From the IMG/VR virus record IMGVR_UViG_3300049482_000116, positions 1 to 64,000 of that record: a stretch of DNA of 64,000 nucleotides. The stretch is one strand, 5' to 3'. This document shows positions 1-64,000 of this stretch, piece by piece. Under the pieces are notes generated by a model, which worked only from the letters and a program-made list of their open reading frames with translations, had not been told where the DNA came from and ran no database searches. Within the stretch, counting starts at the first letter, position 1. The number at the start of each line of letters is the position of its first letter. The DNA is from a virus. Position numbers and translations under genes: made by a program.

Positions 1-266
1 CCAGGGTTCTTAGCCTCGTACTTAACCCCTCCGTTCAGACGAGAATCCTTACGAAGCCAGTTGCTCTGAAGACCGCTCACGTAGCTCTTAAGCTCAGAGT
101 CATCGTACGTTCGCTCACACTCGATAGTCTCAGCGCGAAACCCCTCGAACAGGATGGCGTTGACCTGAGCTCGCTGTTCCTTACTAGGTGTATACGAACC
201 ATCATCGTTAGCCGAGCATACATTCGTGACCGCTGCGAACACTGCATTCTTTTGATTCATCTTCAT
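1..266 (-). CDS. Hypothetical phage protein, N-terminal part (cut by window edge)
   Basis: The reverse strand is open for 88 codons from an ATG at 266, preceded by a good ribosome site (AGGAGAT, about 6 nt upstream), to base 1 with no stop, so the gene continues outside the window. The product begins MKMNQKNAVFAAV; a second ATG two codons in is an alternative start. It contains the stretch SNWLRKDSRLNGG. I recall similar short soluble proteins in other phage genomes, without a known function. It lies in the same direction as the 33-codon gene at 307-408, and their leaders are almost identical (ACGAGGAGAT followed by AGATATGAAG or GATATGAAG). Function unknown. Confidence 0.75.
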   Translation of the reverse strand, partial: MKMNQKNAVFAAVTNVCSANDDGSYTPSKEQRAQVNAILFEGFRAETIECERTYDDSELKSYVSGLQSNWLRKDSRLNGGVKYEAKNP

Positions 267-306
267 ATCTATCTCCTCGTTGTTATTGCTTAGTATCAGG
301 AACACA

Positions 307-408
307 CTACTTCAAGTTCAGCTCAGAACACATCTTATACATACGATCTCTGTGACGAATACCTTTGATTCCCATGAACAGTTTGAATCGGCATATCATT
401 CTCTTCAT
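307..408 (-). CDS. Micro-protein, 33 aa, basic
   Basis: A reverse-strand reading frame of 33 codons starts at ATG 408 with the ribosome site AGGAG upstream and ends at TAG. The product starts MKRMICRFKLFMGIKG and is strongly basic. Its leader nearly duplicates that of the next gene downstream (ATG at 266), which supports it being expressed in the same unit. No domain is recognisable. It is short, so the call rests mainly on the ribosome site and position. Confidence 0.5.
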   Translation of the reverse strand: MKRMICRFKLFMGIKGIRHRDRMYKMCSELNLK

Positions 409-465
409 ATCATCTCCTCGTATATCTCTCTGTAGTTTCGGAAGTAGTAGATGCTCCCGAAATTT

Positions 466-520
466 AGCCACCCGCTGGCCTTGGCTTACAAGGGATCCCT
501 TGAGTCGGGACTAGTACCCG
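466..520. repeat. Cluster of inverted repeats in a divergent intergenic region
   Basis: Three dyads lie side by side between the leftward genes (ending upstream at 408) and the rightward micro-gene run. AGCCA/TGGCT spans 466-486. A perfect 14-nt palindrome CAAGGGATCCCTTG spans 489-502. CGGGACTAGTACCCG at 506-520 is an almost perfect dyad lacking one base. No convincing gene occupies 409-630, so this is probably a regulatory region (operators, terminator or RNA hairpins). Which of these cannot be decided from sequence. Confidence 0.5.
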
Positions 521-580
521 CTGCGCGCCTACCGCGTGTTTACAGTTTTCCTATAAAACAAGGCCCCGCTACCTCCCATC

Positions 581-630
581 TAATAGGCAAACTCAGGTAC
601 CAGTACCTTCCTAATAGGTATAAATATAAA
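581..630 (+). promoter_or_regulatory. Repeated upstream element, copy 1 (hairpin plus GTATAAATA box)
   Basis: The sequence reads TAATAGG, ACTC, then the dyad AGGTAC-CA-GTACCT (595-608), then GTATAAATA at 618-626. The ATG of the next gene is at 631. The box GTATAAA ends exactly 6 nt before the ATG, the normal distance from a -10 box to a transcript start, so the mRNA is probably leaderless. Two further copies occur at 748 and 1132. Confidence 0.6.
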
Positions 631-750
631 ATGTTAAATAAAATCGCAACCATCACAGGCTACATTGTTCTCGGCACTATAACCTTAATTGGTCTACTAA
701 TTACTACACTCCTCATCTTCGGAGGCTCAAATCCATTTGGTTTCTGCTAA
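631..750 (+). CDS. Single-span membrane micro-protein, 39 aa
   Basis: Start ATG 631 was chosen because it sits 6 nt after a GTATAAA box. The frame is open upstream to 451, but that part overlaps the inverted-repeat cluster and the promoter element. The product starts MLNKIATITGYIVLG and consists mostly of one hydrophobic helix (about residues 5-30), followed by a short tail GGSNPFGFC. It is predicted to sit in the inner membrane. There is no Shine-Dalgarno site. The gene ends at TAA 748-750, where copy 2 of the repeated upstream element begins. Function unknown; a small membrane protein acting early on the host is one possibility. Confidence 0.55.
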   Translation: MLNKIATITGYIVLGTITLIGLLITTLLIFGGSNPFGFC

Positions 751-796
751 TAGGTTAACTCGGGTACCTTGTACCCAATCTGGGTATAAATATAAA
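748..796 (+). promoter_or_regulatory. Repeated upstream element, copy 2
   Basis: This unit is aligned with copy 1: TAATAGG, ACTC, then the dyad GGGTAC-CTT-GTACCC (762-776), then GTATAAATA at 784-792, with ATG at 797. Relative to copy 1 the stem has A-T replaced by G-C on both arms, so pairing is kept while the bases change. The GTATAAA box again ends 6 nt before the ATG. Confidence 0.6.
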
Positions 797-925
797 ATGC
801 AATTATCAGTTTTACTGAGCACTCATCCCACATGGAAACTCATAACCTTACTTGCGCAGCTCAATATAATTAAAGGCGTTACCTTTCATAAGGCCTATAA
901 ATCCGCTGCCCGCCGTTTCTATTAA
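797..925 (+). CDS. LxxLL-family micro-protein, 42 aa
   Basis: ATG 797 follows a GTATAAA box by 6 nt, and there is no ribosome site. The product starts MQLSVLLSTHPTWK and carries the decamer LITLLAQLNI followed by a basic tail rich in K and R. The decamer matches the signature L-x-x-[LVF]-[LFM]-x-x-L-x-[IVL] found in most small proteins of the 0.8-4.8 kb region. The next gene starts 2 nt after the stop, implying co-translation. I do not recognise a known family; the helix could mediate protein or nucleic-acid contacts. Confidence 0.55.
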   Translation: MQLSVLLSTHPTWKLITLLAQLNIIKGVTFHKAYKSAARRFY

Positions 926-927
926 TT

Positions 928-1134
928 ATGGAAAAATACCAACACTACATTCGCTACTACTTCTTTAGCGGCTCACATAGGCGACTAATCGAATACAATA
1001 TTCCGATGCCTCACCACACTACCCTAGTACAATCTCATTATATTTTAAAATCGTACACAGCACTTCATATGCTCCTAATAAAACTTGGCATCACTCGCAC
1101 CCACGATGGCAACTTCTTCGGATCTTTATTTTAA
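928..1134 (+). CDS. LxxLL-family micro-protein, 68 aa
   Basis: The gene starts 2 nt after the previous stop (TAA TT ATG) without its own ribosome site. The product begins MEKYQHYIRYYFFSG, and near the C-terminus it carries LHMLLIKLGI followed by TRTHDG, the clearest form of the shared LxxLLxxLGI signature. The N-terminal half is rich in aromatic residues and His. The TAA stop is followed directly by TAG, where copy 3 of the repeated upstream element begins. Function unknown. Confidence 0.55.
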   Translation: MEKYQHYIRYYFFSGSHRRLIEYNIPMPHHTTLVQSHYILKSYTALHMLLIKLGITRTHDGNFFGSLF

Positions 1135-1183
1135 TAGGTTTACTTAGGTACCAGTACATTTGTATAATTTTATATATAAAATT
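1132..1183 (+). promoter_or_regulatory. Repeated upstream element, copy 3
   Basis: TAATAGG, ACTT and AGGTACCAGTAC (1146-1157) align with copies 1 and 2, but the outer base pairs of the hairpin are lost (GTACAT instead of GTACCT). A GTATAAT box lies at 1162-1168 and the ATG is at 1184, a gap of 15 nt. This copy therefore probably gives a short leader instead of a leaderless message. Confidence 0.5.
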
Positions 1184-1516
1184 ATGAAAACTGTCAACAA
1201 CCCCTCTACCCTTCAGATGCGCCGCGCCAAACAACAATGGCTTTTCAACTATATGCAACATCTTATAGATGTTGGCGCATATACTGGCAAATACGTAAAA
1301 CTTCCCGGCGAAGATCCCATAGCTCACTGCTTGATAACAAGACCGGTTGACCTCACTAATAACAGTGCATACTACGGCGAAGGTTGGATATCACCCGAGC
1401 ACCGGGAACTGCTGTACGTGCTGCACCGCTTGCTAAGGCCCAGCGATTACCCGTTGAGACCTACGGTAGATGAAGAAGATGAAGGCGCACCAACCTTCAC
1501 ACCGTGGTTTACGTAG
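1184..1516 (+). CDS. Small acidic-tailed protein with two LxxLL-like segments, 110 aa
   Basis: ATG 1184 is preferred over the in-frame TTG at 1160, which lies inside the promoter element. The product starts MKTVNNPSTLQMRR. Two segments resemble the shared helix: LFNYMQHLID near residues 20-30 and LLYVLHRLLR in the second half. The C-terminus is an acidic, proline-containing linker-like tail (VDEEDEGAPT). The gene ends at TAG, and the next gene's ATG follows immediately in the same frame, so reading through one amber codon would fuse the two. Function unknown. Confidence 0.55.
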   Translation: MKTVNNPSTLQMRRAKQQWLFNYMQHLIDVGAYTGKYVKLPGEDPIAHCLITRPVDLTNNSAYYGEGWISPEHRELLYVLHRLLRPSDYPLRPTVDEEDEGAPTFTPWFT

Positions 1517-1768
1517 ATGTCAAAGATCGAGAACATCGCACCGCCCTCACCGCCCGAAGATAATATATCGATAGCCCAACAACTGCAGAACAGTACAGTC
1601 ACAATGTCGCTGTATGGCGAATTCTCGATCTATCACATACGTTTGCTCTCGGTGCTACACCAGTTGGGTATACACAGTGCAGCGGTGCGGTTACAACGAG
1701 ACCCACATCATTACTTGTTATATGGTGAGTTGGTGGTACTTAGTCCAAAGAGTAATATTAAGGTTTAG
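1517..1768 (+). CDS. LxxLL-family small protein, 83 aa
   Basis: The gene begins directly after the TAG of the preceding gene, in the same frame, and has no recognisable ribosome site. The N-terminus is a Pro/Glu linker-like stretch (APPSPPEDN). The signature LLSVLHQLGI lies in the middle, followed by residues likely to form strands (YLLYGELVVLS). It ends at TAG. It may be made by termination-reinitiation or by amber suppression (see the CUA tRNA at 62280). Function unknown. Confidence 0.55.
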   Translation: MSKIENIAPPSPPEDNISIAQQLQNSTVTMSLYGEFSIYHIRLLSVLHQLGIHSAAVRLQRDPHHYLLYGELVVLSPKSNIKV

Positions 1769-1770
1769 AT

Positions 1771-2034
1771 ATGTTTGATGCGATGGAAGACGAGATAAAG
1801 ATAAAGCCGTTGTTGAAGCTTGTTATACTGTTTGGGAAGCTTCGCTTGGCCGGGTTGGCAGAGAGGCGATTATCTGTCGTGGACATGATGACAGCGGGGC
1901 CGGGTTTTCATGACAACCGTCAGTACTGTGTTTCTTTAACGAGAAGAATGGGAACGCTGGAGATGGAGTACGTGGTTATGGTGCCGTGGAAGCAGCGTGC
2001 CTCTAGGTTCAATCACTTGTATTATCGAAGTTAA
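1771..2034 (+). CDS. LxxLL-like small protein, 87 aa
   Basis: The start is 2 nt after the previous stop, with a weak ribosome site (AAGG) 10 nt upstream. The product begins MFDAMEDEIKIKPLL, and the helix segment LVILFGKLRL follows at about residues 18-27. The second half is basic and contains a probable strand (EMEYVVMVPW). The last genes before it have the same arrangement of helix followed by strands. Function unknown. Confidence 0.5.
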   Translation: MFDAMEDEIKIKPLLKLVILFGKLRLAGLAERRLSVVDMMTAGPGFHDNRQYCVSLTRRMGTLEMEYVVMVPWKQRASRFNHLYYRS

Positions 2035-2063
2035 TAACATAGTGTAAAGAATAATTCCGACTC

Positions 2064-2085
2064 AGGCGGGAGGGGGCCTTTTAGC
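2064..2085 (+). terminator. Weak candidate terminator
   Basis: A short dyad AGGC...GCCT (2064-2067 and 2076-2079) encloses a G-rich loop and is followed by TTTTAGCTTTT. It lies in the 55-nt gap between two genes. The stem is only 4 bp, so this is a tentative call. Confidence 0.25.
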
Positions 2086-2089
2086 TTTT

Positions 2090-2311
2090 ATGAAAACAGT
2101 GATATGCTATGTAGACTTCACTCATCGTGGGCCAGACACCCTAGCTAGAACGGCTAGGTTCGCTAAACTCTGTCGCTTGTTCATGCTGCTAGGGGTTTGG
2201 GATAAGACTGAGTGGCGCGACCTTGAAGGAAGAGTAGGAATATATAAGTTTGCGATAGATTGGGATCACCAACAAGAACTACTTCGCGCTAGAAAGACGG
2301 TTGGCGGGTAA
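2090..2311 (+). CDS. LxxLL-family small protein, 73 aa
   Basis: Start ATG 2090 has no close ribosome site; a G-rich stretch lies about 15 nt upstream. The product begins MKTVICYVDFTHRG. The segment LCRLFMLLGV followed by WDKTEW matches the shared signature. After it come a probable strand (GIYKFAIDW) and a second charged helix ending RARKTVGG. The family layout of helix, strand, helix is clearest here and in the 83-aa protein at 1517. Function unknown. Confidence 0.5.
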   Translation: MKTVICYVDFTHRGPDTLARTARFAKLCRLFMLLGVWDKTEWRDLEGRVGIYKFAIDWDHQQELLRARKTVGG

Positions 2312-2323
2312 AATACCACTACC

Positions 2324-2833
2324 ATGAATATGACGATTAAAATGGAAAACTCAAATATATATTATTACACGTCTGGCGGAGAGGTTGTTCTATTAGAGCT
2401 AGAGAAGTTCTTAGAGATTATTACTAAGCAACATGTTACAGAGTCTCCATCACAAAGTTATATTTACAACACTGGGTTTCCTGCGCTAGTTGGACCAGGG
2501 GCAGTTGAAGACAGCACTATCACAGCTGCTTCATATAGCTATAAAACCATAAAACTAGGGAACGAGCTGACAAGACTGAATATATTGTGCGATCTGCTAG
2601 ATTGCTGTACCCCGTTCGAAGCAGTAGGCGAATCCTTTGAAGAAAAGCTAGAACATACCTCTGTTGAATCTCTTATGAACTTTGGTGAGCCAAGATATCT
2701 AGTTAAACTTACAGATACACTTTATGGACTCTTTTGTAAAGATGAAGTTCAGCGCTTGGTTTCAAGTTCAGGTGGTTCGGCATTGATCTGTACAAACCCA
2801 GGCCGCAACTTTATCTTTGCTCACGGTAAATGA
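2324..2833 (+). CDS. Hypothetical protein, 169 aa, with LxxLL-like helix
   Basis: This is the largest of the left-arm small genes. ATG 2324 starts MNMTIKMENSNIYYY; in-frame ATGs at codons 3 and 6 are alternatives. The N-terminal half is mixed alpha/beta, with a long Ser/Tyr-rich loop. A helix LNILCDLLDC in the middle resembles the shared signature, and the C-terminal half has a cysteine-containing segment (YGLFCKDEVQRLV). It ends at TGA, and the next ATG follows one base later. No known domain is recognised. Confidence 0.6.
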   Translation: MNMTIKMENSNIYYYTSGGEVVLLELEKFLEIITKQHVTESPSQSYIYNTGFPALVGPGAVEDSTITAASYSYKTIKLGNELTRLNILCDLLDCCTPFEAVGESFEEKLEHTSVESLMNFGEPRYLVKLTDTLYGLFCKDEVQRLVSSSGGSALICTNPGRNFIFAHGK

Positions 2834-2834
2834 T

Positions 2835-3059
2835 ATGTATGAAACACGTGGAAGAGTAAACAGTTGTGGTCACTGTATAAATGGATCCAGCGATCTTTTC
2901 CTAATTAAACCAGGTGTTAGTGACTACAATATAAAATTAGGTAAAAGGAATAGGTGGGTTCGTAAACGATCTGCTAAAGTAGATAGGTCATTTCTAACTG
3001 ATAGTGAAAAAAGTGTATACATATATACTAAGCGAAATGTAGATGGACTTCGCAGATGA
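2835..3059 (+). CDS. Small basic protein with CGHC motif, 74 aa
   Basis: ATG 2835 lies just after the previous TGA and starts MYETRGRVNSCGHC. A further ATG-like start lies 18 nt upstream inside the previous gene but is less likely. The protein has a CGHC pair near residues 11-14 and many Arg/Lys residues (RNRWVRKRSAK), which suggests nucleic-acid contact. This is inference only. The next gene overlaps its stop codon by 4 nt (ATGA). It lacks the LxxLL helix of its neighbours. Confidence 0.5.
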   Translation: MYETRGRVNSCGHCINGSSDLFLIKPGVSDYNIKLGKRNRWVRKRSAKVDRSFLTDSEKSVYIYTKRNVDGLRR

Positions 3060-3223
3060 GCGGTCATACAAAAGGCTTAGCAACCATGTTAGAGACCAAC
3101 AAGGTTATGATTCCTATATGGAATCTGCTTATCATTCTTTGTAGACTGGATATAAAGAGTGCAAGGACTTTTAGCGAAAAGCAAATAATAGACTATGCAT
3201 ACAGGAGACTATATCACTCGTGA
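3056..3223 (+). CDS. LxxLL-family micro-protein, 55 aa
   Basis: The gene overlaps the previous stop by an ATGA junction, a strong sign of translational coupling. The product begins MSGHTKGLATMLE. It carries LLIILCRLDI followed by KSARTF, one of the best matches to the shared signature, and then a charged helix (EKQIIDYAYRR). The following gene starts at a GTG overlapping its TGA. Function unknown. Confidence 0.55.
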   Translation: MSGHTKGLATMLETNKVMIPIWNLLIILCRLDIKSARTFSEKQIIDYAYRRLYHS

Positions 3224-3384
3224 TATGTTTTGACGCAAGCCGTAAGGCACAGCTTATAGTGTTCATGTACACATTGCTAGGCAAAAAGCAACCCACCTTT
3301 CCTCAAGGTTATACAGCCTTTATGGTATACGAAGGCATTCAAGGAACATATGTGTATGATCGCGGTTGGCAAAGGTTGTTGTAG
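3220..3384 (+). CDS. Micro-protein, 54 aa, LxxLL-like (GTG start)
   Basis: The GTG at 3220 overlaps the TGA of the preceding gene, and the frame is open for 54 codons to TAG. The product starts (M)ICFDASRKAQ and has the helix LIVFMYTLLG followed by a strand-rich part (YTAFMVYEG). The TAG stop overlaps the GTATAAT box of the next gene. That gene is in the same frame, four codons beyond the stop. Function unknown. Confidence 0.45.
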   Translation: MICFDASRKAQLIVFMYTLLGKKQPTFPQGYTAFMVYEGIQGTYVYDRGWQRLL

Positions 3385-3390
3385 TATAAT
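3384..3390 (+). promoter_or_regulatory. GTATAAT box (leaderless start of PagL-like gene)
   Basis: GTATAAT ends 6 nt before ATG 3397. There is no -35 box and no ribosome site in between. The predicted transcript begins at the start codon. Confidence 0.55.
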
Positions 3391-3396
3391 CTGTTA

Positions 3397-3882
3397 ATGA
3401 AAAAATATATACTTGCTTTTATCACATTGTTTGCCTCTTTAAATGTTAATGCAAGCTCGTTCAGTAAATACGGCATAGGTGTATTTAATACTGCTGACTA
3501 TGGTACAGCCTCTACAAAGGTTTTTTCTTTAGGTTATGTAGGAGAGTTGTTTGGACCTTTTATCAATCAGGTTGAATTAGGTCTATTTGCTGATAGTTCT
3601 GGACATGATCGCAAGAGTTCAGGTTTCGGGTTTTACTCAATCGGTACCGAAGTTAATCCCGGGTACTTAGTTATCAGGTCCCTTTGGGGCGTCGGGATGA
3701 TTACTTCGCCTGATTCTATGCTCGGGGGGAACTTTCAGTTCACTCAGGACTTGCTGATTGGCGTTCGGGACAACAAGAAGAACATGATCGGGTTGGTTTA
3801 TAAACACATCAGCAGTGCTGGATTAGAGCTCCCGAATAAAGGTCGGGACTTTTTAACTATTCAGGTAGAGATACCGTGGTGA
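3397..3882 (+). CDS. Exported PagL-like outer-membrane protein (putative lipid A 3-O-deacylase)
   Basis: The 161-aa product has a clear signal peptide: MKK, a hydrophobic core, and cleavage likely after Ala19 in NVNA-SS. The mature part shows alternating hydrophobic residues typical of a small beta-barrel and ends in an aromatic residue (W161), as outer-membrane proteins do. Near the C-terminus, H137-x-S139-x-A-G is followed by PNxG and D151. In PagL lipid A 3-O-deacylases the catalytic residues are His, Ser two residues later, and Glu fourteen residues after the His. Here the spacing is kept, but Asp replaces Glu. If active, it would alter host LPS during infection, perhaps to exclude other phages or aid release. 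The gene has its own GTATAAT box and no ribosome site. It could instead be a non-enzymatic barrel. Confidence 0.5.
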   Translation: MKKYILAFITLFASLNVNASSFSKYGIGVFNTADYGTASTKVFSLGYVGELFGPFINQVELGLFADSSGHDRKSSGFGFYSIGTEVNPGYLVIRSLWGVGMITSPDSMLGGNFQFTQDLLIGVRDNKKNMIGLVYKHISSAGLELPNKGRDFLTIQVEIPW

Positions 3883-3896
3883 GAAACTCCTAATAT

Positions 3897-4106
3897 TTAG
3901 GTATACATATCTCTTTCTATAGCTGATACTAGTTTTTTTATTGAAAACGACATCTCAACGCTAGACATATACATCTCTAACTTAAAGATTTTTACGAAAC
4001 CTAGTTTACGCATCAATTTAAGGATATTCGCGGCTGCCTGTATATGGTCTTCCGAAGATAGATTCCAACAACTCTTCGGTATCAGAGATTCCTTTTCTTG
4101 ACTCAT
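3897..4106 (-). CDS. LxxLL-family small protein, 69 aa
   Basis: This is the last gene of the leftward micro-operon. The product starts MSQEKESLIPKSCW and carries ILKLMRKLGF, matching the shared signature, followed by strand-like and helical parts (MSFSIKKLVSAIER). Its first 89 nt overlap the 3' end of the upstream gene (4018-4305) in another frame. It ends 14 nt from the PagL-like gene, facing it; CCTAA-TAT-TTAGG between them is a weak dyad. Function unknown. Confidence 0.5.
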   Translation of the reverse strand: MSQEKESLIPKSCWNLSSEDHIQAAANILKLMRKLGFVKIFKLEMYMSSVEMSFSIKKLVSAIERDMYT

Positions 4107-4305
4107 AACCTAGTTTCCTTAAGCCATATACATAAGATGAGTGTACAGCAACATTGCCACAACTTAATACTTCCACTTTTGGACTAGTGGCTATGGTTTC
4201 GACCTTAACTATACCTATAACACTCAACCTTCTTAGGAGGTTAAAAAGCTTGTACGTTGCAGTTATCTGGTCCACAGAAAGTCGGACATAGTGTTTACTT
4301 ACCAT
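4018..4305 (-). CDS. LxxLL-family small protein, 95 aa
   Basis: ATG 4305 overlaps the stop of the preceding gene by 7 nt. The product begins MVSKHYVRLSVDQ and contains LFNLLRRLSV near residues 20-29, then several short strands. Its last 30 residues are read from DNA that also encodes the start of the next gene in another frame. That C-terminus may therefore be a late extension. Function unknown. Confidence 0.5.
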   Translation of the reverse strand: MVSKHYVRLSVDQITATYKLFNLLRRLSVIGIVKVETIATSPKVEVLSCGNVAVHSSYVYGLRKLGYESRKGISDTEELLESIFGRPYTGSREYP

Positions 4306-4466
4306 GCTTTACTGCTGTAATGTTGGCGAAGCATTATAGTACTATTGATAGCGCCAATAGTGGACTTAATTCCAAGATCTAGAAGTAAGAAAAACAGATA
4401 TACTCTGGCCTTCATCTGCGCCTCTGTGAGTTTATCTGGCTTTTTAAGTTCTATAATACCTGTCAT
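4299..4466 (-). CDS. LxxLL-family micro-protein, 55 aa
   Basis: ATG 4466 (MTGIIELKKPDK) overlaps the TAA of the upstream gene in a TAATG junction. This favours it over the in-frame ATG 15 nt further upstream. The product carries LFFLLLDLGI followed by KSTIGA, one of the strongest matches to the shared signature, compare KSARTF at 3056-3223. Coupled translation with both neighbours is likely. Function unknown. Confidence 0.55.
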   Translation of the reverse strand: MTGIIELKKPDKLTEAQMKARVYLFFLLLDLGIKSTIGAINSTIMLRQHYSSKAW

Positions 4467-4606
4467 TATTTTAGTATACAAGATCTATATTGATAATGTT
4501 CAGCAAGAAGTCTTTGTAGAAGTGATTTTAATTCTATACGGTAATAAAGAGCTATAAGTTCTTTACGTTGAAGCTCTACGTCGATCTTATCGATTGGACG
4601 TTCCAT
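4466..4606 (-). CDS. LxxLL-family micro-protein, 46 aa
   Basis: ATG 4606 is preceded by the purine-rich ribosome site AAAAGGGAAG. The product begins MERPIDKIDVELQRK and contains LKSLLQRLLA in a charged amphipathic helix. It ends in a TAATG junction with the next gene. At 46 residues it is little more than one helix with a short basic tail. Function unknown. Confidence 0.5.
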   Translation of the reverse strand: MERPIDKIDVELQRKELIALYYRIELKSLLQRLLAEHYQYRSCILK

Positions 4607-4670
4607 ATGACTTCCCTTTTGTTGGGTAAGTTACTTAAGTGTAACTAAGTCTATTTTAGCAGGAACTGAG

Positions 4671-4814
4671 CTAGTAGTCGGTATCTTTTAAGGTATTTGA
4701 GCAAAATAAACTTATATCTTTCGATAAGAGTTTTCTTAGCAACATATATAAGTACCATCTAGCAAGATCTTGTTTGTATTTGTTGACTATACGGTAGGCT
4801 ATTTTTTGTCCCAT
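4671..4814 (-). CDS. LxxLL-family micro-protein, 47 aa, overlapping upstream gene
   Basis: ATG 4814 lies inside the last codons of the upstream four-cysteine gene, with AAGGAT 7 nt before it. The product begins MGQKIAYRIVNK and contains LYMLLRKLLS after a Trp-Tyr pair. It ends at TAG. The 64 nt between this gene and the next hold nothing I can identify. Support comes from the ribosome site, the operon position and the shared signature. Function unknown. Confidence 0.45.
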   Translation of the reverse strand: MGQKIAYRIVNKYKQDLARWYLYMLLRKLLSKDISLFCSNTLKDTDY

Positions 4815-5050
4815 TTATAATCCTTTTTGATGTCTTCTATTTCAAGTTCATCATCGATCAGATAGTGATGAGCTAACACATCTTGAGCCATCTTTAGTCT
4901 CTGTGGCTGACTCGGAGGAATAGGATTTAGAAACTCCGGTAGACATATGGCCCTAAAGGGACACTTAGCACATCGCTTAGAGTCAAGACATTGACCATCG
5001 CTCTGCACAATCTCTTCAAGTACGTCTTTATCAGTTTGACTTAAGGCCAT
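4799..5050 (-). CDS. Four-cysteine small protein, 83 aa
   Basis: The product starts MALSQTDKDVLEEI. Four cysteines (CLDSKRCAKC, then PFRAIC) form a C-x5-C-x2-C-x5-C pattern compatible with a zinc or iron-sulfur site. The C-terminus is a charged helix. It is a paralogue of the gene just upstream: both have a helix ending EEI or EKII, then the cysteine knuckle with the sequence CAKCP. Its ATG overlaps the upstream stop (TAATG). Function unknown; small metal-binding proteins in phages are often regulators, but that is only a possibility. Confidence 0.6.
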   Translation of the reverse strand: MALSQTDKDVLEEIVQSDGQCLDSKRCAKCPFRAICLPEFLNPIPPSQPQRLKMAQDVLAHHYLIDDELEIEDIKKDYKWDKK

Positions 5051-5313
5051 TATTTACTCCTAATGATCTCATCGATCACTAGATCTGCTAACTTTTCCTG
5101 AGCGGCCTTTTTATAACGAGCATCAGCCTCTTCTTCTTTAAGTCCATCTATGCTTAAAGATTCTACACAGCTCATATATTCACCATTTTTATCCCTCGTT
5201 GACCTTCCAAGTGGACATTTAGCACAAATACTGGGTTTTGACCAAGTACAGCTACCTTCCTCTTGTATAATCTTCTCAAGTATAGACACGCTGTCCATTG
5301 AATCGGGATTCAT
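5050..5313 (-). CDS. Four-cysteine small protein, 87 aa, first gene of leftward operon
   Basis: The product begins MNPDSMDSVSILEK. The cysteines are arranged C-x7-C-x2-C-PLG, with a fourth Cys about 17 residues later (YMSCVESL). It is similar to the 83-aa protein downstream, especially at EEGSC and ICAKCP. It heads a seven-gene leftward operon that continues through the LxxLL micro-genes to 3897, and a GTATAAT box lies just upstream at 5329-5323. A metal-binding role is inferred from cysteine spacing only. Confidence 0.6.
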   Translation of the reverse strand: MNPDSMDSVSILEKIIQEEGSCTWSKPSICAKCPLGRSTRDKNGEYMSCVESLSIDGLKEEEADARYKKAAQEKLADLVIDEIIRSK

Positions 5314-5322
5314 ATTATTGGT

Positions 5323-5329
5323 ATTATAC
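5323..5329 (-). promoter_or_regulatory. GTATAAT box for leftward micro-gene operon
   Basis: The reverse strand reads GTATAAT, ending 9 nt before ATG 5313. No -35 box is evident. It is divergent from the plus-strand box 30 nt away. Confidence 0.5.
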
Positions 5330-5357
5330 GTCCTTGATCAGATTAGGACCGATCGCG

Positions 5358-5364
5358 GTATAAT
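5358..5364 (+). promoter_or_regulatory. GTATAAT box at start of structural block
   Basis: GTATAAT lies 22 nt before ATG 5387, with the ribosome site TAGGAG in between. It is likely the promoter of the first structural gene in the window. Confidence 0.5.
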
Positions 5365-5386
5365 TTAGTCTAGGAGCAACACTTTA

Positions 5387-6196
5387 ATGGCAATGGATAA
5401 ACCAGGTCAAGTCTACCCGCCACCAGCGCAGTCGATTACCTCTACTCAGTCACCGATGCCGATTTATCTACCTGATCCAAGTATTAAGGGGGTAAGCTTC
5501 GATCAACTGCTTAATCAACGTGGTATCCGCTTCATACATTCTAAAGCTGTTCCTTGCCCAAATATTCTCACTGTCGACAACAACGCACATAACCCCGATT
5601 GTGAATTTTGTGACGATTCAGGAATACTTAGTTACGGCGAAACAGAGATGCGAGGAGTTTTTTCTGGAAATTCTATAGAAAAAACCTTTGAGGCTCACGG
5701 TGTATGGGAAGTTGGAACTGCGGTTGTTACTTTTCCAACCGAGGACGCTGAGGGTAACCAGGTTGACTTTAATACTTACGATCGCTTAATTATGCCTGAT
5801 TTCACTGTGCGCATGTGGGAGATGAAGGAATACGAGCCTAGAACTGGTGGAACCCAAGAGCTAAGATATCCTATCCAAAAGGTAGAGTATGCTAGCTCCA
5901 TTAGAAACGGTGTACAGAAATTCTATACACAGGGAACTGATTTCAATATCAATACTGAAGGACAGATCGTCTGGATACCCGGACAAGAGCCTTTCTATGA
6001 CGCTAGCAGCGATCATGGAGAAGTCATAATCTGGTCATTTTATGCTCATCCAGTTTATGTTGTAGTCCAATCTCTACGTGAACTCAGGATTACTCAGGAA
6101 TTCGTTAATGGACAAAAGGTAGCACGTCGTTTGCCACAGCAAGTACTAGTACGCCGGGACTTCATGATTGGATCTGAAAAACTTGCAACTCCATGA
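5387..6196 (+). CDS. Putative neck or head-tail connector protein, 269 aa
   Basis: ATG 5387 follows the site TAGGAG. The product starts MAMDKPGQVYPPPAQ and has a proline-rich N-terminus. Around residues 57-80 is a cysteine/histidine knuckle (VPCPN, then HNPDCEFCDDSG) followed by a beta-rich body. C-x-N...H-N-x-D-C-x2-C-x3-G knuckles occur in phage head-tail connection proteins that I recall. Its place ahead of the tail sheath also fits a neck role. This is inference from context; a baseplate or decoration role is not excluded. Confidence 0.5.
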   Translation: MAMDKPGQVYPPPAQSITSTQSPMPIYLPDPSIKGVSFDQLLNQRGIRFIHSKAVPCPNILTVDNNAHNPDCEFCDDSGILSYGETEMRGVFSGNSIEKTFEAHGVWEVGTAVVTFPTEDAEGNQVDFNTYDRLIMPDFTVRMWEMKEYEPRTGGTQELRYPIQKVEYASSIRNGVQKFYTQGTDFNINTEGQIVWIPGQEPFYDASSDHGEVIIWSFYAHPVYVVVQSLRELRITQEFVNGQKVARRLPQQVLVRRDFMIGSEKLATP

Positions 6197-6214
6197 GGTT
6201 AACCTTGAACTTAA

Positions 6215-6223
6215 GTTATAATG
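6215..6223 (+). promoter_or_regulatory. GTTATAAT box before Nudix gene
   Basis: GTTATAATG lies 36 nt before ATG 6259, followed by the ribosome site TTAGGAG. It has no obvious -35 box. Confidence 0.4.
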
Positions 6224-6258
6224 ACTATTGTATAGTAATCGTTAGGAGTCACCTTTAA

Positions 6259-7788
6259 ATGCCACAAGCTGTGAGCCGTAAGCAATACAGAATGATGATG
6301 GCCATCGCACACGGTAAAAACGTGAAAGATGGAGGCCGTGGTCGTCCGCCTAAATCTGTGGCTGCAAAGTATACCTCACCTGGTGATAGTGCTCCCGAGT
6401 CTAAACATAACGATCGTGGCGGAACTTGGGGCGAAAGTCATCATGCTAAGGCCAAAGAAAGAGTCAAAGAAGCGCGAGTCGCTCGTAAAAAAGCAAAAAA
6501 GAATTTAAAAAAGTCATTCGAAGAATTTTATAAGGGAAAAGGTAAGGCTGCAGCAACTCTTGTAATGGATAGCCATAACCGAATATTACTTGGTCAACAT
6601 TCAGGTGGACTTGCTTTTCCTGGGGGCCATTTAGAGCCGAATGAATCATTTGAAGGTTGCGCCCTTCGTGAAATGCAGGAAGAGATTGGGTGCATTGGTC
6701 GTATCTCTACTAAAATATTCCATGGCACATTAAATGGTAACGAGTGTGCAGTTTATCTAGCTGAGATTGCTACTGGTAAACCTAAATCTTCTGACGAACT
6801 AAAGAACCTTAAGTGGTACGAAATTCAAGATATACCTTGGAGCAAACTTCGTGATTGCTGTGTAGAACCAATGAAAGAGTTTATTGGCTCACGATTTGGC
6901 AAATCATTAAAGGGTATGGAAGCCCTTGAAGTACTTGAAAAGAATATTATCCGTCAGCGTGGCGATGCTGTCATGGAAGTTACGCACGGCGATGCTCTTA
7001 AGCTAATCGGCAACGGAATGTTTCGCAAACTTCGCGAAGCAGTGTCCGGCATGAAAGATGAAGATTTTAAAGATTTTGTTATTGATACTCATACAGTTAG
7101 CATTCGTAGACACATGTCTGATGTATACTCGGGTCGCGTCTCTGACGGTCACAAAGTTGTTTACCAATTCACTAACAAGTCGCTTCCTGAACTAACTGCT
7201 GCTCTAATGTCTGTTTTCGAATGGTACATGCCAGAAGATGAAAAAGAACTTGAACTTTTAGATGAAGCAGCGCTGAGTAATGATGCTATCGACGGTGGTA
7301 TCGACCAACTTGTTGAAAATTATAAGCGCCACAATATCGGAAATATCTACAACGAGATGGAAACAATCCGTGAGCAGATGCGCAATGGTATGGCAGTAGA
7401 TCTTCAGCAAGTTGAAGGTCGCATAATGTCACTATTCGATAAGCTAGAAGAGTCTGTACACAACTTCTCTGGTAAACATAACGAGCTAGCACAAGCGGTC
7501 GGCGACGACATGGACGAACTTGAAGCAAAACTACGTGAACTGCAAAGCAAGATCGAAGATGTAGCTAAAAAACCTTCTACGGTTGAAGCTTTCTCAACAA
7601 ATCCAGCTAATAAAGATCAAGTACATGATGCATATTACTCTTATCTCACTAAACCAAAGATTGAGATTTCACCAAACGGTAAGATCACTATCTCATTTGG
7701 TCAAGACTGGCAAAGTCTTGAGCAAGAAAACTTCTTAAAAGACATGAGAGCTAGAGTAGTTACCAAGACGAGTAAGTCTAATGGCTAA
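6259..7788 (+). CDS. Nudix-domain virion-associated protein, 509 aa
   Basis: The N-terminus (MPQAVSRKQYRMMMA) resembles the SKxQxRFM type seen in phage structural proteins, and a very basic stretch follows (residues 65-85). Residues 97-220 form a Nudix hydrolase domain with a complete Nudix box: G123-x5-E129-x7-R137-E138-x2-E141-E142-x-G144. The C-terminal half is helical and coiled-coil-like (ELEAKLRELQSKIE). A nucleotide or capped-end pyrophosphatase fused into a late structural block is unusual; the protein may be packaged and delivered with the DNA. Enzyme activity is inferred from the intact box. The role in the virion is inferred from position. Confidence 0.7.
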   Translation: MPQAVSRKQYRMMMAIAHGKNVKDGGRGRPPKSVAAKYTSPGDSAPESKHNDRGGTWGESHHAKAKERVKEARVARKKAKKNLKKSFEEFYKGKGKAAATLVMDSHNRILLGQHSGGLAFPGGHLEPNESFEGCALREMQEEIGCIGRISTKIFHGTLNGNECAVYLAEIATGKPKSSDELKNLKWYEIQDIPWSKLRDCCVEPMKEFIGSRFGKSLKGMEALEVLEKNIIRQRGDAVMEVTHGDALKLIGNGMFRKLREAVSGMKDEDFKDFVIDTHTVSIRRHMSDVYSGRVSDGHKVVYQFTNKSLPELTAALMSVFEWYMPEDEKELELLDEAALSNDAIDGGIDQLVENYKRHNIGNIYNEMETIREQMRNGMAVDLQQVEGRIMSLFDKLEESVHNFSGKHNELAQAVGDDMDELEAKLRELQSKIEDVAKKPSTVEAFSTNPANKDQVHDAYYSYLTKPKIEISPNGKITISFGQDWQSLEQENFLKDMRARVVTKTSKSNG

Positions 7789-8419
7789 TATCTATTTTGA
7801 ACTTGATAGTTTAAAATACATTCTTGAAAACAGGGGCATCGAACCAGACGCGGTTACGATGATCCTACAAAAAGCTAGCGCAGACATAGATCGTGCCATG
7901 GCTAGTCACACTGAAGCAGCTATGCAGCTTGCCATCGAAGATGGAGTACAGAAGCGATCAGCTGAATTTATCAATGAACTTAAGCTTAATCAAATATCGA
8001 TGCAGCTTACAACGGACTCTGGAAATATGGACTTCTCTGAACCCCCATTCCCTATGCTTCCGCGACTGCTACAGGGCGCTAAGCCCATAAAAGATGGTTC
8101 TGGGGTCTACAAAGTCATTCCTGTAGGTGAATCTTCTAGGAATAGACCTAGGGTGTCTAGCAATATATATGATGCCTGGAAACAGGTCAATGCTGAGAGA
8201 ATGGAAGCCTCAAGAGCTCAGCGCGAGCGAGTAACCCCTAAAAACTCTAAGGCTAAGTTTAGAACGGCTACAAGTAAACAGAATGCTAATACACAGTGGG
8301 TTCAACCAGCTAAAGATAAAGACTTCACAGATACTGTCCAGAGTATAAATAAAGAACTTAGTAGTTCTTTAGAAGATATTGTTCGCAACATTATAAGAGA
8401 TTATGAAGAAAACTTTTAA
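7781..8419 (+). CDS. Putative head/tail completion protein, 212 aa
   Basis: The start overlaps the previous stop by 8 nt. The product begins MANIYFELDSLKYI. It has a helical N-terminus, a central phrase with PMLPRLLQGAKPI and YKVIPVG, and a charged Lys/Arg/Gln-rich C-terminal part. This layout and the position between the connector and sheath suggest a neck or tail-completion protein. I cannot assign it to a named family. An HNH gene begins inside its last codons. Confidence 0.5.
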   Translation: MANIYFELDSLKYILENRGIEPDAVTMILQKASADIDRAMASHTEAAMQLAIEDGVQKRSAEFINELKLNQISMQLTTDSGNMDFSEPPFPMLPRLLQGAKPIKDGSGVYKVIPVGESSRNRPRVSSNIYDAWKQVNAERMEASRAQRERVTPKNSKAKFRTATSKQNANTQWVQPAKDKDFTDTVQSINKELSSSLEDIVRNIIRDYEENF

Positions 8420-8909
8420 AACACATAATAAGAAATGTGAAGTTTGTTTAGTAGACTTTATTGCTCAGAAGTCTACTACCCGCTTTTGTTCTCCAAAGTG
8501 TAACAACCTAGTCCTATATCAAAATAGAGATGTAGAGGCATATAATTTAAGAAAACGCTCTAAGTCTGTAGCTAAACAAAGAAAAGAACGTTATCATAAT
8601 GATTTAGATTTTAGACTGGCTAACATTTTAAGAGCTAGATTGACGAATGCTATTAAGTATAACTTTAAGTCTGGCTCTGCCGTAGCCAATCTAGGTTGCT
8701 CTATTAAAGAGTTAAAGCTTTATTTGGAGTCTAAATTTGAACCTTGGATGAGCTGGGAAAATCATGGACGATATGGATGGCACATAGATCATATTGAACC
8801 ATTAACTTCTTTTGATCTATCTAACTCAGAAGATTTAAAGAAGGCTTGTCATTTTACAAATCTTCAGCCACTGCAATGGCGTAAAAATATAATCAAGGGC
8901 GGGTACTAA
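8403..8909 (+). CDS. Free-standing HNH endonuclease, 168 aa
   Basis: The N-terminus has a zinc-finger-like set C13-x2-C...C-x3-C (KCEVC, FCSPKC). The C-terminus carries the HNH core WHIDHIEPL...NLQPLQWRKNIIKGG, typical of phage homing endonucleases. The gene starts 17 nt inside the end of the preceding structural gene and stops just before the next, so it is inserted in an operon without disrupting either. It is expected to nick or cut homologous DNA lacking it and so spread to related phages. It is AT-rich compared with its neighbours. Confidence 0.85.
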   Translation: MKKTFKTHNKKCEVCLVDFIAQKSTTRFCSPKCNNLVLYQNRDVEAYNLRKRSKSVAKQRKERYHNDLDFRLANILRARLTNAIKYNFKSGSAVANLGCSIKELKLYLESKFEPWMSWENHGRYGWHIDHIEPLTSFDLSNSEDLKKACHFTNLQPLQWRKNIIKGGY

Positions 8910-8910
8910 T

Positions 8911-9654
8911 ATGGGATTTTGCATGCCAGAAATTATAGTTCGTAAACTTATTGACTCTGGTATTAAAAAGCTAAGGGCCAATAAACCTGCGTTTGACAAC
9001 TTATTCTGCACTTTTGTGCAAGATGAGCTGGCAGCTGACTATGGTGAAGCTTATCGTGAAAAGATCTGGCAGTGGTTTAGCACCACCAAGATCCCAGTGA
9101 TCCAAGCCTGGTCGTTTAATGCCCAAAAGATTCCATGTGTATCGATCCATCTAGCAAATGAGACCGAAGATGAGTCTAAGGCCTCCATGAACGACATTAT
9201 GGGTGACTTTACTGGTGAAGGTGAAACTAAGACTGCTGTGTTCACTGTAATGGTCGATATTGGTATTCACGCTAACAAGGGTGGAGACCATGTACTCTGG
9301 CTTTACTATATAGTGAGCTATGTGTTGTTTAGGAACAAGCTGATGGCTGAGCGATTAGGACTTAGGTTGCAGACTTATTCTGCTTCAGACTACTCTAAAG
9401 ACGCTATGCATATGGCAGAGAATACTTGGACCCGCTGGATCAGGTTTCGCTGCACAACAGAGAATTTTTGGGAAGATGATCCATTTACTGAAGCAGACGA
9501 AGTTAACTTAGAACCGGCTATAGGGCTAGAACCAGCGTCCTCGGTAGATGCCAGCTTAGATGTAAATATTGCAGATGTAGATACCACAGCCAATGAAGGT
9601 CTTCAGGCGGGCCGCATAGGTGATATAGATGGTGAGGACGATTTAAACATTTAA
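8911..9654 (+). CDS. Putative tail completion/neck protein, 247 aa
   Basis: Start ATG 8911 follows a G-rich site; an in-frame ATG four codons later (MPEIIVRK) is an alternative. The body is mixed alpha/beta with FTVMVDIGIHAN and a long amphipathic stretch. The C-terminal 60 residues are acidic and low in complexity (DVNIADVDTTANEG). The arrangement recalls tail terminator proteins that cap the sheath and tube in contractile phages, and the gene lies just before the sheath. The assignment rests on context. Confidence 0.5.
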   Translation: MGFCMPEIIVRKLIDSGIKKLRANKPAFDNLFCTFVQDELAADYGEAYREKIWQWFSTTKIPVIQAWSFNAQKIPCVSIHLANETEDESKASMNDIMGDFTGEGETKTAVFTVMVDIGIHANKGGDHVLWLYYIVSYVLFRNKLMAERLGLRLQTYSASDYSKDAMHMAENTWTRWIRFRCTTENFWEDDPFTEADEVNLEPAIGLEPASSVDASLDVNIADVDTTANEGLQAGRIGDIDGEDDLNI

Positions 9655-9689
9655 CCGCTAAAGTCGGTTAGAATTAATAAGGAGATAAT

Positions 9690-9953
9690 ATGGGTAAAAA
9701 TAAGCGTTGGAAAGATAATGCAAAGCATATTGAGCAATCTATTCCAGCTGATAATGCTGCTGCTGTAGAACAAGAGACTGCTGCACCTAAATTAGATTTT
9801 GATGCTTGGTATGCAATGCGTGGGCACCGCATCCCTAAACATCACCATAAAGAGATCCTTAAGGCAGATTTTGAAGCAAGGGGTCTTAATCAGTGCGAAA
9901 GTTTAGAAGATTTTGACAGTGCTTTAAACCAATATGGAGTTAAGCTTAGTTAG
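9690..9953 (+). CDS. Small hypothetical protein, 87 aa
   Basis: A strong ribosome site AAGGAGAT precedes ATG 9690. The product starts MGKNKRWKDNAKH, has an Ala-rich acidic linker, and ends in a compact helical domain with DFDAWYAMRGHRIP and HHHKEI. It lies between the putative terminator protein and the sheath gene, followed by a promoter box. I recall similar small proteins near tail genes in other large phages but know of no assigned function. Confidence 0.6.
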   Translation: MGKNKRWKDNAKHIEQSIPADNAAAVEQETAAPKLDFDAWYAMRGHRIPKHHHKEILKADFEARGLNQCESLEDFDSALNQYGVKLS

Positions 9954-9972
9954 CATCTAACTTAACCTCTAT

Positions 9973-9981
9973 GTTATAATA
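9973..9981 (+). promoter_or_regulatory. GTTATAATA box before tail sheath gene
   Basis: GTTATAATA lies 37 nt upstream of ATG 10019, and the ribosome site CAGGAGAT follows. No -35 box is evident. Confidence 0.5.
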
Positions 9982-10018
9982 GTTTTGTACATGAAACAAG
10001 ACTCAGGAGATATGAACC

Positions 10019-12223
10019 ATGGCAATTAATGTAAGCTTTAATGGTGCAACCATTTACAAACCAGGCGCTTACTCTAGGACTACGATTGATCTTGGCGGTG
10101 GATTTCCACTTAGCCCAACAGGAATCATCGCAATCTTTGGAGAGTCTGAAGCTGGCGCACCAGGCGCTAACGAAACAAACATCGCTAACAACGTGTTTAG
10201 TCCAGAACAAATTCCACAGATTAAACAGAAATATCGTAGCGGACCTCTAGTCGACGCATGTAATTTCTTGTTTGCTCCAGGTTCTGACGGAGCAATTCCA
10301 GGCGGAGCACAGGCTGTTTATATTTACAAGACCAACGCTTCGTTGCGTGCATCGTTAGCTCTAGCTAATACTTGGGGAACAGCGCGTGCTCTTGAGTGGG
10401 GACAAGGCGGAAATAAGTTAACGCTTAAGAATGTTTTAGTTCCAGCTACCTCTGCTGTCCGCGCTTCGTCTACTCCATTTGATGTGAGTGCTGACGTTGC
10501 AGGTAATACATTGGTAATTCGTGTGAACGGCGGAGCAACTGAAACGTTTACAGCTCCAGCTGCAACTACAACTCGTGCTCTACTTCAAACAGCTCTAAAT
10601 ACCGGAGCAAACTGGGCATCAGCTGTTGTTCCTGCTGGAATGTCGTTTGTTGTTTCTGGTGCACTTGAGACTGCTGCAGTAGTTACTCTTACGAGATCTG
10701 CTGCCTCTAATCCTCACCGCGAAGGTCATGGACGTAACTTTGAAATTGTAAGTGGATCTCTACTTGCTTCTGCAAATATCGGACCAGCCGGCCTTATTCA
10801 GTCTGCTTCTGAAGACATGGCAGTAATCACGACCTCAAACAAGCGCGATCTTGTCGATGAGTCTATTACTATAGGTGGCAATATTGCTGTACGTATAGGT
10901 CGTAACGGAGGTATTGCTCCAAACGTAACTATCTCTGCTACACAGATGATCCTTACGAACAACGCTGCTCCTGAACACACTCTTGTTCTTGCGGATTTTG
11001 CTACTCTTTCTCAGCTAGCTGCTTTTATCAACAGTTCAACTGGCGGTAACTGGACTTTGACTCTTAGCTCTACACTGTTTGGACAACTTTCTCCATCTGT
11101 GTTAGATCGTCAAACTGCTCTTGGTGCGTTAGGTTCAGCAACTGTTCTTCCTGCAACTATCAAGAGAGATGCTGTAGAAGTTCGCGATTTCTTTGCTCAG
11201 TCTTCTGCTATAGAACTTATTGCCGGCGCTAATGCTTATGCAGGTTTACTAGATGCTTCTGCTGAGACGTTCTTAACTGGTGGAGCTAAGGGTGCAACCT
11301 CTACTTCAGATATCACTTCTGCATTAAGCAAATTTGAGAAGTTCCGCGTCAACAGCGTGGTTCCTCTAATGAGCCGCGATGCTACTGAAGATGCTGCTGA
11401 TGGTCTCACTGACGTAGGTTCTAACTACACCATTGACGGTATTCATCAGGCTGTTAAGACTCATCTAAGCTTAATGGCAACCACAAAGCGTAGGAGCGAG
11501 CGTCAGGGTTATCTATCTTACAAGGCATCATATGATGACAGTAAGCAGAAAGCTCAAGACCTTGCAACCGCACGTGTACAGCTATCGATTCAAGATGTTC
11601 GCCAAACTGACAGTGATGGTGTTATCAAGTGGTTCCAGCCTTGGGCTGGTTCTTGCTTACTTGCTGGAGCTCGCGGCGGATCTCCGATCGGCCTACCTAT
11701 GACCGGTAAATACTTCAATATGTCTGGTATTCGCCATACCGGTCAGCCAATGGCTACTGCCGAAGCTGACATCGTAATTGACTTTGATCCAGATCTACAG
11801 TATGATGATGCAATCCAGAATGGTCTTACCTTCTGGGAAGCTCCTCAAACTGGTGGATTCCGACTAGTTGTTGATAATACAACTTACGGACGTGATGGAA
11901 ATTGGGTATTCAACCGCGGTAACGTTTTATACGCTGCTGACGTTCTTGCTTTCGACTTCCGCTCACAGCTTGAAAACATCTATGTAGGTGTTAAGAACAC
12001 TATCAATGCTACAGAAGTTAAGAGTACTTGTGAGAGCATTCTTGCTACATACCTTGCTCAAGGCATTACAGTTTCGACTTCTGATGCTAAGAACGGCTTC
12101 AAGCAGCTAGTTGTTCAGATCAACGGTAATACTATCAACATCTCTGTTGTTGTGAAGCTTGTTGAAGGTATTGACTTCATTCTTGCTGATATCACCCTTC
12201 AGCGCGCTCAGTCTACTGCTTAA
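10019..12223 (+). CDS. Tail sheath protein, 734 aa
   Basis: The product forms the contractile sheath around the tail tube. The N-terminus (INVSFNGATIYKPGAYS) is of the sheath type, where the first strand and loop link neighbouring subunits. The C-terminal 150 residues show the conserved sheath domain, with DGNWVFNRGNVLYAAD and a final segment GIDFILADITLQ that forms the C-terminal arm. A large central insertion (about residues 150-420, Ala/Thr-rich) probably forms surface domains. The length fits large myoviruses. A hairpin terminator follows. Confidence 0.9.
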   Translation: MAINVSFNGATIYKPGAYSRTTIDLGGGFPLSPTGIIAIFGESEAGAPGANETNIANNVFSPEQIPQIKQKYRSGPLVDACNFLFAPGSDGAIPGGAQAVYIYKTNASLRASLALANTWGTARALEWGQGGNKLTLKNVLVPATSAVRASSTPFDVSADVAGNTLVIRVNGGATETFTAPAATTTRALLQTALNTGANWASAVVPAGMSFVVSGALETAAVVTLTRSAASNPHREGHGRNFEIVSGSLLASANIGPAGLIQSASEDMAVITTSNKRDLVDESITIGGNIAVRIGRNGGIAPNVTISATQMILTNNAAPEHTLVLADFATLSQLAAFINSSTGGNWTLTLSSTLFGQLSPSVLDRQTALGALGSATVLPATIKRDAVEVRDFFAQSSAIELIAGANAYAGLLDASAETFLTGGAKGATSTSDITSALSKFEKFRVNSVVPLMSRDATEDAADGLTDVGSNYTIDGIHQAVKTHLSLMATTKRRSERQGYLSYKASYDDSKQKAQDLATARVQLSIQDVRQTDSDGVIKWFQPWAGSCLLAGARGGSPIGLPMTGKYFNMSGIRHTGQPMATAEADIVIDFDPDLQYDDAIQNGLTFWEAPQTGGFRLVVDNTTYGRDGNWVFNRGNVLYAADVLAFDFRSQLENIYVGVKNTINATEVKSTCESILATYLAQGITVSTSDAKNGFKQLVVQINGNTINISVVVKLVEGIDFILADITLQRAQSTA

Positions 12224-12235
12224 TTAATAATTAGA

Positions 12236-12273
12236 CCCCTACCCAGGCTATTTGGCCTGGGGTAGGTTTCTTT
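12236..12273 (+). terminator. Rho-independent terminator after tail sheath
   Basis: CCCTACC-AGGC, loop TATTTG, GCCT-GGGGTAGG forms an 11-12 bp stem with one bulge, followed by TTTCTTT. It lies 12 nt after the sheath stop. It probably lets sheath RNA end here. Confidence 0.75.
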
Positions 12274-12285
12274 AAGGATGTATTA

Positions 12286-12675
12286 ATGGGAAATTTAATT
12301 AAAAGTTTTACTAATGGGCAATGGACCATGGATGAGACTCTAGAAAAGACTAGTCCACTAGCAAGTGCGCGACCAATTACACCAAAAAAGAAATTTAGAA
12401 TTAATCAGCTTAAAACCACAGGTAAAGGCGGATTTGGAACAGATCCAAATTCAGCCGATACTCATAAAAAAATGTTAGATTCTGGACATAAGGTTGAAAA
12501 TCATTTTGAGCATGCTGAAGGCACTGTACATATGTATCAACACCCAGAACACGGGTACACAATTATGAGTCATTCAAGAGAAGGTACGCCAGGCGGGACT
12601 TTGAAAACTAAAAATAAAGATAAAGCAAATGATCACTTTAATCGTGAAGTTGATCACTACAAGAAATTCGATTAA
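12286..12675 (+). CDS. Hypothetical protein with NGQW motif, 129 aa
   Basis: AAGGATG precedes ATG 12286. The product starts MGNLIKSFTNGQWTM. The phrase NGQW followed by an acidic/basic helix recurs in the next protein (AANGQWALEKGRK). The C-terminal part is rich in His (HMYQHPEHGYTIMSHS) and looks like a small folded domain. The gene lies between sheath and tube genes, so it is made with virion proteins. It might be an accessory or packaged protein. No known domain is recognised. Confidence 0.55.
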   Translation: MGNLIKSFTNGQWTMDETLEKTSPLASARPITPKKKFRINQLKTTGKGGFGTDPNSADTHKKMLDSGHKVENHFEHAEGTVHMYQHPEHGYTIMSHSREGTPGGTLKTKNKDKANDHFNREVDHYKKFD

Positions 12676-12695
12676 AGAAGAAGTTTAGAGGTCAT

Positions 12696-13220
12696 ATGGA
12701 AAAATTAGATGAATTGATCAAGACCATGAAGGATTTTGCAGAAGAATTAGCAAAAGCCGAGCCAAAAAGCAAGGTTCCTGCTAAGCATCTACCTAAGCCT
12801 ACTGTAGGCAAACCAGCCTCGCATCCACCTATTGATCCAATGGATCATCCGTCAACCATCAGACCTCAAGAAGTTGGAAAACTCCTCAAAGAAGAAGAGG
12901 AAGTACTTAAGGTTGCAGCAAACGGACAGTGGGCTCTAGAAAAGGGAAGGAAAATGGGGCCTCATTCTTCTTATTTTAAAGAGCCAGTAAACGTTAGCGG
13001 AACACCTTTATCAATTAAGCACCGAGGCGGACAAAATTACTCTGTACATGATGCTGGTGGAACAAAAGTAGGTTCATATAAAATTCATCCTACGACATAC
13101 AAGGTATCTGGTTCGTTAGATGGAGCACATAAACAACATCATACTTCTGTGGCAAACAAAGTTGGTTTGTTGCACGGAGAAATGGAACAGCATATCCATG
13201 ATGAAAATAATGATAAATAG
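12696..13220 (+). CDS. Hypothetical protein with NGQW motif, 174 aa
   Basis: GAGGT precedes ATG 12696. The product has an N-terminal helix (MEKLDELIKTMKDF), a long Pro/Lys/His linker, the phrase AANGQWALEKG near residues 70-80, and a beta-rich C-terminal domain (GGTKVGSYKIHPTTYKVSG). It shares the NGQW segment with its neighbour at 12286, so both may bind the same partner. A terminator follows directly. Function unknown. Confidence 0.55.
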   Translation: MEKLDELIKTMKDFAEELAKAEPKSKVPAKHLPKPTVGKPASHPPIDPMDHPSTIRPQEVGKLLKEEEEVLKVAANGQWALEKGRKMGPHSSYFKEPVNVSGTPLSIKHRGGQNYSVHDAGGTKVGSYKIHPTTYKVSGSLDGAHKQHHTSVANKVGLLHGEMEQHIHDENNDK

Positions 13221-13243
13221 TTAATTCTAAGTCATAATATTGG

Positions 13244-13277
13244 GGCCTATCTCGAAAGAGGTGGGCCTTTTTCTTTT
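13244..13277 (+). terminator. Rho-independent terminator
   Basis: GGCCTATCTC, loop GAAA, GAGGTGGGCC forms a 10-bp stem with two G-U pairs and a GAAA tetraloop. It is followed by TTTTTCTTTT. It is well placed 23 nt after a stop codon. Confidence 0.85.
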
Positions 13278-13281
13278 CTGA

Positions 13282-13288
13282 GTACAAT
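13282..13288 (+). promoter_or_regulatory. GTACAAT box, leaderless start of HNH gene
   Basis: GTACAAT ends 6 nt before ATG 13295 and follows the terminator directly. This gives the HNH gene its own transcription start at the ATG. Confidence 0.5.
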
Positions 13289-13294
13289 AGCAAT

Positions 13295-13792
13295 ATGGTT
13301 TGTTTAGTTTGTCAAGTAACAGAGTCGGTTAAATGGTATAAACAAGGAACTGAGTGCAGGTCTTGTTTTAATAAAACATATCTTAGAGCTAATAGAAAAA
13401 GAGTAATGCAACTAAGAAAAAATTGGTTAGTTAATCACCCTGAAAAAGATAAACAATATAAGAAGCACTTTGAAACTAACCATAGAAAGACATTTTTAGC
13501 CATAAGGCGAAATAAAGAGGCTAGACATAGGGCAGCAAAAATGAATGCTGTCCCTAAATGGCTCAATGACGAACAACTTCAGGCAATTAAGTCAATTTAT
13601 GCGGAATGCCCTGTAGGTTTTCACGTAGACCATATTATTCCATTAAAGAGCAAAGATGTATGTGGATTACATGTGCCCTGGAATCTAAGGGCTATACCAG
13701 CAGAAGATAACGTCCGAAAGTCTAACAAGTTCAACTCAGACTCTGATACTATTATTCTTAGATCAATATTAGTTGATCTAAAAAATAACTAG
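13295..13792 (+). CDS. Free-standing HNH endonuclease, 165 aa
   Basis: The N-terminal pairs CLVC and CRSC form a zinc-ribbon-like element. A basic helical middle follows. The C-terminal HNH core is VDHIIPLKSKDVCGLHVPWN followed by LRAIPAEDN and KSNKF. The family is phage-type HNH homing endonucleases. It lies between a terminator and the first tube gene and has its own promoter-like box, so it behaves as a self-contained insertion. Its sequence type differs from the HNH gene at 8403, indicating an independent arrival. Confidence 0.85.
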   Translation: MVCLVCQVTESVKWYKQGTECRSCFNKTYLRANRKRVMQLRKNWLVNHPEKDKQYKKHFETNHRKTFLAIRRNKEARHRAAKMNAVPKWLNDEQLQAIKSIYAECPVGFHVDHIIPLKSKDVCGLHVPWNLRAIPAEDNVRKSNKFNSDSDTIILRSILVDLKNN

Positions 13793-13826
13793 GTAATTGG
13801 GAACCGTAACCCACAAGGAGTTCAAA

Positions 13827-14390
13827 TTGGCAGCAAAAAAACCAGCATTTATAACAGGCGCAAACGCTAAGATCAAGGTCGGAGGCAAAACATTTGCTTA
13901 TGCTTCTGATGTTTCGTATCAAGTAGCAGTAGATACTGTGCCGATCGAGACAATGGGTCGTTACGAGGCAGTAACAAACGAACCAGTAAACTACTCAGTC
14001 GCAGGAAGTCTAAGTGTAGTTCGCTATACTCAAATTGCTAAAGATAACAGCATGCCAGGGGTTAATATCGGCGGTAACGGTCTTGGTAAAGTTGATTTCA
14101 CTACCGGTGGAAACGGCTCGCACCACATTAATCCAGGTAACCTACTTCTTTCACAGACGTGGGACTTAGCTGTATTTCAAAAGACTCAAGCATCAGCAAC
14201 TGCTGGTGGAGATACCGCTGTAGTTACGGATTCAGTAGAATTCATTACTATCAAAGATTGCCGTTTCACTCGTAAGAGTGCTGGTATCAACAAGCGTGGC
14301 ATCCTAGTAGATCAGCTTGCTTTCGTTGGTATTCTTGCTGATGATGAGTCTTTCGATTCTTCGAACTCCGGCGATATCGACCTTAGCTAA
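13827..14390 (+). CDS. Tail tube protein, paralogue 1, 187 aa (TTG start)
   Basis: The best start is TTG 13827, because AAGGAG lies 6 nt upstream; a TTG 30 nt earlier has no such site. The N-terminal segment ANAKIKVGGKTFAYASDVSY is repeated in the next two genes. The strands VNYSVAGSLSVVRY and the late segment FITIKDCRFT fit the tube fold of contractile tails. It is likely the major tube subunit or one of its end-capping variants. It sits between sheath and tape measure, as expected. Confidence 0.7.
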   Translation: MAAKKPAFITGANAKIKVGGKTFAYASDVSYQVAVDTVPIETMGRYEAVTNEPVNYSVAGSLSVVRYTQIAKDNSMPGVNIGGNGLGKVDFTTGGNGSHHINPGNLLLSQTWDLAVFQKTQASATAGGDTAVVTDSVEFITIKDCRFTRKSAGINKRGILVDQLAFVGILADDESFDSSNSGDIDLS

Positions 14391-14412
14391 TAGTTATTAA
14401 AGGAAGGTACAG

Positions 14413-15093
14413 ATGGCTGGTATCAGGCCGTTCTTTGTAAACGGAAGTAACGCCAAGATCAAGCTTAACGGAAAGACTCTAGCTTTCTGTACCGACCTCT
14501 CTTACTCGATTTCTATCCTTACTCAAACGCCTAAAGTATTGGGTATGTACGAAGGTTCTTCTGTAGAACCCCTTGGTTATTCTGTTACTGGTAGTTTTAC
14601 AGTAGTTCGCTATGTAAAAGATATTGGTGGAGCAGTTGGCGGTAAGCGTCCGCAAGGCGTTGCTGAAAACGACGCAGGCAATGGTGTAGGCAACTGGGGC
14701 TCAGTCTGGGGCGGCAAACTTGGTGACTTCTTAAACCGAAGCGGTGCGCTTGATCCAAGTAGATTCTCAAATGGTACAACGTTTGATATTCAGGTCTATC
14801 AGAAGGTAGATACACGCGGTGGAAACATTCAAGGCGCAGGTGATGCCGGTGTAGTTAGCGGAATAGCTTCGCTTCTTCAAGGTAGTACCAATTCAGGACC
14901 AGAGGGTGGTTCACAGGCTAACGTAGATTTTGTGGGAATAGCGAACATTCGCAACTGCAGGATCACACAAGCTGATTTTAGTATAAGCAAGAGAGGCGCT
15001 GCCATGCAGCGATTCAACTTCACAGCTCTTTATGTTGATGAAGATTCTTTTACTGCTGATTTTTCTGGTCAAGGACAGCATTTTTCGGGATAA
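14413..15093 (+). CDS. Tail tube protein, paralogue 2, 226 aa
   Basis: AAGGAAGG precedes ATG 14413. The product aligns with paralogue 1: SNAKIKLNGKTLAFCTDLSY, then YSVTGSFTVVRY, then IANIRNCRITQADFSISKRG against FITIKDCRFTRKSAG. A Gly/Asn-rich insertion of about 40 residues around GNGVGNWGSVWGG lengthens it. One of the three paralogues is expected to build the tube; the others may cap it or join it to the baseplate or neck. Confidence 0.7.
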   Translation: MAGIRPFFVNGSNAKIKLNGKTLAFCTDLSYSISILTQTPKVLGMYEGSSVEPLGYSVTGSFTVVRYVKDIGGAVGGKRPQGVAENDAGNGVGNWGSVWGGKLGDFLNRSGALDPSRFSNGTTFDIQVYQKVDTRGGNIQGAGDAGVVSGIASLLQGSTNSGPEGGSQANVDFVGIANIRNCRITQADFSISKRGAAMQRFNFTALYVDEDSFTADFSGQGQHFSG

Positions 15094-15096
15094 ACA

Positions 15097-15738
15097 ATGT
15101 CAAACGGGTTTAACAATCGTCCAAACATACCTCAGAGTTTACTAGACAACGCCGCTAGTAATTTCTCTGGAATTTTATCTACTCGACCATCTGCTAAATA
15201 TTCTAGTGGAGCTCGCACGATCTTAAAGATAAACGGCAAGATTGTAGGTTTCGCATTCGCAGTGAGTTGGAGAATTAGTACAACGTACGCCGAAATCAAT
15301 ACTGTTGACGACCCTCTTCCTAACGAGTTCGTTCCTCAGCGTCTTGCAGTTGAAGGCTCTATATCTGCCTTACATATCCCAGGTATATCAGCTACTACTG
15401 AGAACTGGCAACCAGATGTTCTATCATTTTTATTTGGACAGTATATTCAGATAGAAGTTCGTGATTCTAGCGATAACCTACTTTTCCTAACTAGAAAAGC
15501 TGTTATCGTGTCTAGAACTGAAGATGTTAAAGTTGATCAGCTTTCAAGTGTAACGCTTCAATTTAAGGCTATCGGTTGGAGAGATGAAAAGACCCCTGAG
15601 TATCCAGATGGCATAACTAGTGCTTCACCTGACTCAAATTCTCAACTTAAGGGTACAACTCTACCTGCTCGCTTAGAGCGATCTGCAGAAGATATAGCTA
15701 ATGACCCAGTTAACACAATCAAGAACCTTATAGGTTAA
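15097..15738 (+). CDS. Tail tube-like protein, paralogue 3, 213 aa
   Basis: The gene starts 3 nt after paralogue 2 ends. The shared region is ARTILKINGKIVGFAFAVSW, then LAVEGSISALHI and a later strand VTLQFKAIGW. It is the most divergent copy, with a different N-terminus (MSNGFNNRPNIPQS) and a C-terminal tail. It may be a tube initiator or terminator; which one cannot be told from sequence. Confidence 0.6.
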   Translation: MSNGFNNRPNIPQSLLDNAASNFSGILSTRPSAKYSSGARTILKINGKIVGFAFAVSWRISTTYAEINTVDDPLPNEFVPQRLAVEGSISALHIPGISATTENWQPDVLSFLFGQYIQIEVRDSSDNLLFLTRKAVIVSRTEDVKVDQLSSVTLQFKAIGWRDEKTPEYPDGITSASPDSNSQLKGTTLPARLERSAEDIANDPVNTIKNLIG

Positions 15739-15741
15739 TAG

Positions 15742-15749
15742 GTATAATA
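15742..15749 (+). promoter_or_regulatory. GTATAATA box before tail chaperone genes
   Basis: GTATAATA lies 22 nt before ATG 15772, with TGAGGAG as the ribosome site in between. Confidence 0.45.
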
Positions 15750-15771
15750 ACTTCTATATTGAGGAGCTATT

Positions 15772-16161
15772 ATGGACCTACCTAGTAAGGAATCTGCGTT
15801 TGATTTTGACCACACTGGAGTTGACACAAGTAAGAGATATGAAGGCCAGTTTAAGGTTCTATGTCTTCTAGACATGGGGCAAAAACATCGCCTTGAGTTA
15901 GAAAAAACTCGACTTCTTGGTAACTATCCTAATCCTACTGATGGACTAGCTGGAATATCAATCATTCTCGCAAATCTACGTATCAAGATTATTGATGCAC
16001 CAGAATGGTGGAAACAATCTAATGGCGGCTATGCTATTCAAGACGAAGATGCCTTAGTTGCTCTATACGATAAAGTTCTAGCAGCGGAGGCCGAATGGCG
16101 CAAACAGATGGTCGAGAAGGGCAAGAAGGCTCAAGCAGAAACAGCGACCCCTCAGTCGTAG
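15772..16161 (+). CDS. Tail assembly chaperone, first reading frame, 129 aa
   Basis: The gene lies just before the tape measure gene, the standard place for tail assembly chaperones. The product (MDLPSKESAFDFDHTG) has a compact alpha/beta domain (FKVLCLLDMGQKH, RIKIIDAPEWW) and ends in a charged Lys/Glu-rich helix. It overlaps the next frame by 67 nt. In many phages such a pair is joined by a programmed -1 frameshift; here the second frame would be reached by -1. It binds the tape measure during tail assembly and is not expected in the virion. Confidence 0.7.
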   Translation: MDLPSKESAFDFDHTGVDTSKRYEGQFKVLCLLDMGQKHRLELEKTRLLGNYPNPTDGLAGISIILANLRIKIIDAPEWWKQSNGGYAIQDEDALVALYDKVLAAEAEWRKQMVEKGKKAQAETATPQS

Positions 16162-16604
16162 ATGCTATAAAAGCAGTAGCAGCTCATAACGCCCGCGCTG
16201 ACCTTGATTCAGAAAAACAACTTACCTTATTTCTACAGAGCTGGTGGTCTCGTACCTATAATCGGCCTCTTAAGGATCCCTTATTACTTTCATATAGCCT
16301 AGAAGAGCTTCTTTATGAGTTCTACGACAAGATTGAGCGTAGGGCTGCTGAAGAAGAACGTTCTGAGTCGAATTCTGTTAAGATAGAAGAGGATAAAGAG
16401 AAGGCAGATCTTGATTGGGCTGAGCAGGAAGAAAAGAGGGAGCTTGAAGCCCTCAAGGCTAAAGCTTCCCAAGAAGAGAGCAAATCGACTCAAGATCCTA
16501 CTAAAGATCCTGCTAATATTAAGTGGATGCAAGAGCAGATGGAGCAGGGTAAGAAAATTTTTGGTGAATCTTTCGGTGATGACATCGAAGAGGACTTTGA
16601 GTAA
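16095..16604 (+). CDS. Tail assembly chaperone, second reading frame, 169 aa
   Basis: This frame is in the -1 register relative to the gene before it. It has its own ATG 16095 with GGAGG only 4 nt upstream, so independent initiation is possible. The first 22 residues from this ATG overlap the upstream gene; the rest is a helical domain (LFLQSWWSRTYNRP, LLYEFYDKIERR) with an acidic C-terminus. I see no canonical X-XXY-YYZ slippery heptamer in the region where both frames are open. Either fusion by a weak slip or a separate protein is possible. Confidence 0.65.
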   Translation: MAQTDGREGQEGSSRNSDPSVVDAIKAVAAHNARADLDSEKQLTLFLQSWWSRTYNRPLKDPLLLSYSLEELLYEFYDKIERRAAEEERSESNSVKIEEDKEKADLDWAEQEEKRELEALKAKASQEESKSTQDPTKDPANIKWMQEQMEQGKKIFGESFGDDIEEDFE

Positions 16605-16609
16605 GACAG

Positions 16610-19486
16610 ATGGCGAACGATCAAAACAAATCTAATAAAGGCCCAATGAACTCGTTGGGCGATTCAGGTTTTAGCGACATCGAAAATATCGGTCGCAGAG
16701 CTGGTCGACATACAGCTGAAGACATTGCTCAACGTGTACGAGTGTCTCAGGCTCGTAGCAACATTACTACATATGAAGCAGGGCTTCAGGCTGGACCTTC
16801 TGACGAGATCGCCTCTCTTATCGGTCGTCATCTAGCAAATGAACGTAAAACAGTTAATTCACTTGAACCTAGAATTGAACTACGAGCTGAAACTCAGAGA
16901 CAGCGTTTTACTAATCTGACGCAAAGTGTAATTGAAAGAAATTTTGCTTCATCTTCAGTAAACGGGCAAGCATCTGAATTTGCACGTTCATCTACAGGAC
17001 AAAGACTTAGTCTTTCAATGATGAATACTCCTTACGACGATCTTGAAGCGCGTAGAAACGCTTCCATGAACCAGATCGGAATGTTAGGACAAAAGGCTAG
17101 TGGTATAGCAGAACAGTTATACAATGAGCGAGGCCAACAAGATCCTGCTAAGCTTCAGCAAATTCAACAGATATACGGTCAGCGCAACCGTATGGTCAAC
17201 ATGGTTGGTGGTATCGACGCTGCGCTTAGACATCAACGAGCACAAGGACTAGATCCTCAGAGTCGTCAAGACACATTGTTCAATGCTGGCCAAAGGGCCC
17301 AAGACACATTATTTAGAGCCGGAGTTTCGCAAGAACTTGCATCGGGTACAGGGGATCTTGGAGGCAAATCCGCTGGAGAACTTAAACAAAAAGAAATTCA
17401 ACTTGCTGGACAGCTAGTTGAAGCATTAGAAAAACTTAAGAACTCTGCAAACGCTTCAGCTGAAGAAGTCGATAAGATGAAAGAGGCTGCAAGTAAAACT
17501 GCAGAAGATTTAGAAAAAGTTAAAGAAGCCGTAGCTCAAGGTGGCGGCAGTGGCGGAGATAAATATACCAACGCCGGCAATGCACTTGCATTTGCTCAAG
17601 GGGCATTTGGAGCAGTAGGAAGCGGAATTCAGCAAATTGGCGTCAACCAACGCCTTGGACAGGTTAGTAATATTTCTGGTTATGCTTCCATTGAAAATCA
17701 AAAATATCAAACCTATAAAGCAGCTTCAGCTGGAGATGTCGCATCACAGTTACAGCTTGGACAATTTGGAGAAGCTGAAGCGTTTGGACGTCAACTAAGG
17801 AACGCAGCTAACACAGCTGTCGGCGCTCAAGTTGCTGGCGGAGTAGCGCAGACTGCCGCTGGTGGAGTTCGCATAGCGTCTACACTGAATCCCGTAGAAA
17901 ATGCCATGTCTACTTCGCAGGCAATGGGTCAACGTCTTCAGGGAGCAGGTGAAGTTGTTCAAGGATTAGTGAATACCGCTGTTTCAGGTTCAGATCTTGC
18001 TAGGGATGTCAGTGGATCTAACGCTGCAATTTCTGGTGTCAATGCTCAGATGGAGGCTCGTAGACAGCTCTCTATGGTTTCTGCTACTCAACTACAAGGT
18101 TTTAGAGACTTTGGTGTAGGCATTAGTACCGCTGCAATCGGTATGGGTCGCCAAGGTGCGGGATTTACTGATCGCATGATTAGTAAAGACAACATGGAAT
18201 CTATGGTCAACTCGCGTATTAGCCCTGAACAGATGGCGCAGATGGCGCAGATGGGTGTTCAGCAGATCGGTTCGACGTTTAATGAATCTCAAATATTTTC
18301 TGCTCGCGGTCTTGAGCGTTCTGGCTTTGGAACAATGGGTGAGAACATGCAGCGCATGTCTACACTCGCATCTGCAGGAGCAAATAATCCTCAAGCGGGA
18401 TTAAGTTCTGTACTTGAGGCTGCATTTGGTAAATCACTCGATGGATCTAAAGTTCTAAACATGATGGTTGAGAACACGGGTACGATGGTTCAGCAATCTG
18501 CTGGTCGTGCAATGGGCTTAGATACTACTGCTGCTTCTGCTCAAATTCTTGCCGCAGGAGTAAACACTGCAGATCCTAATCAAGAGCACGCTATGCAGCG
18601 TGCTATGACTGCTGCTCAACGAATGGCTGAGATCGGTACAGACACCGGTGTTAATTTTGCTGCTATGTCAGCAACATCTAGAATATCTAAGATGACTGGT
18701 GCTGGTGGCGATGAGGCAATAATTTTACAACAACTCGATGATCAAACACTGCGTACAATGAAGCAGATGAAGCCAAATGAGTTAAAGAGTAAATTTCGCG
18801 ATATCGGAGTTGGAGTTGAAGAAGGTAAAGAAGGAGATATGGTTAATAACCTTATCAAGGCTCGCTTAGTTACTAATCTTCAAGCTGGTGGAGCTGGTCT
18901 AGCTCAAGGTATAAATGCTTCCCAACTTGCTGATTCACTTGTAAGCGGTAAACGTCTACAAGATTTACCTAATAATGAGCAGTTAGCAATTGGGCGAGCT
19001 GCACGTTTGGGCGGTTTTGGAGGAGCAGAAGAATTTATTAGATCTGCTACAGCTATTAATTCTGCTGAGCCTACTGCTGCAACTAAAAGCACTGTAGCAG
19101 ATAACATAGCAGGTAAAGGCGGATCTGATCAACAGAAGATGCTTGATGATATGCGTACACAAGGATTCAAACAGCTCTCGCAGGCTGCACTAGAAGCAAC
19201 TACTAATTTTAAGACCGCCGGTGAAGCACTAAAAGCTCTTGGACAACTAGCAAAACAAGTTGAAAATATTGGAGATACTGGAGGCGAAGGTAAGTTTAAG
19301 ACAGCTGCTTCAGATGCTGCTGGGTCGTTTGGTAAGAGTACAATGAAGTTTGAGAAATCTGTCGATGATTTTTCAAAAGCAATAGGTAGGTTAAATAGCA
19401 AGTCTGGATTAAGCGGAGCGGATGACTCTGACGGATTAATAGACAAGTTAAAAGCGGACAGTAGCAAAGTTAGTGCGCCTAGATAA
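16610..19486 (+). CDS. Tail tape measure protein, 958 aa
   Basis: This is a long, mostly helical, Ala/Gly/Gln/Met-rich protein with coiled-coil segments, for example EALEKLKNSANAS and DLEKVKEAVAQ. It follows the tail chaperones directly, as tape measures do. Repeated MAQMAQMG and GQRLQGAGE phrases are typical of such low-complexity rods. Tape measure length sets tail length; with the usual rule of about 0.15 nm per residue, 958 residues would give a tail near 140 nm (inference). No lysozyme or peptidase domain is evident. Confidence 0.75.
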   Translation: MANDQNKSNKGPMNSLGDSGFSDIENIGRRAGRHTAEDIAQRVRVSQARSNITTYEAGLQAGPSDEIASLIGRHLANERKTVNSLEPRIELRAETQRQRFTNLTQSVIERNFASSSVNGQASEFARSSTGQRLSLSMMNTPYDDLEARRNASMNQIGMLGQKASGIAEQLYNERGQQDPAKLQQIQQIYGQRNRMVNMVGGIDAALRHQRAQGLDPQSRQDTLFNAGQRAQDTLFRAGVSQELASGTGDLGGKSAGELKQKEIQLAGQLVEALEKLKNSANASAEEVDKMKEAASKTAEDLEKVKEAVAQGGGSGGDKYTNAGNALAFAQGAFGAVGSGIQQIGVNQRLGQVSNISGYASIENQKYQTYKAASAGDVASQLQLGQFGEAEAFGRQLRNAANTAVGAQVAGGVAQTAAGGVRIASTLNPVENAMSTSQAMGQRLQGAGEVVQGLVNTAVSGSDLARDVSGSNAAISGVNAQMEARRQLSMVSATQLQGFRDFGVGISTAAIGMGRQGAGFTDRMISKDNMESMVNSRISPEQMAQMAQMGVQQIGSTFNESQIFSARGLERSGFGTMGENMQRMSTLASAGANNPQAGLSSVLEAAFGKSLDGSKVLNMMVENTGTMVQQSAGRAMGLDTTAASAQILAAGVNTADPNQEHAMQRAMTAAQRMAEIGTDTGVNFAAMSATSRISKMTGAGGDEAIILQQLDDQTLRTMKQMKPNELKSKFRDIGVGVEEGKEGDMVNNLIKARLVTNLQAGGAGLAQGINASQLADSLVSGKRLQDLPNNEQLAIGRAARLGGFGGAEEFIRSATAINSAEPTAATKSTVADNIAGKGGSDQQKMLDDMRTQGFKQLSQAALEATTNFKTAGEALKALGQLAKQVENIGDTGGEGKFKTAASDAAGSFGKSTMKFEKSVDDFSKAIGRLNSKSGLSGADDSDGLIDKLKADSSKVSAPR

Positions 19487-19495
19487 GGAGTAGAT

Positions 19496-21187
19496 GTGGG
19501 TAAATTTAAAATTAAAACCCCTCATGCTGCTGTTATCGTCTGGAATTATGCCGACAGGGTCGGCAGTGAGGGTGTAGATAACTTAAACGATATCGAAGAA
19601 ACCATAATTTCTACCTTATCGTGCATATCGATTCAGACAGCAAAAACAAAGGGAAATCCAGCTGGAACCTTTCAACTTACTCTTGCTCCGTTTAAAAACT
19701 GGGTCTCAACTATTAACTCCGGTTCTTGGTGTGCTATCTTAATGTCTAATAAGAAAATTACACCAGATAGTCTTAAGAAAGCTGATCCATCTATGGTAAA
19801 AATGATCGGAAAAATTGAGACGGTCAGATGTCAAACTCAACAGGTTGGAGATACACGTCAGACTCGTTATTTAGTAACCGGAACAGACTGGGGACATATC
19901 TTTAACAATGTACTCTACGTTGATAATCTTTTAGCAGCTCAAAATGATCCAAAGCTTCAAGGTAATGGAGCTGCGGTAGCATTACGTAATGCTTTATTTG
20001 GTAAAGGTAATTCTCCACAAAGTTTTGCAGTTAAAGATAACTTAAGATCACTTTTAAACATCTTTGGAAATGATTTGTCTGGATTTACGGATGCACAAGA
20101 TGATATTAATCGTCTAGCTAAATCGACATACGACTTTGTTATGCCACAAGAGATGGTGAACTTCTTTAAGTTTGTTGGCCCTAATGGTTATCTAAGCCAA
20201 GAACTAGTTCTTACTAGAGTTTTAAACCTGCAAACAGGTAGACTATCTAGTGTAAATAAGTATGATAATAAGCCAGAAGCTTATGGGTTTATAAATCCAT
20301 TTTCACTTCAAGGTACAAACTCATTCTGGCAAATTCTACTAGATAACTCTAATCCTGCTTTAAATGAGATGTATAACGAGATTGAGTGGACCGATAAGGG
20401 TCCTGCTCTAACTCTTTATAATAGAATAAAGCCGTTTTCTTTCAAATCATCATCATCTGATCCTGGAGCTCGTAGTCTTCGCTCTATGTTTCAAAACATT
20501 AAGACTCATGTGATAGACGATTTTACTGTAATTTCTGTAAATGCTGGTACCAATTGGCGCGATAAATATAACTTCATTGAGATAAAACCTCAATTTCAAG
20601 ATTTTGATGTGATAGCTAACTGGTCCAAGCAAAAAACGCAGCAGAGCGACGAGGATGCTTTTTTACGCGAAGGATTTAGACCTCTTATAGTTGGCACCAA
20701 ACAGTTTCCAGTAAGTCCAGATAGTACGACACAGGCATTTAATGCTGATCTGCTTAGATCATGGTCTCTTCTGATGCGAGAATGGTATTTTGACACACAT
20801 AGGCTTCTTAATGGGACTATCGTAATGACTGGTACAACTGAATATATAGGGGTCGGCAATAATATTCGCTTTGATGCTGGACTTATAAACCCGACTCCAA
20901 ATATCAACAAGGCATCAAACGATGCTAAGAAAAATCAGTATATCTTAGCTCATGTCGAAAGTGTTAGTCACAGTTTTAGTGTAAGTGAAGATGGAGCGCG
21001 CCAGTATGAGACCACTATCCAGTTTGTTCGCGGAATCATCGTAAATCAAAACAATCAACTATTTGGAGAAGGTAAGTTAGATAAATACCCTAATAACGTT
21101 CCGCCAGAAGGTGATCGTAACCCAGTAAATGTTGTTTCTACCTCCGAAGAAGATGACCCTGATCCTCAAAAGGTATTTGGGGAGTAA
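19496..21187 (+). CDS. Baseplate hub protein, 563 aa (GTG start)
   Basis: GTG 19496 follows AAGGAG. The N-terminal half has hub-like beta domains: ISIQTAKTKGNPAGTFQLTL, then SGSWCAILMSNKK and KIETVRCQTQQVGDTRQ. This layout matches hub proteins of the gp27/gpD type that surround the spike. The C-terminal part includes RQYETTIQFVRGI. It precedes the spike gene, as in other contractile tails. The hub forms the channel at the tube tip. Confidence 0.7.
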   Translation: MGKFKIKTPHAAVIVWNYADRVGSEGVDNLNDIEETIISTLSCISIQTAKTKGNPAGTFQLTLAPFKNWVSTINSGSWCAILMSNKKITPDSLKKADPSMVKMIGKIETVRCQTQQVGDTRQTRYLVTGTDWGHIFNNVLYVDNLLAAQNDPKLQGNGAAVALRNALFGKGNSPQSFAVKDNLRSLLNIFGNDLSGFTDAQDDINRLAKSTYDFVMPQEMVNFFKFVGPNGYLSQELVLTRVLNLQTGRLSSVNKYDNKPEAYGFINPFSLQGTNSFWQILLDNSNPALNEMYNEIEWTDKGPALTLYNRIKPFSFKSSSSDPGARSLRSMFQNIKTHVIDDFTVISVNAGTNWRDKYNFIEIKPQFQDFDVIANWSKQKTQQSDEDAFLREGFRPLIVGTKQFPVSPDSTTQAFNADLLRSWSLLMREWYFDTHRLLNGTIVMTGTTEYIGVGNNIRFDAGLINPTPNINKASNDAKKNQYILAHVESVSHSFSVSEDGARQYETTIQFVRGIIVNQNNQLFGEGKLDKYPNNVPPEGDRNPVNVVSTSEEDDPDPQKVFGE

Positions 21188-21190
21188 TGT

Positions 21191-22198
21191 ATGGCAAACC
21201 CATTTGATATCATAAAAGATAGTAGTATTTGGCAGAATACAAATGATTTCTCTGCAGTCAACAAATCTGATCCTATGCTCAGGATAGGTGTGGTTAAGAA
21301 AGCTTCAAATGATGAGAAAACAGGTGAGCTTCGATATCTAGTTGAAGTACAGAACCATAATGATAAGATCGAACTAAACTGTAAGATGCTTCGCAGGTTC
21401 GGTGGAGTCTATAATTATGAAGACTTTATTTTAAGAGGCTACAAGTTTGACGACAAGCCAGATTCTGTTACAGCCTTTGAAGCTAAAGCCGGCGATGCTG
21501 TTCTAGTTGGCCTACTCAATGGTCAAGGTCGTGAAGGTATTATCTTGGGCGGTATCAACCATGCTGCTCGCAGTACAGCTATTAAGTCTACTGATGGACC
21601 ACAGTACGCCATGGAGTTCAACGGGGTTCTCACATCTATCAATAAGGATGGAGAGTACACGGTGACCTTTAGGGGTCAACCAACTAATATAGCTAAGCTA
21701 TCTGATCTACCTAACGCTAAGATAGCAGCTCCAACTTATAATACTAATATTGGCAGCAGTTTCTTCAAGTTCGATAAAACTGGTAGCTATGAACTCAGCG
21801 ATAATGCGAACAGCGACAAACAGTATCTTAAGATCGACAAGCCAGATGGTACGATTTCAATAGTGAGTGGCAAGATTTCATTAAAGCTGACTAAGGCATC
21901 AGAACTAGTGAATCTAAAGGCTAAAACTACTGATGTTGTCTCTGACGACAAGATTAGCATGAAAACCAAAGAGTTCCTGATCACCTCTGATACTAGGGCC
22001 TTTATAAAATCTCCAAAGGTTGCTATAGGTAAAGAAGGGGTTGAGTTGTTAGATCAACTAGCTAAGCTTGTTGAGGCCCTAGGTAAAGTTATGCCCATAT
22101 CGCCTGTAGGACCATGCACAACCCTGATGTCTTCTCCACAATGGCCCGGTGTAGAAGCAGTTAAAGCCAAGATCAAGGAGATTACCGGAACCTTCTAA
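21191..22198 (+). CDS. Baseplate spike (gpV/gp5-like, OB-fold), 335 aa
   Basis: GGGGAG precedes ATG 21191. The N-terminal domain (residues 25-135) looks like the OB-fold of spike proteins: LRYLVEVQNHNDKIELNCKM, then AGDAVLVGLLNGQGREG and IILGGI. It is followed by a beta-helix-like repeat region (ISLKLTKASELVNLKAKT) and a helical C-terminal end. No lysozyme domain is fused. The spike is expected to pierce the outer membrane. Confidence 0.7.
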   Translation: MANPFDIIKDSSIWQNTNDFSAVNKSDPMLRIGVVKKASNDEKTGELRYLVEVQNHNDKIELNCKMLRRFGGVYNYEDFILRGYKFDDKPDSVTAFEAKAGDAVLVGLLNGQGREGIILGGINHAARSTAIKSTDGPQYAMEFNGVLTSINKDGEYTVTFRGQPTNIAKLSDLPNAKIAAPTYNTNIGSSFFKFDKTGSYELSDNANSDKQYLKIDKPDGTISIVSGKISLKLTKASELVNLKAKTTDVVSDDKISMKTKEFLITSDTRAFIKSPKVAIGKEGVELLDQLAKLVEALGKVMPISPVGPCTTLMSSPQWPGVEAVKAKIKEITGTF

Positions 22199-22208
22199 CT
22201 TAGGTTGC

Positions 22209-22217
22209 GTTATAATT
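22209..22217 (+). promoter_or_regulatory. GTTATAATT box, leaderless baseplate gene
   Basis: TATAAT ends exactly 6 nt before ATG 22223, with no ribosome site. The transcript is predicted to start at the ATG. Confidence 0.5.
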
Positions 22218-22222
22218 AAAAA

Positions 22223-23140
22223 ATGGCATCAGATTCAATTAACGATATTTTTGGCAATGCAAAACCAAGCGGCTCTCAACCGCAGTTAAGCTTTCCCGAT
22301 ACAGGCCCAGATGGCTTGCCAGGGTACACTGTAATAAAAAGCAATTGGTTTACAGCAAAACCATACGGCTTTAAATTCACTCCGCGTACTGGTAAAGCTA
22401 TGACCATGTTTTTACCTATTGCACCAAGTAACTTAACTATAAGCACAGGTTTTGCAACAAGTGCTATTGCGACACTATATGGGACAGTAGAAGAGCATTC
22501 TCCGGTTCGTTATTATGATATAGCTATCGAAGGCACTACAGGCATGGCGCCTAAGTTTGTGGACGTAGACCAGAAAGAGCAAAATCTTGGTCGATCCACC
22601 TACCCTGTGTCTCAGTCATTGGCAGGAGCGGCGAGTGGTGGTTTCTTCTCTAAAACTTTAAGCTTAATCGATAAGATCAGAAATACTGCTTCAGAAATTG
22701 CAAGTGGTACACCAGTACCTAAGACTGGCGTCTATGTTAATCAAACAGGGTATGTTGCATTCCATAATCTTTATCGTTTTTTATTAAAATATAAACAAGA
22801 CGTTTCATCTGATGCTGACTCTACAGTTAAACGTAGTGAGCACCCATTGACATTTTTTAACTACAAAGATAACAATCAGTACGATGTAGTTGTTAGAGGT
22901 TTCACTCTTCGCCGATCAGCCGACAATCCTATGCTTTATAACTATTCCATTCAACTGCGCGGATACAATTTACGCAGCGTAAGTGACGAAGCCAAGGATT
23001 TAACTGCAGATCGCTTAAAATTACTTGGACTTGACGGCGTAGATGGCTCATCGTTTCTAGCAAAGATCAAGGGTACTTCAAATAAAGTTAAAGGTATTCT
23101 AGGACCTTTAGGTGCTGGTATAAATATATTAGGTAGATAA
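22223..23140 (+). CDS. Baseplate/tail protein, 305 aa
   Basis: The product starts MASDSINDIFGNAKP. It has a beta-rich body: FLPIAPSNLTISTGFATS, then TGYVAFHNLYRFLLKYKQD and YDVVVRGFTLRRS. Phrases like APSNLTI are seen in baseplate hub-associated proteins that hold LysM-type partners. It overlaps the next gene's ATG by one base. The gene lies between spike and gp25-like wedge, so an inner baseplate or hub-cap role is likely. The family is not named with certainty. Confidence 0.55.
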   Translation: MASDSINDIFGNAKPSGSQPQLSFPDTGPDGLPGYTVIKSNWFTAKPYGFKFTPRTGKAMTMFLPIAPSNLTISTGFATSAIATLYGTVEEHSPVRYYDIAIEGTTGMAPKFVDVDQKEQNLGRSTYPVSQSLAGAASGGFFSKTLSLIDKIRNTASEIASGTPVPKTGVYVNQTGYVAFHNLYRFLLKYKQDVSSDADSTVKRSEHPLTFFNYKDNNQYDVVVRGFTLRRSADNPMLYNYSIQLRGYNLRSVSDEAKDLTADRLKLLGLDGVDGSSFLAKIKGTSNKVKGILGPLGAGINILGR

Positions 23141-24738
23141 TGGCTGAATCAACAAAAGCCTTTACTGGCTCATCAGATTTAAGTTTGTGGTACAAGATCA
23201 GAGGCGGTGACACACTAAAACTCTCTGATATGCCTGAGATAGTTCCTCTTCGCTGGGTCTATTTTCGAGATAACTGGGAATTCTTAAAAGCAGACATCGT
23301 TAAGTTGATTCCATCTTACTTAGATCCTGACTTTCTAAATGCACAGATTAGAGATTTTTCAGACTTTATTACTAAACAGCGCACTAGCAGCAAGCAGATA
23401 AACCCATTTTCAGATAATATAGTTTATCATCGTTATTATGCTATTTTTGACAACATTAATATCGACTCTATTAATCTTACGAACGACGAGCAAGCAATCA
23501 TCGAGGCTAAGATTAATACGGTGAGCGCATACTCTAAAAATGATTTTTTACGTATTAAAAAGCAGCTCATAGATTACAGAGATAGAATAGCCGATGTAGG
23601 TGGATTAAGTGATCCTACTTACAATCAAGTATATGATAAAAGCTCAATTCCGCCTCAGATCAATGCTTCGACTGTAGAAGCAAACTTAATGGTATCAGTT
23701 CAACAAAATATCGGTTCTGTAGACTTTATCCTCGCTAACTTGTTTGCTGTTGATTCAGCTATCGATCCATTTGCTTTGGCTCGCGCTAATGCAAATAACC
23801 CAGATGTAAACATAGGGCAATATAAGTCAGGGCGTTTAGCTAGAATAAACTATGGCGAAGATCTACAAGGACTAGCTAATAGGTATTTAGGCAACCCAGA
23901 CAAGTGGATCGATATAGCGATTGCAAACGGTCTAAAGCCACCCTATATTGATGAAGTAGGCCAAAAATTAGCGTTACTTTCTAACGGTCAAGGCAACCAG
24001 ATCAACATTGCTCCAACCAACATTAACGGCAACCTTAATATAGATAAACTCTACATTAACCAAGTTATTCTTATCCAGAGTCTTGTCCAGGTGTTCCCAG
24101 AACAGCGCACGATTATAGATATACGTCAGATACCCGTATCAAACGAAATCATCCTAGAACTGGACGGGGAGCCAGATCTGAACAAGTATAAGGTGGCCGA
24201 AGGGGCAAGTATTCGTATTTTTGCTGCCAATACCGTTAATAGCAGTTTTTATGTGCTTATCCCCTCAGAGGAACCGCTAGACAACTCGCGTCAAGAAGAA
24301 GTGCCATGGTTTCTGGCTAAAAGTGCTACTGATGAGAAACGAGCTGGAATCGACCTTGCAATCGACGAAAGCGGCGAAATTAACTTTTCTACCAATGGTG
24401 ACCTTAAACTGTCCTATGGACTAGATAATGCTATTCAAGCTATGCGGCTAAAGATAGTCACTGAACTTGGTTCACTTAGATATCACCCTGATTTTGGTTT
24501 AGTTAACATTATTGGTAATAAAAATCAGAACTTAGATGAACTTAAGTCACTTTTAGTAGAATCTCTTACTAATCAGATTGGAATTGATAGTAGATTTGAC
24601 AGGATTGAGAGCTTGGATATTAGGTATTTAGTAGACAGTAATACTAATAATGCTGTGGCAGCAATGAATATCACTGTAGCAGTAAGATTAGCTGGAGGTT
24701 CTACGGTAGTACCAATTTCCTTCACTGTTGCTAAGTAA
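23140..24738 (+). CDS. Baseplate wedge protein with LysM-like and gp25-like domains, 532 aa
   Basis: The N-terminal 230 residues (MAESTKAFTGSSDLS) are of unknown fold. Around residues 235-270 a LysM-like segment reads YGEDLQGLANRYLGNPDKW. The C-terminal 125 residues look like the gp25/gpW wedge family: NFSTNGDLKLSYGLDNAIQA, then TELGSLRYHPDFG and a closing strand VPISFTV. In T4 gp25 and gp53 are separate wedge proteins; here a gp53-like LysM part and a gp25-like part appear joined in one chain. Confidence 0.7.
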   Translation: MAESTKAFTGSSDLSLWYKIRGGDTLKLSDMPEIVPLRWVYFRDNWEFLKADIVKLIPSYLDPDFLNAQIRDFSDFITKQRTSSKQINPFSDNIVYHRYYAIFDNINIDSINLTNDEQAIIEAKINTVSAYSKNDFLRIKKQLIDYRDRIADVGGLSDPTYNQVYDKSSIPPQINASTVEANLMVSVQQNIGSVDFILANLFAVDSAIDPFALARANANNPDVNIGQYKSGRLARINYGEDLQGLANRYLGNPDKWIDIAIANGLKPPYIDEVGQKLALLSNGQGNQINIAPTNINGNLNIDKLYINQVILIQSLVQVFPEQRTIIDIRQIPVSNEIILELDGEPDLNKYKVAEGASIRIFAANTVNSSFYVLIPSEEPLDNSRQEEVPWFLAKSATDEKRAGIDLAIDESGEINFSTNGDLKLSYGLDNAIQAMRLKIVTELGSLRYHPDFGLVNIIGNKNQNLDELKSLLVESLTNQIGIDSRFDRIESLDIRYLVDSNTNNAVAAMNITVAVRLAGGSTVVPISFTVAK

Positions 24739-24776
24739 TACTTGCGGTTAACATAGTACAATAGGATGTAAGCGCT

Positions 24777-27700
24777 ATGACCATTGAACTAAAGAGTTTT
24801 AATCAGATTTTAGGCGACATGATTCGCAAAATTATAAGCGAAACCCCATTAAACGATGTTAATGCGGGGTCAGTGCTGTTATCGCTGCTTGAAGCTTGCG
24901 CTTCCAATGACTTTGAAAATAATACAGCTATCTTAAATGTTCTTGAGCTGTTAAATATCGACGCTGTTAGAAACAATGACTTAGATGCGCGTGCCGGAGA
25001 TTATGGTTTAAAGCGTCTAACTGCAGTTAAGGCTTCGGGTCAGGTAAGGATCGCGAACACTAATATTACGAAGCGCTCAACTGGACTTTATGTAATTAAG
25101 CCGGCGCCTATCTCTGGCCAAACAACTCTGTATGTAAACAACACCACTGGTTGGGCTCCTTCTGGTACACTTTATATCGGACGCGGTACGGATTCATTTG
25201 AAGGCCCGATCCCTTATACCAGCATACTAGTATTTCCAACTTATTCACAGATTAACTTAGGCTCTGCTCTTCAGAAAGATCACCTTATCTCTGACAGTGT
25301 TATTGATTCTCAGGGCGAACCCGATCGACTCATTGCCTCAGGTACAGTTGTTAAGATTCCTGCGAACAATCAAAATCCTGAAATAAAGTACGTAACGCTT
25401 CGCGACTCTGTTATTGCTGCCGGTGAAGACAATGTAACCAACGTAGATGTTATTGCTATTGTTCCTGGTTCTGCCGGCAATGCGCAGATTAATACCATTA
25501 CTCAATTTGACACGCTTCCGTTCATAGGAGCTGCGGTATCTAATACGTCGTCTTTTTCTAATGGGACAGATGTTGAAACTGATACTCAGCTTCGTAACCG
25601 CATAAAGAGCTACGCCATCACGCTCGCTCGTGGTACTGCGCCTAGCATTATCTCTGCGGTTATTGGGGTCTCTGACCCGGACGACAGCAAGCAAGTCGCT
25701 TCGGCAGTGATCACCGAGCCTGTTAAGGTCGGAGACCCATCTATATTGTATATCGATGATGGTTCAGGATTTCAGCCTTCGTTCACTGGTCAATCTGTTG
25801 ACAACATGTTAGCTAATGCTAATGGTTCAGAAGAATTCTTACAACTGGCAAATTTTCCAGTTACTCGTCCTCAAGTAGTAAATGTCGTTGAAGGTCCATT
25901 TTCTATATCTGACTCTATGTTTTTAAGAGTAGCAGTTGATGGAGCAGAAGAAACTATTACTCTTTTAAGTTCACAATTTCAAAATATCTCGGCAGCTACT
26001 TCTGCAGAAATCATTGTAGCAATTAACGATCAATCTACTTTATTTAAAGCTCGCTTTACTAATAACTCAGCCAATATACTTCTTTATCCAGTAGCTCATG
26101 ATGCTGAGATAATTCAAGTGATCCCAATTCGCGAAACAGATACAGTCGCATTATATGTGAACAGTATCTTGAAGTTTCCTACAAATGAATTTAGCTATAT
26201 TGCTCTTTATCAAAACAGTACTCGGTTACGCGAAAAAGAAAAGACCGCAACAATCGAAACCGTAGCTTTTGCCTCATGGAATATCAGTGGTGGCGGAAAT
26301 CTAGTAATTGCAATAGATGGTACGCCGGCTCAAGATAGGACCTTTGCACTATCTGATTTTCCTGGAGCGTCTTCTTTTACTGGGCTAGCTCTTCAGGATT
26401 GGGTAGATGCTTTTAATGCAAAATACGCTGGTATTACTGCAGAAGCAACACCAAACCAGACGATGAAGATCTTATCTAATAAGTCTGGCAGCAGTAGCTC
26501 TCTTGTGGTTTCTGGTGGCACCTACTTAAACAAAATGCTTCCTGGACAAGACCTTAGTGCTCAAGGTCAAACTTCTCAATTTCAATTAAATAGACAAACT
26601 GGCAACATACGAATTCTTACAGATATTGTAACTGGCGACAGTGTAACAGCTGGTGTCGAGGATGCAAAAGGTTTTGCGGTTTCATCTGAAACTACTTCTG
26701 GCACGTACAATGTATCTAACGATGCATTTGGCAGACCAGCAGAAATCGTTATTGCGGTCGATTCTACTGAATGTTCACCTCGCTCTGTTCCATTGATCGT
26801 TGGAGCTACAATCTCTATCTCAGATCAGGGTTCAAGTGTCATGAGAATCATGAGCTCTACTCTAGATGCGTTTAGCTCTCTGCAGCCAGGTGACTTTATT
26901 TACCTAATTCGTCGTACATCAGGCTGGGTAAGCAATGCAAACGCTGGATTATATAAGATTGTTAGCAAGGGTCCACATTTAACCGCTAATGCTGACTCTT
27001 ATGTTGAAGTATTAAACGACACAATTGTAGCTGAAACCGTATCGATTGCAGACAGCACTGATATCAAGGCATTTAAAACAGATGCATATCCCCAGATTTG
27101 GCGCGGATCTTACGCAGCAAATCCACCAGCTGAGACCATTAGCGATCTAGTAGCATCTATAAATACATCAATTCTTGGAGTTCGAGCAACTATTTTCCGC
27201 TCTAATAGTATTAAGATTACTTCTACTACAGAAGATGGTGGATCTATATCCTTGCCGATTGTAGTTGGAAATGCCGCATCTCTATTTACACAAACAGACT
27301 CTGCTCAATTTGGCAATCCATCTCATATTGCTAATCGCGTATCAGATAAATCACTGTTTGGAATGTTTCGACGCTCTTTAGCTACCGCAACGAACGTATG
27401 GCTAGATCGTCATACTTATACTGATATAAAAGGCCCTCTTTCAAGTAACGCTGTACCTGATTCATCGCCTTATTCTGCAACATATTCTGAGACAGTTGCT
27501 GCTAGTGGCGTATTAACTCCAACTAATGTTGGATACCCAGATATCCTATCCTTTACAAGAGGGAATAACCGCAACTTACTAAGATCTGTTAAAGCCAAGA
27601 TTGTTACGGATTCCGTCGGCACACAGCAAGGAATTCCTCGTACAGAGTTTGACCATATTATAGGCGATGAAGTCCAATTGATGGACTCTCTCAAATTTGC

Positions 27701-30700
27701 TGCAGACGACTCTATTGTATTCATATTAGATAAAGATGTAGCTACAAAGACTGTAGACATTAAGATTTCTCGTACAGGCCAAGTTAATTCTGGCTCTAAT
27801 ATGCTGTCATTCCCTCCAACTACGACTGAGTTTTCTGCAAACGATGTCGACAATGAACCGGGAATTGATTTTTCGAATGCAAACGTCTGGTCTACTACGA
27901 TTAATAATACTAAATTTGATGACTATGCAGTTCTAATGCGCGCACGTAATTGGTACTCTACTGGCGGCGTATCTGGTCTAGGTGGAAAACTTATTGTTCG
28001 TTCATATCAATATGGCGCAAACGGTGACAAAATGCGTTTCAATATTCGATATCCTCAAACGCCGAATCAGCTACCTACTACTATATTAGCTAACACCCCT
28101 TCTCATAGTCTGTTCTCTTACTTCTTTGGTTCACAGGCTGACCGTATTACTGCAGTTGCTGTCAATGACACCATCTCTGTATCTGGTCCTTATCCAGATA
28201 CTTCAACAAACTTCCCTAATGGTGTAGTTTCAACTGGTAACTACTTTGATTACACTTTCTCTGGTGGCAGCTTTGCCGGTGTTCAAGTAGGCGATGTTTT
28301 ATCTATTCAAGATGGAGCAGGAATAAGTACTTTCAATCGCGGAGCATTCCGTGTCGCAGCTAAATCCGGACAAACGTTGCGTGTTTTTAATACTAACGCA
28401 TCTACAACTGCTGCAGGCACACCAGAGATCAGCGTATTTACTACTATTGCAGATGTCATTGGAACACCTTCTACGGTAACAATTACAACTACTTCTGCAG
28501 TCACCTTAGATGGAACATACTTCACAATGTATGATAATGCCGGATCTGTTAAGGTCTGGTTTGACCTCGACAACAATGGGACATCTGAGCCAGTTTCACC
28601 AGCACATGACCGCACAATTAAGGTTGCTACACTTGTAACGGGTGACACCGCTACGGTCGTGGCTACAAAAATTGCTGCATATCTATCTAATGATTCAGCT
28701 TTTTTAAACGTATTTAGCACACCTACTCAAGTTATTTTTGACATGGCACAAAATGGACCAGTTGCTAGTCCTATAGATGGAACGCCGGCAACAACCTTTG
28801 TGTTTGCAGTATCTCCAGGTACAGCTGACGTTTCACTTGATGGAAAATATATCATTATTCATGATGATATTGGATCTGTTGCAGTGTGGTTCGACGTCGG
28901 CAATGATGGCACATCTGAGCCATTTCATGGAGCAGATCGCTCTATTCGCTGTGGTTTGATTAATTATGGAGATTCAGCTTCAGTAGTCGCTGCTGCAATA
29001 GCTACAATTGTTAATGCACAGATTAAATTTAATGCATCAGCTTTAGGCAATCAACTTACAATTACAACTACATTTAATGCTAATACTCCAAGCGCAAACG
29101 TTGGTACGTCTACATTTCCAAGTGTTGTGATCACAAATGGTTCGCTGTCTGGTGCAGAATTAATCACCAATCCTACTCAAATCCATATTTTTCCTATCAT
29201 TGGAAAAACAGCTCAAGAGATTGCAGACAAGGTTAACGAAAAGAGTATCTTAAGGCTTGCTGTCGTAGGAGTTGGAACACTTACTATCGATAAATCTACT
29301 GAAGAAGATGACTACGTATATGGCGGTAATTCTTCTGCTCTTGGTTACGGTCATAACCCTTCTATTGCTGCAGATAGAGATCACATTAAGCTATATGATG
29401 GAATCAATTGGGTAAAAACTTTTACCAACATAAACCCAAACTTTACGCTAAAAACGACCTTAACCCTTAACGGCGTAGCACCATCTGTCTATCAGATGAA
29501 CACGGCTCCAAACGAAGATCTTTCAACCGGTGAATTCTTTAAACTTGTTCCAACAACTGTAAAGAACGTTCAGCATCATCTCACTCAGAAAGCTCTATCT
29601 CAACTACCAATTATTTCTACAGTTGATATTTCTAATGCAGGTAAAAATGTTCAGATTAAATCAAAAGAACTTGGCTCAACTGGAGCGCTAGAGATTGTTG
29701 GCGGTAGAGCTAATAAGGCACAAGCTTATATCATAGGAGAATCTGAGGTTGCTTCTGATGTGAGTGGAAACTACTTAGAACTTAAGATCCCTGCTTTTCC
29801 TGATACTTTTAATCGTGGTGATATTGTCCGTATCGAGAACACATCTGGAGTTAAAAGATTTAGTCGACTAAATGCTACTGACTCTGTATCTGTAACTGTT
29901 CCTGCAGCAAACACTGTTGAATATAACTATGATGCCAAGGATACAAACTTTACGGCTGGTACTACATTCACTATTACTGATGTTTCTGCGTCTTACAGTC
30001 GTCCTGCTGGCACAGTGTGGCGCTGGACTCACGGTGGCGGAGGAGCTTCTTTAGCAGATGTTGTAGCAGGTGATTTAGTTGTAGCATATGGTTCATTAAG
30101 CGGATGGGCACAAGGAAACAAGGCTGGAGTAACTGGTGATGCTAATGTGGCGGGTCTGCCTATAATTAACGTCAATGATTCTTCAAATTGGTTTGATGTA
30201 GTTAATCCTCATGGCCGTTCTATGGTTTCTACGGCAATGGGCTCCGGCACTGTTCAAATCAATCCTACTCCTATTATAAAATGGAATCTTGATCATGCTG
30301 CCCCTGCTCATGTCTTGAGCATTGTTCGTTCATCTAATATAGCAACTCTAAGCACAACTACAGCGCATGGTCTTAGTTCAGGCGACAGCATTCAATTGAA
30401 TGATAGTGACGCATTAACAGATGGAGTTTATGGTCCAGTAACAGTTTTAAGTCCAATTCAGTTAACATTTGCAAGCGTAGGAGCAAACTTTTCTGAAGCA
30501 GATGTGAGTGCAAGTATAACAAACAGTGCAAAAGCTCGAACTCGCTACAGAATTGAGCAATTAGGCTTTAACGGTCTTACTCGCTTAGTTCGCCAAGACG
30601 GCGATTCTCCTAGATTTACTGATTGTGGTGTCGCTGTAGATGACTATATGGTCATTGCCGGAAATAGCTTCCTAGCAAACAATAACGGTCGTTTCCGTGT

Positions 30701-31874
30701 TCTTGCTGTAGATTCAGAATCTGTTCTTTTCTTAAATGATCAGTCTACAGACGAGATCAACACAGTTGTAAACTTTAATAATAAAGGTTTCTTAGCTACT
30801 TGGACAGCAAACAGCAACTTAGTTACTGGCGTAGTAGGAACATTTAAGCACGTTTCGGTGGGCGACTGGGTTAAAAAAGATGAAGATCCAGAGTCTTCTT
30901 ATCGTCAAGTAACAAGTATGAATGCGGCTCCAGCTGCAGCTACACAGATCTCGCTTGGTGCTAACTATGTTGGTAATAGCTCTATAGCGGCAGGTGTTGC
31001 CTATAACCAGCTAACCGGCTACGATCAAGGTGTCTATCTCGATAATGTGGACGACATTGCTTTTTATGAAGGTGATTCTGTAGTAAACGGCGACACATTG
31101 TTTATTCAAAACATTGTCAATGCTAATTGGTTTAGTCCACAGAATATCGGTAGCTTCCAGATTGTTGAATCTGGTACAAATGGCACTACATTTAAGCCTT
31201 TCTTACGTATAACTAATTCGGCCGGTATTGCTGAAAATACTAGATTAATCTCTATAGACACAGCTGGCTTCTACTTAATCGAAGGATTAAACAGTAAGTT
31301 TTATACTTATCGCCAAGTAGAACACGCTGTTATAGATGATCTAAACGATGAACGTCGTTCGCTTTTCTTAACACCTTCTAATAGATCTTATAAATTTTCT
31401 GAAGCTAATGCGACGTCTATCACTCACTCTGCTAAGCTTGGGTACAACACTAATGTCACTATCGGTGTTGATGGATATCTTTATTACACAGGTCTCTTAA
31501 GGAGAGTTCAGCGTATCGTTGATGGATTTGAACCTGATGCAGAAACGTTTCCTGGACGCAGAGCGGTTGGTGGCTTTATCGAAACTCTACCTCCACTTAT
31601 CAAGAACATTATTCTTACTATTAATGTGACTACAGATGAAGGCGTGAACTTAGGTAATATCTCTAATAATATCAAGTCGACGATCATTAACTACATCCAA
31701 CAAGATCTTGGCGTAGGTCAGGATGTAATCTTGTCGGAGATAATTGCAGCAGTAATGCAGATCAAAGGTGTAGCAGCAGTAACTTTTACCAACCCTGTAC
31801 CTAGTACGGAACGTATAACTGTAGCTAGTAACGAAAAAGCAACAATAAGTACAGAAAACATTGGAATTGCTTAA
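24777..31874 (+). CDS. Giant J-like baseplate wedge protein, 2365 aa
   Basis: AGGATG precedes ATG 24777. The first 330 residues match the baseplate J/gp6 type: GSVLLSLLEACASNDFENN, LDARAGDYGLKR, and ETDTQLRNRIKSYAITLARG. The last 120 residues match the C-terminal J domain (LGVGQDVILSEIIAAVMQIK). Between them lie about 1900 residues of beta-rich repeats not found in ordinary J proteins of 300-650 residues. Two repeats of about 105 residues are tandem copies (LDGTYFTMYDNAGSVKVWFD and LDGKYIIIHDDIGSVAVWFD). The insertion probably forms arms or surface domains at the baseplate rim. Confidence 0.75.
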   Translation: MTIELKSFNQILGDMIRKIISETPLNDVNAGSVLLSLLEACASNDFENNTAILNVLELLNIDAVRNNDLDARAGDYGLKRLTAVKASGQVRIANTNITKRSTGLYVIKPAPISGQTTLYVNNTTGWAPSGTLYIGRGTDSFEGPIPYTSILVFPTYSQINLGSALQKDHLISDSVIDSQGEPDRLIASGTVVKIPANNQNPEIKYVTLRDSVIAAGEDNVTNVDVIAIVPGSAGNAQINTITQFDTLPFIGAAVSNTSSFSNGTDVETDTQLRNRIKSYAITLARGTAPSIISAVIGVSDPDDSKQVASAVITEPVKVGDPSILYIDDGSGFQPSFTGQSVDNMLANANGSEEFLQLANFPVTRPQVVNVVEGPFSISDSMFLRVAVDGAEETITLLSSQFQNISAATSAEIIVAINDQSTLFKARFTNNSANILLYPVAHDAEIIQVIPIRETDTVALYVNSILKFPTNEFSYIALYQNSTRLREKEKTATIETVAFASWNISGGGNLVIAIDGTPAQDRTFALSDFPGASSFTGLALQDWVDAFNAKYAGITAEATPNQTMKILSNKSGSSSSLVVSGGTYLNKMLPGQDLSAQGQTSQFQLNRQTGNIRILTDIVTGDSVTAGVEDAKGFAVSSETTSGTYNVSNDAFGRPAEIVIAVDSTECSPRSVPLIVGATISISDQGSSVMRIMSSTLDAFSSLQPGDFIYLIRRTSGWVSNANAGLYKIVSKGPHLTANADSYVEVLNDTIVAETVSIADSTDIKAFKTDAYPQIWRGSYAANPPAETISDLVASINTSILGVRATIFRSNSIKITSTTEDGGSISLPIVVGNAASLFTQTDSAQFGNPSHIANRVSDKSLFGMFRRSLATATNVWLDRHTYTDIKGPLSSNAVPDSSPYSATYSETVAASGVLTPTNVGYPDILSFTRGNNRNLLRSVKAKIVTDSVGTQQGIPRTEFDHIIGDEVQLMDSLKFAADDSIVFILDKDVATKTVDIKISRTGQVNSGSNMLSFPPTTTEFSANDVDNEPGIDFSNANVWSTTINNTKFDDYAVLMRARNWYSTGGVSGLGGKLIVRSYQYGANGDKMRFNIRYPQTPNQLPTTILANTPSHSLFSYFFGSQADRITAVAVNDTISVSGPYPDTSTNFPNGVVSTGNYFDYTFSGGSFAGVQVGDVLSIQDGAGISTFNRGAFRVAAKSGQTLRVFNTNASTTAAGTPEISVFTTIADVIGTPSTVTITTTSAVTLDGTYFTMYDNAGSVKVWFDLDNNGTSEPVSPAHDRTIKVATLVTGDTATVVATKIAAYLSNDSAFLNVFSTPTQVIFDMAQNGPVASPIDGTPATTFVFAVSPGTADVSLDGKYIIIHDDIGSVAVWFDVGNDGTSEPFHGADRSIRCGLINYGDSASVVAAAIATIVNAQIKFNASALGNQLTITTTFNANTPSANVGTSTFPSVVITNGSLSGAELITNPTQIHIFPIIGKTAQEIADKVNEKSILRLAVVGVGTLTIDKSTEEDDYVYGGNSSALGYGHNPSIAADRDHIKLYDGINWVKTFTNINPNFTLKTTLTLNGVAPSVYQMNTAPNEDLSTGEFFKLVPTTVKNVQHHLTQKALSQLPIISTVDISNAGKNVQIKSKELGSTGALEIVGGRANKAQAYIIGESEVASDVSGNYLELKIPAFPDTFNRGDIVRIENTSGVKRFSRLNATDSVSVTVPAANTVEYNYDAKDTNFTAGTTFTITDVSASYSRPAGTVWRWTHGGGGASLADVVAGDLVVAYGSLSGWAQGNKAGVTGDANVAGLPIINVNDSSNWFDVVNPHGRSMVSTAMGSGTVQINPTPIIKWNLDHAAPAHVLSIVRSSNIATLSTTTAHGLSSGDSIQLNDSDALTDGVYGPVTVLSPIQLTFASVGANFSEADVSASITNSAKARTRYRIEQLGFNGLTRLVRQDGDSPRFTDCGVAVDDYMVIAGNSFLANNNGRFRVLAVDSESVLFLNDQSTDEINTVVNFNNKGFLATWTANSNLVTGVVGTFKHVSVGDWVKKDEDPESSYRQVTSMNAAPAAATQISLGANYVGNSSIAAGVAYNQLTGYDQGVYLDNVDDIAFYEGDSVVNGDTLFIQNIVNANWFSPQNIGSFQIVESGTNGTTFKPFLRITNSAGIAENTRLISIDTAGFYLIEGLNSKFYTYRQVEHAVIDDLNDERRSLFLTPSNRSYKFSEANATSITHSAKLGYNTNVTIGVDGYLYYTGLLRRVQRIVDGFEPDAETFPGRRAVGGFIETLPPLIKNIILTINVTTDEGVNLGNISNNIKSTIINYIQQDLGVGQDVILSEIIAAVMQIKGVAAVTFTNPVPSTERITVASNEKATISTENIGIA

Positions 31875-31876
31875 TC

Positions 31877-34390
31877 ATGGCGAATAATAAAACTAAGGTA
31901 GATAGGTTACACGATCTATTACCGAAGCATCTAAATACTCGCACAAATATAAACTGGAAAGGCATGCTTGATGCAATCGGTGGAGCCGATCAAGCTACAG
32001 CCGATCTAGTAGCAGAAGTACGTAAGCAATTTTTCGTAAAAACAGCATCTAGACCATACATTGATCGTCTTGCGGCAAACAGTAAGATATCTAGACCACG
32101 CTTAGTGGGTATGTCTGATACGTCTTTCCGAGACTATATTCCAGTATTGTCATATAAACCTAAACAGGTCAAGTTGATAATTGATGCCCTATTAGACATT
32201 TTTTTCTTCAAAGAATCAACTACAGCTTTTATCATGAGTTCCGCAACTCAACCGTTTTCTTTATTAGATGGTTGGGAATTAGAGTATGTAGTAGACAATA
32301 TCTATCAAGAGAAAATTACGTTTTCTGCCAGCGATTTTACTAATATAGCCAGTGCTACAGCAGATGAGATTGTAGCATCGTTTAATCGACAAGCTAAATA
32401 TAGTTATGCTACTAACTATTATGACTCTATTACTAAGAAAAACTTTATACGAATATTTACTACAACAGTTGGATCCAAAGGGTCGCTAGAGATGACAGGC
32501 GGCCGAGCAAATATCGGCCTAAGACTTAACGGCTTTATAGAAACAGCAGGAACAGGATCTAACACTCAGTGGACTGTTTCTAAAATTGGTGATGTTACGA
32601 CCTTTGAGCACACTGGTGGAGCTAGTCCAGGTATTAATAAGTTACAAGAAGGCGATATCATTGTGTCGGATCTCTTGAACAATAAGGGCTCGTTTGTTAT
32701 CACCAACGTAGATATCAGCGGTAATAAGATCACTTTTAAGAACTTATTCTCTACTCCCGGTGTTTTTATACAGCTTTCGTCCAATGAAACTAAGTTTATT
32801 CGTCCAGAGAAATTTGTTTCTTATAAAAGTTCTAGACGTGCAATCACTTGGGAAACATCTCCTGGTGAAATTATAGTTGAGATGCCTACAACTCCACCAG
32901 TAGTTCAGCGTTCACTTAAGGGATCTTCTCATCTCAATGGGGCATTCTCTTTAATGACAAATAGAGATTCAGATACATCTCTAACACTTACTAGCGGCAA
33001 TGGCTTCCCTAAAGCTGGATCCTTTTGGATAGAACCTGTTACAGCGATCACATCACGAATTATAACCCCAGATGTCAATGAAGTCGTAACAAAGACTCAA
33101 AACGGCAGATTGATATATGACTTAGTAAAGTATGATTATAGCTCTCGTGTAGTTCTTTCGACTACAGGCTCTGCACCTGCAGGATCTGACCAAATTACGG
33201 TACTATCTGTAACAGGTTTAAGCATTGGAGACACTATATTTATCGATGGACTTCGAGAAGACGCTGTGGTGACAAATATTGTCGGTCTAACTGTGACCAG
33301 CTCAATCCTGATGCCTAATAATTTTTCTAATGTAACTGTAGAATTTGGCGGTAATACTTTATTAGGTATAGATCCGGCTTTACCACCATTAGGTACACTT
33401 AACGAATTTACATTAAGTTCATTAACTAGAACTTCTGGCATAGTTACAGCTACAACTTCAACTGCACATAACTATGCAGAAGGAGATACGGTGATTGTAG
33501 ATGGATCTAGCGGTATCTTGATCCTAACTACCAGTGGTGATATTACCGCTTCATCAATTATTGTATCCAATATGGCAAGTACTGTTGGAGTCGCGCCTGG
33601 TCAGGTAATTGCAGGTCCAGGGATAGTTGTAGGCACAAAGGTGGCCAGCGTCATATCTCCGACCAGCATATCCCTAACTGCACCAGCAACAGCAACTCAA
33701 ATTGGCGCCTTAATAACGGTATCTGAAGACCTAAATGGTAGCCATATAATCCAGTCAGTAACTACCTCAACCTTTACCTATGAAATCTTAGGTGTAGATG
33801 GCACAGCTATAACGGCCGGCACATCCAGAGTAGAGCGCTCGGCTATAAGTAATGAAGGCTCAAAGATCATTCTTACTGATGCTCAAAGCTCAGCAGACAC
33901 AAGAATAACTGGATCTTATGTTTGGGATACTGCTGCTCCTTATGTACTTTCATATGCAACAGCTAATACAGGCACTCAGATTCAAGCTGGAACTATAGTT
34001 AGGTTGATAGATGTCTCGTCTAACGAGATACCTAATGAGAGCGGCTTCTTAGTGTTTGACTATGGCCGTAAGAATCAAGAAGGTCCTATAAGGTACCTTT
34101 ACAAGCCATCAGACACTACCATTGCATTGGATCCATCTTATGTATTCCAAAAAAATCATATTATAGGGTCGCCTGTGGTAGCACTTAGGCAAAAAGGTCC
34201 GCACGTCATGGATACTAGGGCCGGTGAATATGGCCCTTATATCACAGACCCATCTGAGGCTCGCATAATCTTACAAGATTTGATCAGGTCAGTTAAGTCA
34301 GCTGGTATCTTTGTAAACTTTTTGATCAGGTTTCCTGAACAACTTTACGGCACTATCGATGTATATGGTTCAGGTATCGACCCTGGTTAA
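31877..34390 (+). CDS. Baseplate wedge/tail protein I-like, 837 aa
   Basis: The gene starts 3 nt after the J-like gene, the position of gene I in P2-type baseplates. The N-terminus is helical, as in that family (KVDRLHDLLPKHLN, then LVAEVRKQFFVKTASRPYID). The later part is repeat-rich: TATTSTAHNYAEGDTVIVDG and similar units also occur in the J-like and following proteins. The C-terminus has a conserved helix (ARIILQDLIRSVKSAGIF). It likely links wedge to fibres. Assignment is by position and N-terminal character. Confidence 0.6.
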   Translation: MANNKTKVDRLHDLLPKHLNTRTNINWKGMLDAIGGADQATADLVAEVRKQFFVKTASRPYIDRLAANSKISRPRLVGMSDTSFRDYIPVLSYKPKQVKLIIDALLDIFFFKESTTAFIMSSATQPFSLLDGWELEYVVDNIYQEKITFSASDFTNIASATADEIVASFNRQAKYSYATNYYDSITKKNFIRIFTTTVGSKGSLEMTGGRANIGLRLNGFIETAGTGSNTQWTVSKIGDVTTFEHTGGASPGINKLQEGDIIVSDLLNNKGSFVITNVDISGNKITFKNLFSTPGVFIQLSSNETKFIRPEKFVSYKSSRRAITWETSPGEIIVEMPTTPPVVQRSLKGSSHLNGAFSLMTNRDSDTSLTLTSGNGFPKAGSFWIEPVTAITSRIITPDVNEVVTKTQNGRLIYDLVKYDYSSRVVLSTTGSAPAGSDQITVLSVTGLSIGDTIFIDGLREDAVVTNIVGLTVTSSILMPNNFSNVTVEFGGNTLLGIDPALPPLGTLNEFTLSSLTRTSGIVTATTSTAHNYAEGDTVIVDGSSGILILTTSGDITASSIIVSNMASTVGVAPGQVIAGPGIVVGTKVASVISPTSISLTAPATATQIGALITVSEDLNGSHIIQSVTTSTFTYEILGVDGTAITAGTSRVERSAISNEGSKIILTDAQSSADTRITGSYVWDTAAPYVLSYATANTGTQIQAGTIVRLIDVSSNEIPNESGFLVFDYGRKNQEGPIRYLYKPSDTTIALDPSYVFQKNHIIGSPVVALRQKGPHVMDTRAGEYGPYITDPSEARIILQDLIRSVKSAGIFVNFLIRFPEQLYGTIDVYGSGIDPG

Positions 34391-34401
34391 TAGAGTTTAT
34401 A

Positions 34402-34408
34402 GTATAAT
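34402..34408 (+). promoter_or_regulatory. GTATAAT box before fibre cluster
   Basis: GTATAAT lies 20 nt before GTG 34429, with the ribosome site TTAGGAG between. Confidence 0.45.
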
Positions 34409-34428
34409 CTAGGTTATTAGGAGTATGT

Positions 34429-37400
34429 GTGGCAGTATTAGGAAGACTATTAGTATCCAGCGCTGAGCGACTTGACTTACCCGACCTGCTTAGCATCGAC
34501 AGCTATGGAGCTGGCGACTGGAAATATTTCGTACAGGGGCTAATTGGCCCTTCTAAGCCATACATAATGAAAGGCTTCGACATCATTGATCCACAGAACT
34601 CTATTGGAACTCAGTCATGTTCGATCCGTGTCGCTGATTCAATCGTTCTATACCCAGGTTCTACCGCAGGTCCTTTCTATCATGGTCTTTCTGAAGGCAA
34701 TACTAATGCTCTTCCTTTAGTCCCTGAACTTCGCAAAAATGCTGTTAACTATGTGTATTTAACATTCTCAACCTTTAATTCATCTGTAGATACCAGAGCA
34801 TTTTGGGATCCAGATAAAGACGGCGGAGCTGGCGGTGAGTTTACTCAAGATGTAAATACTCAGTCTGTTCTTAAGGTAGAAGTAAACGTATCTACCGGTT
34901 CTTTTCCTGCAAATACTATTCCAGTTGCAAAAGTTACAGTAGGCGCTGTTGTTATCACAGCCATAGAAGATGCACGTGACTTAATGTTCCGCTTAGGCAC
35001 AGGCGGAATCTCGCCTAATCCAAACAGTACATATAATTTTCGCTCTCTACCTTCGGCTCCCTATCAGAGAAATGAACCGCCGACAATCATGAGCAATCCG
35101 TCGGATCCAAATCCGTTTCAGGGTGCAGATAAAAATATTTTATCTCTCAAGGAGTGGATGGACGTTGTAATGACTAGGTTAAAAGAACTTGGTGGCACAA
35201 CGTTTTGGTATGAAGATACATCGACATTCTCTATAACCAGTATTTTTACAGATGCTCTTACTACTACATATAAGTCTAAGGGTAAATACATTCATAGTTC
35301 TGCTACACCAGGTGATTTGACGTGGTCAGAAGATATCATTATAAAGCAAACTGCTTCTCCTAAAGACACTATTATCAGGGATGGCGCAATAAGCCTTAAT
35401 AATGAACAAGTAGCATATCTTCCACTAGCTAGAAATCAAATTATCAATATCTTTGATGAAGCTGTAGCTTGGACAAATGGTCAACCATATATAAATACAA
35501 TCGGTGGTTCTATCGGCAAGTTTGCTAATCTTACTAAGGGTGATTGGGTAAGAAAGGTAAGCGATGATGCAACTATGATGGTGCGCATAGAAGAATTCTA
35601 TGATGCTATTAATTTAGGTGGTTCTGTTACCACAGCAGCAAATGCTCGAAGTGTTCGCTTGAATGTGAACTACTTAGGAAGCACTTCACAAGAGCGCGCT
35701 AGATATGATCAAGGTGTTTATCTTTCTACTGATGTAGTTATTTCTGATCGCGATGATCCAGCTATCAGTACTACTGGTGGTAACTTTTTATGGCTAGCTC
35801 TTCGTAGCGACACCATTCAGGACATTGCAGCTGTTGAGAGTTATGCAGTTTCTGGTACTATCAGTGTAGCAGATGGCTCACTGGTACAAGTGAATGCTAC
35901 CGCGCATGGTCTTCTAGATGGAGACCGCATTACTATTACTGCGCCAGTTGCACAAGCTGGAACGTATTCTGTCGAGGTTGAAGACGCTAATACTTTCTTT
36001 TTTCAAAGTACAAATACGACTACTGGGGCGCTTACTGGATACTTTGGTCTACTTACGACTACTGCACGAACAAACGGATACGGACTTCAACTTGAATCTG
36101 CTAATCACGGATTTGATTCTGGAGAAACCATACAGATTGCAGGTACAACTAATTTTGACGGAGCAGTTGTTATAAATGTGCGCTCTTCAACGCAAATTCA
36201 GTTTGCCGCATCAACTGTATTTGCTAATGAATCTTCTGGAACTGCAACCTTAGCTCGCATTGATGCTCGTACTGAATCCGGTATCACTAAGATTGTTCAG
36301 GGTGAAACGATCAATATCGGAGAGGGTGATTCTGAGAACATTCAGAGCTTTATTGGAATGAATTCGCTTGCTGAAACACACCCGCTTTATTTTGTTCCTG
36401 GTGGATTTGGAGCAATAAATGGTCAACAAAACTATAATTGTAGCGAAGTTGATAATCTAACTGAGCGTGCATCTAAGCTTACAGCCATGATGGCCAATAA
36501 AGCACAAGATAAAACAATCAAGTATTTAACTACTGCTAATACAGTAATCAATACCATGAATGGCGCGGCTCAAGAGATCACATTTCAACCCGCAGCATCA
36601 ACACTCACTATTCTTCAACCTAGTGCTGCTAGCAATGCTACAACTACGCTACCAGATACAGCACCAGGTATTTCTCTTTTAGCTAATCAATCTGCTTATA
36701 TCGTTATTGATAGGAACGCCGCCTCTACGCCAATTATAACTGTCAGCGACACTTCAGATGTACCTTTAGCTGAAAATGTGTTTGTTATTGCTTCTCGTCT
36801 TAGTGGAAATTCTATATATATATGGAATGGAACACAGGTAGTTGGCTCTTCACCACTAGTTCCTGGTGGAGCATCTCTTGTTAAGGTTCAGTATGCGGAT
36901 CCAGTAAGTACAGTGCTCCCAACCGGTAATCCTGTCATAGTAGATGGCTATACAATAAATGCTGGTGATACAGTATTATTTTCTGCACTTTTATCTAATA
37001 ATAATCGTGTTTACCAAGCGCTAGGGGTTGGAACAAACATAACTGGTTGGAATGCCAGTTTTGCATTTAACGGTCTTCAAGATCCTATAGACGGCGATAC
37101 GGTTATTGTGACCTCTGGTGATGGATTTGCAGATCAAGTTGGCAAGTTCACTGGAACAGAGTGGGTATTTAATGATAAGGTTCGTTACTTTAACGGTACA
37201 GATTATTGGGAACAATCTAATCTAGTTACCAGTACTCTCAATGATAACTCAACTGGCAACGTGTTCACTGTCAACTATATTGGCTCTGAATATCAGGTAA
37301 TTGATTATTCTATCTCACGAGGACTTACTAAAGAAACTGGAACTATTCATATTGTTACAGATGGTTCTACTGTAAATGTCACAACTACCGGTGCATATCT

Positions 37401-38010
37401 CGGAATAACAGGTACTACCTTCTCTGGTGATATTTTTGGTGGTACAACATTACGCCTTCGTTATACATTAGATAATTCTGGCTCGAATGCTACAATGAAA
37501 TATATGATTCGTCGTTGGTCGAACTCAGCAGGTGGACCAGGAGGCGTACCTTCGTATACGGGATCTTCTGGCTCTGGAGCAGCAGCGGGTGGACTTGGAC
37601 AGATTCAATTCAGCGATGGGGCTAATTTAACAGCTAACACTAATTTCAAGATTGACACTTCTGCATTATCATTTAATTTAAATGGTCTTTTTCAAAGTGT
37701 TTTAAACGGACCAATAGTTGTTACAGATAATACTGCTGTAGCAACTCCTTTATTTACATTGTCACAAGCATCTCACACACATGTTGTTATCGAATATTCT
37801 TGCGAACGCAATGGCGAATCGAGAACAGGTCGTTTCTTAGTTGCTCATAATGGGACAATAGCCGGTTTTAGTGATGACTTTGTTGAAACTAGCCCTATCG
37901 GTCTTGTTTTAACTGCTGATGTATTAGGAGCAGATTTAAGAATATTATTCACGTTAACTAATACCAGTTTTAATGGGTCTCTTAAATATTCGCTAAGACG
38001 CTGGATATAA
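34429..38010 (+). CDS. Large baseplate/fibre protein, 1193 aa (GTG start)
   Basis: The GTG start follows TTAGGAG. The N-terminal domain (MAVLGRLLVSSAERL, DLPDLLSIDSY) is well ordered and probably attaches to the baseplate. The middle has repeat units shared with the J-like and I-like proteins (VNATAHGLLDGDRITI; GDWVRKVSDDATMM). The C-terminus has two copies of a beta module ending KYMIRRWS and KYSLRRWI, with the phrases VIDYSISRG and VIEYSCERNG. A related module ends the fibre at 43221. It is likely a tail fibre base or a rim protein. Confidence 0.6.
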   Translation: MAVLGRLLVSSAERLDLPDLLSIDSYGAGDWKYFVQGLIGPSKPYIMKGFDIIDPQNSIGTQSCSIRVADSIVLYPGSTAGPFYHGLSEGNTNALPLVPELRKNAVNYVYLTFSTFNSSVDTRAFWDPDKDGGAGGEFTQDVNTQSVLKVEVNVSTGSFPANTIPVAKVTVGAVVITAIEDARDLMFRLGTGGISPNPNSTYNFRSLPSAPYQRNEPPTIMSNPSDPNPFQGADKNILSLKEWMDVVMTRLKELGGTTFWYEDTSTFSITSIFTDALTTTYKSKGKYIHSSATPGDLTWSEDIIIKQTASPKDTIIRDGAISLNNEQVAYLPLARNQIINIFDEAVAWTNGQPYINTIGGSIGKFANLTKGDWVRKVSDDATMMVRIEEFYDAINLGGSVTTAANARSVRLNVNYLGSTSQERARYDQGVYLSTDVVISDRDDPAISTTGGNFLWLALRSDTIQDIAAVESYAVSGTISVADGSLVQVNATAHGLLDGDRITITAPVAQAGTYSVEVEDANTFFFQSTNTTTGALTGYFGLLTTTARTNGYGLQLESANHGFDSGETIQIAGTTNFDGAVVINVRSSTQIQFAASTVFANESSGTATLARIDARTESGITKIVQGETINIGEGDSENIQSFIGMNSLAETHPLYFVPGGFGAINGQQNYNCSEVDNLTERASKLTAMMANKAQDKTIKYLTTANTVINTMNGAAQEITFQPAASTLTILQPSAASNATTTLPDTAPGISLLANQSAYIVIDRNAASTPIITVSDTSDVPLAENVFVIASRLSGNSIYIWNGTQVVGSSPLVPGGASLVKVQYADPVSTVLPTGNPVIVDGYTINAGDTVLFSALLSNNNRVYQALGVGTNITGWNASFAFNGLQDPIDGDTVIVTSGDGFADQVGKFTGTEWVFNDKVRYFNGTDYWEQSNLVTSTLNDNSTGNVFTVNYIGSEYQVIDYSISRGLTKETGTIHIVTDGSTVNVTTTGAYLGITGTTFSGDIFGGTTLRLRYTLDNSGSNATMKYMIRRWSNSAGGPGGVPSYTGSSGSGAAAGGLGQIQFSDGANLTANTNFKIDTSALSFNLNGLFQSVLNGPIVVTDNTAVATPLFTLSQASHTHVVIEYSCERNGESRTGRFLVAHNGTIAGFSDDFVETSPIGLVLTADVLGADLRILFTLTNTSFNGSLKYSLRRWI

Positions 38011-38035
38011 CGTAGTTAGGTAAAGAGAACAAACT

Positions 38036-41000
38036 ATGTCACTTGAAACAAGCAAGTTTAAATCTGGAATTACTTTAATACCAACAGATCCCTTTACGCT
38101 AACTAACCCAAGCATTGGGGATATTGTTTGTGACTCAACTGATTCAAACAAGATCAAAGAATGGAACGGCAAGCTCTGGGTAACCCCTACAACTGATCTT
38201 CCTGGCGTAACTGAAGATAGACTTTTTATTTCACCGTGGAACGGTTCCACCAATACACCTACTCTAGCGGACGGCGTTGGTATCCACGGTCAATGGTATA
38301 GCGTTTTCGTAGCGGGCACTCTAAACGGAACTTCGTATGCGATTAATGATAAGATCGTATATTGGGGTGGTAAATGGGTCAACGATAAGAATATCAACCT
38401 AAACGGTCAAAGATCACAAAGCACTTACTTTGGTCTTGCGACTGTCGGACCTTGGAGCACAACTTTTACTGTTGCTGAGCTTGAAAAAGCTAAAACTTCG
38501 GGAACATTAGAAACTGGCAAAACTTACCAGATCACTACATTTATCGCGGGCGATGATTTTACCAATATTGGAGCGGCATCAAACGCTACTGACGTAGTTT
38601 TTACAGCAACGGGTACTACTCCAACAACCTGGACAAATGCCTCTACGGTTTCTCCCGCTGTAAGTATTGCGGTATCTGTAGTTAGCAGTGACCCTCCAAC
38701 GATGATAGCCGATATAGTTTCTCAGATTCAAGCAAACGCTGATCTAAGAAGCAGAGGGTTTTATTGTTATCCTGTGAGCGATCAGACTGAATACAATCCC
38801 TACTACCCAACCGTTTACAACCACGGATATATTAAGGGGCCGCTGGGTCAACCATTTAAGCTAACAACCAACCCGTCACATATTGACAGATTTGCTGGAA
38901 ACGACGTAGCATCATTTATTGGGCAAGCACAGCGAATCACGAATTTAGCTACCCCTTTAGTTGCTAGCGACGCATCTACTAAGGGATATGTTGATACAGC
39001 TGTCAGTGGATCTGTTGCAAAAACTGTCGTTGATGTTAAAGGCGATCTCATTGTTGCGACTGCTGCTGATACTGTTGCTAGACTCCAAGCAGGAACAAAC
39101 GGACAGGTTCTCACAGTAGATTCTGCAGAAGCAACAGGATTAAAATGGGCTGCTCCTGCTGCTAGTTCATCATCTATCGGTATTGGTGACTTAGATACTT
39201 TAGCTGCAGATGACGCTCAAACCGCCGTTCTAGCTGACTACACTCAAACCGGATTAGAAATCCTTACAAGCACACAGATTCACGGTACAGCGGCATTCCG
39301 TTTAATCCACCAGAACGCATCGACTTACAGCTTCAAAAAAACAATTGCTGTTGACCCCAAATTTCGTGGCAAGAATAATACTCTAGTATTTGATCTCAGG
39401 TCTTCCGCCGCTTCTTCTAACGTGACCGTATTAGTACGCGATGAAACTAACTCGGCTACGTTAACGAGCGGGATTGCTTCTACGAATAGAAACCAAGTCA
39501 CCGCTACTACAACTTCAGGTATTGCAACTCTCTCGGGAGTTTCTTCTGCTGATTACAATTCATTTGAAGTAGGTGACACAGTTACGGGTGCAGGTATTCC
39601 TACCGGCACTCGCGTTCTTTCTAAGACCTTATCAGGTCTAGTTATCACTCTAAGTGCAAACGCCACAGCTTCTGCCACCGTAACGCTTTCTGTTTCATCT
39701 CTTCCGGCTCGCCAGTCTTACACGTTCGATGTTCCTTCAAACTGTCTATCAATGTCGTGGACTATTTCCGCACTTCAGGAAGCAAACCTTCCAGAGACTT
39801 ATGTAGATGATGTGGTCGTTAAATTATCGGCTACCGCTAACACGAGTGCTTCGATTACGACTACGACTTTTAACACCGAAGCAATGACTTTAGATCCTAA
39901 CTTTACTCCGACAAGTTTTGGAACTGTTACTGAGAAAAACATATATAAGGGTCGTCAAGGCGATCTAATGAATATTCGTGGTTACTGGAGATGCGGAACC
40001 ACCACTGCTTCAGTAGCTTCTTTAGACCTACCTAGTGGATTCACTATCGACTCTGCAAAGTTTGGAACTAAAAGCAATATTGTAGTAGTAGGACAGTTTA
40101 ATCAGATTAAAGTAACTGCTACACCAGGGGGACCATTTACTCAGGGATATAGCGGCCTTATTTTTTACGATGGATCAACTACAGATAAATTATTTTTTTC
40201 AGGGGCTACAGAAAGCAACGTATTAAATAAAGCTACGGCTTCTTCTGTTCAGGACTCTAATGGGTACATTTCTGTAACAATAAATGATCTTCCGATAACA
40301 AGTTGGACAGCTTCAATCACTACTTCCCAAACCATCCAACTCACTAGCTCTGTTCTAGTTCAAGATCCTGATAGTGAATTAAGAATCACTGGGTTTGTTA
40401 CTTCTTATGCATCTACAGCGACAAGGATACTGAGAACTCTAAACGCTGCGACTGCTGGAACTATCCAGAAAAACACTGGATCAGCGATTAAGCTGGAAGA
40501 CGATTCTGTTAATGGTACTAGAATTACCGCTTTAAAAGACGGGGTTTACTCTTTACAGTTTAGCACGGACTTAGGTTCTGCTGCTGGGGTAGGTTTTAGC
40601 TTAAACTCTTCTTCTTTAACTACAGATTTTAACTCATTATCAGGTGCAGAAAAATTATCTTCTCAGTATGAACCAGGAAGTAGCGCAACTCTATGTGTTT
40701 CTTGGACTGGTGCTTTAAAAACTGGAGACATTGTAAGACCTCATGGAACTGGTGGACTAACTGGGCCTGACGCTTCTTTCTCAATGCTTCAAGTTACTTG
40801 TCAGGGAAAACTATCTCAGCTTAATCCTTCGTCAGATCAGAAGATTGAGATCCCTACTTCTGAACTCCGTTTTGAAGGTTCATCTTCTCGCGGTGGAACT
40901 GATACTTCCATCGTTAAGTTTGACAACCTAGTTAGTACAAAAGGTGACGGATTCTCTGTAGTCAATACGTCCGCCAACGGAACAGTAGTTACGGTTCTTA

Positions 41001-43129
41001 AAGATGGTATTCTTTCAGTATCCGCCGGGATGTACTTCGCATCTGCCGGTATTCAAAACGCCATCTCTAAAAATCAAGTTACACTTACCTCTTATCCTAA
41101 CCAAAGTGAGATTTTAAACGCGGCTTATAACGCTGCAAGTGCGTATGGGGCTACTACTAGCTGGACTGGGTCAGTTAAGAAGAACGATGTTATCCGTATT
41201 GCGGCTAACGGAACTCCGACTGGTAACTCAATTAATAACCTAACGCTTTCTCTCCAAGAACAGAAAGTAGCTGTTTCTCTATCGAACGTAGTTCCACAGT
41301 TTCAAGACGGAGATGGATATTTAAGGCTATCAGCATATAACAGTGTTGGTGCTACTAGAACTAGAATTCTAAGATTCTCAAACTTAGTTGAGCAAGATGG
41401 TTTAGGTAAATTTACTTACGCCGACTCCGCTGCTGATGGCGCATCTATCACCGTAAACGAAGATGGTATTTACAACATCGTTTGGGGTTGGGCATCAGCC
41501 AATAACGCTGCTATCGGAATGGCTTTAACTAAAAATGAGGTTCTTTCATCAACGGGAAGCACAGACGCAACTTCTCTTACGGAAGCACAAGGAAGAATTG
41601 CAGTAACGTACATCGGAGCAATTTCTACTGCTCTCACTGCTCCGGTAGTTACTTATTCTGGTAAGCTCTTAAAGGGTGATGTGATTCGCTGTCACACTGA
41701 CGCAAACACAACAAACCCTAACCCCGCACTTACTTACTTCAACATTACCAAAGTCGGCAAGCCTTCAATCGCTGCTGTAGATGTAACTCCTTTCGTAAAT
41801 CTTAAGGGTCAAGACACACAGGCGATTGAGACAGAAGCAACTACTGCAACTTGGGGTGGAACCAATACAGGTATCCCGGTTTACTCTATCAGATCAAACA
41901 CTAACAACGGCATAATTCGAGTTGATTCGAGCGCCGCTAACGGAACAAGTTTTACTGTTCTAAGAGATTGTAAGGCTAGTATCTCTGGCGGAGGTAATGG
42001 AAACGGAACAGGGTTGCCTGGGATATACATTACTAAGAATTCCACTATTCTTACAGCAACGAGTTTAACCGCTTCTACTGTTTTAGCTTACGCAACCGGT
42101 GGAGTTAACAACTTTGTAAATGCCATTTCCTGTAATGTAGACCTAAAGGTTGGAGATGTAATTAGGTTCCAACGCGACTCTACTAACCTAACGGAAACCC
42201 GTAACTTTAGTATTACAGCAGTAGCTGACTCCACTTCGGTAGTCTCAGCAGCGAAGACCTACAGAATGTCGGATCTTCTCGCTGTAGGAACCCGTGTTAC
42301 TGGAGCAGATCCAGCTAATCTAGGTGAGTACAGAACTCTTTATAGAGCAACTTCTTCCAATTCTACCCTTAGTGATACGATTACTCCAACCAACGTCCCT
42401 TCTACTGCAAATGGGATGTTTATCAACGGGGGTGTTGCCTTCAATACCGCTGGAACAAATACTTCCCCACAAGTATATAGAATATTCATCGGTAAGAACA
42501 AGCAATACTCAATTAGCTGGCACAATACTACTGGAAGAACTGGGTTCTTATCTGTTGACAGAATTCTAGCTGCTGGGACCGATGAATACGGTGCTTGGGA
42601 AATGTACGATCCGACCACTGGGATTCTTTCTATTGACGCAGCAAGTATTGTTAACGGCGGCAATACAAGTAGACAGCTTGGAAACAAAGAATCAAACGCT
42701 ACTGTTGCAAACGGTTACTTCGACGTAACTGTATTTGAAAGTCCTTTCGTAAGCGTTCCACAGCCAGCTAAGGTTACAGCCTTATATATGGCTAACGTAT
42801 CTGCAACCACTAACGGATCACTACCTGTCCAGTGGAGCAATAGGATCGTCGATAATTTCGGAGCTGTGACCACAGGAAGCGGCTGGAGATTTACTGCACC
42901 AAGGGCAGACGTCTATATGGTAAACGGCACTATGGATGTAGGTATTACAGCTAACGTCTACATTTATAAAAATGGAGTGCTTTATCAGAGTGCCGGGATT
43001 GTTTATTCTAACACGGGGGTTATCGTAGGATGTGTGCCTATGGTGGCTGGAGATTATATAGACGTTAGAGCAGATTCTTCTACGGTAGGTTCGAACGTAA
43101 ACAGATTTATTTCGATTACCAGCCAATGA
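38036..43129 (+). CDS. Very large tail fibre protein with tandem beta-sandwich repeats, 1697 aa
   Basis: The N-terminus (MSLETSKFKSGITLIP) resembles fibre attachment regions. At residues 310-380 are fibre phrases seen in many phages (TKGYVDTAVSGSV, VKGDLIVATAADTVARLQAG). The C-terminal 900 residues contain about five repeats of 130-150 residues with a C1q/TNF-like pattern: TRILRF, then AADGASITV, DGIYNIVWG, and LLKGDVIRCH. Such repeats occur in trimeric adhesins. Only a weak ribosome site precedes it. It is likely a receptor-contacting or long fibre. Confidence 0.65.
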   Translation: MSLETSKFKSGITLIPTDPFTLTNPSIGDIVCDSTDSNKIKEWNGKLWVTPTTDLPGVTEDRLFISPWNGSTNTPTLADGVGIHGQWYSVFVAGTLNGTSYAINDKIVYWGGKWVNDKNINLNGQRSQSTYFGLATVGPWSTTFTVAELEKAKTSGTLETGKTYQITTFIAGDDFTNIGAASNATDVVFTATGTTPTTWTNASTVSPAVSIAVSVVSSDPPTMIADIVSQIQANADLRSRGFYCYPVSDQTEYNPYYPTVYNHGYIKGPLGQPFKLTTNPSHIDRFAGNDVASFIGQAQRITNLATPLVASDASTKGYVDTAVSGSVAKTVVDVKGDLIVATAADTVARLQAGTNGQVLTVDSAEATGLKWAAPAASSSSIGIGDLDTLAADDAQTAVLADYTQTGLEILTSTQIHGTAAFRLIHQNASTYSFKKTIAVDPKFRGKNNTLVFDLRSSAASSNVTVLVRDETNSATLTSGIASTNRNQVTATTTSGIATLSGVSSADYNSFEVGDTVTGAGIPTGTRVLSKTLSGLVITLSANATASATVTLSVSSLPARQSYTFDVPSNCLSMSWTISALQEANLPETYVDDVVVKLSATANTSASITTTTFNTEAMTLDPNFTPTSFGTVTEKNIYKGRQGDLMNIRGYWRCGTTTASVASLDLPSGFTIDSAKFGTKSNIVVVGQFNQIKVTATPGGPFTQGYSGLIFYDGSTTDKLFFSGATESNVLNKATASSVQDSNGYISVTINDLPITSWTASITTSQTIQLTSSVLVQDPDSELRITGFVTSYASTATRILRTLNAATAGTIQKNTGSAIKLEDDSVNGTRITALKDGVYSLQFSTDLGSAAGVGFSLNSSSLTTDFNSLSGAEKLSSQYEPGSSATLCVSWTGALKTGDIVRPHGTGGLTGPDASFSMLQVTCQGKLSQLNPSSDQKIEIPTSELRFEGSSSRGGTDTSIVKFDNLVSTKGDGFSVVNTSANGTVVTVLKDGILSVSAGMYFASAGIQNAISKNQVTLTSYPNQSEILNAAYNAASAYGATTSWTGSVKKNDVIRIAANGTPTGNSINNLTLSLQEQKVAVSLSNVVPQFQDGDGYLRLSAYNSVGATRTRILRFSNLVEQDGLGKFTYADSAADGASITVNEDGIYNIVWGWASANNAAIGMALTKNEVLSSTGSTDATSLTEAQGRIAVTYIGAISTALTAPVVTYSGKLLKGDVIRCHTDANTTNPNPALTYFNITKVGKPSIAAVDVTPFVNLKGQDTQAIETEATTATWGGTNTGIPVYSIRSNTNNGIIRVDSSAANGTSFTVLRDCKASISGGGNGNGTGLPGIYITKNSTILTATSLTASTVLAYATGGVNNFVNAISCNVDLKVGDVIRFQRDSTNLTETRNFSITAVADSTSVVSAAKTYRMSDLLAVGTRVTGADPANLGEYRTLYRATSSNSTLSDTITPTNVPSTANGMFINGGVAFNTAGTNTSPQVYRIFIGKNKQYSISWHNTTGRTGFLSVDRILAAGTDEYGAWEMYDPTTGILSIDAASIVNGGNTSRQLGNKESNATVANGYFDVTVFESPFVSVPQPAKVTALYMANVSATTNGSLPVQWSNRIVDNFGAVTTGSGWRFTAPRADVYMVNGTMDVGITANVYIYKNGVLYQSAGIVYSNTGVIVGCVPMVAGDYIDVRADSSTVGSNVNRFISITSQ

Positions 43130-43220
43130 AAAATATGGAAATTTATACAACAGTAGAACTTGAGAAATTGAGCGATTAATAGTGATAAGATATAGTGATA
43201 CTAAAGTGGAGAAATAGGTT

Positions 43221-45962
43221 ATGGCAAATGAGATAAAATTTGGTAGTAAGGTAGTGTTTTTAGGTGGAACACCGATAACATTACCTTCGCAAGCTTCTGA
43301 TCCTGGTAGTGCAGTCAACGGAGACATGTACTATAACTCTACTTCAGACACCATAAGAGTATATCAAAGCGGTTCTTGGCAAAGTCTTGCAACAGGCGGA
43401 GCAGCTGCTAACACTACTTTGAGCAATCTTGGAACTACCGCTATTAACGCTGCTTTACTGCCAGCGTCTACAAACACAATAAACCTAGGTAATGGTAACC
43501 TTAAGTTTAACCAGATGTTTATCAATCAACTTCGCCGCGATTCTGGTGAAGGTGTTACAGGACGAGCGGTTTTAGACGTTCAAAACTTCATTGCATATAA
43601 TGGAACAGAAACGGCGATCTTTAAGTGGGATTCTTCTACTGTAGAGCTATCTACAATGACAGCTACTACTGTCCCCTATCTAGATGCTAACAAGCGCCTA
43701 CAATCTAGTACAGTAACTCCAACTGAACTTGGATATCTTTCTGGTGTTACTTCTGCACTTCAGACACAATTAGGTAACAAGGCTGCCGATAACGTGGTTA
43801 TCAAAAAAGATGGTTCTGTTGCGTATCTCGCGAACCAATCGATGGGCGGTTTTAAACTAACAAGTCTCGCAGCAGGTAGTGCCAACGGTGATTCAGTTAG
43901 ATATGAACAAGCTATTTTAGCTTCTGGCGTCAATGCATTTGCTGCCAACCAATCGATGGGTGGTTTTAAACTAACTAACCTTGCAGACGGTACTTTAGCA
44001 CAGGATGCAGTTTCTAAGACGCAGATGGAAACTGCTGATGGTCTCAAGGTTTCTAAGTCTGGCGATACAATGTCAGGCAACCTGGCAATGGGCGGAAACC
44101 TTGTCACTGGACTGGGTGCTCCTGTTGGTGCTAACGATGCTGTTCGCAAAGCATATGCTGATGCTATTTCCGCTGGTTCAGTTTGGCTTAACCCGATCAA
44201 TGATCCTGACCTTATCGATGACTCGCTAAGCACACCCCCTGGTTCACCAGTTGTAGGAGATACTTATATCGTAGCAGACACTGCTACAGGAGCTTGGGCA
44301 GGATTAGAAGGCTATGCTGTGTTCTGGAGCGGATCTGCCTGGGTTGATATCTTAGGTCGCGCTGTCATCGCCGGCGATCGTTTCGGCGTCAGCATGGAAA
44401 CTCCGACAGCTGCAGCTGGCGGATTAGCTACTAAGGAAAATAATATTGCTCAAATTGTGTCCCCAACTCCTGGAGCGATCACATACACATTTACTGCACC
44501 CATACTTGGACAAGCAGTGTTCGTATTTAATACTGCTTCCACTCACTCTGGACACCAGTATAACTACAACGGAACTTCTTGGGTTGAATTCGGTGGAGCA
44601 AGCGCAATCACCCCTGGCGTTGGTCTATCATTCTCCGGTAACGTATTAAATGTTAACCTTGGAGCAGGTATTGCTCAACTCCCTTCTGATGAAGTTGGTA
44701 TTGATGTCCATACTTCCGGTGGACTATTTACTACAGTCGACAACAGCACATCTAGTACTGTCACTGCAGCTCAACTAGCAGTTAAACTAGATGGTTCTAC
44801 ATTAAGTAAATCATCCTCAGGACTTAAAGTAGCTGCCCTTGGAATCACCAACTCAGAGATCAGTGCGTCTGCAGCTATTGTATATACTAAGTTAAATATC
44901 TCTAACAGCGTTGTAAATGCTGATATTGCTTCTGGAGCAAATATTGCATTAAATAAGTTAGCTACTGTAACTGCAAGTCGCGCGCTTGTTTCAGATGGAT
45001 CTGGATTCATATCAGCAGCTTCAGTTACAGCGACCGAGCTCTCGTATCTATCTGGTGCAACAAGTTCAATCCAGACTCAACTTGGAAACAAGGCTTCTAC
45101 TACCTTAGACAACTTAGGTACTACAGCAATCAACACTAATCTGATTCCAAGTGCTACCAACTCGCATGATCTAGGTACTACGTCTGTTCGTTGGAAGGAC
45201 TTATATTTAGCTGGAGCAATAACATCAGCTGGTGGAGCAAGTTTTGGCGCTGGAATCACTGCTACCGGAACAATCAGCTCTGGAGCCTATAACTTAACTG
45301 GTGATGCTCTTGAAGTTAGCGGTGGAGCAGTAAGAGTCAGCTCTTTTACGACTCCAATTACCGGTGTTGCTGCTGCCTCGTTATTCCCAGTAAGTCCAGC
45401 TGCTGTACCAGTGTCTATCTTTACACGAGACAACAGTACAAATGACGCGGTTGCTTCTGGTGACGCACTTATCGAAACAGGAGATAAGACTGACGGTACT
45501 GGTAACTCTGGTTCTATCAAGCTTCAAACCGGGTCTTCAGTAGGCGGAACAAGGGGATCAATCGAACTTGATGCACGCGCTATCGCTCTTCGCGGCACGG
45601 TACAAAGATCAGATACTGCTGGTGGATCTAGTTTAATCGAAGAACAATATATCCATGCAACTACCCTTGCGGCCTCTCAGACTAATGCTATTGTAACAGC
45701 ATTAAATTTTGCTCATGCTTCTTATGAAGGTGTAGAGATTACTTACAAGATCAAGGAAGCTACCACTAACGCAGTCCGTACTGGTAAACTAAGTATCGCC
45801 ACCAATGGGACCGACGTATCTATTGTTGACTCTTTTAATGAGACAGCTGATGTTGGGGTCACTTGGAGCGCAGTCGTCAATGGCGCTAATATCAACGTAA
45901 GGTACACCACTACTGCTAATACAAAAACTGCACGTATGGATATCAAGCGCTTTAAGGCTTAA
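43221..45962 (+). CDS. Tail fibre protein, 913 aa
   Basis: GGAG precedes ATG 43221. The N-terminus has the fibre signature SVNGDMYYNSTSDTIRVY-like (GDMYYNSTSDTIRVYQSGSW). Repeats YLSGVTSALQTQLGNKA and YLSGATSSIQTQLGNKA, and NQSMGGFKLTSLA and NQSMGGFKLTNLA, form the shaft. A segment WVDILGRAVIAGDRFG lies in the middle. The C-terminal module (VEITYKIKE to ARMDIKRFKA) is related to those at the end of the 34429 protein. It is a trimeric fibre by family resemblance. Confidence 0.7.
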   Translation: MANEIKFGSKVVFLGGTPITLPSQASDPGSAVNGDMYYNSTSDTIRVYQSGSWQSLATGGAAANTTLSNLGTTAINAALLPASTNTINLGNGNLKFNQMFINQLRRDSGEGVTGRAVLDVQNFIAYNGTETAIFKWDSSTVELSTMTATTVPYLDANKRLQSSTVTPTELGYLSGVTSALQTQLGNKAADNVVIKKDGSVAYLANQSMGGFKLTSLAAGSANGDSVRYEQAILASGVNAFAANQSMGGFKLTNLADGTLAQDAVSKTQMETADGLKVSKSGDTMSGNLAMGGNLVTGLGAPVGANDAVRKAYADAISAGSVWLNPINDPDLIDDSLSTPPGSPVVGDTYIVADTATGAWAGLEGYAVFWSGSAWVDILGRAVIAGDRFGVSMETPTAAAGGLATKENNIAQIVSPTPGAITYTFTAPILGQAVFVFNTASTHSGHQYNYNGTSWVEFGGASAITPGVGLSFSGNVLNVNLGAGIAQLPSDEVGIDVHTSGGLFTTVDNSTSSTVTAAQLAVKLDGSTLSKSSSGLKVAALGITNSEISASAAIVYTKLNISNSVVNADIASGANIALNKLATVTASRALVSDGSGFISAASVTATELSYLSGATSSIQTQLGNKASTTLDNLGTTAINTNLIPSATNSHDLGTTSVRWKDLYLAGAITSAGGASFGAGITATGTISSGAYNLTGDALEVSGGAVRVSSFTTPITGVAAASLFPVSPAAVPVSIFTRDNSTNDAVASGDALIETGDKTDGTGNSGSIKLQTGSSVGGTRGSIELDARAIALRGTVQRSDTAGGSSLIEEQYIHATTLAASQTNAIVTALNFAHASYEGVEITYKIKEATTNAVRTGKLSIATNGTDVSIVDSFNETADVGVTWSAVVNGANINVRYTTTANTKTARMDIKRFKA

Positions 45963-46035
45963 TTTAAGTCGTCTAAGTTAGAGTTTTAGCCCTATCTCAA
46001 ACTGTGGTAATATAGTATTAAGTTTTGAGGGATAG

Positions 46036-46161
46036 ATGGAACTCAAGATGCTACAAGCTTCTTCCTGCCTAATATTCGGTAGGTACTCCATATATTTCAC
46101 TAATTTACTAAGAGATTTAAGTACAATCTTAAGTAACCACAGAGGAGCTAACAATGGCTGA
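46036..46161 (+). CDS. Candidate micro-protein between fibre genes, 41 aa
   Basis: In the 190-nt gap between fibre genes, ATG 46036 is preceded by GAGGGA and opens 41 codons, ending 8 nt inside the next fibre gene. The product begins MELKMLQASSCLIFG and includes FTNLLRDLST, which resembles the helix signature of the left-arm micro-proteins. Support is limited to the ribosome site, the position and this resemblance. Confidence 0.3.
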   Translation: MELKMLQASSCLIFGRYSIYFTNLLRDLSTILSNHRGANNG

Positions 46162-49100
46162 TAGCAGCTTTAGAGTTAATAGGGGTATTACATTAAACCC
46201 CCAGGCGACAGCCCCAACTTCTCCAACAAATGGTGACGTCTATTACGATTCAGTACTAGGTACGTTCGCATTCTATGATAATGGCTTTTGGATCAATCTA
46301 GCATCTCGTGGTGATGTAGCTTCCGCCTTAACGTTGACAAGTACTGATTTTCCAGCTTCTACTGTAGCCAACTCTATTATCAGAATCACTGGTGCTACGG
46401 CTGGCACCATTCATGGAGTTACTGCATCTACTGATGGCAACATGGTTGTTATCTACAATAACACCAACCAGCTCATCAATATAGCAAATCAAAGTGTTAC
46501 TGAAGGCACAGTAATAAACCGCATTGTTACTCACACTGGTCGAGACATAACCATTCCTGCTGGAATGACCTTAAAACTTGTATATGATTCTGCTCAGTCT
46601 CGCTGGGTATTTGCTGCTCCAGCTATTGATGGACTTGATAAACTCTTCGAAGATAGAAATATCCTACTGACACAAGGTGGTCTAATCACATATACAGGAA
46701 CTACAGTTCAGTTTACTGAAGCTCTTGCTATGGAAATCAACCAGCGCGAGACAGGCGTAGCTCCGGTAGTGATCAGTCTTGGTTCTACTACTCGTGCAAT
46801 CTCTGCTACAGGCAGAATGATCTACGCTGTGATCGATCGTGTAGCTGGAACTGCTATCGTCACAGATGACGCTGCTACTCTTCCACCTGCTGTCCCTGTC
46901 AATCAAGAAGTGTTTCTAATCGCTAAGCGTGTAGATGCTGCTGATGGAACTAAGCGTCTCTATTGGCGCAATGGAATGGCTCTAAACGAAGGTCAAACTG
47001 TTCGTCTTGGTGCTTCTGGTTCAGGCGGATCTGGAAATGGAACCGGCGACGACATCAATACTCTTCGATTTAAGGCTTCTTTTACGGATGAGTTTGCTGA
47101 AGGCTCTACTAGCTTAACCAGCGCAGTTAATTCTACTCTTACCACTGCTGTATATAATGCAGCAGGTGCCGCTTATCGTCTTAGCTACGATGCTGCAAAT
47201 ACTGTAACTGGCACAGGCACAGCGATGACGCTTTCTGGAACGCCTGCTTATACTGTAGTTGCAGGAGATATATTAGTCGTTGGTACAGAAGCACGTCGAA
47301 TTGTTACAGTCACTACTCAAACTTCTTATGTAATTGAATCTGCCTTCACTGTTGATCCTACGGCTGCTGTAGCCTGTGTCTCGCAAGCTGTTCATACTAA
47401 CGATGTTCGTGCACATACTGAAAATTCGACCGGCTTAGCGATGAATACCCTTATCTCTGATCCTGTAAGCACGTTCATGCTTAGATACAGAGATAGTGCA
47501 TCTCTTGGGGACTTTATCTGGGACTTTCCAGGTACTGCACTAATAGCAGTTTCTGCTTCAGCAGACAACACCAGCTGGAGCAATGTTTTTACTCGAACAA
47601 CAGCTTTAGATCAAAACGAGCCAATTCGCTCTGTTCCTGTTTCTGGCTCCCAGTTCCGTGCAAGATTCTTTGCTAATGCGTCTTCTGGCTCGGGTGCGGT
47701 CAACATTCTTGATTATAAAACATATCTACACGAAGGAAGCGGAACTTCGTCTGGTACTACTATGGACCAGGCTTACTGCCTTACTTCAGGTGCAGGAGCA
47801 GAGATTAATTGTTCGGTTTCTTCAGACACCGGTAAAACACGAATCACAACCACTTGGGCCTATGCAACCAGTGTAAATCCTGGAACTCAGCAAGGCCAGA
47901 TCATGGTGATGCTCGACGGCAAGGTTCTTCCTCGCTTTATCGACAATACCTTAACAGCAAGTGGATACTACAAAGAGATTTCGGCTCAGGTAATAGAACT
48001 TGATGCAGATTACTCTGGTGCTGGACTTGAAGTCGATATCAAGAAGTGGGTAAGCGCAGTTGATACAACTTCACAAAATAGTTCAAATCTTGCTTATCTT
48101 CAAGATATGTCTACCGCTGGTTTCCAGGGTTTTGTAGACGAATCTGCTAAGGTAGCAGTACCTAATACAACTATCATCGGTAGAGCACAGATTCCAGATC
48201 TTGCTAACGATTTAAAAGCTCGTATGGGCGTTGAGCGTATTTCGGTGCAACAGGCCATTGAGCTCCAAAAAGAGTTTGGTGCCAACGGCGAAAGAGTATT
48301 TGGTGCACTAAATGATGACCGAAACCTTATTAGATTTGTTGGTAACTGGGTTAATGCTAATAATGATACAGGAGCAAGACCAAATAGCAGTGCTAACATC
48401 ACAGACTATTTAGAAATAGTCTTTTATGGTACTGGTCTAAATATCTTAAGTCCAGCAAATGTAAACAGAGACTATAGAGCATCAGTAGATGGTGGCGCAG
48501 AAGGTGGAAATCTATTTAGCACAGGGTACTCAGCTGTTTTAGTTAATAAAAATTACGCCACAAACCAAGTAATTCAAGTAGTATCTGGTCTTGCACTAGG
48601 ACTGCATACTGTAAAAATTAGAAATAATAGTGTTTCATTTTTTATAGATTTATATGGTTTTGAAATCTTAAACGAGTCTGCGAACGTCAATGTTCGTCCA
48701 GGTACGGCGTATAATGGCGGTAAGAAGCTTGTAATGAGTTCTGCTTCTTCTGTAGCCTATAATACTGGTTTTGAGACTGTTACACGAGAAGGCGCAGCAG
48801 TAGCTTTTTCAAGTACAAGAGGTGCCCGTGTTCTTGAATATCTAAAATCAGATGGTACTAAGGGTAAGTCTGCATATCTTACTAATACCACCCAAGGGAA
48901 TTTAGCATCTGCTTCACATGATTATGAAGAAATTATTCGTACTTATAACTGGAGAGAGTTTGGAGCAGCTCGCGCTGACGATTTTAGCACATTACCAGTT
49001 TCACAGAGTGATAGAGTATTTACGTTAGAAGACGGAACCACAACGCTGACTGGAAGATCTGTGCAAACTGCACCAACAGGTCCAGATGGTCTCTATATTG

Positions 49101-50473
49101 GAACAAATTCTGTGGGATTTGTTACACTTACTTTCGTTGGAACTGGACTAGATATGTCTTGGTATGGAGATGCTACGGGATCAAACTCCAATGCTAACTC
49201 TTTTGAAGTTTTTGTAAACGGTGTATCTGTTGGTAACTGGGATACAGCAGCAGTAAACGGACAAGTTAAGACTAAAAAGATTGTTTCTGGTCTTCCTTAT
49301 GGAACACATACAGTTAAAGTATTTAAAAATGTTCCTAACCTTTGGACACTACATCTCACTAACTTCACAGTCTATGGGCCTAAAAAACCTTCTATTCCAG
49401 CTGGAGCTGTCGAGCTTGCTGATTACAATGTGATGGCAGATTTTGTAGCCAACACTACCTCTACGGCAGAAAATATTTCTACTGGGACTTTAAGGAAAAC
49501 TCCAAACAGAGAGATGATCTATGTTGAAGGGACTGGTGGTGCCAACCCATGGACTACCAACTACGGGATCAGCAATGGTGCTATCAACTTTGTAAACTTG
49601 GTCAACGACACCTTGGGCGGGTATTTCGAATATACCTTCTTTGGAACGGGATTCGAGTATCGTCTCCCAGGTGGTGGTAGCGGTTCGGCTAACGTAACAT
49701 GTATTGTAAATGGAACAGCTCTTAATGCTTCATATCCTAGTGCTAGTTCAATCAACTGCTCTGTTTACGGCGGAACGATAACTTATGGCGGTCAAGGCCC
49801 TAACTCTTCGTTCTTGTTATCGGCTGTAGCATCAAACATAATGAATCAAGGTACGACAGGCGTTGGAAACGGTTTCCGAGTTTCTAACCTACCACTTGCA
49901 AAGTATACGGTGAGATTTACTCAATCCGCCGCGGCGGGTAACGTCATCAGATTCAGCTCTTTCGATGTCATTACACCAATCCACGCACCTCAATCTTCTA
50001 TTCCCGGAGATATTCAAAACACACTTCCAACTGGATCTTGTACAATCTCTGATTCTAGACTTTTAAGTATAGTTAAAAGTGAGAGTCCTAAGAAGTTCAG
50101 AGGTGTAGCAGTTGCCGTTGTTGGCGGTGCAACTACAACAAGCGGTACATATATCCCTGTTCCTAATATGTCACTTGTTGTGCCTTCAAAAGGCGGATGG
50201 TTTGAGATGAACTATTCACTTAATACTAACGGTACTGCTGTAGATTTACAGCTTCACGCCTTGTTTATCAACGGAGTTAAAACAAACTACGCTGAAAAAA
50301 GATCAACTGGAGCAAGTGTGGGAGTAACTCTTACTATTCAGGGTATCGTAAGCGATAGTCAGTTAATATATTTATCACCTGGAACTCATAAGGTAGAACT
50401 GTATTGGCTTGCGGCAGCTGGAACAGCAAGATATGCAGGCGATGGTGTTAACTTAACTGTAAAAGAACTTTAA
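46154..50473 (+). CDS. Receptor-binding tail fibre, 1439 aa
   Basis: AGAGGAG precedes ATG 46154. The N-terminal 600 residues are a fibre-type attachment and shaft region (TSPTNGDVYYDSVLGTFAFY). From about residue 655 it shares an 800-residue region with the proteins at 50925 and 53262: GFQGFVDESAKVAVPNTTI, three repeats containing FYGTGL, FVGTGL or FFGTGF with GTHTVK, and a C-terminal beta domain ending LTVKEL. The repeats look like jelly-roll carbohydrate-binding modules. It probably recognises a host glycan. Confidence 0.7.
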   Translation: MADSSFRVNRGITLNPQATAPTSPTNGDVYYDSVLGTFAFYDNGFWINLASRGDVASALTLTSTDFPASTVANSIIRITGATAGTIHGVTASTDGNMVVIYNNTNQLINIANQSVTEGTVINRIVTHTGRDITIPAGMTLKLVYDSAQSRWVFAAPAIDGLDKLFEDRNILLTQGGLITYTGTTVQFTEALAMEINQRETGVAPVVISLGSTTRAISATGRMIYAVIDRVAGTAIVTDDAATLPPAVPVNQEVFLIAKRVDAADGTKRLYWRNGMALNEGQTVRLGASGSGGSGNGTGDDINTLRFKASFTDEFAEGSTSLTSAVNSTLTTAVYNAAGAAYRLSYDAANTVTGTGTAMTLSGTPAYTVVAGDILVVGTEARRIVTVTTQTSYVIESAFTVDPTAAVACVSQAVHTNDVRAHTENSTGLAMNTLISDPVSTFMLRYRDSASLGDFIWDFPGTALIAVSASADNTSWSNVFTRTTALDQNEPIRSVPVSGSQFRARFFANASSGSGAVNILDYKTYLHEGSGTSSGTTMDQAYCLTSGAGAEINCSVSSDTGKTRITTTWAYATSVNPGTQQGQIMVMLDGKVLPRFIDNTLTASGYYKEISAQVIELDADYSGAGLEVDIKKWVSAVDTTSQNSSNLAYLQDMSTAGFQGFVDESAKVAVPNTTIIGRAQIPDLANDLKARMGVERISVQQAIELQKEFGANGERVFGALNDDRNLIRFVGNWVNANNDTGARPNSSANITDYLEIVFYGTGLNILSPANVNRDYRASVDGGAEGGNLFSTGYSAVLVNKNYATNQVIQVVSGLALGLHTVKIRNNSVSFFIDLYGFEILNESANVNVRPGTAYNGGKKLVMSSASSVAYNTGFETVTREGAAVAFSSTRGARVLEYLKSDGTKGKSAYLTNTTQGNLASASHDYEEIIRTYNWREFGAARADDFSTLPVSQSDRVFTLEDGTTTLTGRSVQTAPTGPDGLYIGTNSVGFVTLTFVGTGLDMSWYGDATGSNSNANSFEVFVNGVSVGNWDTAAVNGQVKTKKIVSGLPYGTHTVKVFKNVPNLWTLHLTNFTVYGPKKPSIPAGAVELADYNVMADFVANTTSTAENISTGTLRKTPNREMIYVEGTGGANPWTTNYGISNGAINFVNLVNDTLGGYFEYTFFGTGFEYRLPGGGSGSANVTCIVNGTALNASYPSASSINCSVYGGTITYGGQGPNSSFLLSAVASNIMNQGTTGVGNGFRVSNLPLAKYTVRFTQSAAAGNVIRFSSFDVITPIHAPQSSIPGDIQNTLPTGSCTISDSRLLSIVKSESPKKFRGVAVAVVGGATTTSGTYIPVPNMSLVVPSKGGWFEMNYSLNTNGTAVDLQLHALFINGVKTNYAEKRSTGASVGVTLTIQGIVSDSQLIYLSPGTHKVELYWLAAAGTARYAGDGVNLTVKEL

Positions 50474-50503
50474 TTTAGAGATAAGTAAGGGAGAGAGATA
50501 ACA

Positions 50504-50890
50504 ATGGCAAAATATATGATTGAACTACAATGGAAAGAGCATTCAGTAGATCTAGAAGCTTTAGAAATCTGGATGAAGGCAAATGCTGGAGCAAGTTACG
50601 ATGGTAACTCAGCTGATAGTAAGCTCACATTATATTTCTTAGAAGAACCTTCACAAGACATCAAAGATGCTATCATAGCAGAGTGGGAAGCAATGGATGA
50701 TGCTGGACATGAAAAATGTGTAAGTCATAGATCACTAGCACAGCGTTCAGAAGCTGCCCAAGTAAGAGCGGCAGCAATCAAGGCTAAGAAAATGGGCATG
50801 TTACAAAAAACATGGGCCAATATGGATGGAATTGAGCGAAAAATCTATCTTGGACTTGAGTCTGAGATTCTAGACGAGGATTTAGAATAA
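50504..50890 (+). CDS. Small helical protein between fibre genes, 128 aa
   Basis: A strong ribosome site (AAGGGAGAGAG) precedes ATG 50504. The product begins MAKYMIELQWKEHSV, has a beta-alpha start and then long charged helices (SEAAQVRAAAIKAKKMG), and ends with an acidic tail. Fibre assembly chaperones often sit between fibre genes, so that role is possible, but I do not recognise the family. Confidence 0.5.
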   Translation: MAKYMIELQWKEHSVDLEALEIWMKANAGASYDGNSADSKLTLYFLEEPSQDIKDAIIAEWEAMDDAGHEKCVSHRSLAQRSEAAQVRAAAIKAKKMGMLQKTWANMDGIERKIYLGLESEILDEDLE

Positions 50891-50924
50891 TTTTGGATTT
50901 AATCGGACAATATAGGAAACGACT

Positions 50925-53231
50925 ATGAGTTTACAACTTACCCAGCATCTGATCGGTGACTCCAACGTTTCGTACGTTGCTGCTCCACTTATTAATGTGC
51001 CTAATACAACTATAGTGAATCGTGCTAAGATCCGTGATCTTTCTCAAGACATGGCACCGTGCATGGGAATTCAGCGGATCTCTGCACAGCAGATTTTAGA
51101 GATTCAAAGCGAATTTGGACCAAACGGCGAACGCGTTTTTAGCGTCTTAAACGATGATCTTGGTCTGATTCGATTTGTTGGCGGTTGGAATCGACTTGTA
51201 GATCAGTATGGACCATATTCTCAAGCCTCTACCACTAACGATTATGTTGAGATAACATTCTACGGAACTGGACTAAATGCTAATATGTTCCTGATCTCAG
51301 CAAACGATGCAAGAATCACAGTCGATGGCGGAACTGAGGGTGCAAACATACTTAATGCGACTTATTCAACTGTATTAGGACAAAGACAGTATTCAGCTAA
51401 TCAAGTTCAGTCTATAGTTTCTGGACTATCAGTAGGAATTCATACAGTTAAGATTAGAAGCGCAAACGCCGTTGGATTAGCAATTTACGGTTTTGAAATC
51501 TTAAATGAGTCTTCGACAGTTCGCATTAATTCAGGTAGGTTGATCAAAGATCAACGCCAAGTATCCTTAGAAACTGCTCAATCTTTAGCATATAAACCTT
51601 CAGTGCTTACTGGTACAAAAGGTGGTCGCGTTGTTACTTATAACCAGGGTGGAGTTCTTGCACAGGCTGTTCAGGCCGTAGGAATATCTTCTTTATTCTT
51701 AACGTCGGCCGATCACTCTGCTGAAGAGCTCGCTAGGGTTCACAACTGGAGAGAGTTTGGAATTGGACGCGCAGATGATTTTAGCACAATCGCAGTTGCT
51801 AACGCAGGACAAAGGGCATTTACGCTTGACGATGGTGTTACTTCTCTTGCTGGAGCTAACCTTTATTCTTCTACTCAATATGGAGTAAACTGCTTAGACT
51901 ACTTCGATGCGGCCACTGATTGGTTCGTATATCTTACGTTTGTTGGCACAGGCTTAGATATTGCTTTAGCTAACTTTACGGCAGCTACTTCTCGTGTAAC
52001 AAACGTTACTGTAGACGGTGTCTCTGTGGGTTCTATTCCGTTCGTAGCTAACAGCGGTATCAAAAACTATAAAATAGCATCTGGTCTTCCTTATGGAACA
52101 CACGTTGTAAGACTTTCTAGTCCAGGTCTTGGTGGCAATCAGACTCCACATAAATTTATCTCTTTTTCTGTTTACCAACCTAAGAAACCAGCAGTTCCAG
52201 TGGGCGCAATAGAGCTTGCGGATTATAACGTGATGGCAGATTTTGCTCCAGCATCGACTTCTACCTCATCTTCTCAAATAGATCTAGGCTTGATTGGAAC
52301 TGGAACACTTAGAAAGATGCTTTGGAGAGAAGCGGTGTACGTAGGTGCATGGGGAATAAATGTAGGTGTTTCGGCAGCCGCGAATATAGGCGGATTTGAA
52401 GTGGGCGGAACCTTATTAGCCAGCAATTTCATGGAGTACACGTTCTTTGGAACTGGGTTTGAAATTCGCTTCGAAGCCACATCAGGCTCTGTTGGCCACA
52501 CTATTACTCTTAATGGTAGCAACATGACCCTAGCTAATTTTCCTAATCTTGTTACTTCACAGTATGGAATGACCACTACGGTGCCGTTTAATACTTCTAC
52601 AGGCGTATTTAATACCCAAGGCACTACAGCCGGGAATTCAGCTGGTTTTAGTGCAAAAGGTCTTCCACTTGGAAAATATACAGTACGATTTACTAATATT
52701 TCTGGTGGCGTTGTTTGGTTTGAGACCCTTGATATCATCACTCCGATTCATTCTTCAAAATCTAATCTCCAAGCAGATCTTCAAAACTCTCTTCCAGTTG
52801 GATCTTGCTCTCTTTCAGATTCTAGACAGCTGATACCAACTAACTTAAACTCAGCTAAAGCTTGCGCGCAGGCCTCAGGTACTGAGAGTAATCCGACAAC
52901 AACTTCAAACAACTATGTCCCAATGCCTCAGATGTCTTTAGCCTTAAAGACAAATGGAGGCAAAGTGCTAGTTAATTTTGTTCATTGGGGTGCTGTTAAT
53001 ACTATTGGTGCTCTTATATATTTACAGTGCTATATCGATGGTGTTCCTGCAGGACCTGAAGTAGCCTTTCACACTGCATATAACGCAAACTATACACAAA
53101 CACAGTCTTTGAGTTTTATAGCCTTTTTATCTGCCGGAGCACATAAAATAGATGTATACTGGAAAACTACTGGTGGTGTAACTGCATCGTCATCTAATAC
53201 AGGGCGAAATTTATTAGCTATAGAGCTGTAG
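50925..53231 (+). CDS. Receptor-binding protein, paralogue, 768 aa
   Basis: This is a short-N-terminus relative of the fibre at 46154. After only about 22 unique residues it enters the shared region (NVPNTTIVNRAKIRD). It has the three FYGTGL, FVGTGL and FFGTGF modules near DNA 51240, 51930 and 52435, and a C-terminal beta domain. It has no shaft of its own, so it may bind to another fibre or the tail tip, or act as an alternative adhesin. The ribosome site AGGAAA is weak. It ends at TAG. Confidence 0.65.
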   Translation: MSLQLTQHLIGDSNVSYVAAPLINVPNTTIVNRAKIRDLSQDMAPCMGIQRISAQQILEIQSEFGPNGERVFSVLNDDLGLIRFVGGWNRLVDQYGPYSQASTTNDYVEITFYGTGLNANMFLISANDARITVDGGTEGANILNATYSTVLGQRQYSANQVQSIVSGLSVGIHTVKIRSANAVGLAIYGFEILNESSTVRINSGRLIKDQRQVSLETAQSLAYKPSVLTGTKGGRVVTYNQGGVLAQAVQAVGISSLFLTSADHSAEELARVHNWREFGIGRADDFSTIAVANAGQRAFTLDDGVTSLAGANLYSSTQYGVNCLDYFDAATDWFVYLTFVGTGLDIALANFTAATSRVTNVTVDGVSVGSIPFVANSGIKNYKIASGLPYGTHVVRLSSPGLGGNQTPHKFISFSVYQPKKPAVPVGAIELADYNVMADFAPASTSTSSSQIDLGLIGTGTLRKMLWREAVYVGAWGINVGVSAAANIGGFEVGGTLLASNFMEYTFFGTGFEIRFEATSGSVGHTITLNGSNMTLANFPNLVTSQYGMTTTVPFNTSTGVFNTQGTTAGNSAGFSAKGLPLGKYTVRFTNISGGVVWFETLDIITPIHSSKSNLQADLQNSLPVGSCSLSDSRQLIPTNLNSAKACAQASGTESNPTTTSNNYVPMPQMSLALKTNGGKVLVNFVHWGAVNTIGALIYLQCYIDGVPAGPEVAFHTAYNANYTQTQSLSFIAFLSAGAHKIDVYWKTTGGVTASSSNTGRNLLAIEL

Positions 53232-53243
53232 ACATAAATAAGA

Positions 53244-53252
53244 GTTATAATA
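53244..53252 (+). promoter_or_regulatory. GTTATAATA box before third receptor-binding gene
   Basis: GTTATAATA ends 9 nt before ATG 53262; AGGA lies between and could act as a short ribosome site. Confidence 0.4.
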
Positions 53253-53261
53253 GGAACAAAT

Positions 53262-55910
53262 ATGGGCGCAACTATTAATATCAATGCAAAGAGTAACGTA
53301 AAGCAAAACACAGATGCAGATCTGATATCAAGTCAGCTTCAGCAACCTGTTATCGCTCGCTATGAAGCCACATCTACTGCATCTCAAACGGTTATAAACC
53401 TGCCTTTCCTAGTAAATCAATCAAATACTGATGCATTTGATCTATTCATTGATGGTGCACTAACTAGACTTGGCTCATTAAACGACTTTATCTTTACGTC
53501 TATTGATGGAACTAATTCATCTTCGCAAATCACTCTTAATACACCTATCGCCGCTAATTTAAACATCATAGCAATCAAGCGTGGGCTTAAAAAAGAAACT
53601 GAGTTTGCAACTGATTCTCGTTTTATTGATAATTATGATCTGATGACTGCTGGTTTCCAGGGTTTTGTAGACGAATCTACTAAAATCTCTGTTCCTAATA
53701 CGACTATAGTAAATAGAGCTCAGATTTCAGATCTTGCTAACGATGCACGCGTCAGTATGGGTATCGATCGCATACAGATTCAAGGCATATATGAACTTCA
53801 AAACGAGTTTGGTGCAACCGGTGAGAAGGTTTACGGTACACTAAGCGATGACAGAGGACTAATTCGGTTTGTAGGTAGGTGGAGTGCGCCAGAACTAGTT
53901 ACCTATGGCAGACCTATTGAAACTCCAGCAAACAGTACATTCTCTTATGTAGAAATAACTTTTTATGGAACCGGACTCAACATGCTGAGCGTATACAACT
54001 CATTGCTAGATGCACGTGCATCAGTGGATGGTGGTGCAGAAGGTGGAAATCTATTTGTAAGTGCCTACTCTAATGCTATTGGAACTCGTGGATATAACCA
54101 AAACATGGTGATACCTGTTGTATCAGGCTTAACCCTAGGAATACATACGGTAAAAATTCGTCAAGCATCAGCATCTGTTGCATTAGATATTGCTGGCTTT
54201 GATGTAATCAGTGGAACTACAATTAAGGTTAATCCAGGTACAGGTTATGCAGAAGGTCAGAAGATTGTTTCTGCGGGAACGACCTTATCGCATACTACTC
54301 CTGTAACAGGAATTCGTGGTGGTAGAGTTTTAACTTATGTCAACTTAAACGGTACAGTGGGACAAGCATTTCAAGCTGTTGATGGAGCACAAGCTAATTA
54401 CTTACTAGCAGATCATACCAATGAAGAAGTAATTAGAACATATCATCCAAGAGAGTTTGGTGCTGGTCGCTCTGATGATTGGTCTACTGCTACTGGAGCT
54501 GCAGCAGCGCGTAAGTTTACACTTGAAGATGGAACAACAAGTCTTCACTCTAATGCTGGTTTGATCAACGATCGTTTTGCTCTAGGTTTCGAAGTTCTTA
54601 GTGCATCTGCTGCTTCAGATCAAATCAGTCTTACATTCGTTGGTACCGGTCTCGATGTCATGGCATGCGGTGGTGGCGGTGCTACAACGATCACAGTTGA
54701 AGTTGATGGTATTTCGATCGGGACATTAGCAGCAGTGGATATTCCTAGTCTTGAACTTAAGAAGATTAAGATTGTCTCTGGTCTTGCTTATGGAACCCAT
54801 ACTGTTAAGATTCAGTTTGCAGTAAGTGCATTAGGTATCACAAAGTTTATAACTTACGGTCCTAAAAAACCTGCAATTCCAGCAGGGACAATGGAACTTT
54901 CTAATCACTATGTTATGGCTACTTATGCTGTAAACACTACAGCTAATATTTATGCACTTTCTGCCGGCGTTCTTCGAAAGAGTGGACTTCGTGAATTTAA
55001 TTATGTCAACGGAGGTGCTAATAATTGGTCAGTAGCAGATGACAACAATAATCCGCAGGGACTTGTCATTGGATCAAATCAGCTTCAAACTAACTGTTAC
55101 GTTGAAACTTCTTTCTTCGGAACAGGGTGCGAGATCTACATATTGTTACAGAACGCTATCGCGTTTGGCACTACAACAGTATCTGTTAATGGTTTGAGCA
55201 ACTTTACCGGCATAGGTACACTGTATACCGGGGCTGTTACTGGAATGACATTTACCGCTGCTACTGGATCTTTATCTGGTACGCCTGTAGGAAACGGATA
55301 CGGTAAAATCGTAATTAACGGTTTATCCCTAGGTCTTCATCGTGTTCGTTTTACTACTACTACGGGAGCAAACCCTTCGGAGAAATACTTTAGCGGTATT
55401 GATGTTATCACACCAGTGCATTCTCCTCAATCTGATTCAAAAACAGAAAACCAAAATACACTTCCAGTTGGATCACAAGGCATCTCTGATTCTAGACTTT
55501 TAAGTCTAGTTAAAAGTGAGAGTCCTAAGAAGTTCAGAGGTGTAGCAACAGATTTAGGGTCAAACTCTTCGACATCGTCAGCATCACTGATCCCAATGCT
55601 CGATATGTCTATAACTGTCCCAAGTCCTGGAACGTGGTTCGAACTTGGGTTTCAGGGTAACTTTCAACCTATCGGTGCGTTTAACGATCAGGCGATCACA
55701 CAGTTCTATATTAATGGTATAGCAGTTGGAAAGCAAGGTTATACTAGACCAGCAAGCTCTACAGCAGCATTTGTTATGTGTACTCAAACTCACTTAGTAT
55801 ACCTATCAAAAGGTACCCACAAGATAGATATGTATTGGGGAGTAGCTGGAACCACCGTTCTAGTTTCTGGCGGCAATATTGGTAGACAGTTGACTGTAAA
55901 GGAACTTTAA
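53262..55910 (+). CDS. Receptor-binding protein, paralogue, 882 aa
   Basis: The N-terminal 125 residues (MGATININAKSNVKQN, then LFIDGALTRLGSLNDFIF) form an attachment domain of a kind common in phage tail proteins. The rest follows the shared layout: GFQGFVDESTKISVPNTTI, three GTG-type modules (DNA near 53946, 54629 and 55096) and the C-terminal domain ending LTVKEL. Parts of the DNA are almost identical to the gene at 46154. It probably binds a related or alternative receptor. Confidence 0.65.
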   Translation: MGATININAKSNVKQNTDADLISSQLQQPVIARYEATSTASQTVINLPFLVNQSNTDAFDLFIDGALTRLGSLNDFIFTSIDGTNSSSQITLNTPIAANLNIIAIKRGLKKETEFATDSRFIDNYDLMTAGFQGFVDESTKISVPNTTIVNRAQISDLANDARVSMGIDRIQIQGIYELQNEFGATGEKVYGTLSDDRGLIRFVGRWSAPELVTYGRPIETPANSTFSYVEITFYGTGLNMLSVYNSLLDARASVDGGAEGGNLFVSAYSNAIGTRGYNQNMVIPVVSGLTLGIHTVKIRQASASVALDIAGFDVISGTTIKVNPGTGYAEGQKIVSAGTTLSHTTPVTGIRGGRVLTYVNLNGTVGQAFQAVDGAQANYLLADHTNEEVIRTYHPREFGAGRSDDWSTATGAAAARKFTLEDGTTSLHSNAGLINDRFALGFEVLSASAASDQISLTFVGTGLDVMACGGGGATTITVEVDGISIGTLAAVDIPSLELKKIKIVSGLAYGTHTVKIQFAVSALGITKFITYGPKKPAIPAGTMELSNHYVMATYAVNTTANIYALSAGVLRKSGLREFNYVNGGANNWSVADDNNNPQGLVIGSNQLQTNCYVETSFFGTGCEIYILLQNAIAFGTTTVSVNGLSNFTGIGTLYTGAVTGMTFTAATGSLSGTPVGNGYGKIVINGLSLGLHRVRFTTTTGANPSEKYFSGIDVITPVHSPQSDSKTENQNTLPVGSQGISDSRLLSLVKSESPKKFRGVATDLGSNSSTSSASLIPMLDMSITVPSPGTWFELGFQGNFQPIGAFNDQAITQFYINGIAVGKQGYTRPASSTAAFVMCTQTHLVYLSKGTHKIDMYWGVAGTTVLVSGGNIGRQLTVKEL

Positions 55911-55911
55911 T

Positions 55912-56526
55912 ATGGCAATTACATCAATTTTTAAAACACCTACAATCGCAAAAATATCCTCTGGATCAGGGACTTACATAACGCCGATCGGTTGCAAATA
56001 TATAGAAATAGAAGCAATCGGAGGCGGGGGTGGAGGCGGTGCATACAACGCAAGCGCTTCTTCTGGCGGCAACACTACTTTTGGCACATTAACTTGTTTT
56101 GGTGGAGCTGGCGGAGCTGGTGGTGGCGCAACTGCTAATGCTGGAGGCAACGGTGGATCAGTTACAGCGACCGGCTTTACAGGTATATCTACTACAGGAG
56201 GCAAAGGAGCATCGGGAGGCGAACCAAGTTTATTTGCTGCAGGTGGAATGGGTGCGTCAAGTCCATTAGGTGGTGGCGGTGGAAATGGTGGCGGAAATTC
56301 CGGCGGTAATAGTGCAATTGCTAATACTGGTGCAGGTGGAGGCGGAGGCGGTGCTCGAAATACTGGTGCTGTTGGCTCTGGTGGTGGTGGAGCTGGAGGA
56401 TACTTTAAAGGCGGTGTCGCAAATCCACTAGCAACTTATGCTTTTTCGATCGGTGCAGGTGGAGCTCCAGGCGGCGAAGGTGGTGCTGGTGGTTCCGGTG
56501 TGATCATCGTTAGAGAATTCTATTAA
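55912..56526 (+). CDS. Glycine-rich tip adhesin-like protein, 204 aa
   Basis: The start lies 2 nt after the preceding fibre gene, with AAGGAA as the ribosome site. The first 40 residues form strands (SGSGTYITPIGCKYIEIE). A body follows with long Gly runs (GGGGGGGA, GGAGGAGGGA), ending FSIGAGGAPGGEGG and GVIIVREFY. Glycine-rich fibre-tip adhesins, such as gp38 of T2/S16-type phages, use such runs to build polyglycine sheets with variable loops that bind receptors. The position at the end of the fibre cluster supports this. It abuts the primase gene on the other strand with no space. Confidence 0.65.
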   Translation: MAITSIFKTPTIAKISSGSGTYITPIGCKYIEIEAIGGGGGGGAYNASASSGGNTTFGTLTCFGGAGGAGGGATANAGGNGGSVTATGFTGISTTGGKGASGGEPSLFAAGGMGASSPLGGGGGNGGGNSGGNSAIANTGAGGGGGGARNTGAVGSGGGGAGGYFKGGVANPLATYAFSIGAGGAPGGEGGAGGSGVIIVREFY

Positions 56527-57396
56527 TTAGGTAATCTTTTGAATTGTAGATAGAAAGAACTTCGCAAACTCTGCATGTCCCAAGTCTTTACACATATCGT
56601 TCCAATCCCGTGTATCGCTAGTCAAGGCAAAATGAGTTGCACTTTCACCTTCTCGAAACTTCTTTAACATCTTCATGCCTGCATCATCACAATCAGGCGC
56701 AATAACTATCTTCATTCCTTGCTCTTTAAGCTCTTTAAGAGCTTCTTGATGATGCTTAGTAGCACCAGCTCCAGAGCAACTGATAGAACGCCATGGATTA
56801 TTGTTAATTCCACCATAAGCTAAGTTAAGCGCTTGATTAATTGCAATCGCGTTGAAACTGCCCTCTGTAACAACTATTGCTTTGACATTTCCAATAAATC
56901 GGGACTGGTTCCAACCATAAAATAAAAGACCCAGTCTTGTGCCAGGCAAAGTGTCCATTTTTTGGACTTCTCCATCTGGATGGACTCTTGGGATAATAAA
57001 GCGAGTCTGTGCTCCACAGAAATGATTATCAAAATAATAAGGGAAAACTATCCCCTCTCTTTCAATATCATAATACATATCTCCTTCAGCATTTAAACCA
57101 CGAGACTTGATATATTCGATACCTGGAGCAGAACGAGGATCTGATAGTGGGATAAAACGCTGAGGCCAGCTTTGCACCGACACCTCGTTAGGTGGAGCCT
57201 CTTTAAAATCGAAATCGCCCTTCAAGAACTCAGGAAGCGATATATTTGCATAGTGGCAGTAATCGCGAATAGAGTAGCCGCGTTGACATTTGCCTTGACA
57301 CCAAACCCAATATCCGCCGTCGTCGCCGACATGCCAATGCAAGCAGTCATTTTTTTTACCATCTTTACAGATGAGGCATTTCTTAGTGCTAATCAT
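56527..57396 (-). CDS. DNA primase (zinc finger plus TOPRIM), 289 aa
   Basis: The zinc-binding residues are C7-x2-C10, C18 with nearby His, and C33-x3-C37. The TOPRIM domain follows, with VVTEGSFNAIAI (Glu178) and APDCDDAG (Asp235, Asp237 and Asp238). This is the layout of a bacteriophage primase that makes RNA primers for lagging-strand synthesis. It has no helicase domain of its own; the helicase is encoded just upstream, with an ATGA overlap, so the two are co-translated. It is shorter than bacterial DnaG. Confidence 0.8.
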   Translation of the reverse strand: MISTKKCLICKDGKKNDCLHWHVGDDGGYWVWCQGKCQRGYSIRDYCHYANISLPEFLKGDFDFKEAPPNEVSVQSWPQRFIPLSDPRSAPGIEYIKSRGLNAEGDMYYDIEREGIVFPYYFDNHFCGAQTRFIIPRVHPDGEVQKMDTLPGTRLGLLFYGWNQSRFIGNVKAIVVTEGSFNAIAINQALNLAYGGINNNPWRSISCSGAGATKHHQEALKELKEQGMKIVIAPDCDDAGMKMLKKFREGESATHFALTSDTRDWNDMCKDLGHAEFAKFFLSTIQKIT

Positions 57397-58382
57397 TTTG
57401 CCTTATCCATTGAACTCTGAAGTTTATCAAGAGCTCGCTCTGCTTGTTCTTTCTCAGAGATTTGCTTAAGAAATCGTCCTTTTTCGAATGGGCACGTTAT
57501 CTTACTACCTGCAACTCCAAATCTATCTTTATGAATTATAAAGTCAGTAGTGAGTTCATCATGATTAGGGACAATTTCGATTATGACAGTAGCGGGCTCA
57601 ACTATAGCAGAGCAGTCTTTTATCCTAGTATCTATATCGGATCCTTTAGATGGTCTTTTGCTCTGAGAGTAAAGCTGAACAAACAAGCATACCGGAACCT
57701 CAGAGCTCTTAATATACTGACCAAGCCAAGTGCGAAGATCGTTTAACACATCGTAGGTAGTTCTGTCTGTTTGAGTAATAGAATACTTAATCAACTGATA
57801 ATAGTCAATAAGAACACAACTAAAACCTTGTCCCTTAAGAGCATTTAAGGCACCCTTAACGCCCTCAATCTTTGTAGTAAGACCTTCTCGCCAAGTTACA
57901 TCTAGAACTTTAACATACTTAGCAATTTCTGGCATCAAGGCGCAGATCTCTCTCAGCATTTCTTGGGGCATCGTACCCTTTTTATAGTCATTAAAATTAA
58001 AACCTTTTTCTAAGCAAGCAATACGCAGAAGGACGTCTTGTTCGGTTTCTTCGTTAGAAACAACTAAGACTTTTTTGCCTTGTTTCCAAAGAGGATATGA
58101 GATGTTAGCTGCGACCGTTGACTTACCAGATCCAGTATACGCACAGAATAAATATAGATTTTCACGAGTAAATGGAACAGCTGCCGTTAAACTATCATTG
58201 ATGAGCGTAATGCGCTCACCTAACATCTTATTGTAGCCTGCGATGTTCCTATACATCTTAAGAAGGCTCTCACGATCGCCGAAGGTATTAATTTCGTCGA
58301 ACGAGACCTCACAGGTCTCTGTGGTCGGCATTTTAGCCTTTTTTAACTGAGCATCCATCTGCTCTTTACTAAGTTGAGCCAT
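57393..58382 (-). CDS. Replicative DnaB-type DNA helicase, 329 aa
   Basis: A RecA-fold ATPase with Walker A AYTGSGKST (residues 81-89), Walker B VLIDYYQL (about 190-197), and a later QLYSQSKRPS segment corresponding to the DnaB motif H3/H4 region. It lacks the long N-terminal domain of DnaB. Four start codons lie in a row (GTG ATG ATG ATG from 58391). The last, at 58382, has the best spacing (6 nt) from the ribosome site AGGTG. It forms a unit with the downstream primase and the upstream gene of unknown function, which may be its loader. Confidence 0.8.
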   Translation of the reverse strand: MAQLSKEQMDAQLKKAKMPTTETCEVSFDEINTFGDRESLLKMYRNIAGYNKMLGERITLINDSLTAAVPFTRENLYLFCAYTGSGKSTVAANISYPLWKQGKKVLVVSNEETEQDVLLRIACLEKGFNFNDYKKGTMPQEMLREICALMPEIAKYVKVLDVTWREGLTTKIEGVKGALNALKGQGFSCVLIDYYQLIKYSITQTDRTTYDVLNDLRTWLGQYIKSSEVPVCLFVQLYSQSKRPSKGSDIDTRIKDCSAIVEPATVIIEIVPNHDELTTDFIIHKDRFGVAGSKITCPFEKGRFLKQISEKEQAERALDKLQSSMDKAK

Positions 58383-58896
58383 CATCATCACCTAAAATGT
58401 TTTCGAGATCATCCATTGGATTATACGTCTGTTTAATCATAGCCCGCTCGAGCGCTTCTGTATTTAAACGTGGAAAAGAGTCAGCATATCGGCGTTGAGC
58501 TCTGTATTCCTTAGCAGACATACTTCCATAAATCTTTGGTTCTCCATCGTCATCTGGATCAACTTTAGGTCTAGGAAAGATGTCGAAAAACGATGCGGTG
58601 CCCTTGTCGGTTATATCTTGATTCCACTGATCGAGAAACTCTTTCTCAGTATAACAAGAGATTTTAGGGTTATCCTTACCAAATTTGTATATTTTTTTAG
58701 CTAAGCCTTGTGGAGGAAGATGAGCCTTAATAGCTTTAGCGAGAACAGCGTGTGCTTCTTCAAAAGAAGCGTTTGCACGTTTTAATTCTTCAAATAACTC
58801 GTCAAAATTACTTGTAACAGCAGCGTTAGAGCGATCTTTTTGCTTAAGATTAGCCTTCCACTCATCAAAAATTAGTTCTAAATTATTCTTGGTCAT
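58369..58896 (-). CDS. Hypothetical protein upstream of helicase, 175 aa
   Basis: ATG 58896 overlaps the end of the upstream gene and follows GAGGCG. The product begins MTKNNLELIFDEWK. It is helical and charged, with the phrases AKAIKAHLPPQGLAKKIYKF and AKEYRAQRRYADSFP and an acidic end (ENILGDDDGST). It overlaps the helicase start by 14 nt. Helicase loaders often sit next to the helicase in phage genomes, so this is a candidate for that role by position only. Confidence 0.55.
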   Translation of the reverse strand: MTKNNLELIFDEWKANLKQKDRSNAAVTSNFDELFEELKRANASFEEAHAVLAKAIKAHLPPQGLAKKIYKFGKDNPKISCYTEKEFLDQWNQDITDKGTASFFDIFPRPKVDPDDDGEPKIYGSMSAKEYRAQRRYADSFPRLNTEALERAMIKQTYNPMDDLENILGDDDGST

Positions 58897-59089
58897 CGCT
58901 CGCCTCTTGGTCTTGAACGATAACATCACCACTTTTTAAGTTAGTAATTTGAATTTTTGCTGAGTTATTGACTTTGTCGATAAACAAGAGCTCTATCTTG
59001 TACTCATCGTTGATAACAAACGGACGGCGCTTACCTAACCACCAGTAAAGTTGAGTTTTCAACTTGTTGACATAAGAAACATCATTCAT
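58883..59089 (-). CDS. Small hypothetical protein, 68 aa
   Basis: ATG 59089 follows TGGAG. A TTG four codons upstream in the same frame is less likely. The product starts MNDVSYVNKLKTQLYWW and has a short alpha/beta fold (VINDEYKIELLFID, KIQITNLKSGDV) with an acidic tail. It is the first gene of the leftward replication operon, behind a GTATAAT box. Function unknown. Confidence 0.55.
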   Translation of the reverse strand: MNDVSYVNKLKTQLYWWLGKRRPFVINDEYKIELLFIDKVNNSAKIQITNLKSGDVIVQDQEASDDQE

Positions 59090-59115
59090 AAAAATCTCCA
59101 AAAACGGTTATTTAT

Positions 59116-59122
59116 ATTATAC
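59116..59122 (-). promoter_or_regulatory. GTATAAT box for leftward replication operon
   Basis: The reverse strand reads GTATAATATAAATA, ending about 20 nt before ATG 59089, with TGGAG in between. No -35 box is evident. Confidence 0.5.
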
Positions 59123-59215
59123 ATATAAATTCAGAAACTAACACTCAAGCCAGTGCAAGATGAGGCAGTTCTAATGCTTATGGAAGAGGTAGTTTTATTT
59201 TAGACTTAAAAATTA

Positions 59216-59354
59216 GCCAGCAGGTTGGACTTGATTCCAACTCACCGGAGTCACACCAGTCATACGTGCTACCGGATCTTTTCAAGAGTTTCTGGGGACT
59301 GGTATCCGGGATTTCTCCCACCTCTTAGGTGTGCCTTCCACCGTCGCTGCTGAC
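59216..59354 (-). ncRNA. Candidate structured RNA with H-type pseudoknot
   Basis: No gene fits 59123-59382. On the reverse strand the ends GTCAGCAG (59354-59347) and CTGCTGGC (59223-59216) pair over 8 bp with one G-U. On the plus strand the same pair would be a C-A mismatch, so the reverse strand is the likely RNA. Inside are a hairpin (59224-59229 with 59236-59241, 6 bp) and a 7-bp helix (59255-59261 with 59297-59303). A 6-bp helix (59272-59277 with 59304-59309) interlocks with the latter as an H-type pseudoknot. Small hairpins lie near 59309-59329. GTATAAC precedes the 5' end, and ATTTTT follows the 3' end. It matches no RNA class I recognise. Confidence 0.45.
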
Positions 59355-59374
59355 TTTAGGGTTATACCCGTTTA

Positions 59375-59381
59375 GTATAAT
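59375..59381 (+). promoter_or_regulatory. GTATAAT box before SF2 helicase gene
   Basis: GTATAAT ends 7 nt before ATG 59389 with no ribosome site, so the message is near-leaderless. Confidence 0.5.
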
Positions 59382-59388
59382 ACACTTT

Positions 59389-60780
59389 ATGCTTCCACAC
59401 GCTCTAGTTAGTAATGACGCAATTACAATAACGGATCCTAGTCCTAGTATTGTTACGTGGGCTAATAAGAACTTAAGTTACACAGATAAATCTAAAGCTT
59501 ACCAGTTACGCCGCATGTCTAAGAATGTATATCTTAGAAGTTCGCCTATTTATGCTAAACTTCAGGCCGAATCTAAGGGACAATTGCACAGTTTGGTAGA
59601 TGATAAGCTCATCATTCCTAGTACATTCTTTAATGATATCAAAGATGAACTTGCTAAGTTTAGAATAACTGATTTAAGGAGCGAAACGGGTAAGAAGATT
59701 GTTGTTCCTTGGGTTAAAAAGCCCTTTGATCTTCGTCCATATCAAGAAGAAGCAGTAGATCTGATGATGGCCAACTATCGTGGACTAATTAATCTTGCAA
59801 CTGGACTAGGTAAGACACTTCTTGCTACACACCTGGTCCAGAGATACAAACGGCGTACACTTATAGTATGCCCATCTGAATCTGTAGCTAAACAGTTTTA
59901 CAAACAGTTTGTAGATTGCTTTGGACAAAATAAGGTAGGTTTCTATGGCGGAGGCAAAAAGAAGATTAGTGACATTACAGTTGGTATCGCTGCTTCTATC
60001 ACTAAAAATATTGGAGAGTTCAAGGATGCCGAACTCGGTCTCATTATATTTGATGAAACACATCACACCCCCGCTACCACGTTCTTTGATATCTCGAAAG
60101 GTCTGGCGTCGGTTGGCAAGATTTTTGGACTCACAGCTACAGACTATCGATCTGACGGAAAAGATGTGATGATCACTGGCGGATGTGGGCATGTCCTTAT
60201 TAGACGTGACATCAAGTGGGGTGTAGAGAACGGATACCTTGCAGAACCAATCTTTATCGTCCGTAAAGTTCATACGACTGGTAAAGATCACAAAGATGAT
60301 AAGTTAAAATCTTATAAGGCACACGTATTAAATGAACCACTAATGCTTCAGCAGATTGAGCAAGATGCAGCAAAGATGATGGCAGCAGGTAAATCTGTTC
60401 TTATCCTTGTTGATGAGGTTGCTCATGGAAAGATGCTCAGTGAAAATCTTAATATCCCGTTTGCTACCGGAATAGATGCAAAATCTCAAGAATATGTAGA
60501 TCAGCTAAATGCTGGAAAAGTTAAGGGGTTAGTAGGTACCGATGGAAAAATCGGAGAGGGTTCTGATACGCAGAACGTAGATGTTTTGATTCTAGCTAAT
60601 TTCGTAGCATCTAAGGGGCCAGTTATTCAGGCAATAGGTCGAGGTCTACGGAAACAGGGCAGTAAAACGCACTGTTTGATTCTTGACTATATTCCACTAG
60701 GTTCAACTATGTTAAGTCGCCATGGAAACAACAGAGTTGAAATGTATAAAGAAATTACTGAAAAAGTGAGGGTTTTATGA
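59389..60780 (+). CDS. SF2 DNA/RNA helicase, UvsW-like, 463 aa
   Basis: ATG 59389 is preferred over an upstream GTG, because it lies 7 nt after the GTATAAT box. Helicase motifs are present in order: Q-like region FDLRPYQEEAV, Walker A ATGLGKT (137-143), DETH box (222-225), motif III GLTAT (247-251), and motif VI QAIGRGLRKQ near the C-terminus. In T4-like phages UvsW unwinds R-loops and branched DNA and switches the replication mode; a similar role is likely. It overlaps the next gene by 4 nt. Confidence 0.8.
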   Translation: MLPHALVSNDAITITDPSPSIVTWANKNLSYTDKSKAYQLRRMSKNVYLRSSPIYAKLQAESKGQLHSLVDDKLIIPSTFFNDIKDELAKFRITDLRSETGKKIVVPWVKKPFDLRPYQEEAVDLMMANYRGLINLATGLGKTLLATHLVQRYKRRTLIVCPSESVAKQFYKQFVDCFGQNKVGFYGGGKKKISDITVGIAASITKNIGEFKDAELGLIIFDETHHTPATTFFDISKGLASVGKIFGLTATDYRSDGKDVMITGGCGHVLIRRDIKWGVENGYLAEPIFIVRKVHTTGKDHKDDKLKSYKAHVLNEPLMLQQIEQDAAKMMAAGKSVLILVDEVAHGKMLSENLNIPFATGIDAKSQEYVDQLNAGKVKGLVGTDGKIGEGSDTQNVDVLILANFVASKGPVIQAIGRGLRKQGSKTHCLILDYIPLGSTMLSRHGNNRVEMYKEITEKVRVL

Positions 60781-61001
60781 ACTATATTAAGTCAAGAGAT
60801 GAAGTCTTAAAAGAAGTTAAAGATAGAGTCTATTTAACAATCAGCTACAACATGACTAACGTACATAATCAATCTATGTCTAATATAGGTTACACTATTC
60901 AAAATGCTATCGCAGATGGCATTACTGAAGGTATCAAGGTCTTAATGGAAAATACTTATACAGATCAACAGTTTGAACAGGATATTAAGCTTAGAACCTA
61001 G
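60777..61001 (+). CDS. Small helical hypothetical protein, 74 aa
   Basis: ATG 60777 overlaps the helicase stop (ATGA), so it is translationally coupled. The product begins MNYIKSRDEVLKEVK and is probably all-helical, with Asn-rich turns. It ends at TAG. The lysozyme ATG lies 12 nt further in the same frame, separated by two TAG codons only. Function unknown. Confidence 0.6.
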   Translation: MNYIKSRDEVLKEVKDRVYLTISYNMTNVHNQSMSNIGYTIQNAIADGITEGIKVLMENTYTDQQFEQDIKLRT

Positions 61002-61013
61002 TATAATTAGGTT
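60995..61013 (+). promoter_or_regulatory. Lysozyme promoter box inside an inverted repeat
   Basis: AACCTA-GTATAAT-TAGGTT spans 60995-61013. The -10 box forms the loop of a 6-bp dyad, and the ATG follows immediately. The arrangement fits an operator overlapping the promoter and a leaderless lysozyme message. Confidence 0.5.
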
Positions 61014-61550
61014 ATGGGCAGAAAAATCAGCAAGAACGGATTAGAGCTAATTAAGGGTTTTGAAGGTTTATATTTAACAGCCTATCTAGACATAGTAGGT
61101 GTACCAACCATAGGTTTTGGTTGTACTGAAGGTGTCACTAAAGAAGATGTGGCTAATAAACGCACTATCACTGAGCAAGAAGCTATTGATATGATGATGA
61201 AAGAGTTAGATCGCTTCGAGAAGGGCGTTACTAAATACGTTACCATCCCGATCAACCAGAATCAGTTCGATGCGCTTGTTTCATTCAGTTATAACGTAGG
61301 CCTTGGAGCTCTTCAGAAATCAACCCTATTGAAGATCCTGAATGCAGGGGATATATCTGGAGCAGCAGAGCAGTTTCTTCGTTGGAATAAAGCCGGTGGA
61401 GTTGAAGTTAAGGGGCTTACTCGTAGACGTCAAGCAGAACGCTCACTATTTTTAAAATCTGAGACTCCTCCTGCCGGACTTCTTCCAGATGGCCCCAGCG
61501 AAGAAGAAATAAATAAAAAATTAGCTGATATTGAGAAAGATTTGAAGTAG
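61014..61550 (+). CDS. Endolysin, T4-type lysozyme (GH24), 178 aa
   Basis: This N-acetylmuramidase cleaves host peptidoglycan at lysis. The catalytic residues Glu17 (KGFEGL), Asp26 (AYLDIVG) and Thr32 (PTIGFG) have the same spacing as Glu11, Asp20 and Thr26 of T4 lysozyme. FDALVSFSYNVG and GLTRRRQAE are the conserved later motifs. A 30-residue acidic helical extension follows the domain. There is no signal peptide, so a holin is expected elsewhere. The start is the ATG straight after the promoter dyad. Confidence 0.9.
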   Translation: MGRKISKNGLELIKGFEGLYLTAYLDIVGVPTIGFGCTEGVTKEDVANKRTITEQEAIDMMMKELDRFEKGVTKYVTIPINQNQFDALVSFSYNVGLGALQKSTLLKILNAGDISGAAEQFLRWNKAGGVEVKGLTRRRQAERSLFLKSETPPAGLLPDGPSEEEINKKLADIEKDLK

Positions 61551-61562
61551 AATATTAACTAT

Positions 61563-61588
61563 GGGACTCTAGCTTAGCAAAAGAGTCC
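61563..61588 (+). terminator. Hairpin after lysozyme gene
   Basis: GGACTCT and AGAGTCC form a 7-bp stem with an 11-nt loop, 12 nt after the stop. There is no T-tract, so it may protect the 3' end instead of terminating. The remaining 100 nt to the next gene hold a second dyad (TAGTTTG/CAAACTA, 61649-61680) and an isolated ATG-CAT-TAG. Confidence 0.4.
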
Positions 61589-61693
61589 TACAACTTAAAA
61601 AGAAAGGGTAAAAATATGCATTAGGTTCATAAGCCTCCTTAAATCTTCTAGTTTGCCTCTGGATTTCAATAACCAAACTAACTAGGAGAACAT

Positions 61694-62137
61694 ATGAAAA
61701 ATCAAATAAATCTATTAAAACAAGAGCTCAAGTCTCTTGCTAAAGAAATAACTACCAACCGAAAACTATATAAACAAGCTCAAAGAGAGGGTAAATCTCT
61801 TTGGAATATCCGCGTTCCTTCTTATGAATTCCGATATAAACATATCGTTTATTGTATGCTTAGAGGTCGAACCATTGAGCAGATTGAACGAAGTCATAAA
61901 CCGGGCAAAGAGCCTAACATGCCATATATCGAAATGATGATCAAGAAGGTGCAAGATGAAGCTTTACGTAGTAGTGAGATCGGATCTGTCGAAATCCCAA
62001 CAAGCAGTTCAAGCGGGTCACGCTCTTGCGGAGCTCCTGCTGAAGCAACAACCGCGAAAGTGGAAGAATGGGACACTGGTTTACTTAAAGGTAAGGGATT
62101 TAGAATCTTTGGAGCTTTTAAAAGTCTCTTTAGATAA
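61694..62137 (+). CDS. Hypothetical phage protein, 147 aa, C-terminus overprinted on next gene
   Basis: TAGGAG precedes ATG 61694. The first 90 residues form a convincing domain: a coiled N-terminal helix (LLKQELKSLAKEI), then YEFRYKHIVYCMLRGRT and EQIERSHKPG. The last 60 residues are Ser/Ala-rich and are read from DNA encoding the Pth2-like gene in another frame. This suggests a frameshift changed its original end. I recall relatives in other phages but no function. Confidence 0.6.
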   Translation: MKNQINLLKQELKSLAKEITTNRKLYKQAQREGKSLWNIRVPSYEFRYKHIVYCMLRGRTIEQIERSHKPGKEPNMPYIEMMIKKVQDEALRSSEIGSVEIPTSSSSGSRSCGAPAEATTAKVEEWDTGLLKGKGFRIFGAFKSLFR

Positions 62138-62264
62138 GTATCAACAATATCCAGTACCATTTAAGGAGCCTGATATCGGAGATGAGATGACTGCCTTTGC
62201 ACTTTTTGAGTGCACAGATCATGCAACTGCTCAATCTCTTTTGGATAACCTTCCTTTGATGTAA
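61956..62264 (+). CDS. Pth2-like (peptidyl-tRNA hydrolase type II fold) protein, 102 aa
   Basis: ATG 61956 follows AAGGTG. The product begins MKLYVVVRSDLSKSQQAVQA and continues GHALAELLL. The pattern of a first strand, an SDLS turn and an AxQAGHA helix is that of the Pth2 fold, whose bacterial members release peptides from tRNA. Pth2 is normally 110-120 residues, so this is a compact version. Activity is uncertain. It lies just before the tRNA gene, which may be meaningful. Confidence 0.55.
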   Translation: MKLYVVVRSDLSKSQQAVQAGHALAELLLKQQPRKWKNGTLVYLKVRDLESLELLKVSLDKYQQYPVPFKEPDIGDEMTAFALFECTDHATAQSLLDNLPLM

Positions 62265-62266
62265 AA

Positions 62267-62273
62267 GTATAAT
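62267..62273 (+). promoter_or_regulatory. GTATAAT box for tRNA gene
   Basis: GTATAAT ends exactly 6 nt before the first tRNA base. The tRNA could be transcribed without a 5' leader. Confidence 0.5.
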
Positions 62274-62279
62274 ATTGAT

Positions 62280-62353
62280 GCACCCGTAGCTCAGTGGCTG
62301 AGCAGGCGTCTCTAAAACGCTGGACGTGGGTTCGATCCCCACCGGGTGCGCCA
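62280..62353 (+). tRNA. tRNA with anticodon CUA (amber suppressor type)
   Basis: The 74-nt cloverleaf is complete. Acceptor GCACCCG/CGGGTGC; D-arm GCTC-loop-GAGC; anticodon stem GGCGT/ACGCT with loop CTCTAAA; short variable loop GGAC; T-arm GTGGG-TTCGATC-CCCAC; discriminator G and encoded CCA. In the anticodon loop U33 is followed by CUA, which reads UAG. A class I tRNA with G73 is compatible with, for example, glutamine identity, but the amino acid cannot be fixed from sequence. UAG-reading tRNAs are known from some phages with altered stop-codon use. Confidence 0.85.
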
Positions 62354-62360
62354 ATATTTT

Positions 62361-62702
62361 ATGCAAATCAATTCACAGTTATGTATATCAGGAAATTACA
62401 AGCGACAAAGATGCGTTCTTAGATTGTTAAGAAACATGTCAACTAAGTATCACCATATAGTGGTTCATTTTACATTTAAAGAGCACAGACAATCCATATC
62501 ACATGGTCTTATAGGTGATAAATTTACTGTCTTATTAGATAAGCTACCGATCGAGGCATTAGTTCATGCGGGCTCAATGACTTATTCATTTGACCAAAAA
62601 CAACTTTCTAAGTTAAAAGCAGAATCTGATTTACGCTTCTTATTAGATAAACTTCTTGCTAATCACCCTCATAGCTTACTATATAGGTATGAGTCTATAT
62701 GA
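62361..62702 (+). CDS. Hypothetical protein, 113 aa
   Basis: ATG 62361 lies 8 nt after the tRNA end and has no ribosome site. An in-frame ATG at residue 26 (MSTKYHHIVV) is an alternative start. The product contains VLRLLRNMST, weakly like the left-arm helix signature, then strands (HIVVHFTF) and a helical end (DLRFLLDKLLANHPHS). It overlaps the next gene by 14 nt. Function unknown. Confidence 0.5.
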   Translation: MQINSQLCISGNYKRQRCVLRLLRNMSTKYHHIVVHFTFKEHRQSISHGLIGDKFTVLLDKLPIEALVHAGSMTYSFDQKQLSKLKAESDLRFLLDKLLANHPHSLLYRYESI

Positions 62703-63495
62703 TGATTTTAAGAAATATCGCGATCAGTACGGCCTAAACGGTCTTTACACAGATGGAACCAACGGTGAGTCAACTCAAAATGGCGCTCTGTTTACATTAG
62801 AGTATCTGATCTGTCTGATAAATGATCCAAACACCTCTGATTCAGTTAAGCAAGCAGAAATAACTCGTTTGATATCTACATATGAAAGTCTAGAGACTTT
62901 TCCAGGAATATCATCAAGAGTTCCAGGTGGACAAGAATTTGACTCCATGGACAATACTGGAGCAATCTTTACCTTCTCCGGTCTGTTCGATAACGGAAAT
63001 TACTCAAAGCGTTCTTATATCCACGGATCTACTCAGCGAGCTGAAAGCATCGATCAAGGGCAGGGAGCAGATCTAAATAACAAGTATTATGTACTTGCTA
63101 AGTTAATGAGCGGTTGGAAAGCACCTAGATTCTTCTGGAATAACAACAACCCAAAGCAGTTCTGTTTCTTTGGTTGGCACGGTCGTTCGCCCGGTCATAT
63201 AGCATATCTTAAGATGACTGCTGGAAAATGGGTTGGACCACTTGGTCAACTCAGTATCTTAGTTGGGCAATTTCTTGGATGCTTTGCAGACAAAGGTAAT
63301 GCAGATGCTAGAAAATTGCCCTATATCAATTGGCAATACTTAAAGAAGCGTAATTTTATATGGAAGGGCTTCTACAAACTTTGGTGCCAAATTCTTATCA
63401 AGCAATACCCAAACGGAATGCAAGACGTCTACCGTATGTACTATGGTGACCCAAATCATCCTATGCGAACTTATCCAAAGACCTTTGAACCGTAA
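62689..63495 (+). CDS. Hypothetical conserved-looking protein, 268 aa
   Basis: ATG 62689 (MSLYDDFKKYRDQYG) follows AGG and is preferred over a TTG 33 nt upstream. The protein is rich in aromatic residues and Gly/Asn: NGALFTLEYLICLIND, DSMDNTGAIFTFSGLF, and FFWNNNNPKQFCFFGWHG. It has no signal peptide and no clear membrane helix. The regular, motif-dense sequence suggests a conserved enzyme or structural fold; similar proteins seem familiar from phages, but I cannot name a function. A hairpin follows 3 nt after the stop. Confidence 0.6.
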   Translation: MSLYDDFKKYRDQYGLNGLYTDGTNGESTQNGALFTLEYLICLINDPNTSDSVKQAEITRLISTYESLETFPGISSRVPGGQEFDSMDNTGAIFTFSGLFDNGNYSKRSYIHGSTQRAESIDQGQGADLNNKYYVLAKLMSGWKAPRFFWNNNNPKQFCFFGWHGRSPGHIAYLKMTAGKWVGPLGQLSILVGQFLGCFADKGNADARKLPYINWQYLKKRNFIWKGFYKLWCQILIKQYPNGMQDVYRMYYGDPNHPMRTYPKTFEP

Positions 63496-63498
63496 GTT

Positions 63499-63514
63499 GG
63501 AAGGCCACCCTTCC
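63499..63514 (+). terminator. Hairpin after 268-aa gene
   Basis: GGAAGG-CCAC-CCTTCC begins 3 nt after the TAA stop. There is no T-tract; it may act as an end-of-message hairpin. Confidence 0.35.
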
Positions 63515-63549
63515 ACTTCCTGAACTAATAAAGATACTCTTATCTCGTC

Positions 63550-63586
63550 TTCAGTTGCAACGCAACTGAAAGCGCGCGTAGCGCGC
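63550..63586. repeat. Tandem hairpins in intergenic region
   Basis: TTCAGTTGC-AAC-GCAACTGAA (9-bp stem) is followed one base later by GCGCGC-GTA-GCGCGC (6-bp stem). Both loops are 3 nt. They lie in the 241-nt gap before the dUTPase gene. Further on, GGAGGTGAT (63629-63637) is a perfect Shine-Dalgarno sequence, 12 nt ahead of a 12-codon frame (63650-63688). I see no other gene in the gap. Confidence 0.5.
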
Positions 63587-63723
63587 GATACTGGTGTGAG
63601 CTCTATAGGGATAGATAGAAGATAGACGGGAGGTGATTATATAATCTTTATGATACCTTTCACGATGGCATTTTCCACTCAGTGCTAAAAATAAATATCA
63701 TGTTAACTTTAAAAACATGTTCT

Positions 63724-63730
63724 GTATAAA
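63724..63730 (+). promoter_or_regulatory. GTATAAA box, leaderless dUTPase start
   Basis: GTATAAATA resembles the T4 late promoter TATAAATA. GTATAAA ends 6 nt before ATG 63737. There is no ribosome site. Confidence 0.5.
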
Positions 63731-63736
63731 TACATC

Positions 63737-64000
63737 ATGAATAATGAAGAAATTAAGTCACAGTTAGCATCACTTCACCAAGAATGTTTCAAAATTGAGT
63801 GCGAAGTTATGGCCGAAGGCAAACTTCCCAATAAAAAAAATGCTTCTGATGCTGGCTTTGATCTCTATGCCATAGACGATATTGTTATCTATCCAGGTCA
63901 AGCAATGCGTGTACCACTTAATATTCGCTTAAAACTACCTCAAGGAACTTGGGCTAACATAACAGGCAAGTCAGGACTAGGGGCACAGGGACTTCTTGTC
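63737..64000 (+). CDS. dut: dUTPase (dUTP diphosphatase), N-terminal part (cut by window edge)
   Basis: The 88 codons visible run open to the window end. The N-terminus has a 25-residue helical extension (MNNEEIKSQLASLHQE). Motif I is NASDAGFDLYA and motif II is ITGKSGLGAQG, both diagnostic of trimeric dUTPases. The enzyme converts dUTP to dUMP, keeping uracil out of phage DNA and feeding dTMP synthesis. Motifs III-V lie beyond the window. Confidence 0.85.
   Translation, partial: MNNEEIKSQLASLHQECFKIECEVMAEGKLPNKKNASDAGFDLYAIDDIVIYPGQAMRVPLNIRLKLPQGTWANITGKSGLGAQGLLV

Follow-up and report, generated by a model that had tools for sequence, protein, structure and literature searches.

A short helix motif with genome-specific spellings in the otherwise unlike small proteins of a myovirus gene cluster

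A cluster of tiny genes in an uncultured myovirus and its relatives encodes proteins that share one short motif at variable positions in otherwise unlike sequences, and each phage spells this motif in a dialect of its own. The per-phage dialect is new here and is the most telling result of the analysis. On balance, we lean toward the explanation that the small proteins share a docking helix recognized by one partner per phage, which would co-evolve with the helix. The window, i.e., the whole stretch of 64,000 nucleotides that was analyzed, is part of a 68,141-base IMG/VR virus record and contains a contractile-tail gene set, with the tail sheath at 10019-12223. The group to which this phage belongs consists of uncultured bacterial viruses, and each of them has a cluster encoding very small proteins that are otherwise unlike one another. 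An earlier note on this DNA, made from the sequence alone, had observed a shared motif among the products of the small ORFs; the observation is confirmed, with loose edges, and the motif set is larger than the note saw, while its interpretation is partly supported.

Layout of the cluster and its promoter-like elements

The plus-strand genes (631-3882) and the minus-strand genes (3897-5313) form converging operons of tiny ORFs, as had been described, and the small ORFs previously listed are present at their coordinates. The tight packing reported for them is also seen, with ATGA at 3056-3059 and TAATG at 4466, in addition to GTGA at 3220-3223. The cluster adjoins virion genes.

Many of the ORFs lie behind a repeated promoter-like element, GGTACC...TATAAT...ATG. 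The window has three copies of the form AATAGG...GGTACCnGTACC...TATAAATATAAAATG, all on the plus strand and each terminating at a start codon: AATAGG..ACTCAGGTACCAGTACC..TATAAATATAAAATG at 582-633 (start codon 631), which recurs in relatives, a second copy at 749-799 (start codon 797), and a third at 1133-1186 (start codon 1184). The first copy precedes a 39-residue ORF (631-750, plus strand) that lacks the motif and encodes a hydrophobic protein with a probable membrane helix; related ORFs occur in nine other phages. Across 191 kb of cluster DNA, the element or its close variants gave 29 matches, some of them overlapping or imperfect, against four in 392 kb of structural DNA, all of them imperfect. 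Because the -10-like box lies very close to the ATG, the messages from these putative promoters are likely leaderless. When ORFs were picked solely by a preceding promoter-like element, a choice made without regard to the motif, the decamer discussed below was present in 9 of 21, against 0.16 expected.

The motif in the window and in related phages

Ten decamers had been quoted in the earlier note as examples of the pattern L-x-x-[LVF]-[LFM]-x-x-L-x-[IVL]. Six of them match it, but LLIILCRLDI, ILKLMRKLGF, LKSLLQRLLA, and LYMLLRKLLS break it. With the ORF at 1771, a seventh that fits beyond those quoted, the strict decamer is present in 7 of the 18 cluster ORFs (737/797, 928, 1517, 1771, 2090, 4018, and 4299). 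A composition-matched shuffle, which the note had named as a check, permuted the residues within each of the 18 ORFs for 20,000 rounds and gave 0.11 such ORFs on average and at most 3. On its own, the decamer is a loose criterion because ORFs elsewhere in the window contain 17 further matches, mostly spurious. An unbiased pattern search on the window alone gave nothing significant, and the case therefore depends on the relatives.

Related phage contigs, several of which are 146-177 kb long, were fetched via the tail sheath and the virion gene at 5387-6196. They have a variable small-ORF region, flanked on one side by a conserved upstream gene and on the other by the 5387 homologue, and dozens of small ORFs at this place, the same as that of the window cluster, carry a motif with sharp boundaries, L(L)xLLxKLG(I)(K/R)SA. 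Similar clusters in relatives, which had been named as a finding that would support the family, thus exist at the same location and show the motif far more clearly than the window does, e.g., LLQLLYKLGIKSAR, LCYLLAKLGIRSAK, LKDLLFKLGIKSAE, LLEFLYKLGIKSAK, and many others; the window members rank among the weaker ones. A profile made from 19 ORFs, all from other phages and none from the window, recovers the window ORFs 4299 (E = 4.6e-5), 3056 (2.7e-4), and 1517 (0.002) and gives weaker scores to 928 (0.063), 737 (0.61), 4018 (1.5), and 4671 (1.9), while it had no match below 0.14 in a set of control DNA over three times as large. The iterated profile matched 72 ORFs in the 191 kb of cluster DNA and 0 in the 392 kb of structural DNA (E<=0.01), and a refined pattern, [LF]..[LFIMV]L..[LI][GND][ILV], is found in 164 of 1,995 cluster ORFs, as opposed to 6 of 2,836 ORFs in the control and 3.9 after shuffling. 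The motif members comprise 76 distinct proteins, none in the neighboring structural DNA. Short leucine-rich ORFs might yield LxxLL-like decamers by chance or composition, and the mostly spurious matches elsewhere in the window agree with such an origin; it is, however, already refuted by the shuffle, pattern, and profile controls, and we regard its probability as negligible.

Among the plus-strand ORFs with the strict decamer, those at 797-925 (42 residues, LITLLAQLNI, with relatives in L109, L144, L113, and L120), 928-1134 (68 residues, LHMLLIKLGI), and 1517-1768 (83 residues, LLSVLHQLGIHSAA) are motif ORFs, the last of which scores 8.6e-8 in a second search, but the alignment used there, A1, contained that same ORF. 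The 73-residue ORF at 2090-2311 (LCRLFMLLGV) has orthologues in L109 and L110, and its pN of 0.43 is below its pS of 0.94. The 55-residue ORF at 3056-3223 (LLIILCRLDIKSAR) is a clear member; it scores 3.1e-8 with the iterated profile, and an iterated search from it led to 52 ORFs in 18 phages. Membership is doubtful for the ORFs at 1184-1516 (110 residues, with the degenerate helix LLYVLHRLLR and a profile E of 3.5), 1771-2034 (87 residues, LVILFGKLRL, missed by the profile), and 3220-3384 (54 residues, GTG start, LIVFMYTLLGKK), the last being conserved with pN 0.26 below pS 0.70. On the minus strand, the motif ORF at 3897-4106 (69 residues, ILKLMRKLGF) is grouped by iterated search with the 4018 family and with KLGIKSA proteins. 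Its neighbors at 4018-4305 (95 residues, LFNLLRRLSVIG) and 4299-4466 (55 residues, LFFLLLDLGIKST) have orthologues in 18 phages and in about a dozen phages (YFLRDLGIKSA), respectively. The ORFs at 4466-4606 (46 residues) and 4671-4814 (47 residues), also on the minus strand, are conserved neighbors occurring in 23 and 25 phages; they had been counted as motif members, which profile-profile comparison does not support (p 0.017 and 0.04).

Searches of Pfam and PHROG with the window members and 55 relatives gave no consistent family, the best PDB hit (E 0.11) was a designed peptide, Foldseek gave no match to PDB folds at E<=0.001, and Rfam placed no RNA family in the cluster region. Resemblances to the helix-hairpin-helix motif and to L7/L12 were considered and dropped because the spacing does not match. 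Megablast against phages gave no match, no cultured phage of the window's group was found in INPHARED, and Myxococcus phage Mx1, the nearest cultured phage by tail sheath (33% identity), had no motif match. LLxKLGIKSA was matched 30 times in 84,980 scanned genomes of bacteria and archaea, and 28 of these matches are single and scattered, at chance level. The other two are stretches of a single phage contig that had been binned with a Cytophagales MAG, for which reason no host is claimed. In the open-licence papers covered by the literature search, no account of such a motif family was found.

Anatomy of the motif and its genome-specific dialects

In the 76 proteins, information is limited to about 14 positions, an island of 13-14 residues reading L-L-x-[LF]-L-x-[KD]-L-G-I-[KR]-S-A with the conserved polar residues K7, K/R11, and S12, and drops near zero a few residues beyond it. 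The earlier statement that the rest of each protein differs therefore holds. The motif starts 4-96 residues from the protein start (median 22) and ends 1-85 residues from the end, some members terminating 1-5 residues after it. Motif codons are mixed, with Ser encoded by both TCN and AGY and Leu by six codons, which indicates that selection acts on the protein; this mixture of synonymous codons also rules out a DNA-level repeat, gene conversion, or a recombination hot-spot as the cause. Between the window and L109, orthologous cluster ORFs have pN < pS, i.e., proportionally fewer non-synonymous differences, and they look like translated, selected proteins rather than a DNA repeat. A conserved island, variable position, unrelated context, and protein-level conservation are together what is expected of a short linear motif.

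Alternatively, the helix might act as a sorting tag by which the proteins would be loaded into the head of the phage and then injected. There is a precedent in the small internal head proteins of T4, which have in common a capsid targeting sequence of 10 residues (PMC9026906), and the location of the cluster beside virion genes would suit such a role. The T4 sequence is, however, N-terminal and removed by processing, whereas the motif here lies anywhere, even in the last residues, and the putative promoters look separate from late genes. We consider loading into the head quite improbable.

The spellings found in different genomes include LLxKLGIKSA, LGLIS..T, FLxFLxKTGNxAA, and LLxxLxVI. At motif positions 9-14, likeness is 3.08 within a genome and 1.85 between genomes, a difference exceeding all 2,000 label permutations, and at positions 1-8 the respective values are 12.9 and 11.6. 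The flanks carry no dialect signal, their identity being 0.062 within and 0.061 between genomes (p 0.28) with pairs of at least 25% flank likeness omitted. Where motif residues are identical, codon agreement is 0.252 versus 0.257 predicted from codon usage (5,105 comparisons), and since it is no higher than predicted, the dialects do not stem from gene conversion or a recent duplication of the motif.

When over-represented residue triples were sought without bias in each genome, the top pattern differed among many genomes, being L..L..K and L...GI in L109, L.KL in L124, L.....KL in L130, L..L..K in L134, L..F...L and L..FL in L113, IS..T (from LGLIS..T) in L143, F......L.L in L148 and L135, FL..T and K.GN in L186, and L....VI in L187, while nothing above 10^-6.2 was obtained from structural control DNA. 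Several other genomes, the window among them, yielded no motif-like pattern, so the result of this search does not extend to all phages. The held-out contig L186 was fetched by a neighboring gene, and a first test of it with KLGI patterns gave no match. FLxFLxKTGNxAA, a pattern formulated after its ORFs had been inspected by eye and then tested, is present in 9 of them versus 0.03 in shuffles and 0 in the control, and a second contig from the same sample has this dialect in another protein. Several members are lone genes outside the cluster, and in the L003/L109 and L010 genomes, members outside the cluster have the same dialect as those within it.

These data also bear on whether the members are ordinary paralogues, i.e., copies of a small, often duplicated folded domain of which the motif would be just the most conserved core, with no docking. 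Iterated profile searches do link the members, and over the helix there is a weak alignment between the 4018 and 4299 families (p 0.0014). In AlphaFold models of moderate confidence, however, the two families diverge after that helix: in the 4299 family, a helix at 15-31 precedes another at 34-43 (mean pLDDT 67.5, highest around the motif), while in the 4018 family, the helix at 11-26 leads into a beta-hairpin and a further helix (mean pLDDT 73). In these models, the first helix recurs and the remainder differs, so that the two do not share the common fold of a helix followed by a hairpin that had been predicted. The lack of common signal in the flanks and the members that stop just past the motif do not agree with a duplicated domain either, and dialects with random codons would be unexpected from recent duplication. 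Ordinary paralogy accordingly seems very improbable to us, and the former description of the proteins as a rapidly diverging paralogous family is right only in part because the similarity between members does not exceed chance beyond the motif and gives no support to a common descent of the whole proteins.

A possible docking role and comparison with known systems

The shared docking helix that had been proposed is well supported as a helix, by the island, its variable position, and dialects without similarity in flanks or codons, and docking is what we infer from these features. An amphipathic helix with a glycine-type cap (LLxxLLxKLG-I-[KR]-S-A here) would be borne by otherwise unrelated bodies and would, in every member, plug into one common partner per phage, either a phage protein or a host protein that the phage encounters, and the variable bodies might carry differing activities or bind differing host targets. 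If the partner changes between phages and all helices of a phage change along with it, one motif dialect per genome would result. The proteins are probably made early from the repeated promoter-like elements, putatively strong and largely leaderless, and with such timing, their role would most likely be in takeover or counter-defence. The early host-takeover or anti-defence function suggested previously is helped by the repeated promoter-like, apparently leaderless starts.

The main rival is that the helices bind each other, so that the small proteins of one phage form hetero-oligomers with no separate partner. Self-association would likewise give one dialect per genome; moreover, the helix is amphipathic and leucine-rich, and a helical hairpin was modeled by AlphaFold in one family. 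The conserved K7, K/R11, and S12, on the other hand, exceed the needs of a generic self-packing face, and the members that are lone genes outside the cluster are not easily reconciled with it. Mutual binding therefore appears rather unlikely.

If the helices instead dock on a separate partner, a possible hub is the 83-residue four-cysteine protein at 4799-5050 (minus strand). This protein is nearly frozen, being 94% identical to that of L109 with synonymous sites saturated, is found only in the window's phage group, and adjoins the cluster in 22 of 22 phages with strong motif matches, although shared descent explains the co-occurrence equally well. Its four-cysteine paralogue of 87 residues at 5050-5313 (minus strand) is also conserved. 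It is conceivable, if somewhat short of probable, that the system amounts to a private docking code, in which ten to twenty unrelated mini-proteins per phage, in the cluster and elsewhere, would use one helix for one co-evolving hub, perhaps the protein at 4799-5050, helix and hub changing together.

Most small accessory genes of phages have no known function, and a shared docking helix with genome dialects would offer a handle on them, since one pull-down or modeled partner could explain dozens of such genes together. The motif also lets short ORFs overlooked by gene callers be found from sequence alone. If true, the docking model would represent an unusual phage design, in which many exchangeable effectors use one socket, and would offer a natural experiment on how specificity co-evolves.

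An amphipathic helix with LxxLL spacing is also found in the eukaryotic nuclear-receptor box. The likeness is superficial, given the additional K-L-G-I-[KR]-S-A and the bacterial virus context here, and no relation is claimed. The T4 internal proteins are similar in that one short motif is common to otherwise different small phage proteins, but the position is free here, the members are many more, and the dialects are genome-specific. The host-takeover module of Bacillus phage SPO1, which lies in the terminal region and is also marked by its ribosome-binding-site features, has 26 small early genes, among which the product Gp53 docks on ClpC (PMC6873191). As in that module, many small ORFs with diverse protein sequences are clustered here and have dedicated promoters, strong ones in SPO1 and putative ones, judged by sequence, in the present phages, while the part of the SPO1 account available to us describes no motif common to the members (PMC6873191). 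In archaeal viruses, early anti-defence genes are each preceded by the same conserved early regulatory sequence (PMC11065993), an arrangement resembling the many genes with copies of one element in the present cluster. In the available part of that report, the shared feature described is DNA only (PMC11065993), whereas here the proteins share a helix too.

Unusual bodies on motif proteins

In L153, a contig of a related phage, the motif protein LMSLLQKLSIKSAK, encoded at 918-1199 on the plus strand, carries a very acidic tail with cysteine, and this tail is perhaps a DNA mimic attached to the putative docking helix. In another relative, L157, an ORF on the minus strand (1018-1485, start putative) joins the motif LRNLLVNLGIKSARG to a glycine-rich stretch resembling those of tail or collar proteins, and overlaps the adjacent CYTH-like ORF.

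Surroundings of the motif cluster and a distant tRNA

A multi-copy family with the signature KDxRLNGGxxY is represented in the window at 1-261 (minus strand) and in L152 (5348-5833), L153 (1227-1694), L154 (896-1267) and L159 (1683-2135). Almost every relative has a member next to its motif cluster, and members also occur near motif ORFs at other genome sites. A Pfam search with the family gave no match, and its similarity to phrog_408 was weak (E 0.006). The intergenic stretch of ~70 bp at 463-536, which precedes the first promoter-like element, is strongly conserved in related phages (97% to L003 and 86% to L004 and L017), and an Rfam search returned no match for it. Near the far end of the window, ARAGORN placed a tRNA with a CTA anticodon at 62280-62353 (plus strand; label Pyl), which is probably an amber suppressor, although several window genes use TAG as their stop codon.

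Cytochrome c and PagL-like genes

Inside the small-ORF cluster of L109, a near relative of the window phage, lies a cytochrome c gene (5882-6208, plus strand; the same gene as L003 3735-4061), whose product matches Pfam Cytochrome_CBB3 (E 9.9e-9) and contains CxxCH. In the window, the gene at 3397-3882 (plus strand) has orthologues in four related phages (L109, with 75% identity, L134, L144 and L136), and its product begins with a signal peptide-like N terminus. This product matches the lipid A 3-O-deacylase PagL (PF09411 in Pfam, E 5.5e-9), which suggests that the host is Gram-negative and that the phage carries out surface remodelling.

What the first reader, a model, noticed from the sequence alone, without database searches (positions are those of the whole stretch)
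62280..62353. Phage tRNA with anticodon CUA: an amber suppressor
The cloverleaf is canonical and the loop CTCTAAA places CUA at 34-36. Such a tRNA would read UAG. Suppressor tRNAs are known in phages that recode UAG, yet here the large structural genes are open under the standard code. So it may act on a few selected UAG codons, or on early genes late in infection.
Basis: partly seen in the sequence, partly recalled or inferred. Interest (0 to 1): 0.78.

Follow-up and report, generated by a model that had tools for sequence, protein, structure and literature searches.

The report
Amber-reading phage tRNA in a cassette
A phage that keeps the normal genetic code carries a tRNA built to read the stop codon UAG, and here it proves to be the last part of a widespread three-part gene cassette with two small proteins, which gives a first handle on what such unexplained tRNAs are for.

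Summary
A canonical CUA tRNA with encoded CCA lies at 62280-62353; it is the only tRNA in the 68 kb virus record. A phage about 65% identical in protein has a diverged CUA tRNA at the same place. Stems covary; TCTAAA of the loop is fixed.

Amber recoding is not supported. Genes are open under the standard code, reading TAG through adds almost nothing, and no conserved readthrough extension or recoded gene was found among related records.

New here: the tRNA ends a cassette. Upstream lie an all-helical protein (called ART, 61694) and a PTH2-like protein (61956) ending 15 nt before the tRNA. Starting from the PTH2-like protein alone, 70 of 80 viral loci carry a stop-reading tRNA (69 CUA) within 5 kb, same strand 70/70, median 173 nt; the next anticodon is in 12. 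Order ART-PTH2L-tRNA holds in 59/80. Control loci with a CCA tRNA have PTH2L in 3/106, against 37/109 for CUA loci. Mycobacteriophages, Lak megaphages (UUA tRNA) and Summit repeat the linkage.

Best reading: a dedicated UAG-decoding cassette in which the two proteins help the tRNA. Targets, amino acid and readthrough are unproven.

The parts
62280..62353 (+). tRNA with anticodon CUA (amber suppressor type), CCA encoded
   Evidence: ARAGORN; Rfam 63.5 bits; fold; covariation
62312..62314 (+). anticodon CTA in the loop CTCTAAA
   Evidence: ARAGORN position 33; TCTAAA invariant in 12 relatives
61956..62264 (+). PTH2-like protein (102 aa), cassette member, ends 15 nt before the tRNA; canonical active-site motifs not retained
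   Evidence: Pfam PTH2 23.1 bits, cut-off 23; profile matches archaeal PTH2 2zv3 at E 1e-8; linkage
61694..62137 (+). ART protein, cassette member; conserved part about residues 1-100 (to about 61993), the rest of the ORF overlaps the PTH2-like gene in another frame
   Evidence: HMM family; AlphaFold model all helical, pLDDT 87.8
62268..62273 (+). TATAAT, a possible -10 element 6 nt before the tRNA
   Evidence: sequence; this placement is not enriched across the cassette family
60999..61010 (+). TAG TAT AAT TAG between gene X (60777-61001) and the in-frame endolysin (61014-61550): readthrough candidate, or simply stop codons around a TATAAT promoter element
   Evidence: neither the TAG nor the frame is conserved
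1514..1516 (+). TAG directly followed in frame by ATG (ORFs 1160-1516 and 1517-1768): second readthrough candidate
   Evidence: no homologue in the relative
62656..63495 (+). conserved gene of unknown function just downstream of the cassette, used to find the relative (likely start ATG within the ORF)
   Evidence: 67% identical in G001

Best explanation
The tRNA is a functional UAG-reading tRNA and the last part of a dedicated cassette, ART - PTH2-like protein - tRNA(CUA), carried by many phages that otherwise use the standard code. Shown: the tRNA is real and conserved in sequence and position, its UAG-reading loop is invariant, and it is tightly linked on one strand to the two genes in widely diverged phages. 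Inferred: during infection the tRNA is charged and lets some ribosomes pass UAG. Inferred: the PTH2-like protein, which keeps the PTH2 fold but not the usual catalytic motifs, and ART, a basic helical protein, act on this tRNA or on ribosomes at UAG, shifting the contest with release factor 1 or clearing its side products. The result would be partial readthrough of UAG (in phage or host messages, or as cover against CAG-to-TAG and TGG-to-TAG mutations), not reassignment.
For: tRNA real and covarying with fixed loop. Syntenic CUA tRNA in a relative at 60-75% protein identity. Forward test: PTH2-like in 37/109 CUA loci against 3/106 CCA loci, 31/82 against 3/78 after grouping related loci (p 5e-8), 36/37 on the same strand; ART 20/109 against 0/106. 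Unbiased neighbour clustering ranks the PTH2-like family first, 18 groups against 0. Reverse test from the protein alone: 70/80 loci with a stop-reading tRNA, 70/70 same strand, median 173 nt, next anticodon 12; 52 of 59 PTH2-like clusters; order ART-PTH2L-tRNA in 59/80. Named phages picked by protein only: IkeLoa gene 151 then tRNA-Pyl(cta) gene 152, Myrna (CTA 154 nt away), LR756500, LR756501, Lak-A1 and Lak-B4 with a UUA tRNA, LR745208. Summit has an ART gene 6 nt before its suppressor tRNA. CUA tRNAs have weakened anticodon stems (under 5 bp in 52% against 17% of sense tRNAs, p 8e-25), a feature linked to stronger stop-codon reading in PMC13092985.
Against: No conserved UAG target gene found. 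TAG stops are depleted in the general CUA set and in the FHFNK set, but not significantly in the PTH2-like set to which the window belongs (GC-adjusted log-odds -0.21, 95% -0.55 to 0.11). The discriminator base varies (A 117, G 38, T 32 of about 190), so no single amino acid is implied. About 1 in 8 PTH2-like loci show no stop-reading tRNA. The reverse scan was seeded with proteins that sit beside CUA tRNAs. ART has no significant structural match, so its role is a guess.
Confidence: 0.62

Rival explanations
1. The tRNA serves a few chosen UAG codons of this phage, making C-terminally extended or fused proteins such as gene X fused to the endolysin (60777-61550).
For: Gene X runs in frame through two TAGs into the endolysin here; relatives L342 and L027 have the same in-frame arrangement, and the endolysin of the window and of L092 ends in TAG. 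ORFs 1160-1516 and 1517-1768 are separated by a TAG only.
Against: Gene X ends in TGA or TAA, or lies in another frame, in G001, L034, L092 and others; the TAG abuts a TATAAT promoter element, which explains its recurrence. No aligned established orthologue pair crosses a TAG. Published searches in Summit and XacN1 also found no targets (PMC9022506, PMC5852040).
Confidence: 0.13
2. The target is the host: UAG-ended host genes are read through as part of takeover, and the two proteins limit the damage to phage translation.
For: Explains the absence of phage targets and the near absence of TAG on the late structural genes, which mostly end in TAA.
Against: TAA dominates over TGA as well as TAG, so it is not TAG-specific here. 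Host unknown; no direct evidence.
Confidence: 0.12
3. The tRNA does not decode at all: it is a substrate or scaffold for ART and the PTH2-like protein (for example an aminoacyl donor outside the ribosome, or a decoy).
For: The tight link with a PTH2 fold lacking the usual catalytic motifs; variable identity at position 73.
Against: The anticodon itself is the conserved part, with A36-A37-A38, and the ochre anticodon UUA takes its place in Lak and LR745208; anticodon stems look tuned for decoding.
Confidence: 0.1
4. The PTH2-like gene is a general ribosome-rescue or counter-defence gene of phage translation islands, and the CUA tRNA is a passive neighbour.
For: Jumbo-phage PTH2 was proposed to rescue jammed ribosomes (PMC7824862). 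RF-1-domain proteins occur in 7 of 33 cassette records, against 3 of 35 controls, which is not significant.
Against: It is specific to stop-reading tRNAs: 69 loci with CTA, next anticodon 12, and rare beside CCA tRNAs from tRNA-rich phages.
Confidence: 0.08

Closest known systems
Suppressor tRNAs of standard-code phages (XacN1, PMC5852040; Stenotrophomonas phage Summit, PMC9022506)
   Same: CUA tRNA in a phage with standard-code genes and no identifiable target; Summit also has an ART homologue directly before the tRNA (found here)
   Different: Neither paper links the tRNA to neighbouring proteins; the window has the full ART-PTH2L-tRNA set and no other tRNA
TAG-recoding phages (code 15: crAss-like, Lak; PMC11210395, PMC9523058)
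   Same: CUA tRNA; Lak phages carry the same PTH2-like protein beside a stop-reading (UUA) tRNA
   Different: No in-frame TAG in genes here and no coding-density gain when TAG is read through
Archaeal/eukaryotic peptidyl-tRNA hydrolase PTH2 (Pfam PF01981)
   Same: Homologous by profile, E 1e-8 to 2zv3
   Different: GKGK loop and DAGxTQ motif are not retained in the phage family, so hydrolase activity is doubtful
tRNAs with 4-bp anticodon stems (PMC13092985)
   Same: Weak top anticodon-stem pair is common among these CUA tRNAs
   Different: There the anticodon stays CCA; here it is cognate to UAG, and the window's own top pair is a G.U wobble

Membership tests
Phage suppressor tRNA (CUA) | Complete cloverleaf with conserved tRNA residues | tested here: met
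Phage suppressor tRNA (CUA) | CUA at 34-36 after U33, conserved in relatives | tested here: met
Phage suppressor tRNA (CUA) | Charged and reads UAG in cells | not testable with these tools
   needs expression, charging and readthrough assays
TAG-recoding phage (code 15) | Many in-frame TAG codons in genes; coding density rises when TAG is read | tested here: not met
   gain 0.022 in both phages; aligned genes have no TAG facing a sense codon
TAG-recoding phage (code 15) | Own release factor 2 | tested here: not met
   no PF00472 match in the record or in G001; both may be fragments, and not all recoding phages have it
tRNA-Pyl | 6-bp anticodon stem, 3-nt variable loop, single base between acceptor and D stem (features recalled from memory) | tested here: not met
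   5-bp stem, 4-nt variable loop, U8-A9 present (sequence)
tRNA-Pyl | Pyrrolysyl-tRNA synthetase encoded | tested here: not met
   no TIGR02367 match; a fragment, and the host is unknown
PTH2 peptidyl-tRNA hydrolase | Sequence homology over the domain | tested here: met
PTH2 peptidyl-tRNA hydrolase | Catalytic Lys in GKGK and the DAGxTQ motif (residues K18, D86, T90 of Sulfolobus Pth2 recalled from memory) | tested here: not met
   alignments: Lys replaced by Q/T/Y, Asp by an invariant Glu, Thr position lost
ART-PTH2L-tRNA(stop) cassette (defined here) | ART, PTH2-like and stop-reading tRNA in this order on one strand | tested here: met
   61694, 61956 and 62280, all +; same order in 59/80 loci

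The most novel reading that the evidence does not exclude
Phages carry a widespread 'stop-decoding cassette' in which a catalytically altered PTH2-like protein and a new helical protein (in other phages also the FHFNK family) are dedicated partners of a stop-reading tRNA, giving controllable UAG readthrough without changing the phage's genetic code; this could be the stage from which full stop-codon reassignment, as in Lak phages, evolved.
Probability: 0.42. Interest if true: 0.87.

Novelty: new variant of a known kind. Interest (0 to 1): 0.74.

Why it matters
Suppressor tRNAs in standard-code phages have been reported with 'purpose unknown'. A conserved cassette around them turns that into a question that can be tested by removing one gene at a time, already possible in laboratory phages of Mycobacterium smegmatis that carry the PTH2-like gene beside their CUA tRNA. 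It may reveal a protein that aids stop-codon suppression, useful for genetic code expansion, and it ties standard-code phages to TAG-recoding megaphages through a shared partner protein.

Tried and rejected
Amber recoding of the phage: rejected. tRNA-Pyl: rejected (structure). Conserved readthrough extensions: none found; the G001 TAG at 69663 is an ordinary stop, TAA in the window. Gene X-endolysin fusion: not conserved. Near backup stops after TAG: seemed so in two genomes, but the larger set shows the opposite. TAG autoregulation between ART and PTH2L: 19 of 63 are fused and only 1 has an in-frame TAG. Release-factor-domain rescue proteins: 7/33 against 3/35, not significant. A shared -10 element right before the tRNA: not enriched. 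Fold searches with the ART and FHFNK models gave no significant PDB match. The profile scan of cellular genomes found no PTH2-like relative. A tRNA-Trp origin (loop CTCCAAA to CTCTAAA) is plausible but was not tested by a tree.

Full report
Observation. The tRNA at 62280-62353 is real. ARAGORN and Rfam agree on it, it folds as a cloverleaf, it encodes its own CCA, and the loop CTCTAAA puts CUA at 34-36. It is the only tRNA in the virus record, a linear 68,141-base IMG/VR fragment. The neighbourhood is that of a myovirus: tail sheath, a DnaB-like helicase and primase, a UvsW-like helicase, endolysin and dUTPase, and further right a GroEL-like protein (read from the sequence).

Conservation. One further virus record, G001 (108,664 bases), encodes a 67% identical version of the gene just downstream. 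The two phages are syntenic over most of the fragment, and G001 has its own single tRNA, also CUA, at the same place with different stems. Over 12 related CUA tRNAs, 14 of 21 cloverleaf pairs show two-sided changes, no shuffle of 500 reaches the observed covariation, and TCTAAA of the anticodon loop is invariant. The amber anticodon is what selection keeps.

Not recoding. All large genes are open under the standard code. Releasing TAG raises ORF coverage by only 0.022 in each phage. Stops by a codon model are 32 TAA, 7 TGA, 6 TAG here and 66, 17, 5 in G001. No aligned orthologue pair has TAG facing sense, and none is conserved past a TAG. With further relatives the only recurring candidate is gene X (60777-61001), which runs through TAG TAT AAT TAG into the endolysin in frame. 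In other relatives gene X ends in TAA or TGA or is out of frame, and the TAG lies against a TATAAT promoter element. No release-factor domain and no PylS were found.

The class. So such tRNAs are common in standard-code phages. Across that set TAG stops are scarcer than in loci with CCA tRNAs after adjusting for GC (log-odds -0.64, 95% -1.03 to -0.29), and likewise in the FHFNK set, but not significantly in the PTH2-like set. Anticodon stems of CUA tRNAs are weaker than those of sense tRNAs: under 5 bp in 52% against 17%. Literature links an unpaired top pair with stronger reading of stop codons (PMC13092985). The window's own top pair is a G.U wobble, so it shows the trend only mildly.

The cassette. 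The ORF ending 15 nt before the tRNA matches PTH2. Its relatives in named phages pointed to Lak, mycobacteriophages and Stenotrophomonas phages. Local HMM searches then found PTH2-like genes in 37 of 109 CUA loci and 3 of 106 CCA control loci, and the ART family in 20 against 0. Grouping related loci leaves 31/82 against 3/78 and 14/82 against 0/78. An unbiased clustering of all neighbours ranked the PTH2-like family first; a third family (FHFNK, absent from the window) came second.

Reverse test. A scan with window-type PTH2-like proteins, not conditioned on tRNAs, kept 80 loci: 70 have a stop-reading tRNA (69 CUA), all on the same strand, median distance 173 nt, and the next most common anticodon occurs in 12 loci. 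Order ART-PTH2L-tRNA holds in 59 of 80; at 70% identity the proteins fall into 59 clusters, 52 with a stop-reading tRNA. Likewise 68 of 80 FHFNK loci have a CUA tRNA within 5 kb. Among named phages fetched by protein alone, seven of nine have a CUA or UUA tRNA within 2.5 kb: Lak-A1, Lak-B4, LR756501, LR745208, LR756500, Myrna and IkeLoa; LR745206 and LR756502 do not. XacN1 has two tandem CUA tRNAs but no PTH2-like gene within 8 kb of them. Caveat: seeds of the scan came from CUA-linked members.

The proteins. The phage PTH2-like family lacks the GKGK loop and the DAGxTQ motif. I infer a tRNA-binding or altered function. ART is predicted as a long helical pair plus two more helices (pLDDT 87.8), with no significant PDB match; weak hits to the coiled-coil arm of seryl-tRNA synthetase are only a hint. 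In the window ART and PTH2L are separate overlapping genes; in 19 of 63 loci they are fused.

Mechanism and verdict. I take the cassette to be a UAG-decoding device: the tRNA reads UAG, and the two proteins assist or restrain it. Shown: reality, conservation, linkage. Inferred: decoding in infection, partner roles. Unknown: amino acid (discriminator varies), targets, host. In the library searched, papers report the tRNAs with no target (PMC5852040; PMC9022506) and jumbo-phage PTH2 as ribosome rescue (PMC7824862); none found links the two. Preprints and most subscription papers are not held, and the main paper on phage stop-codon recoding could not be read.

Noticed in passing
L262-L341; families: A third small protein family (FHFNKKHLED..IPMW..STKETPDN.HTKGSIK, a beta-rich model) is found within 5 kb of a CUA tRNA in 68 of 80 loci; the members tested have no Pfam or PHROGs match and it is absent from the window.
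   Followed up: partly
XacN1 AP018399 36047-36205 (L250 7913-8071): Two tandem CUA tRNAs share an identical body but have different acceptor stems and discriminator bases, as if made for two different synthetases.
   Followed up: no
Lak-B4 (L253) and Lak-A1 (L254): The only tRNA in 20 kb around the PTH2-like gene of these megaphages has anticodon UUA, an ochre-type tRNA.
   Followed up: partly
window 61694-62264; G001 61791-62366: ART and the PTH2-like protein are separate overlapping genes in the window but one fused gene in G001 and other relatives.
   Followed up: partly
window 8403-8909 and 13295-13792: Two endonuclease-VII/HNH-like genes sit between structural genes; their relatives in G001 lie elsewhere, as expected of mobile homing endonucleases.
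   Followed up: no
window 44313-44397: ARAGORN reports a tRNA-Ile inside a structural ORF without Rfam support; probably a false positive.
   Followed up: partly
L017 1056-1484 and L087 6872-7564; also L255, L256, L258: Two further unnamed small families are enriched near CUA tRNAs (7 and 6 groups against 0), and one lies just before the CUA tRNAs of LR756501.
   Followed up: no
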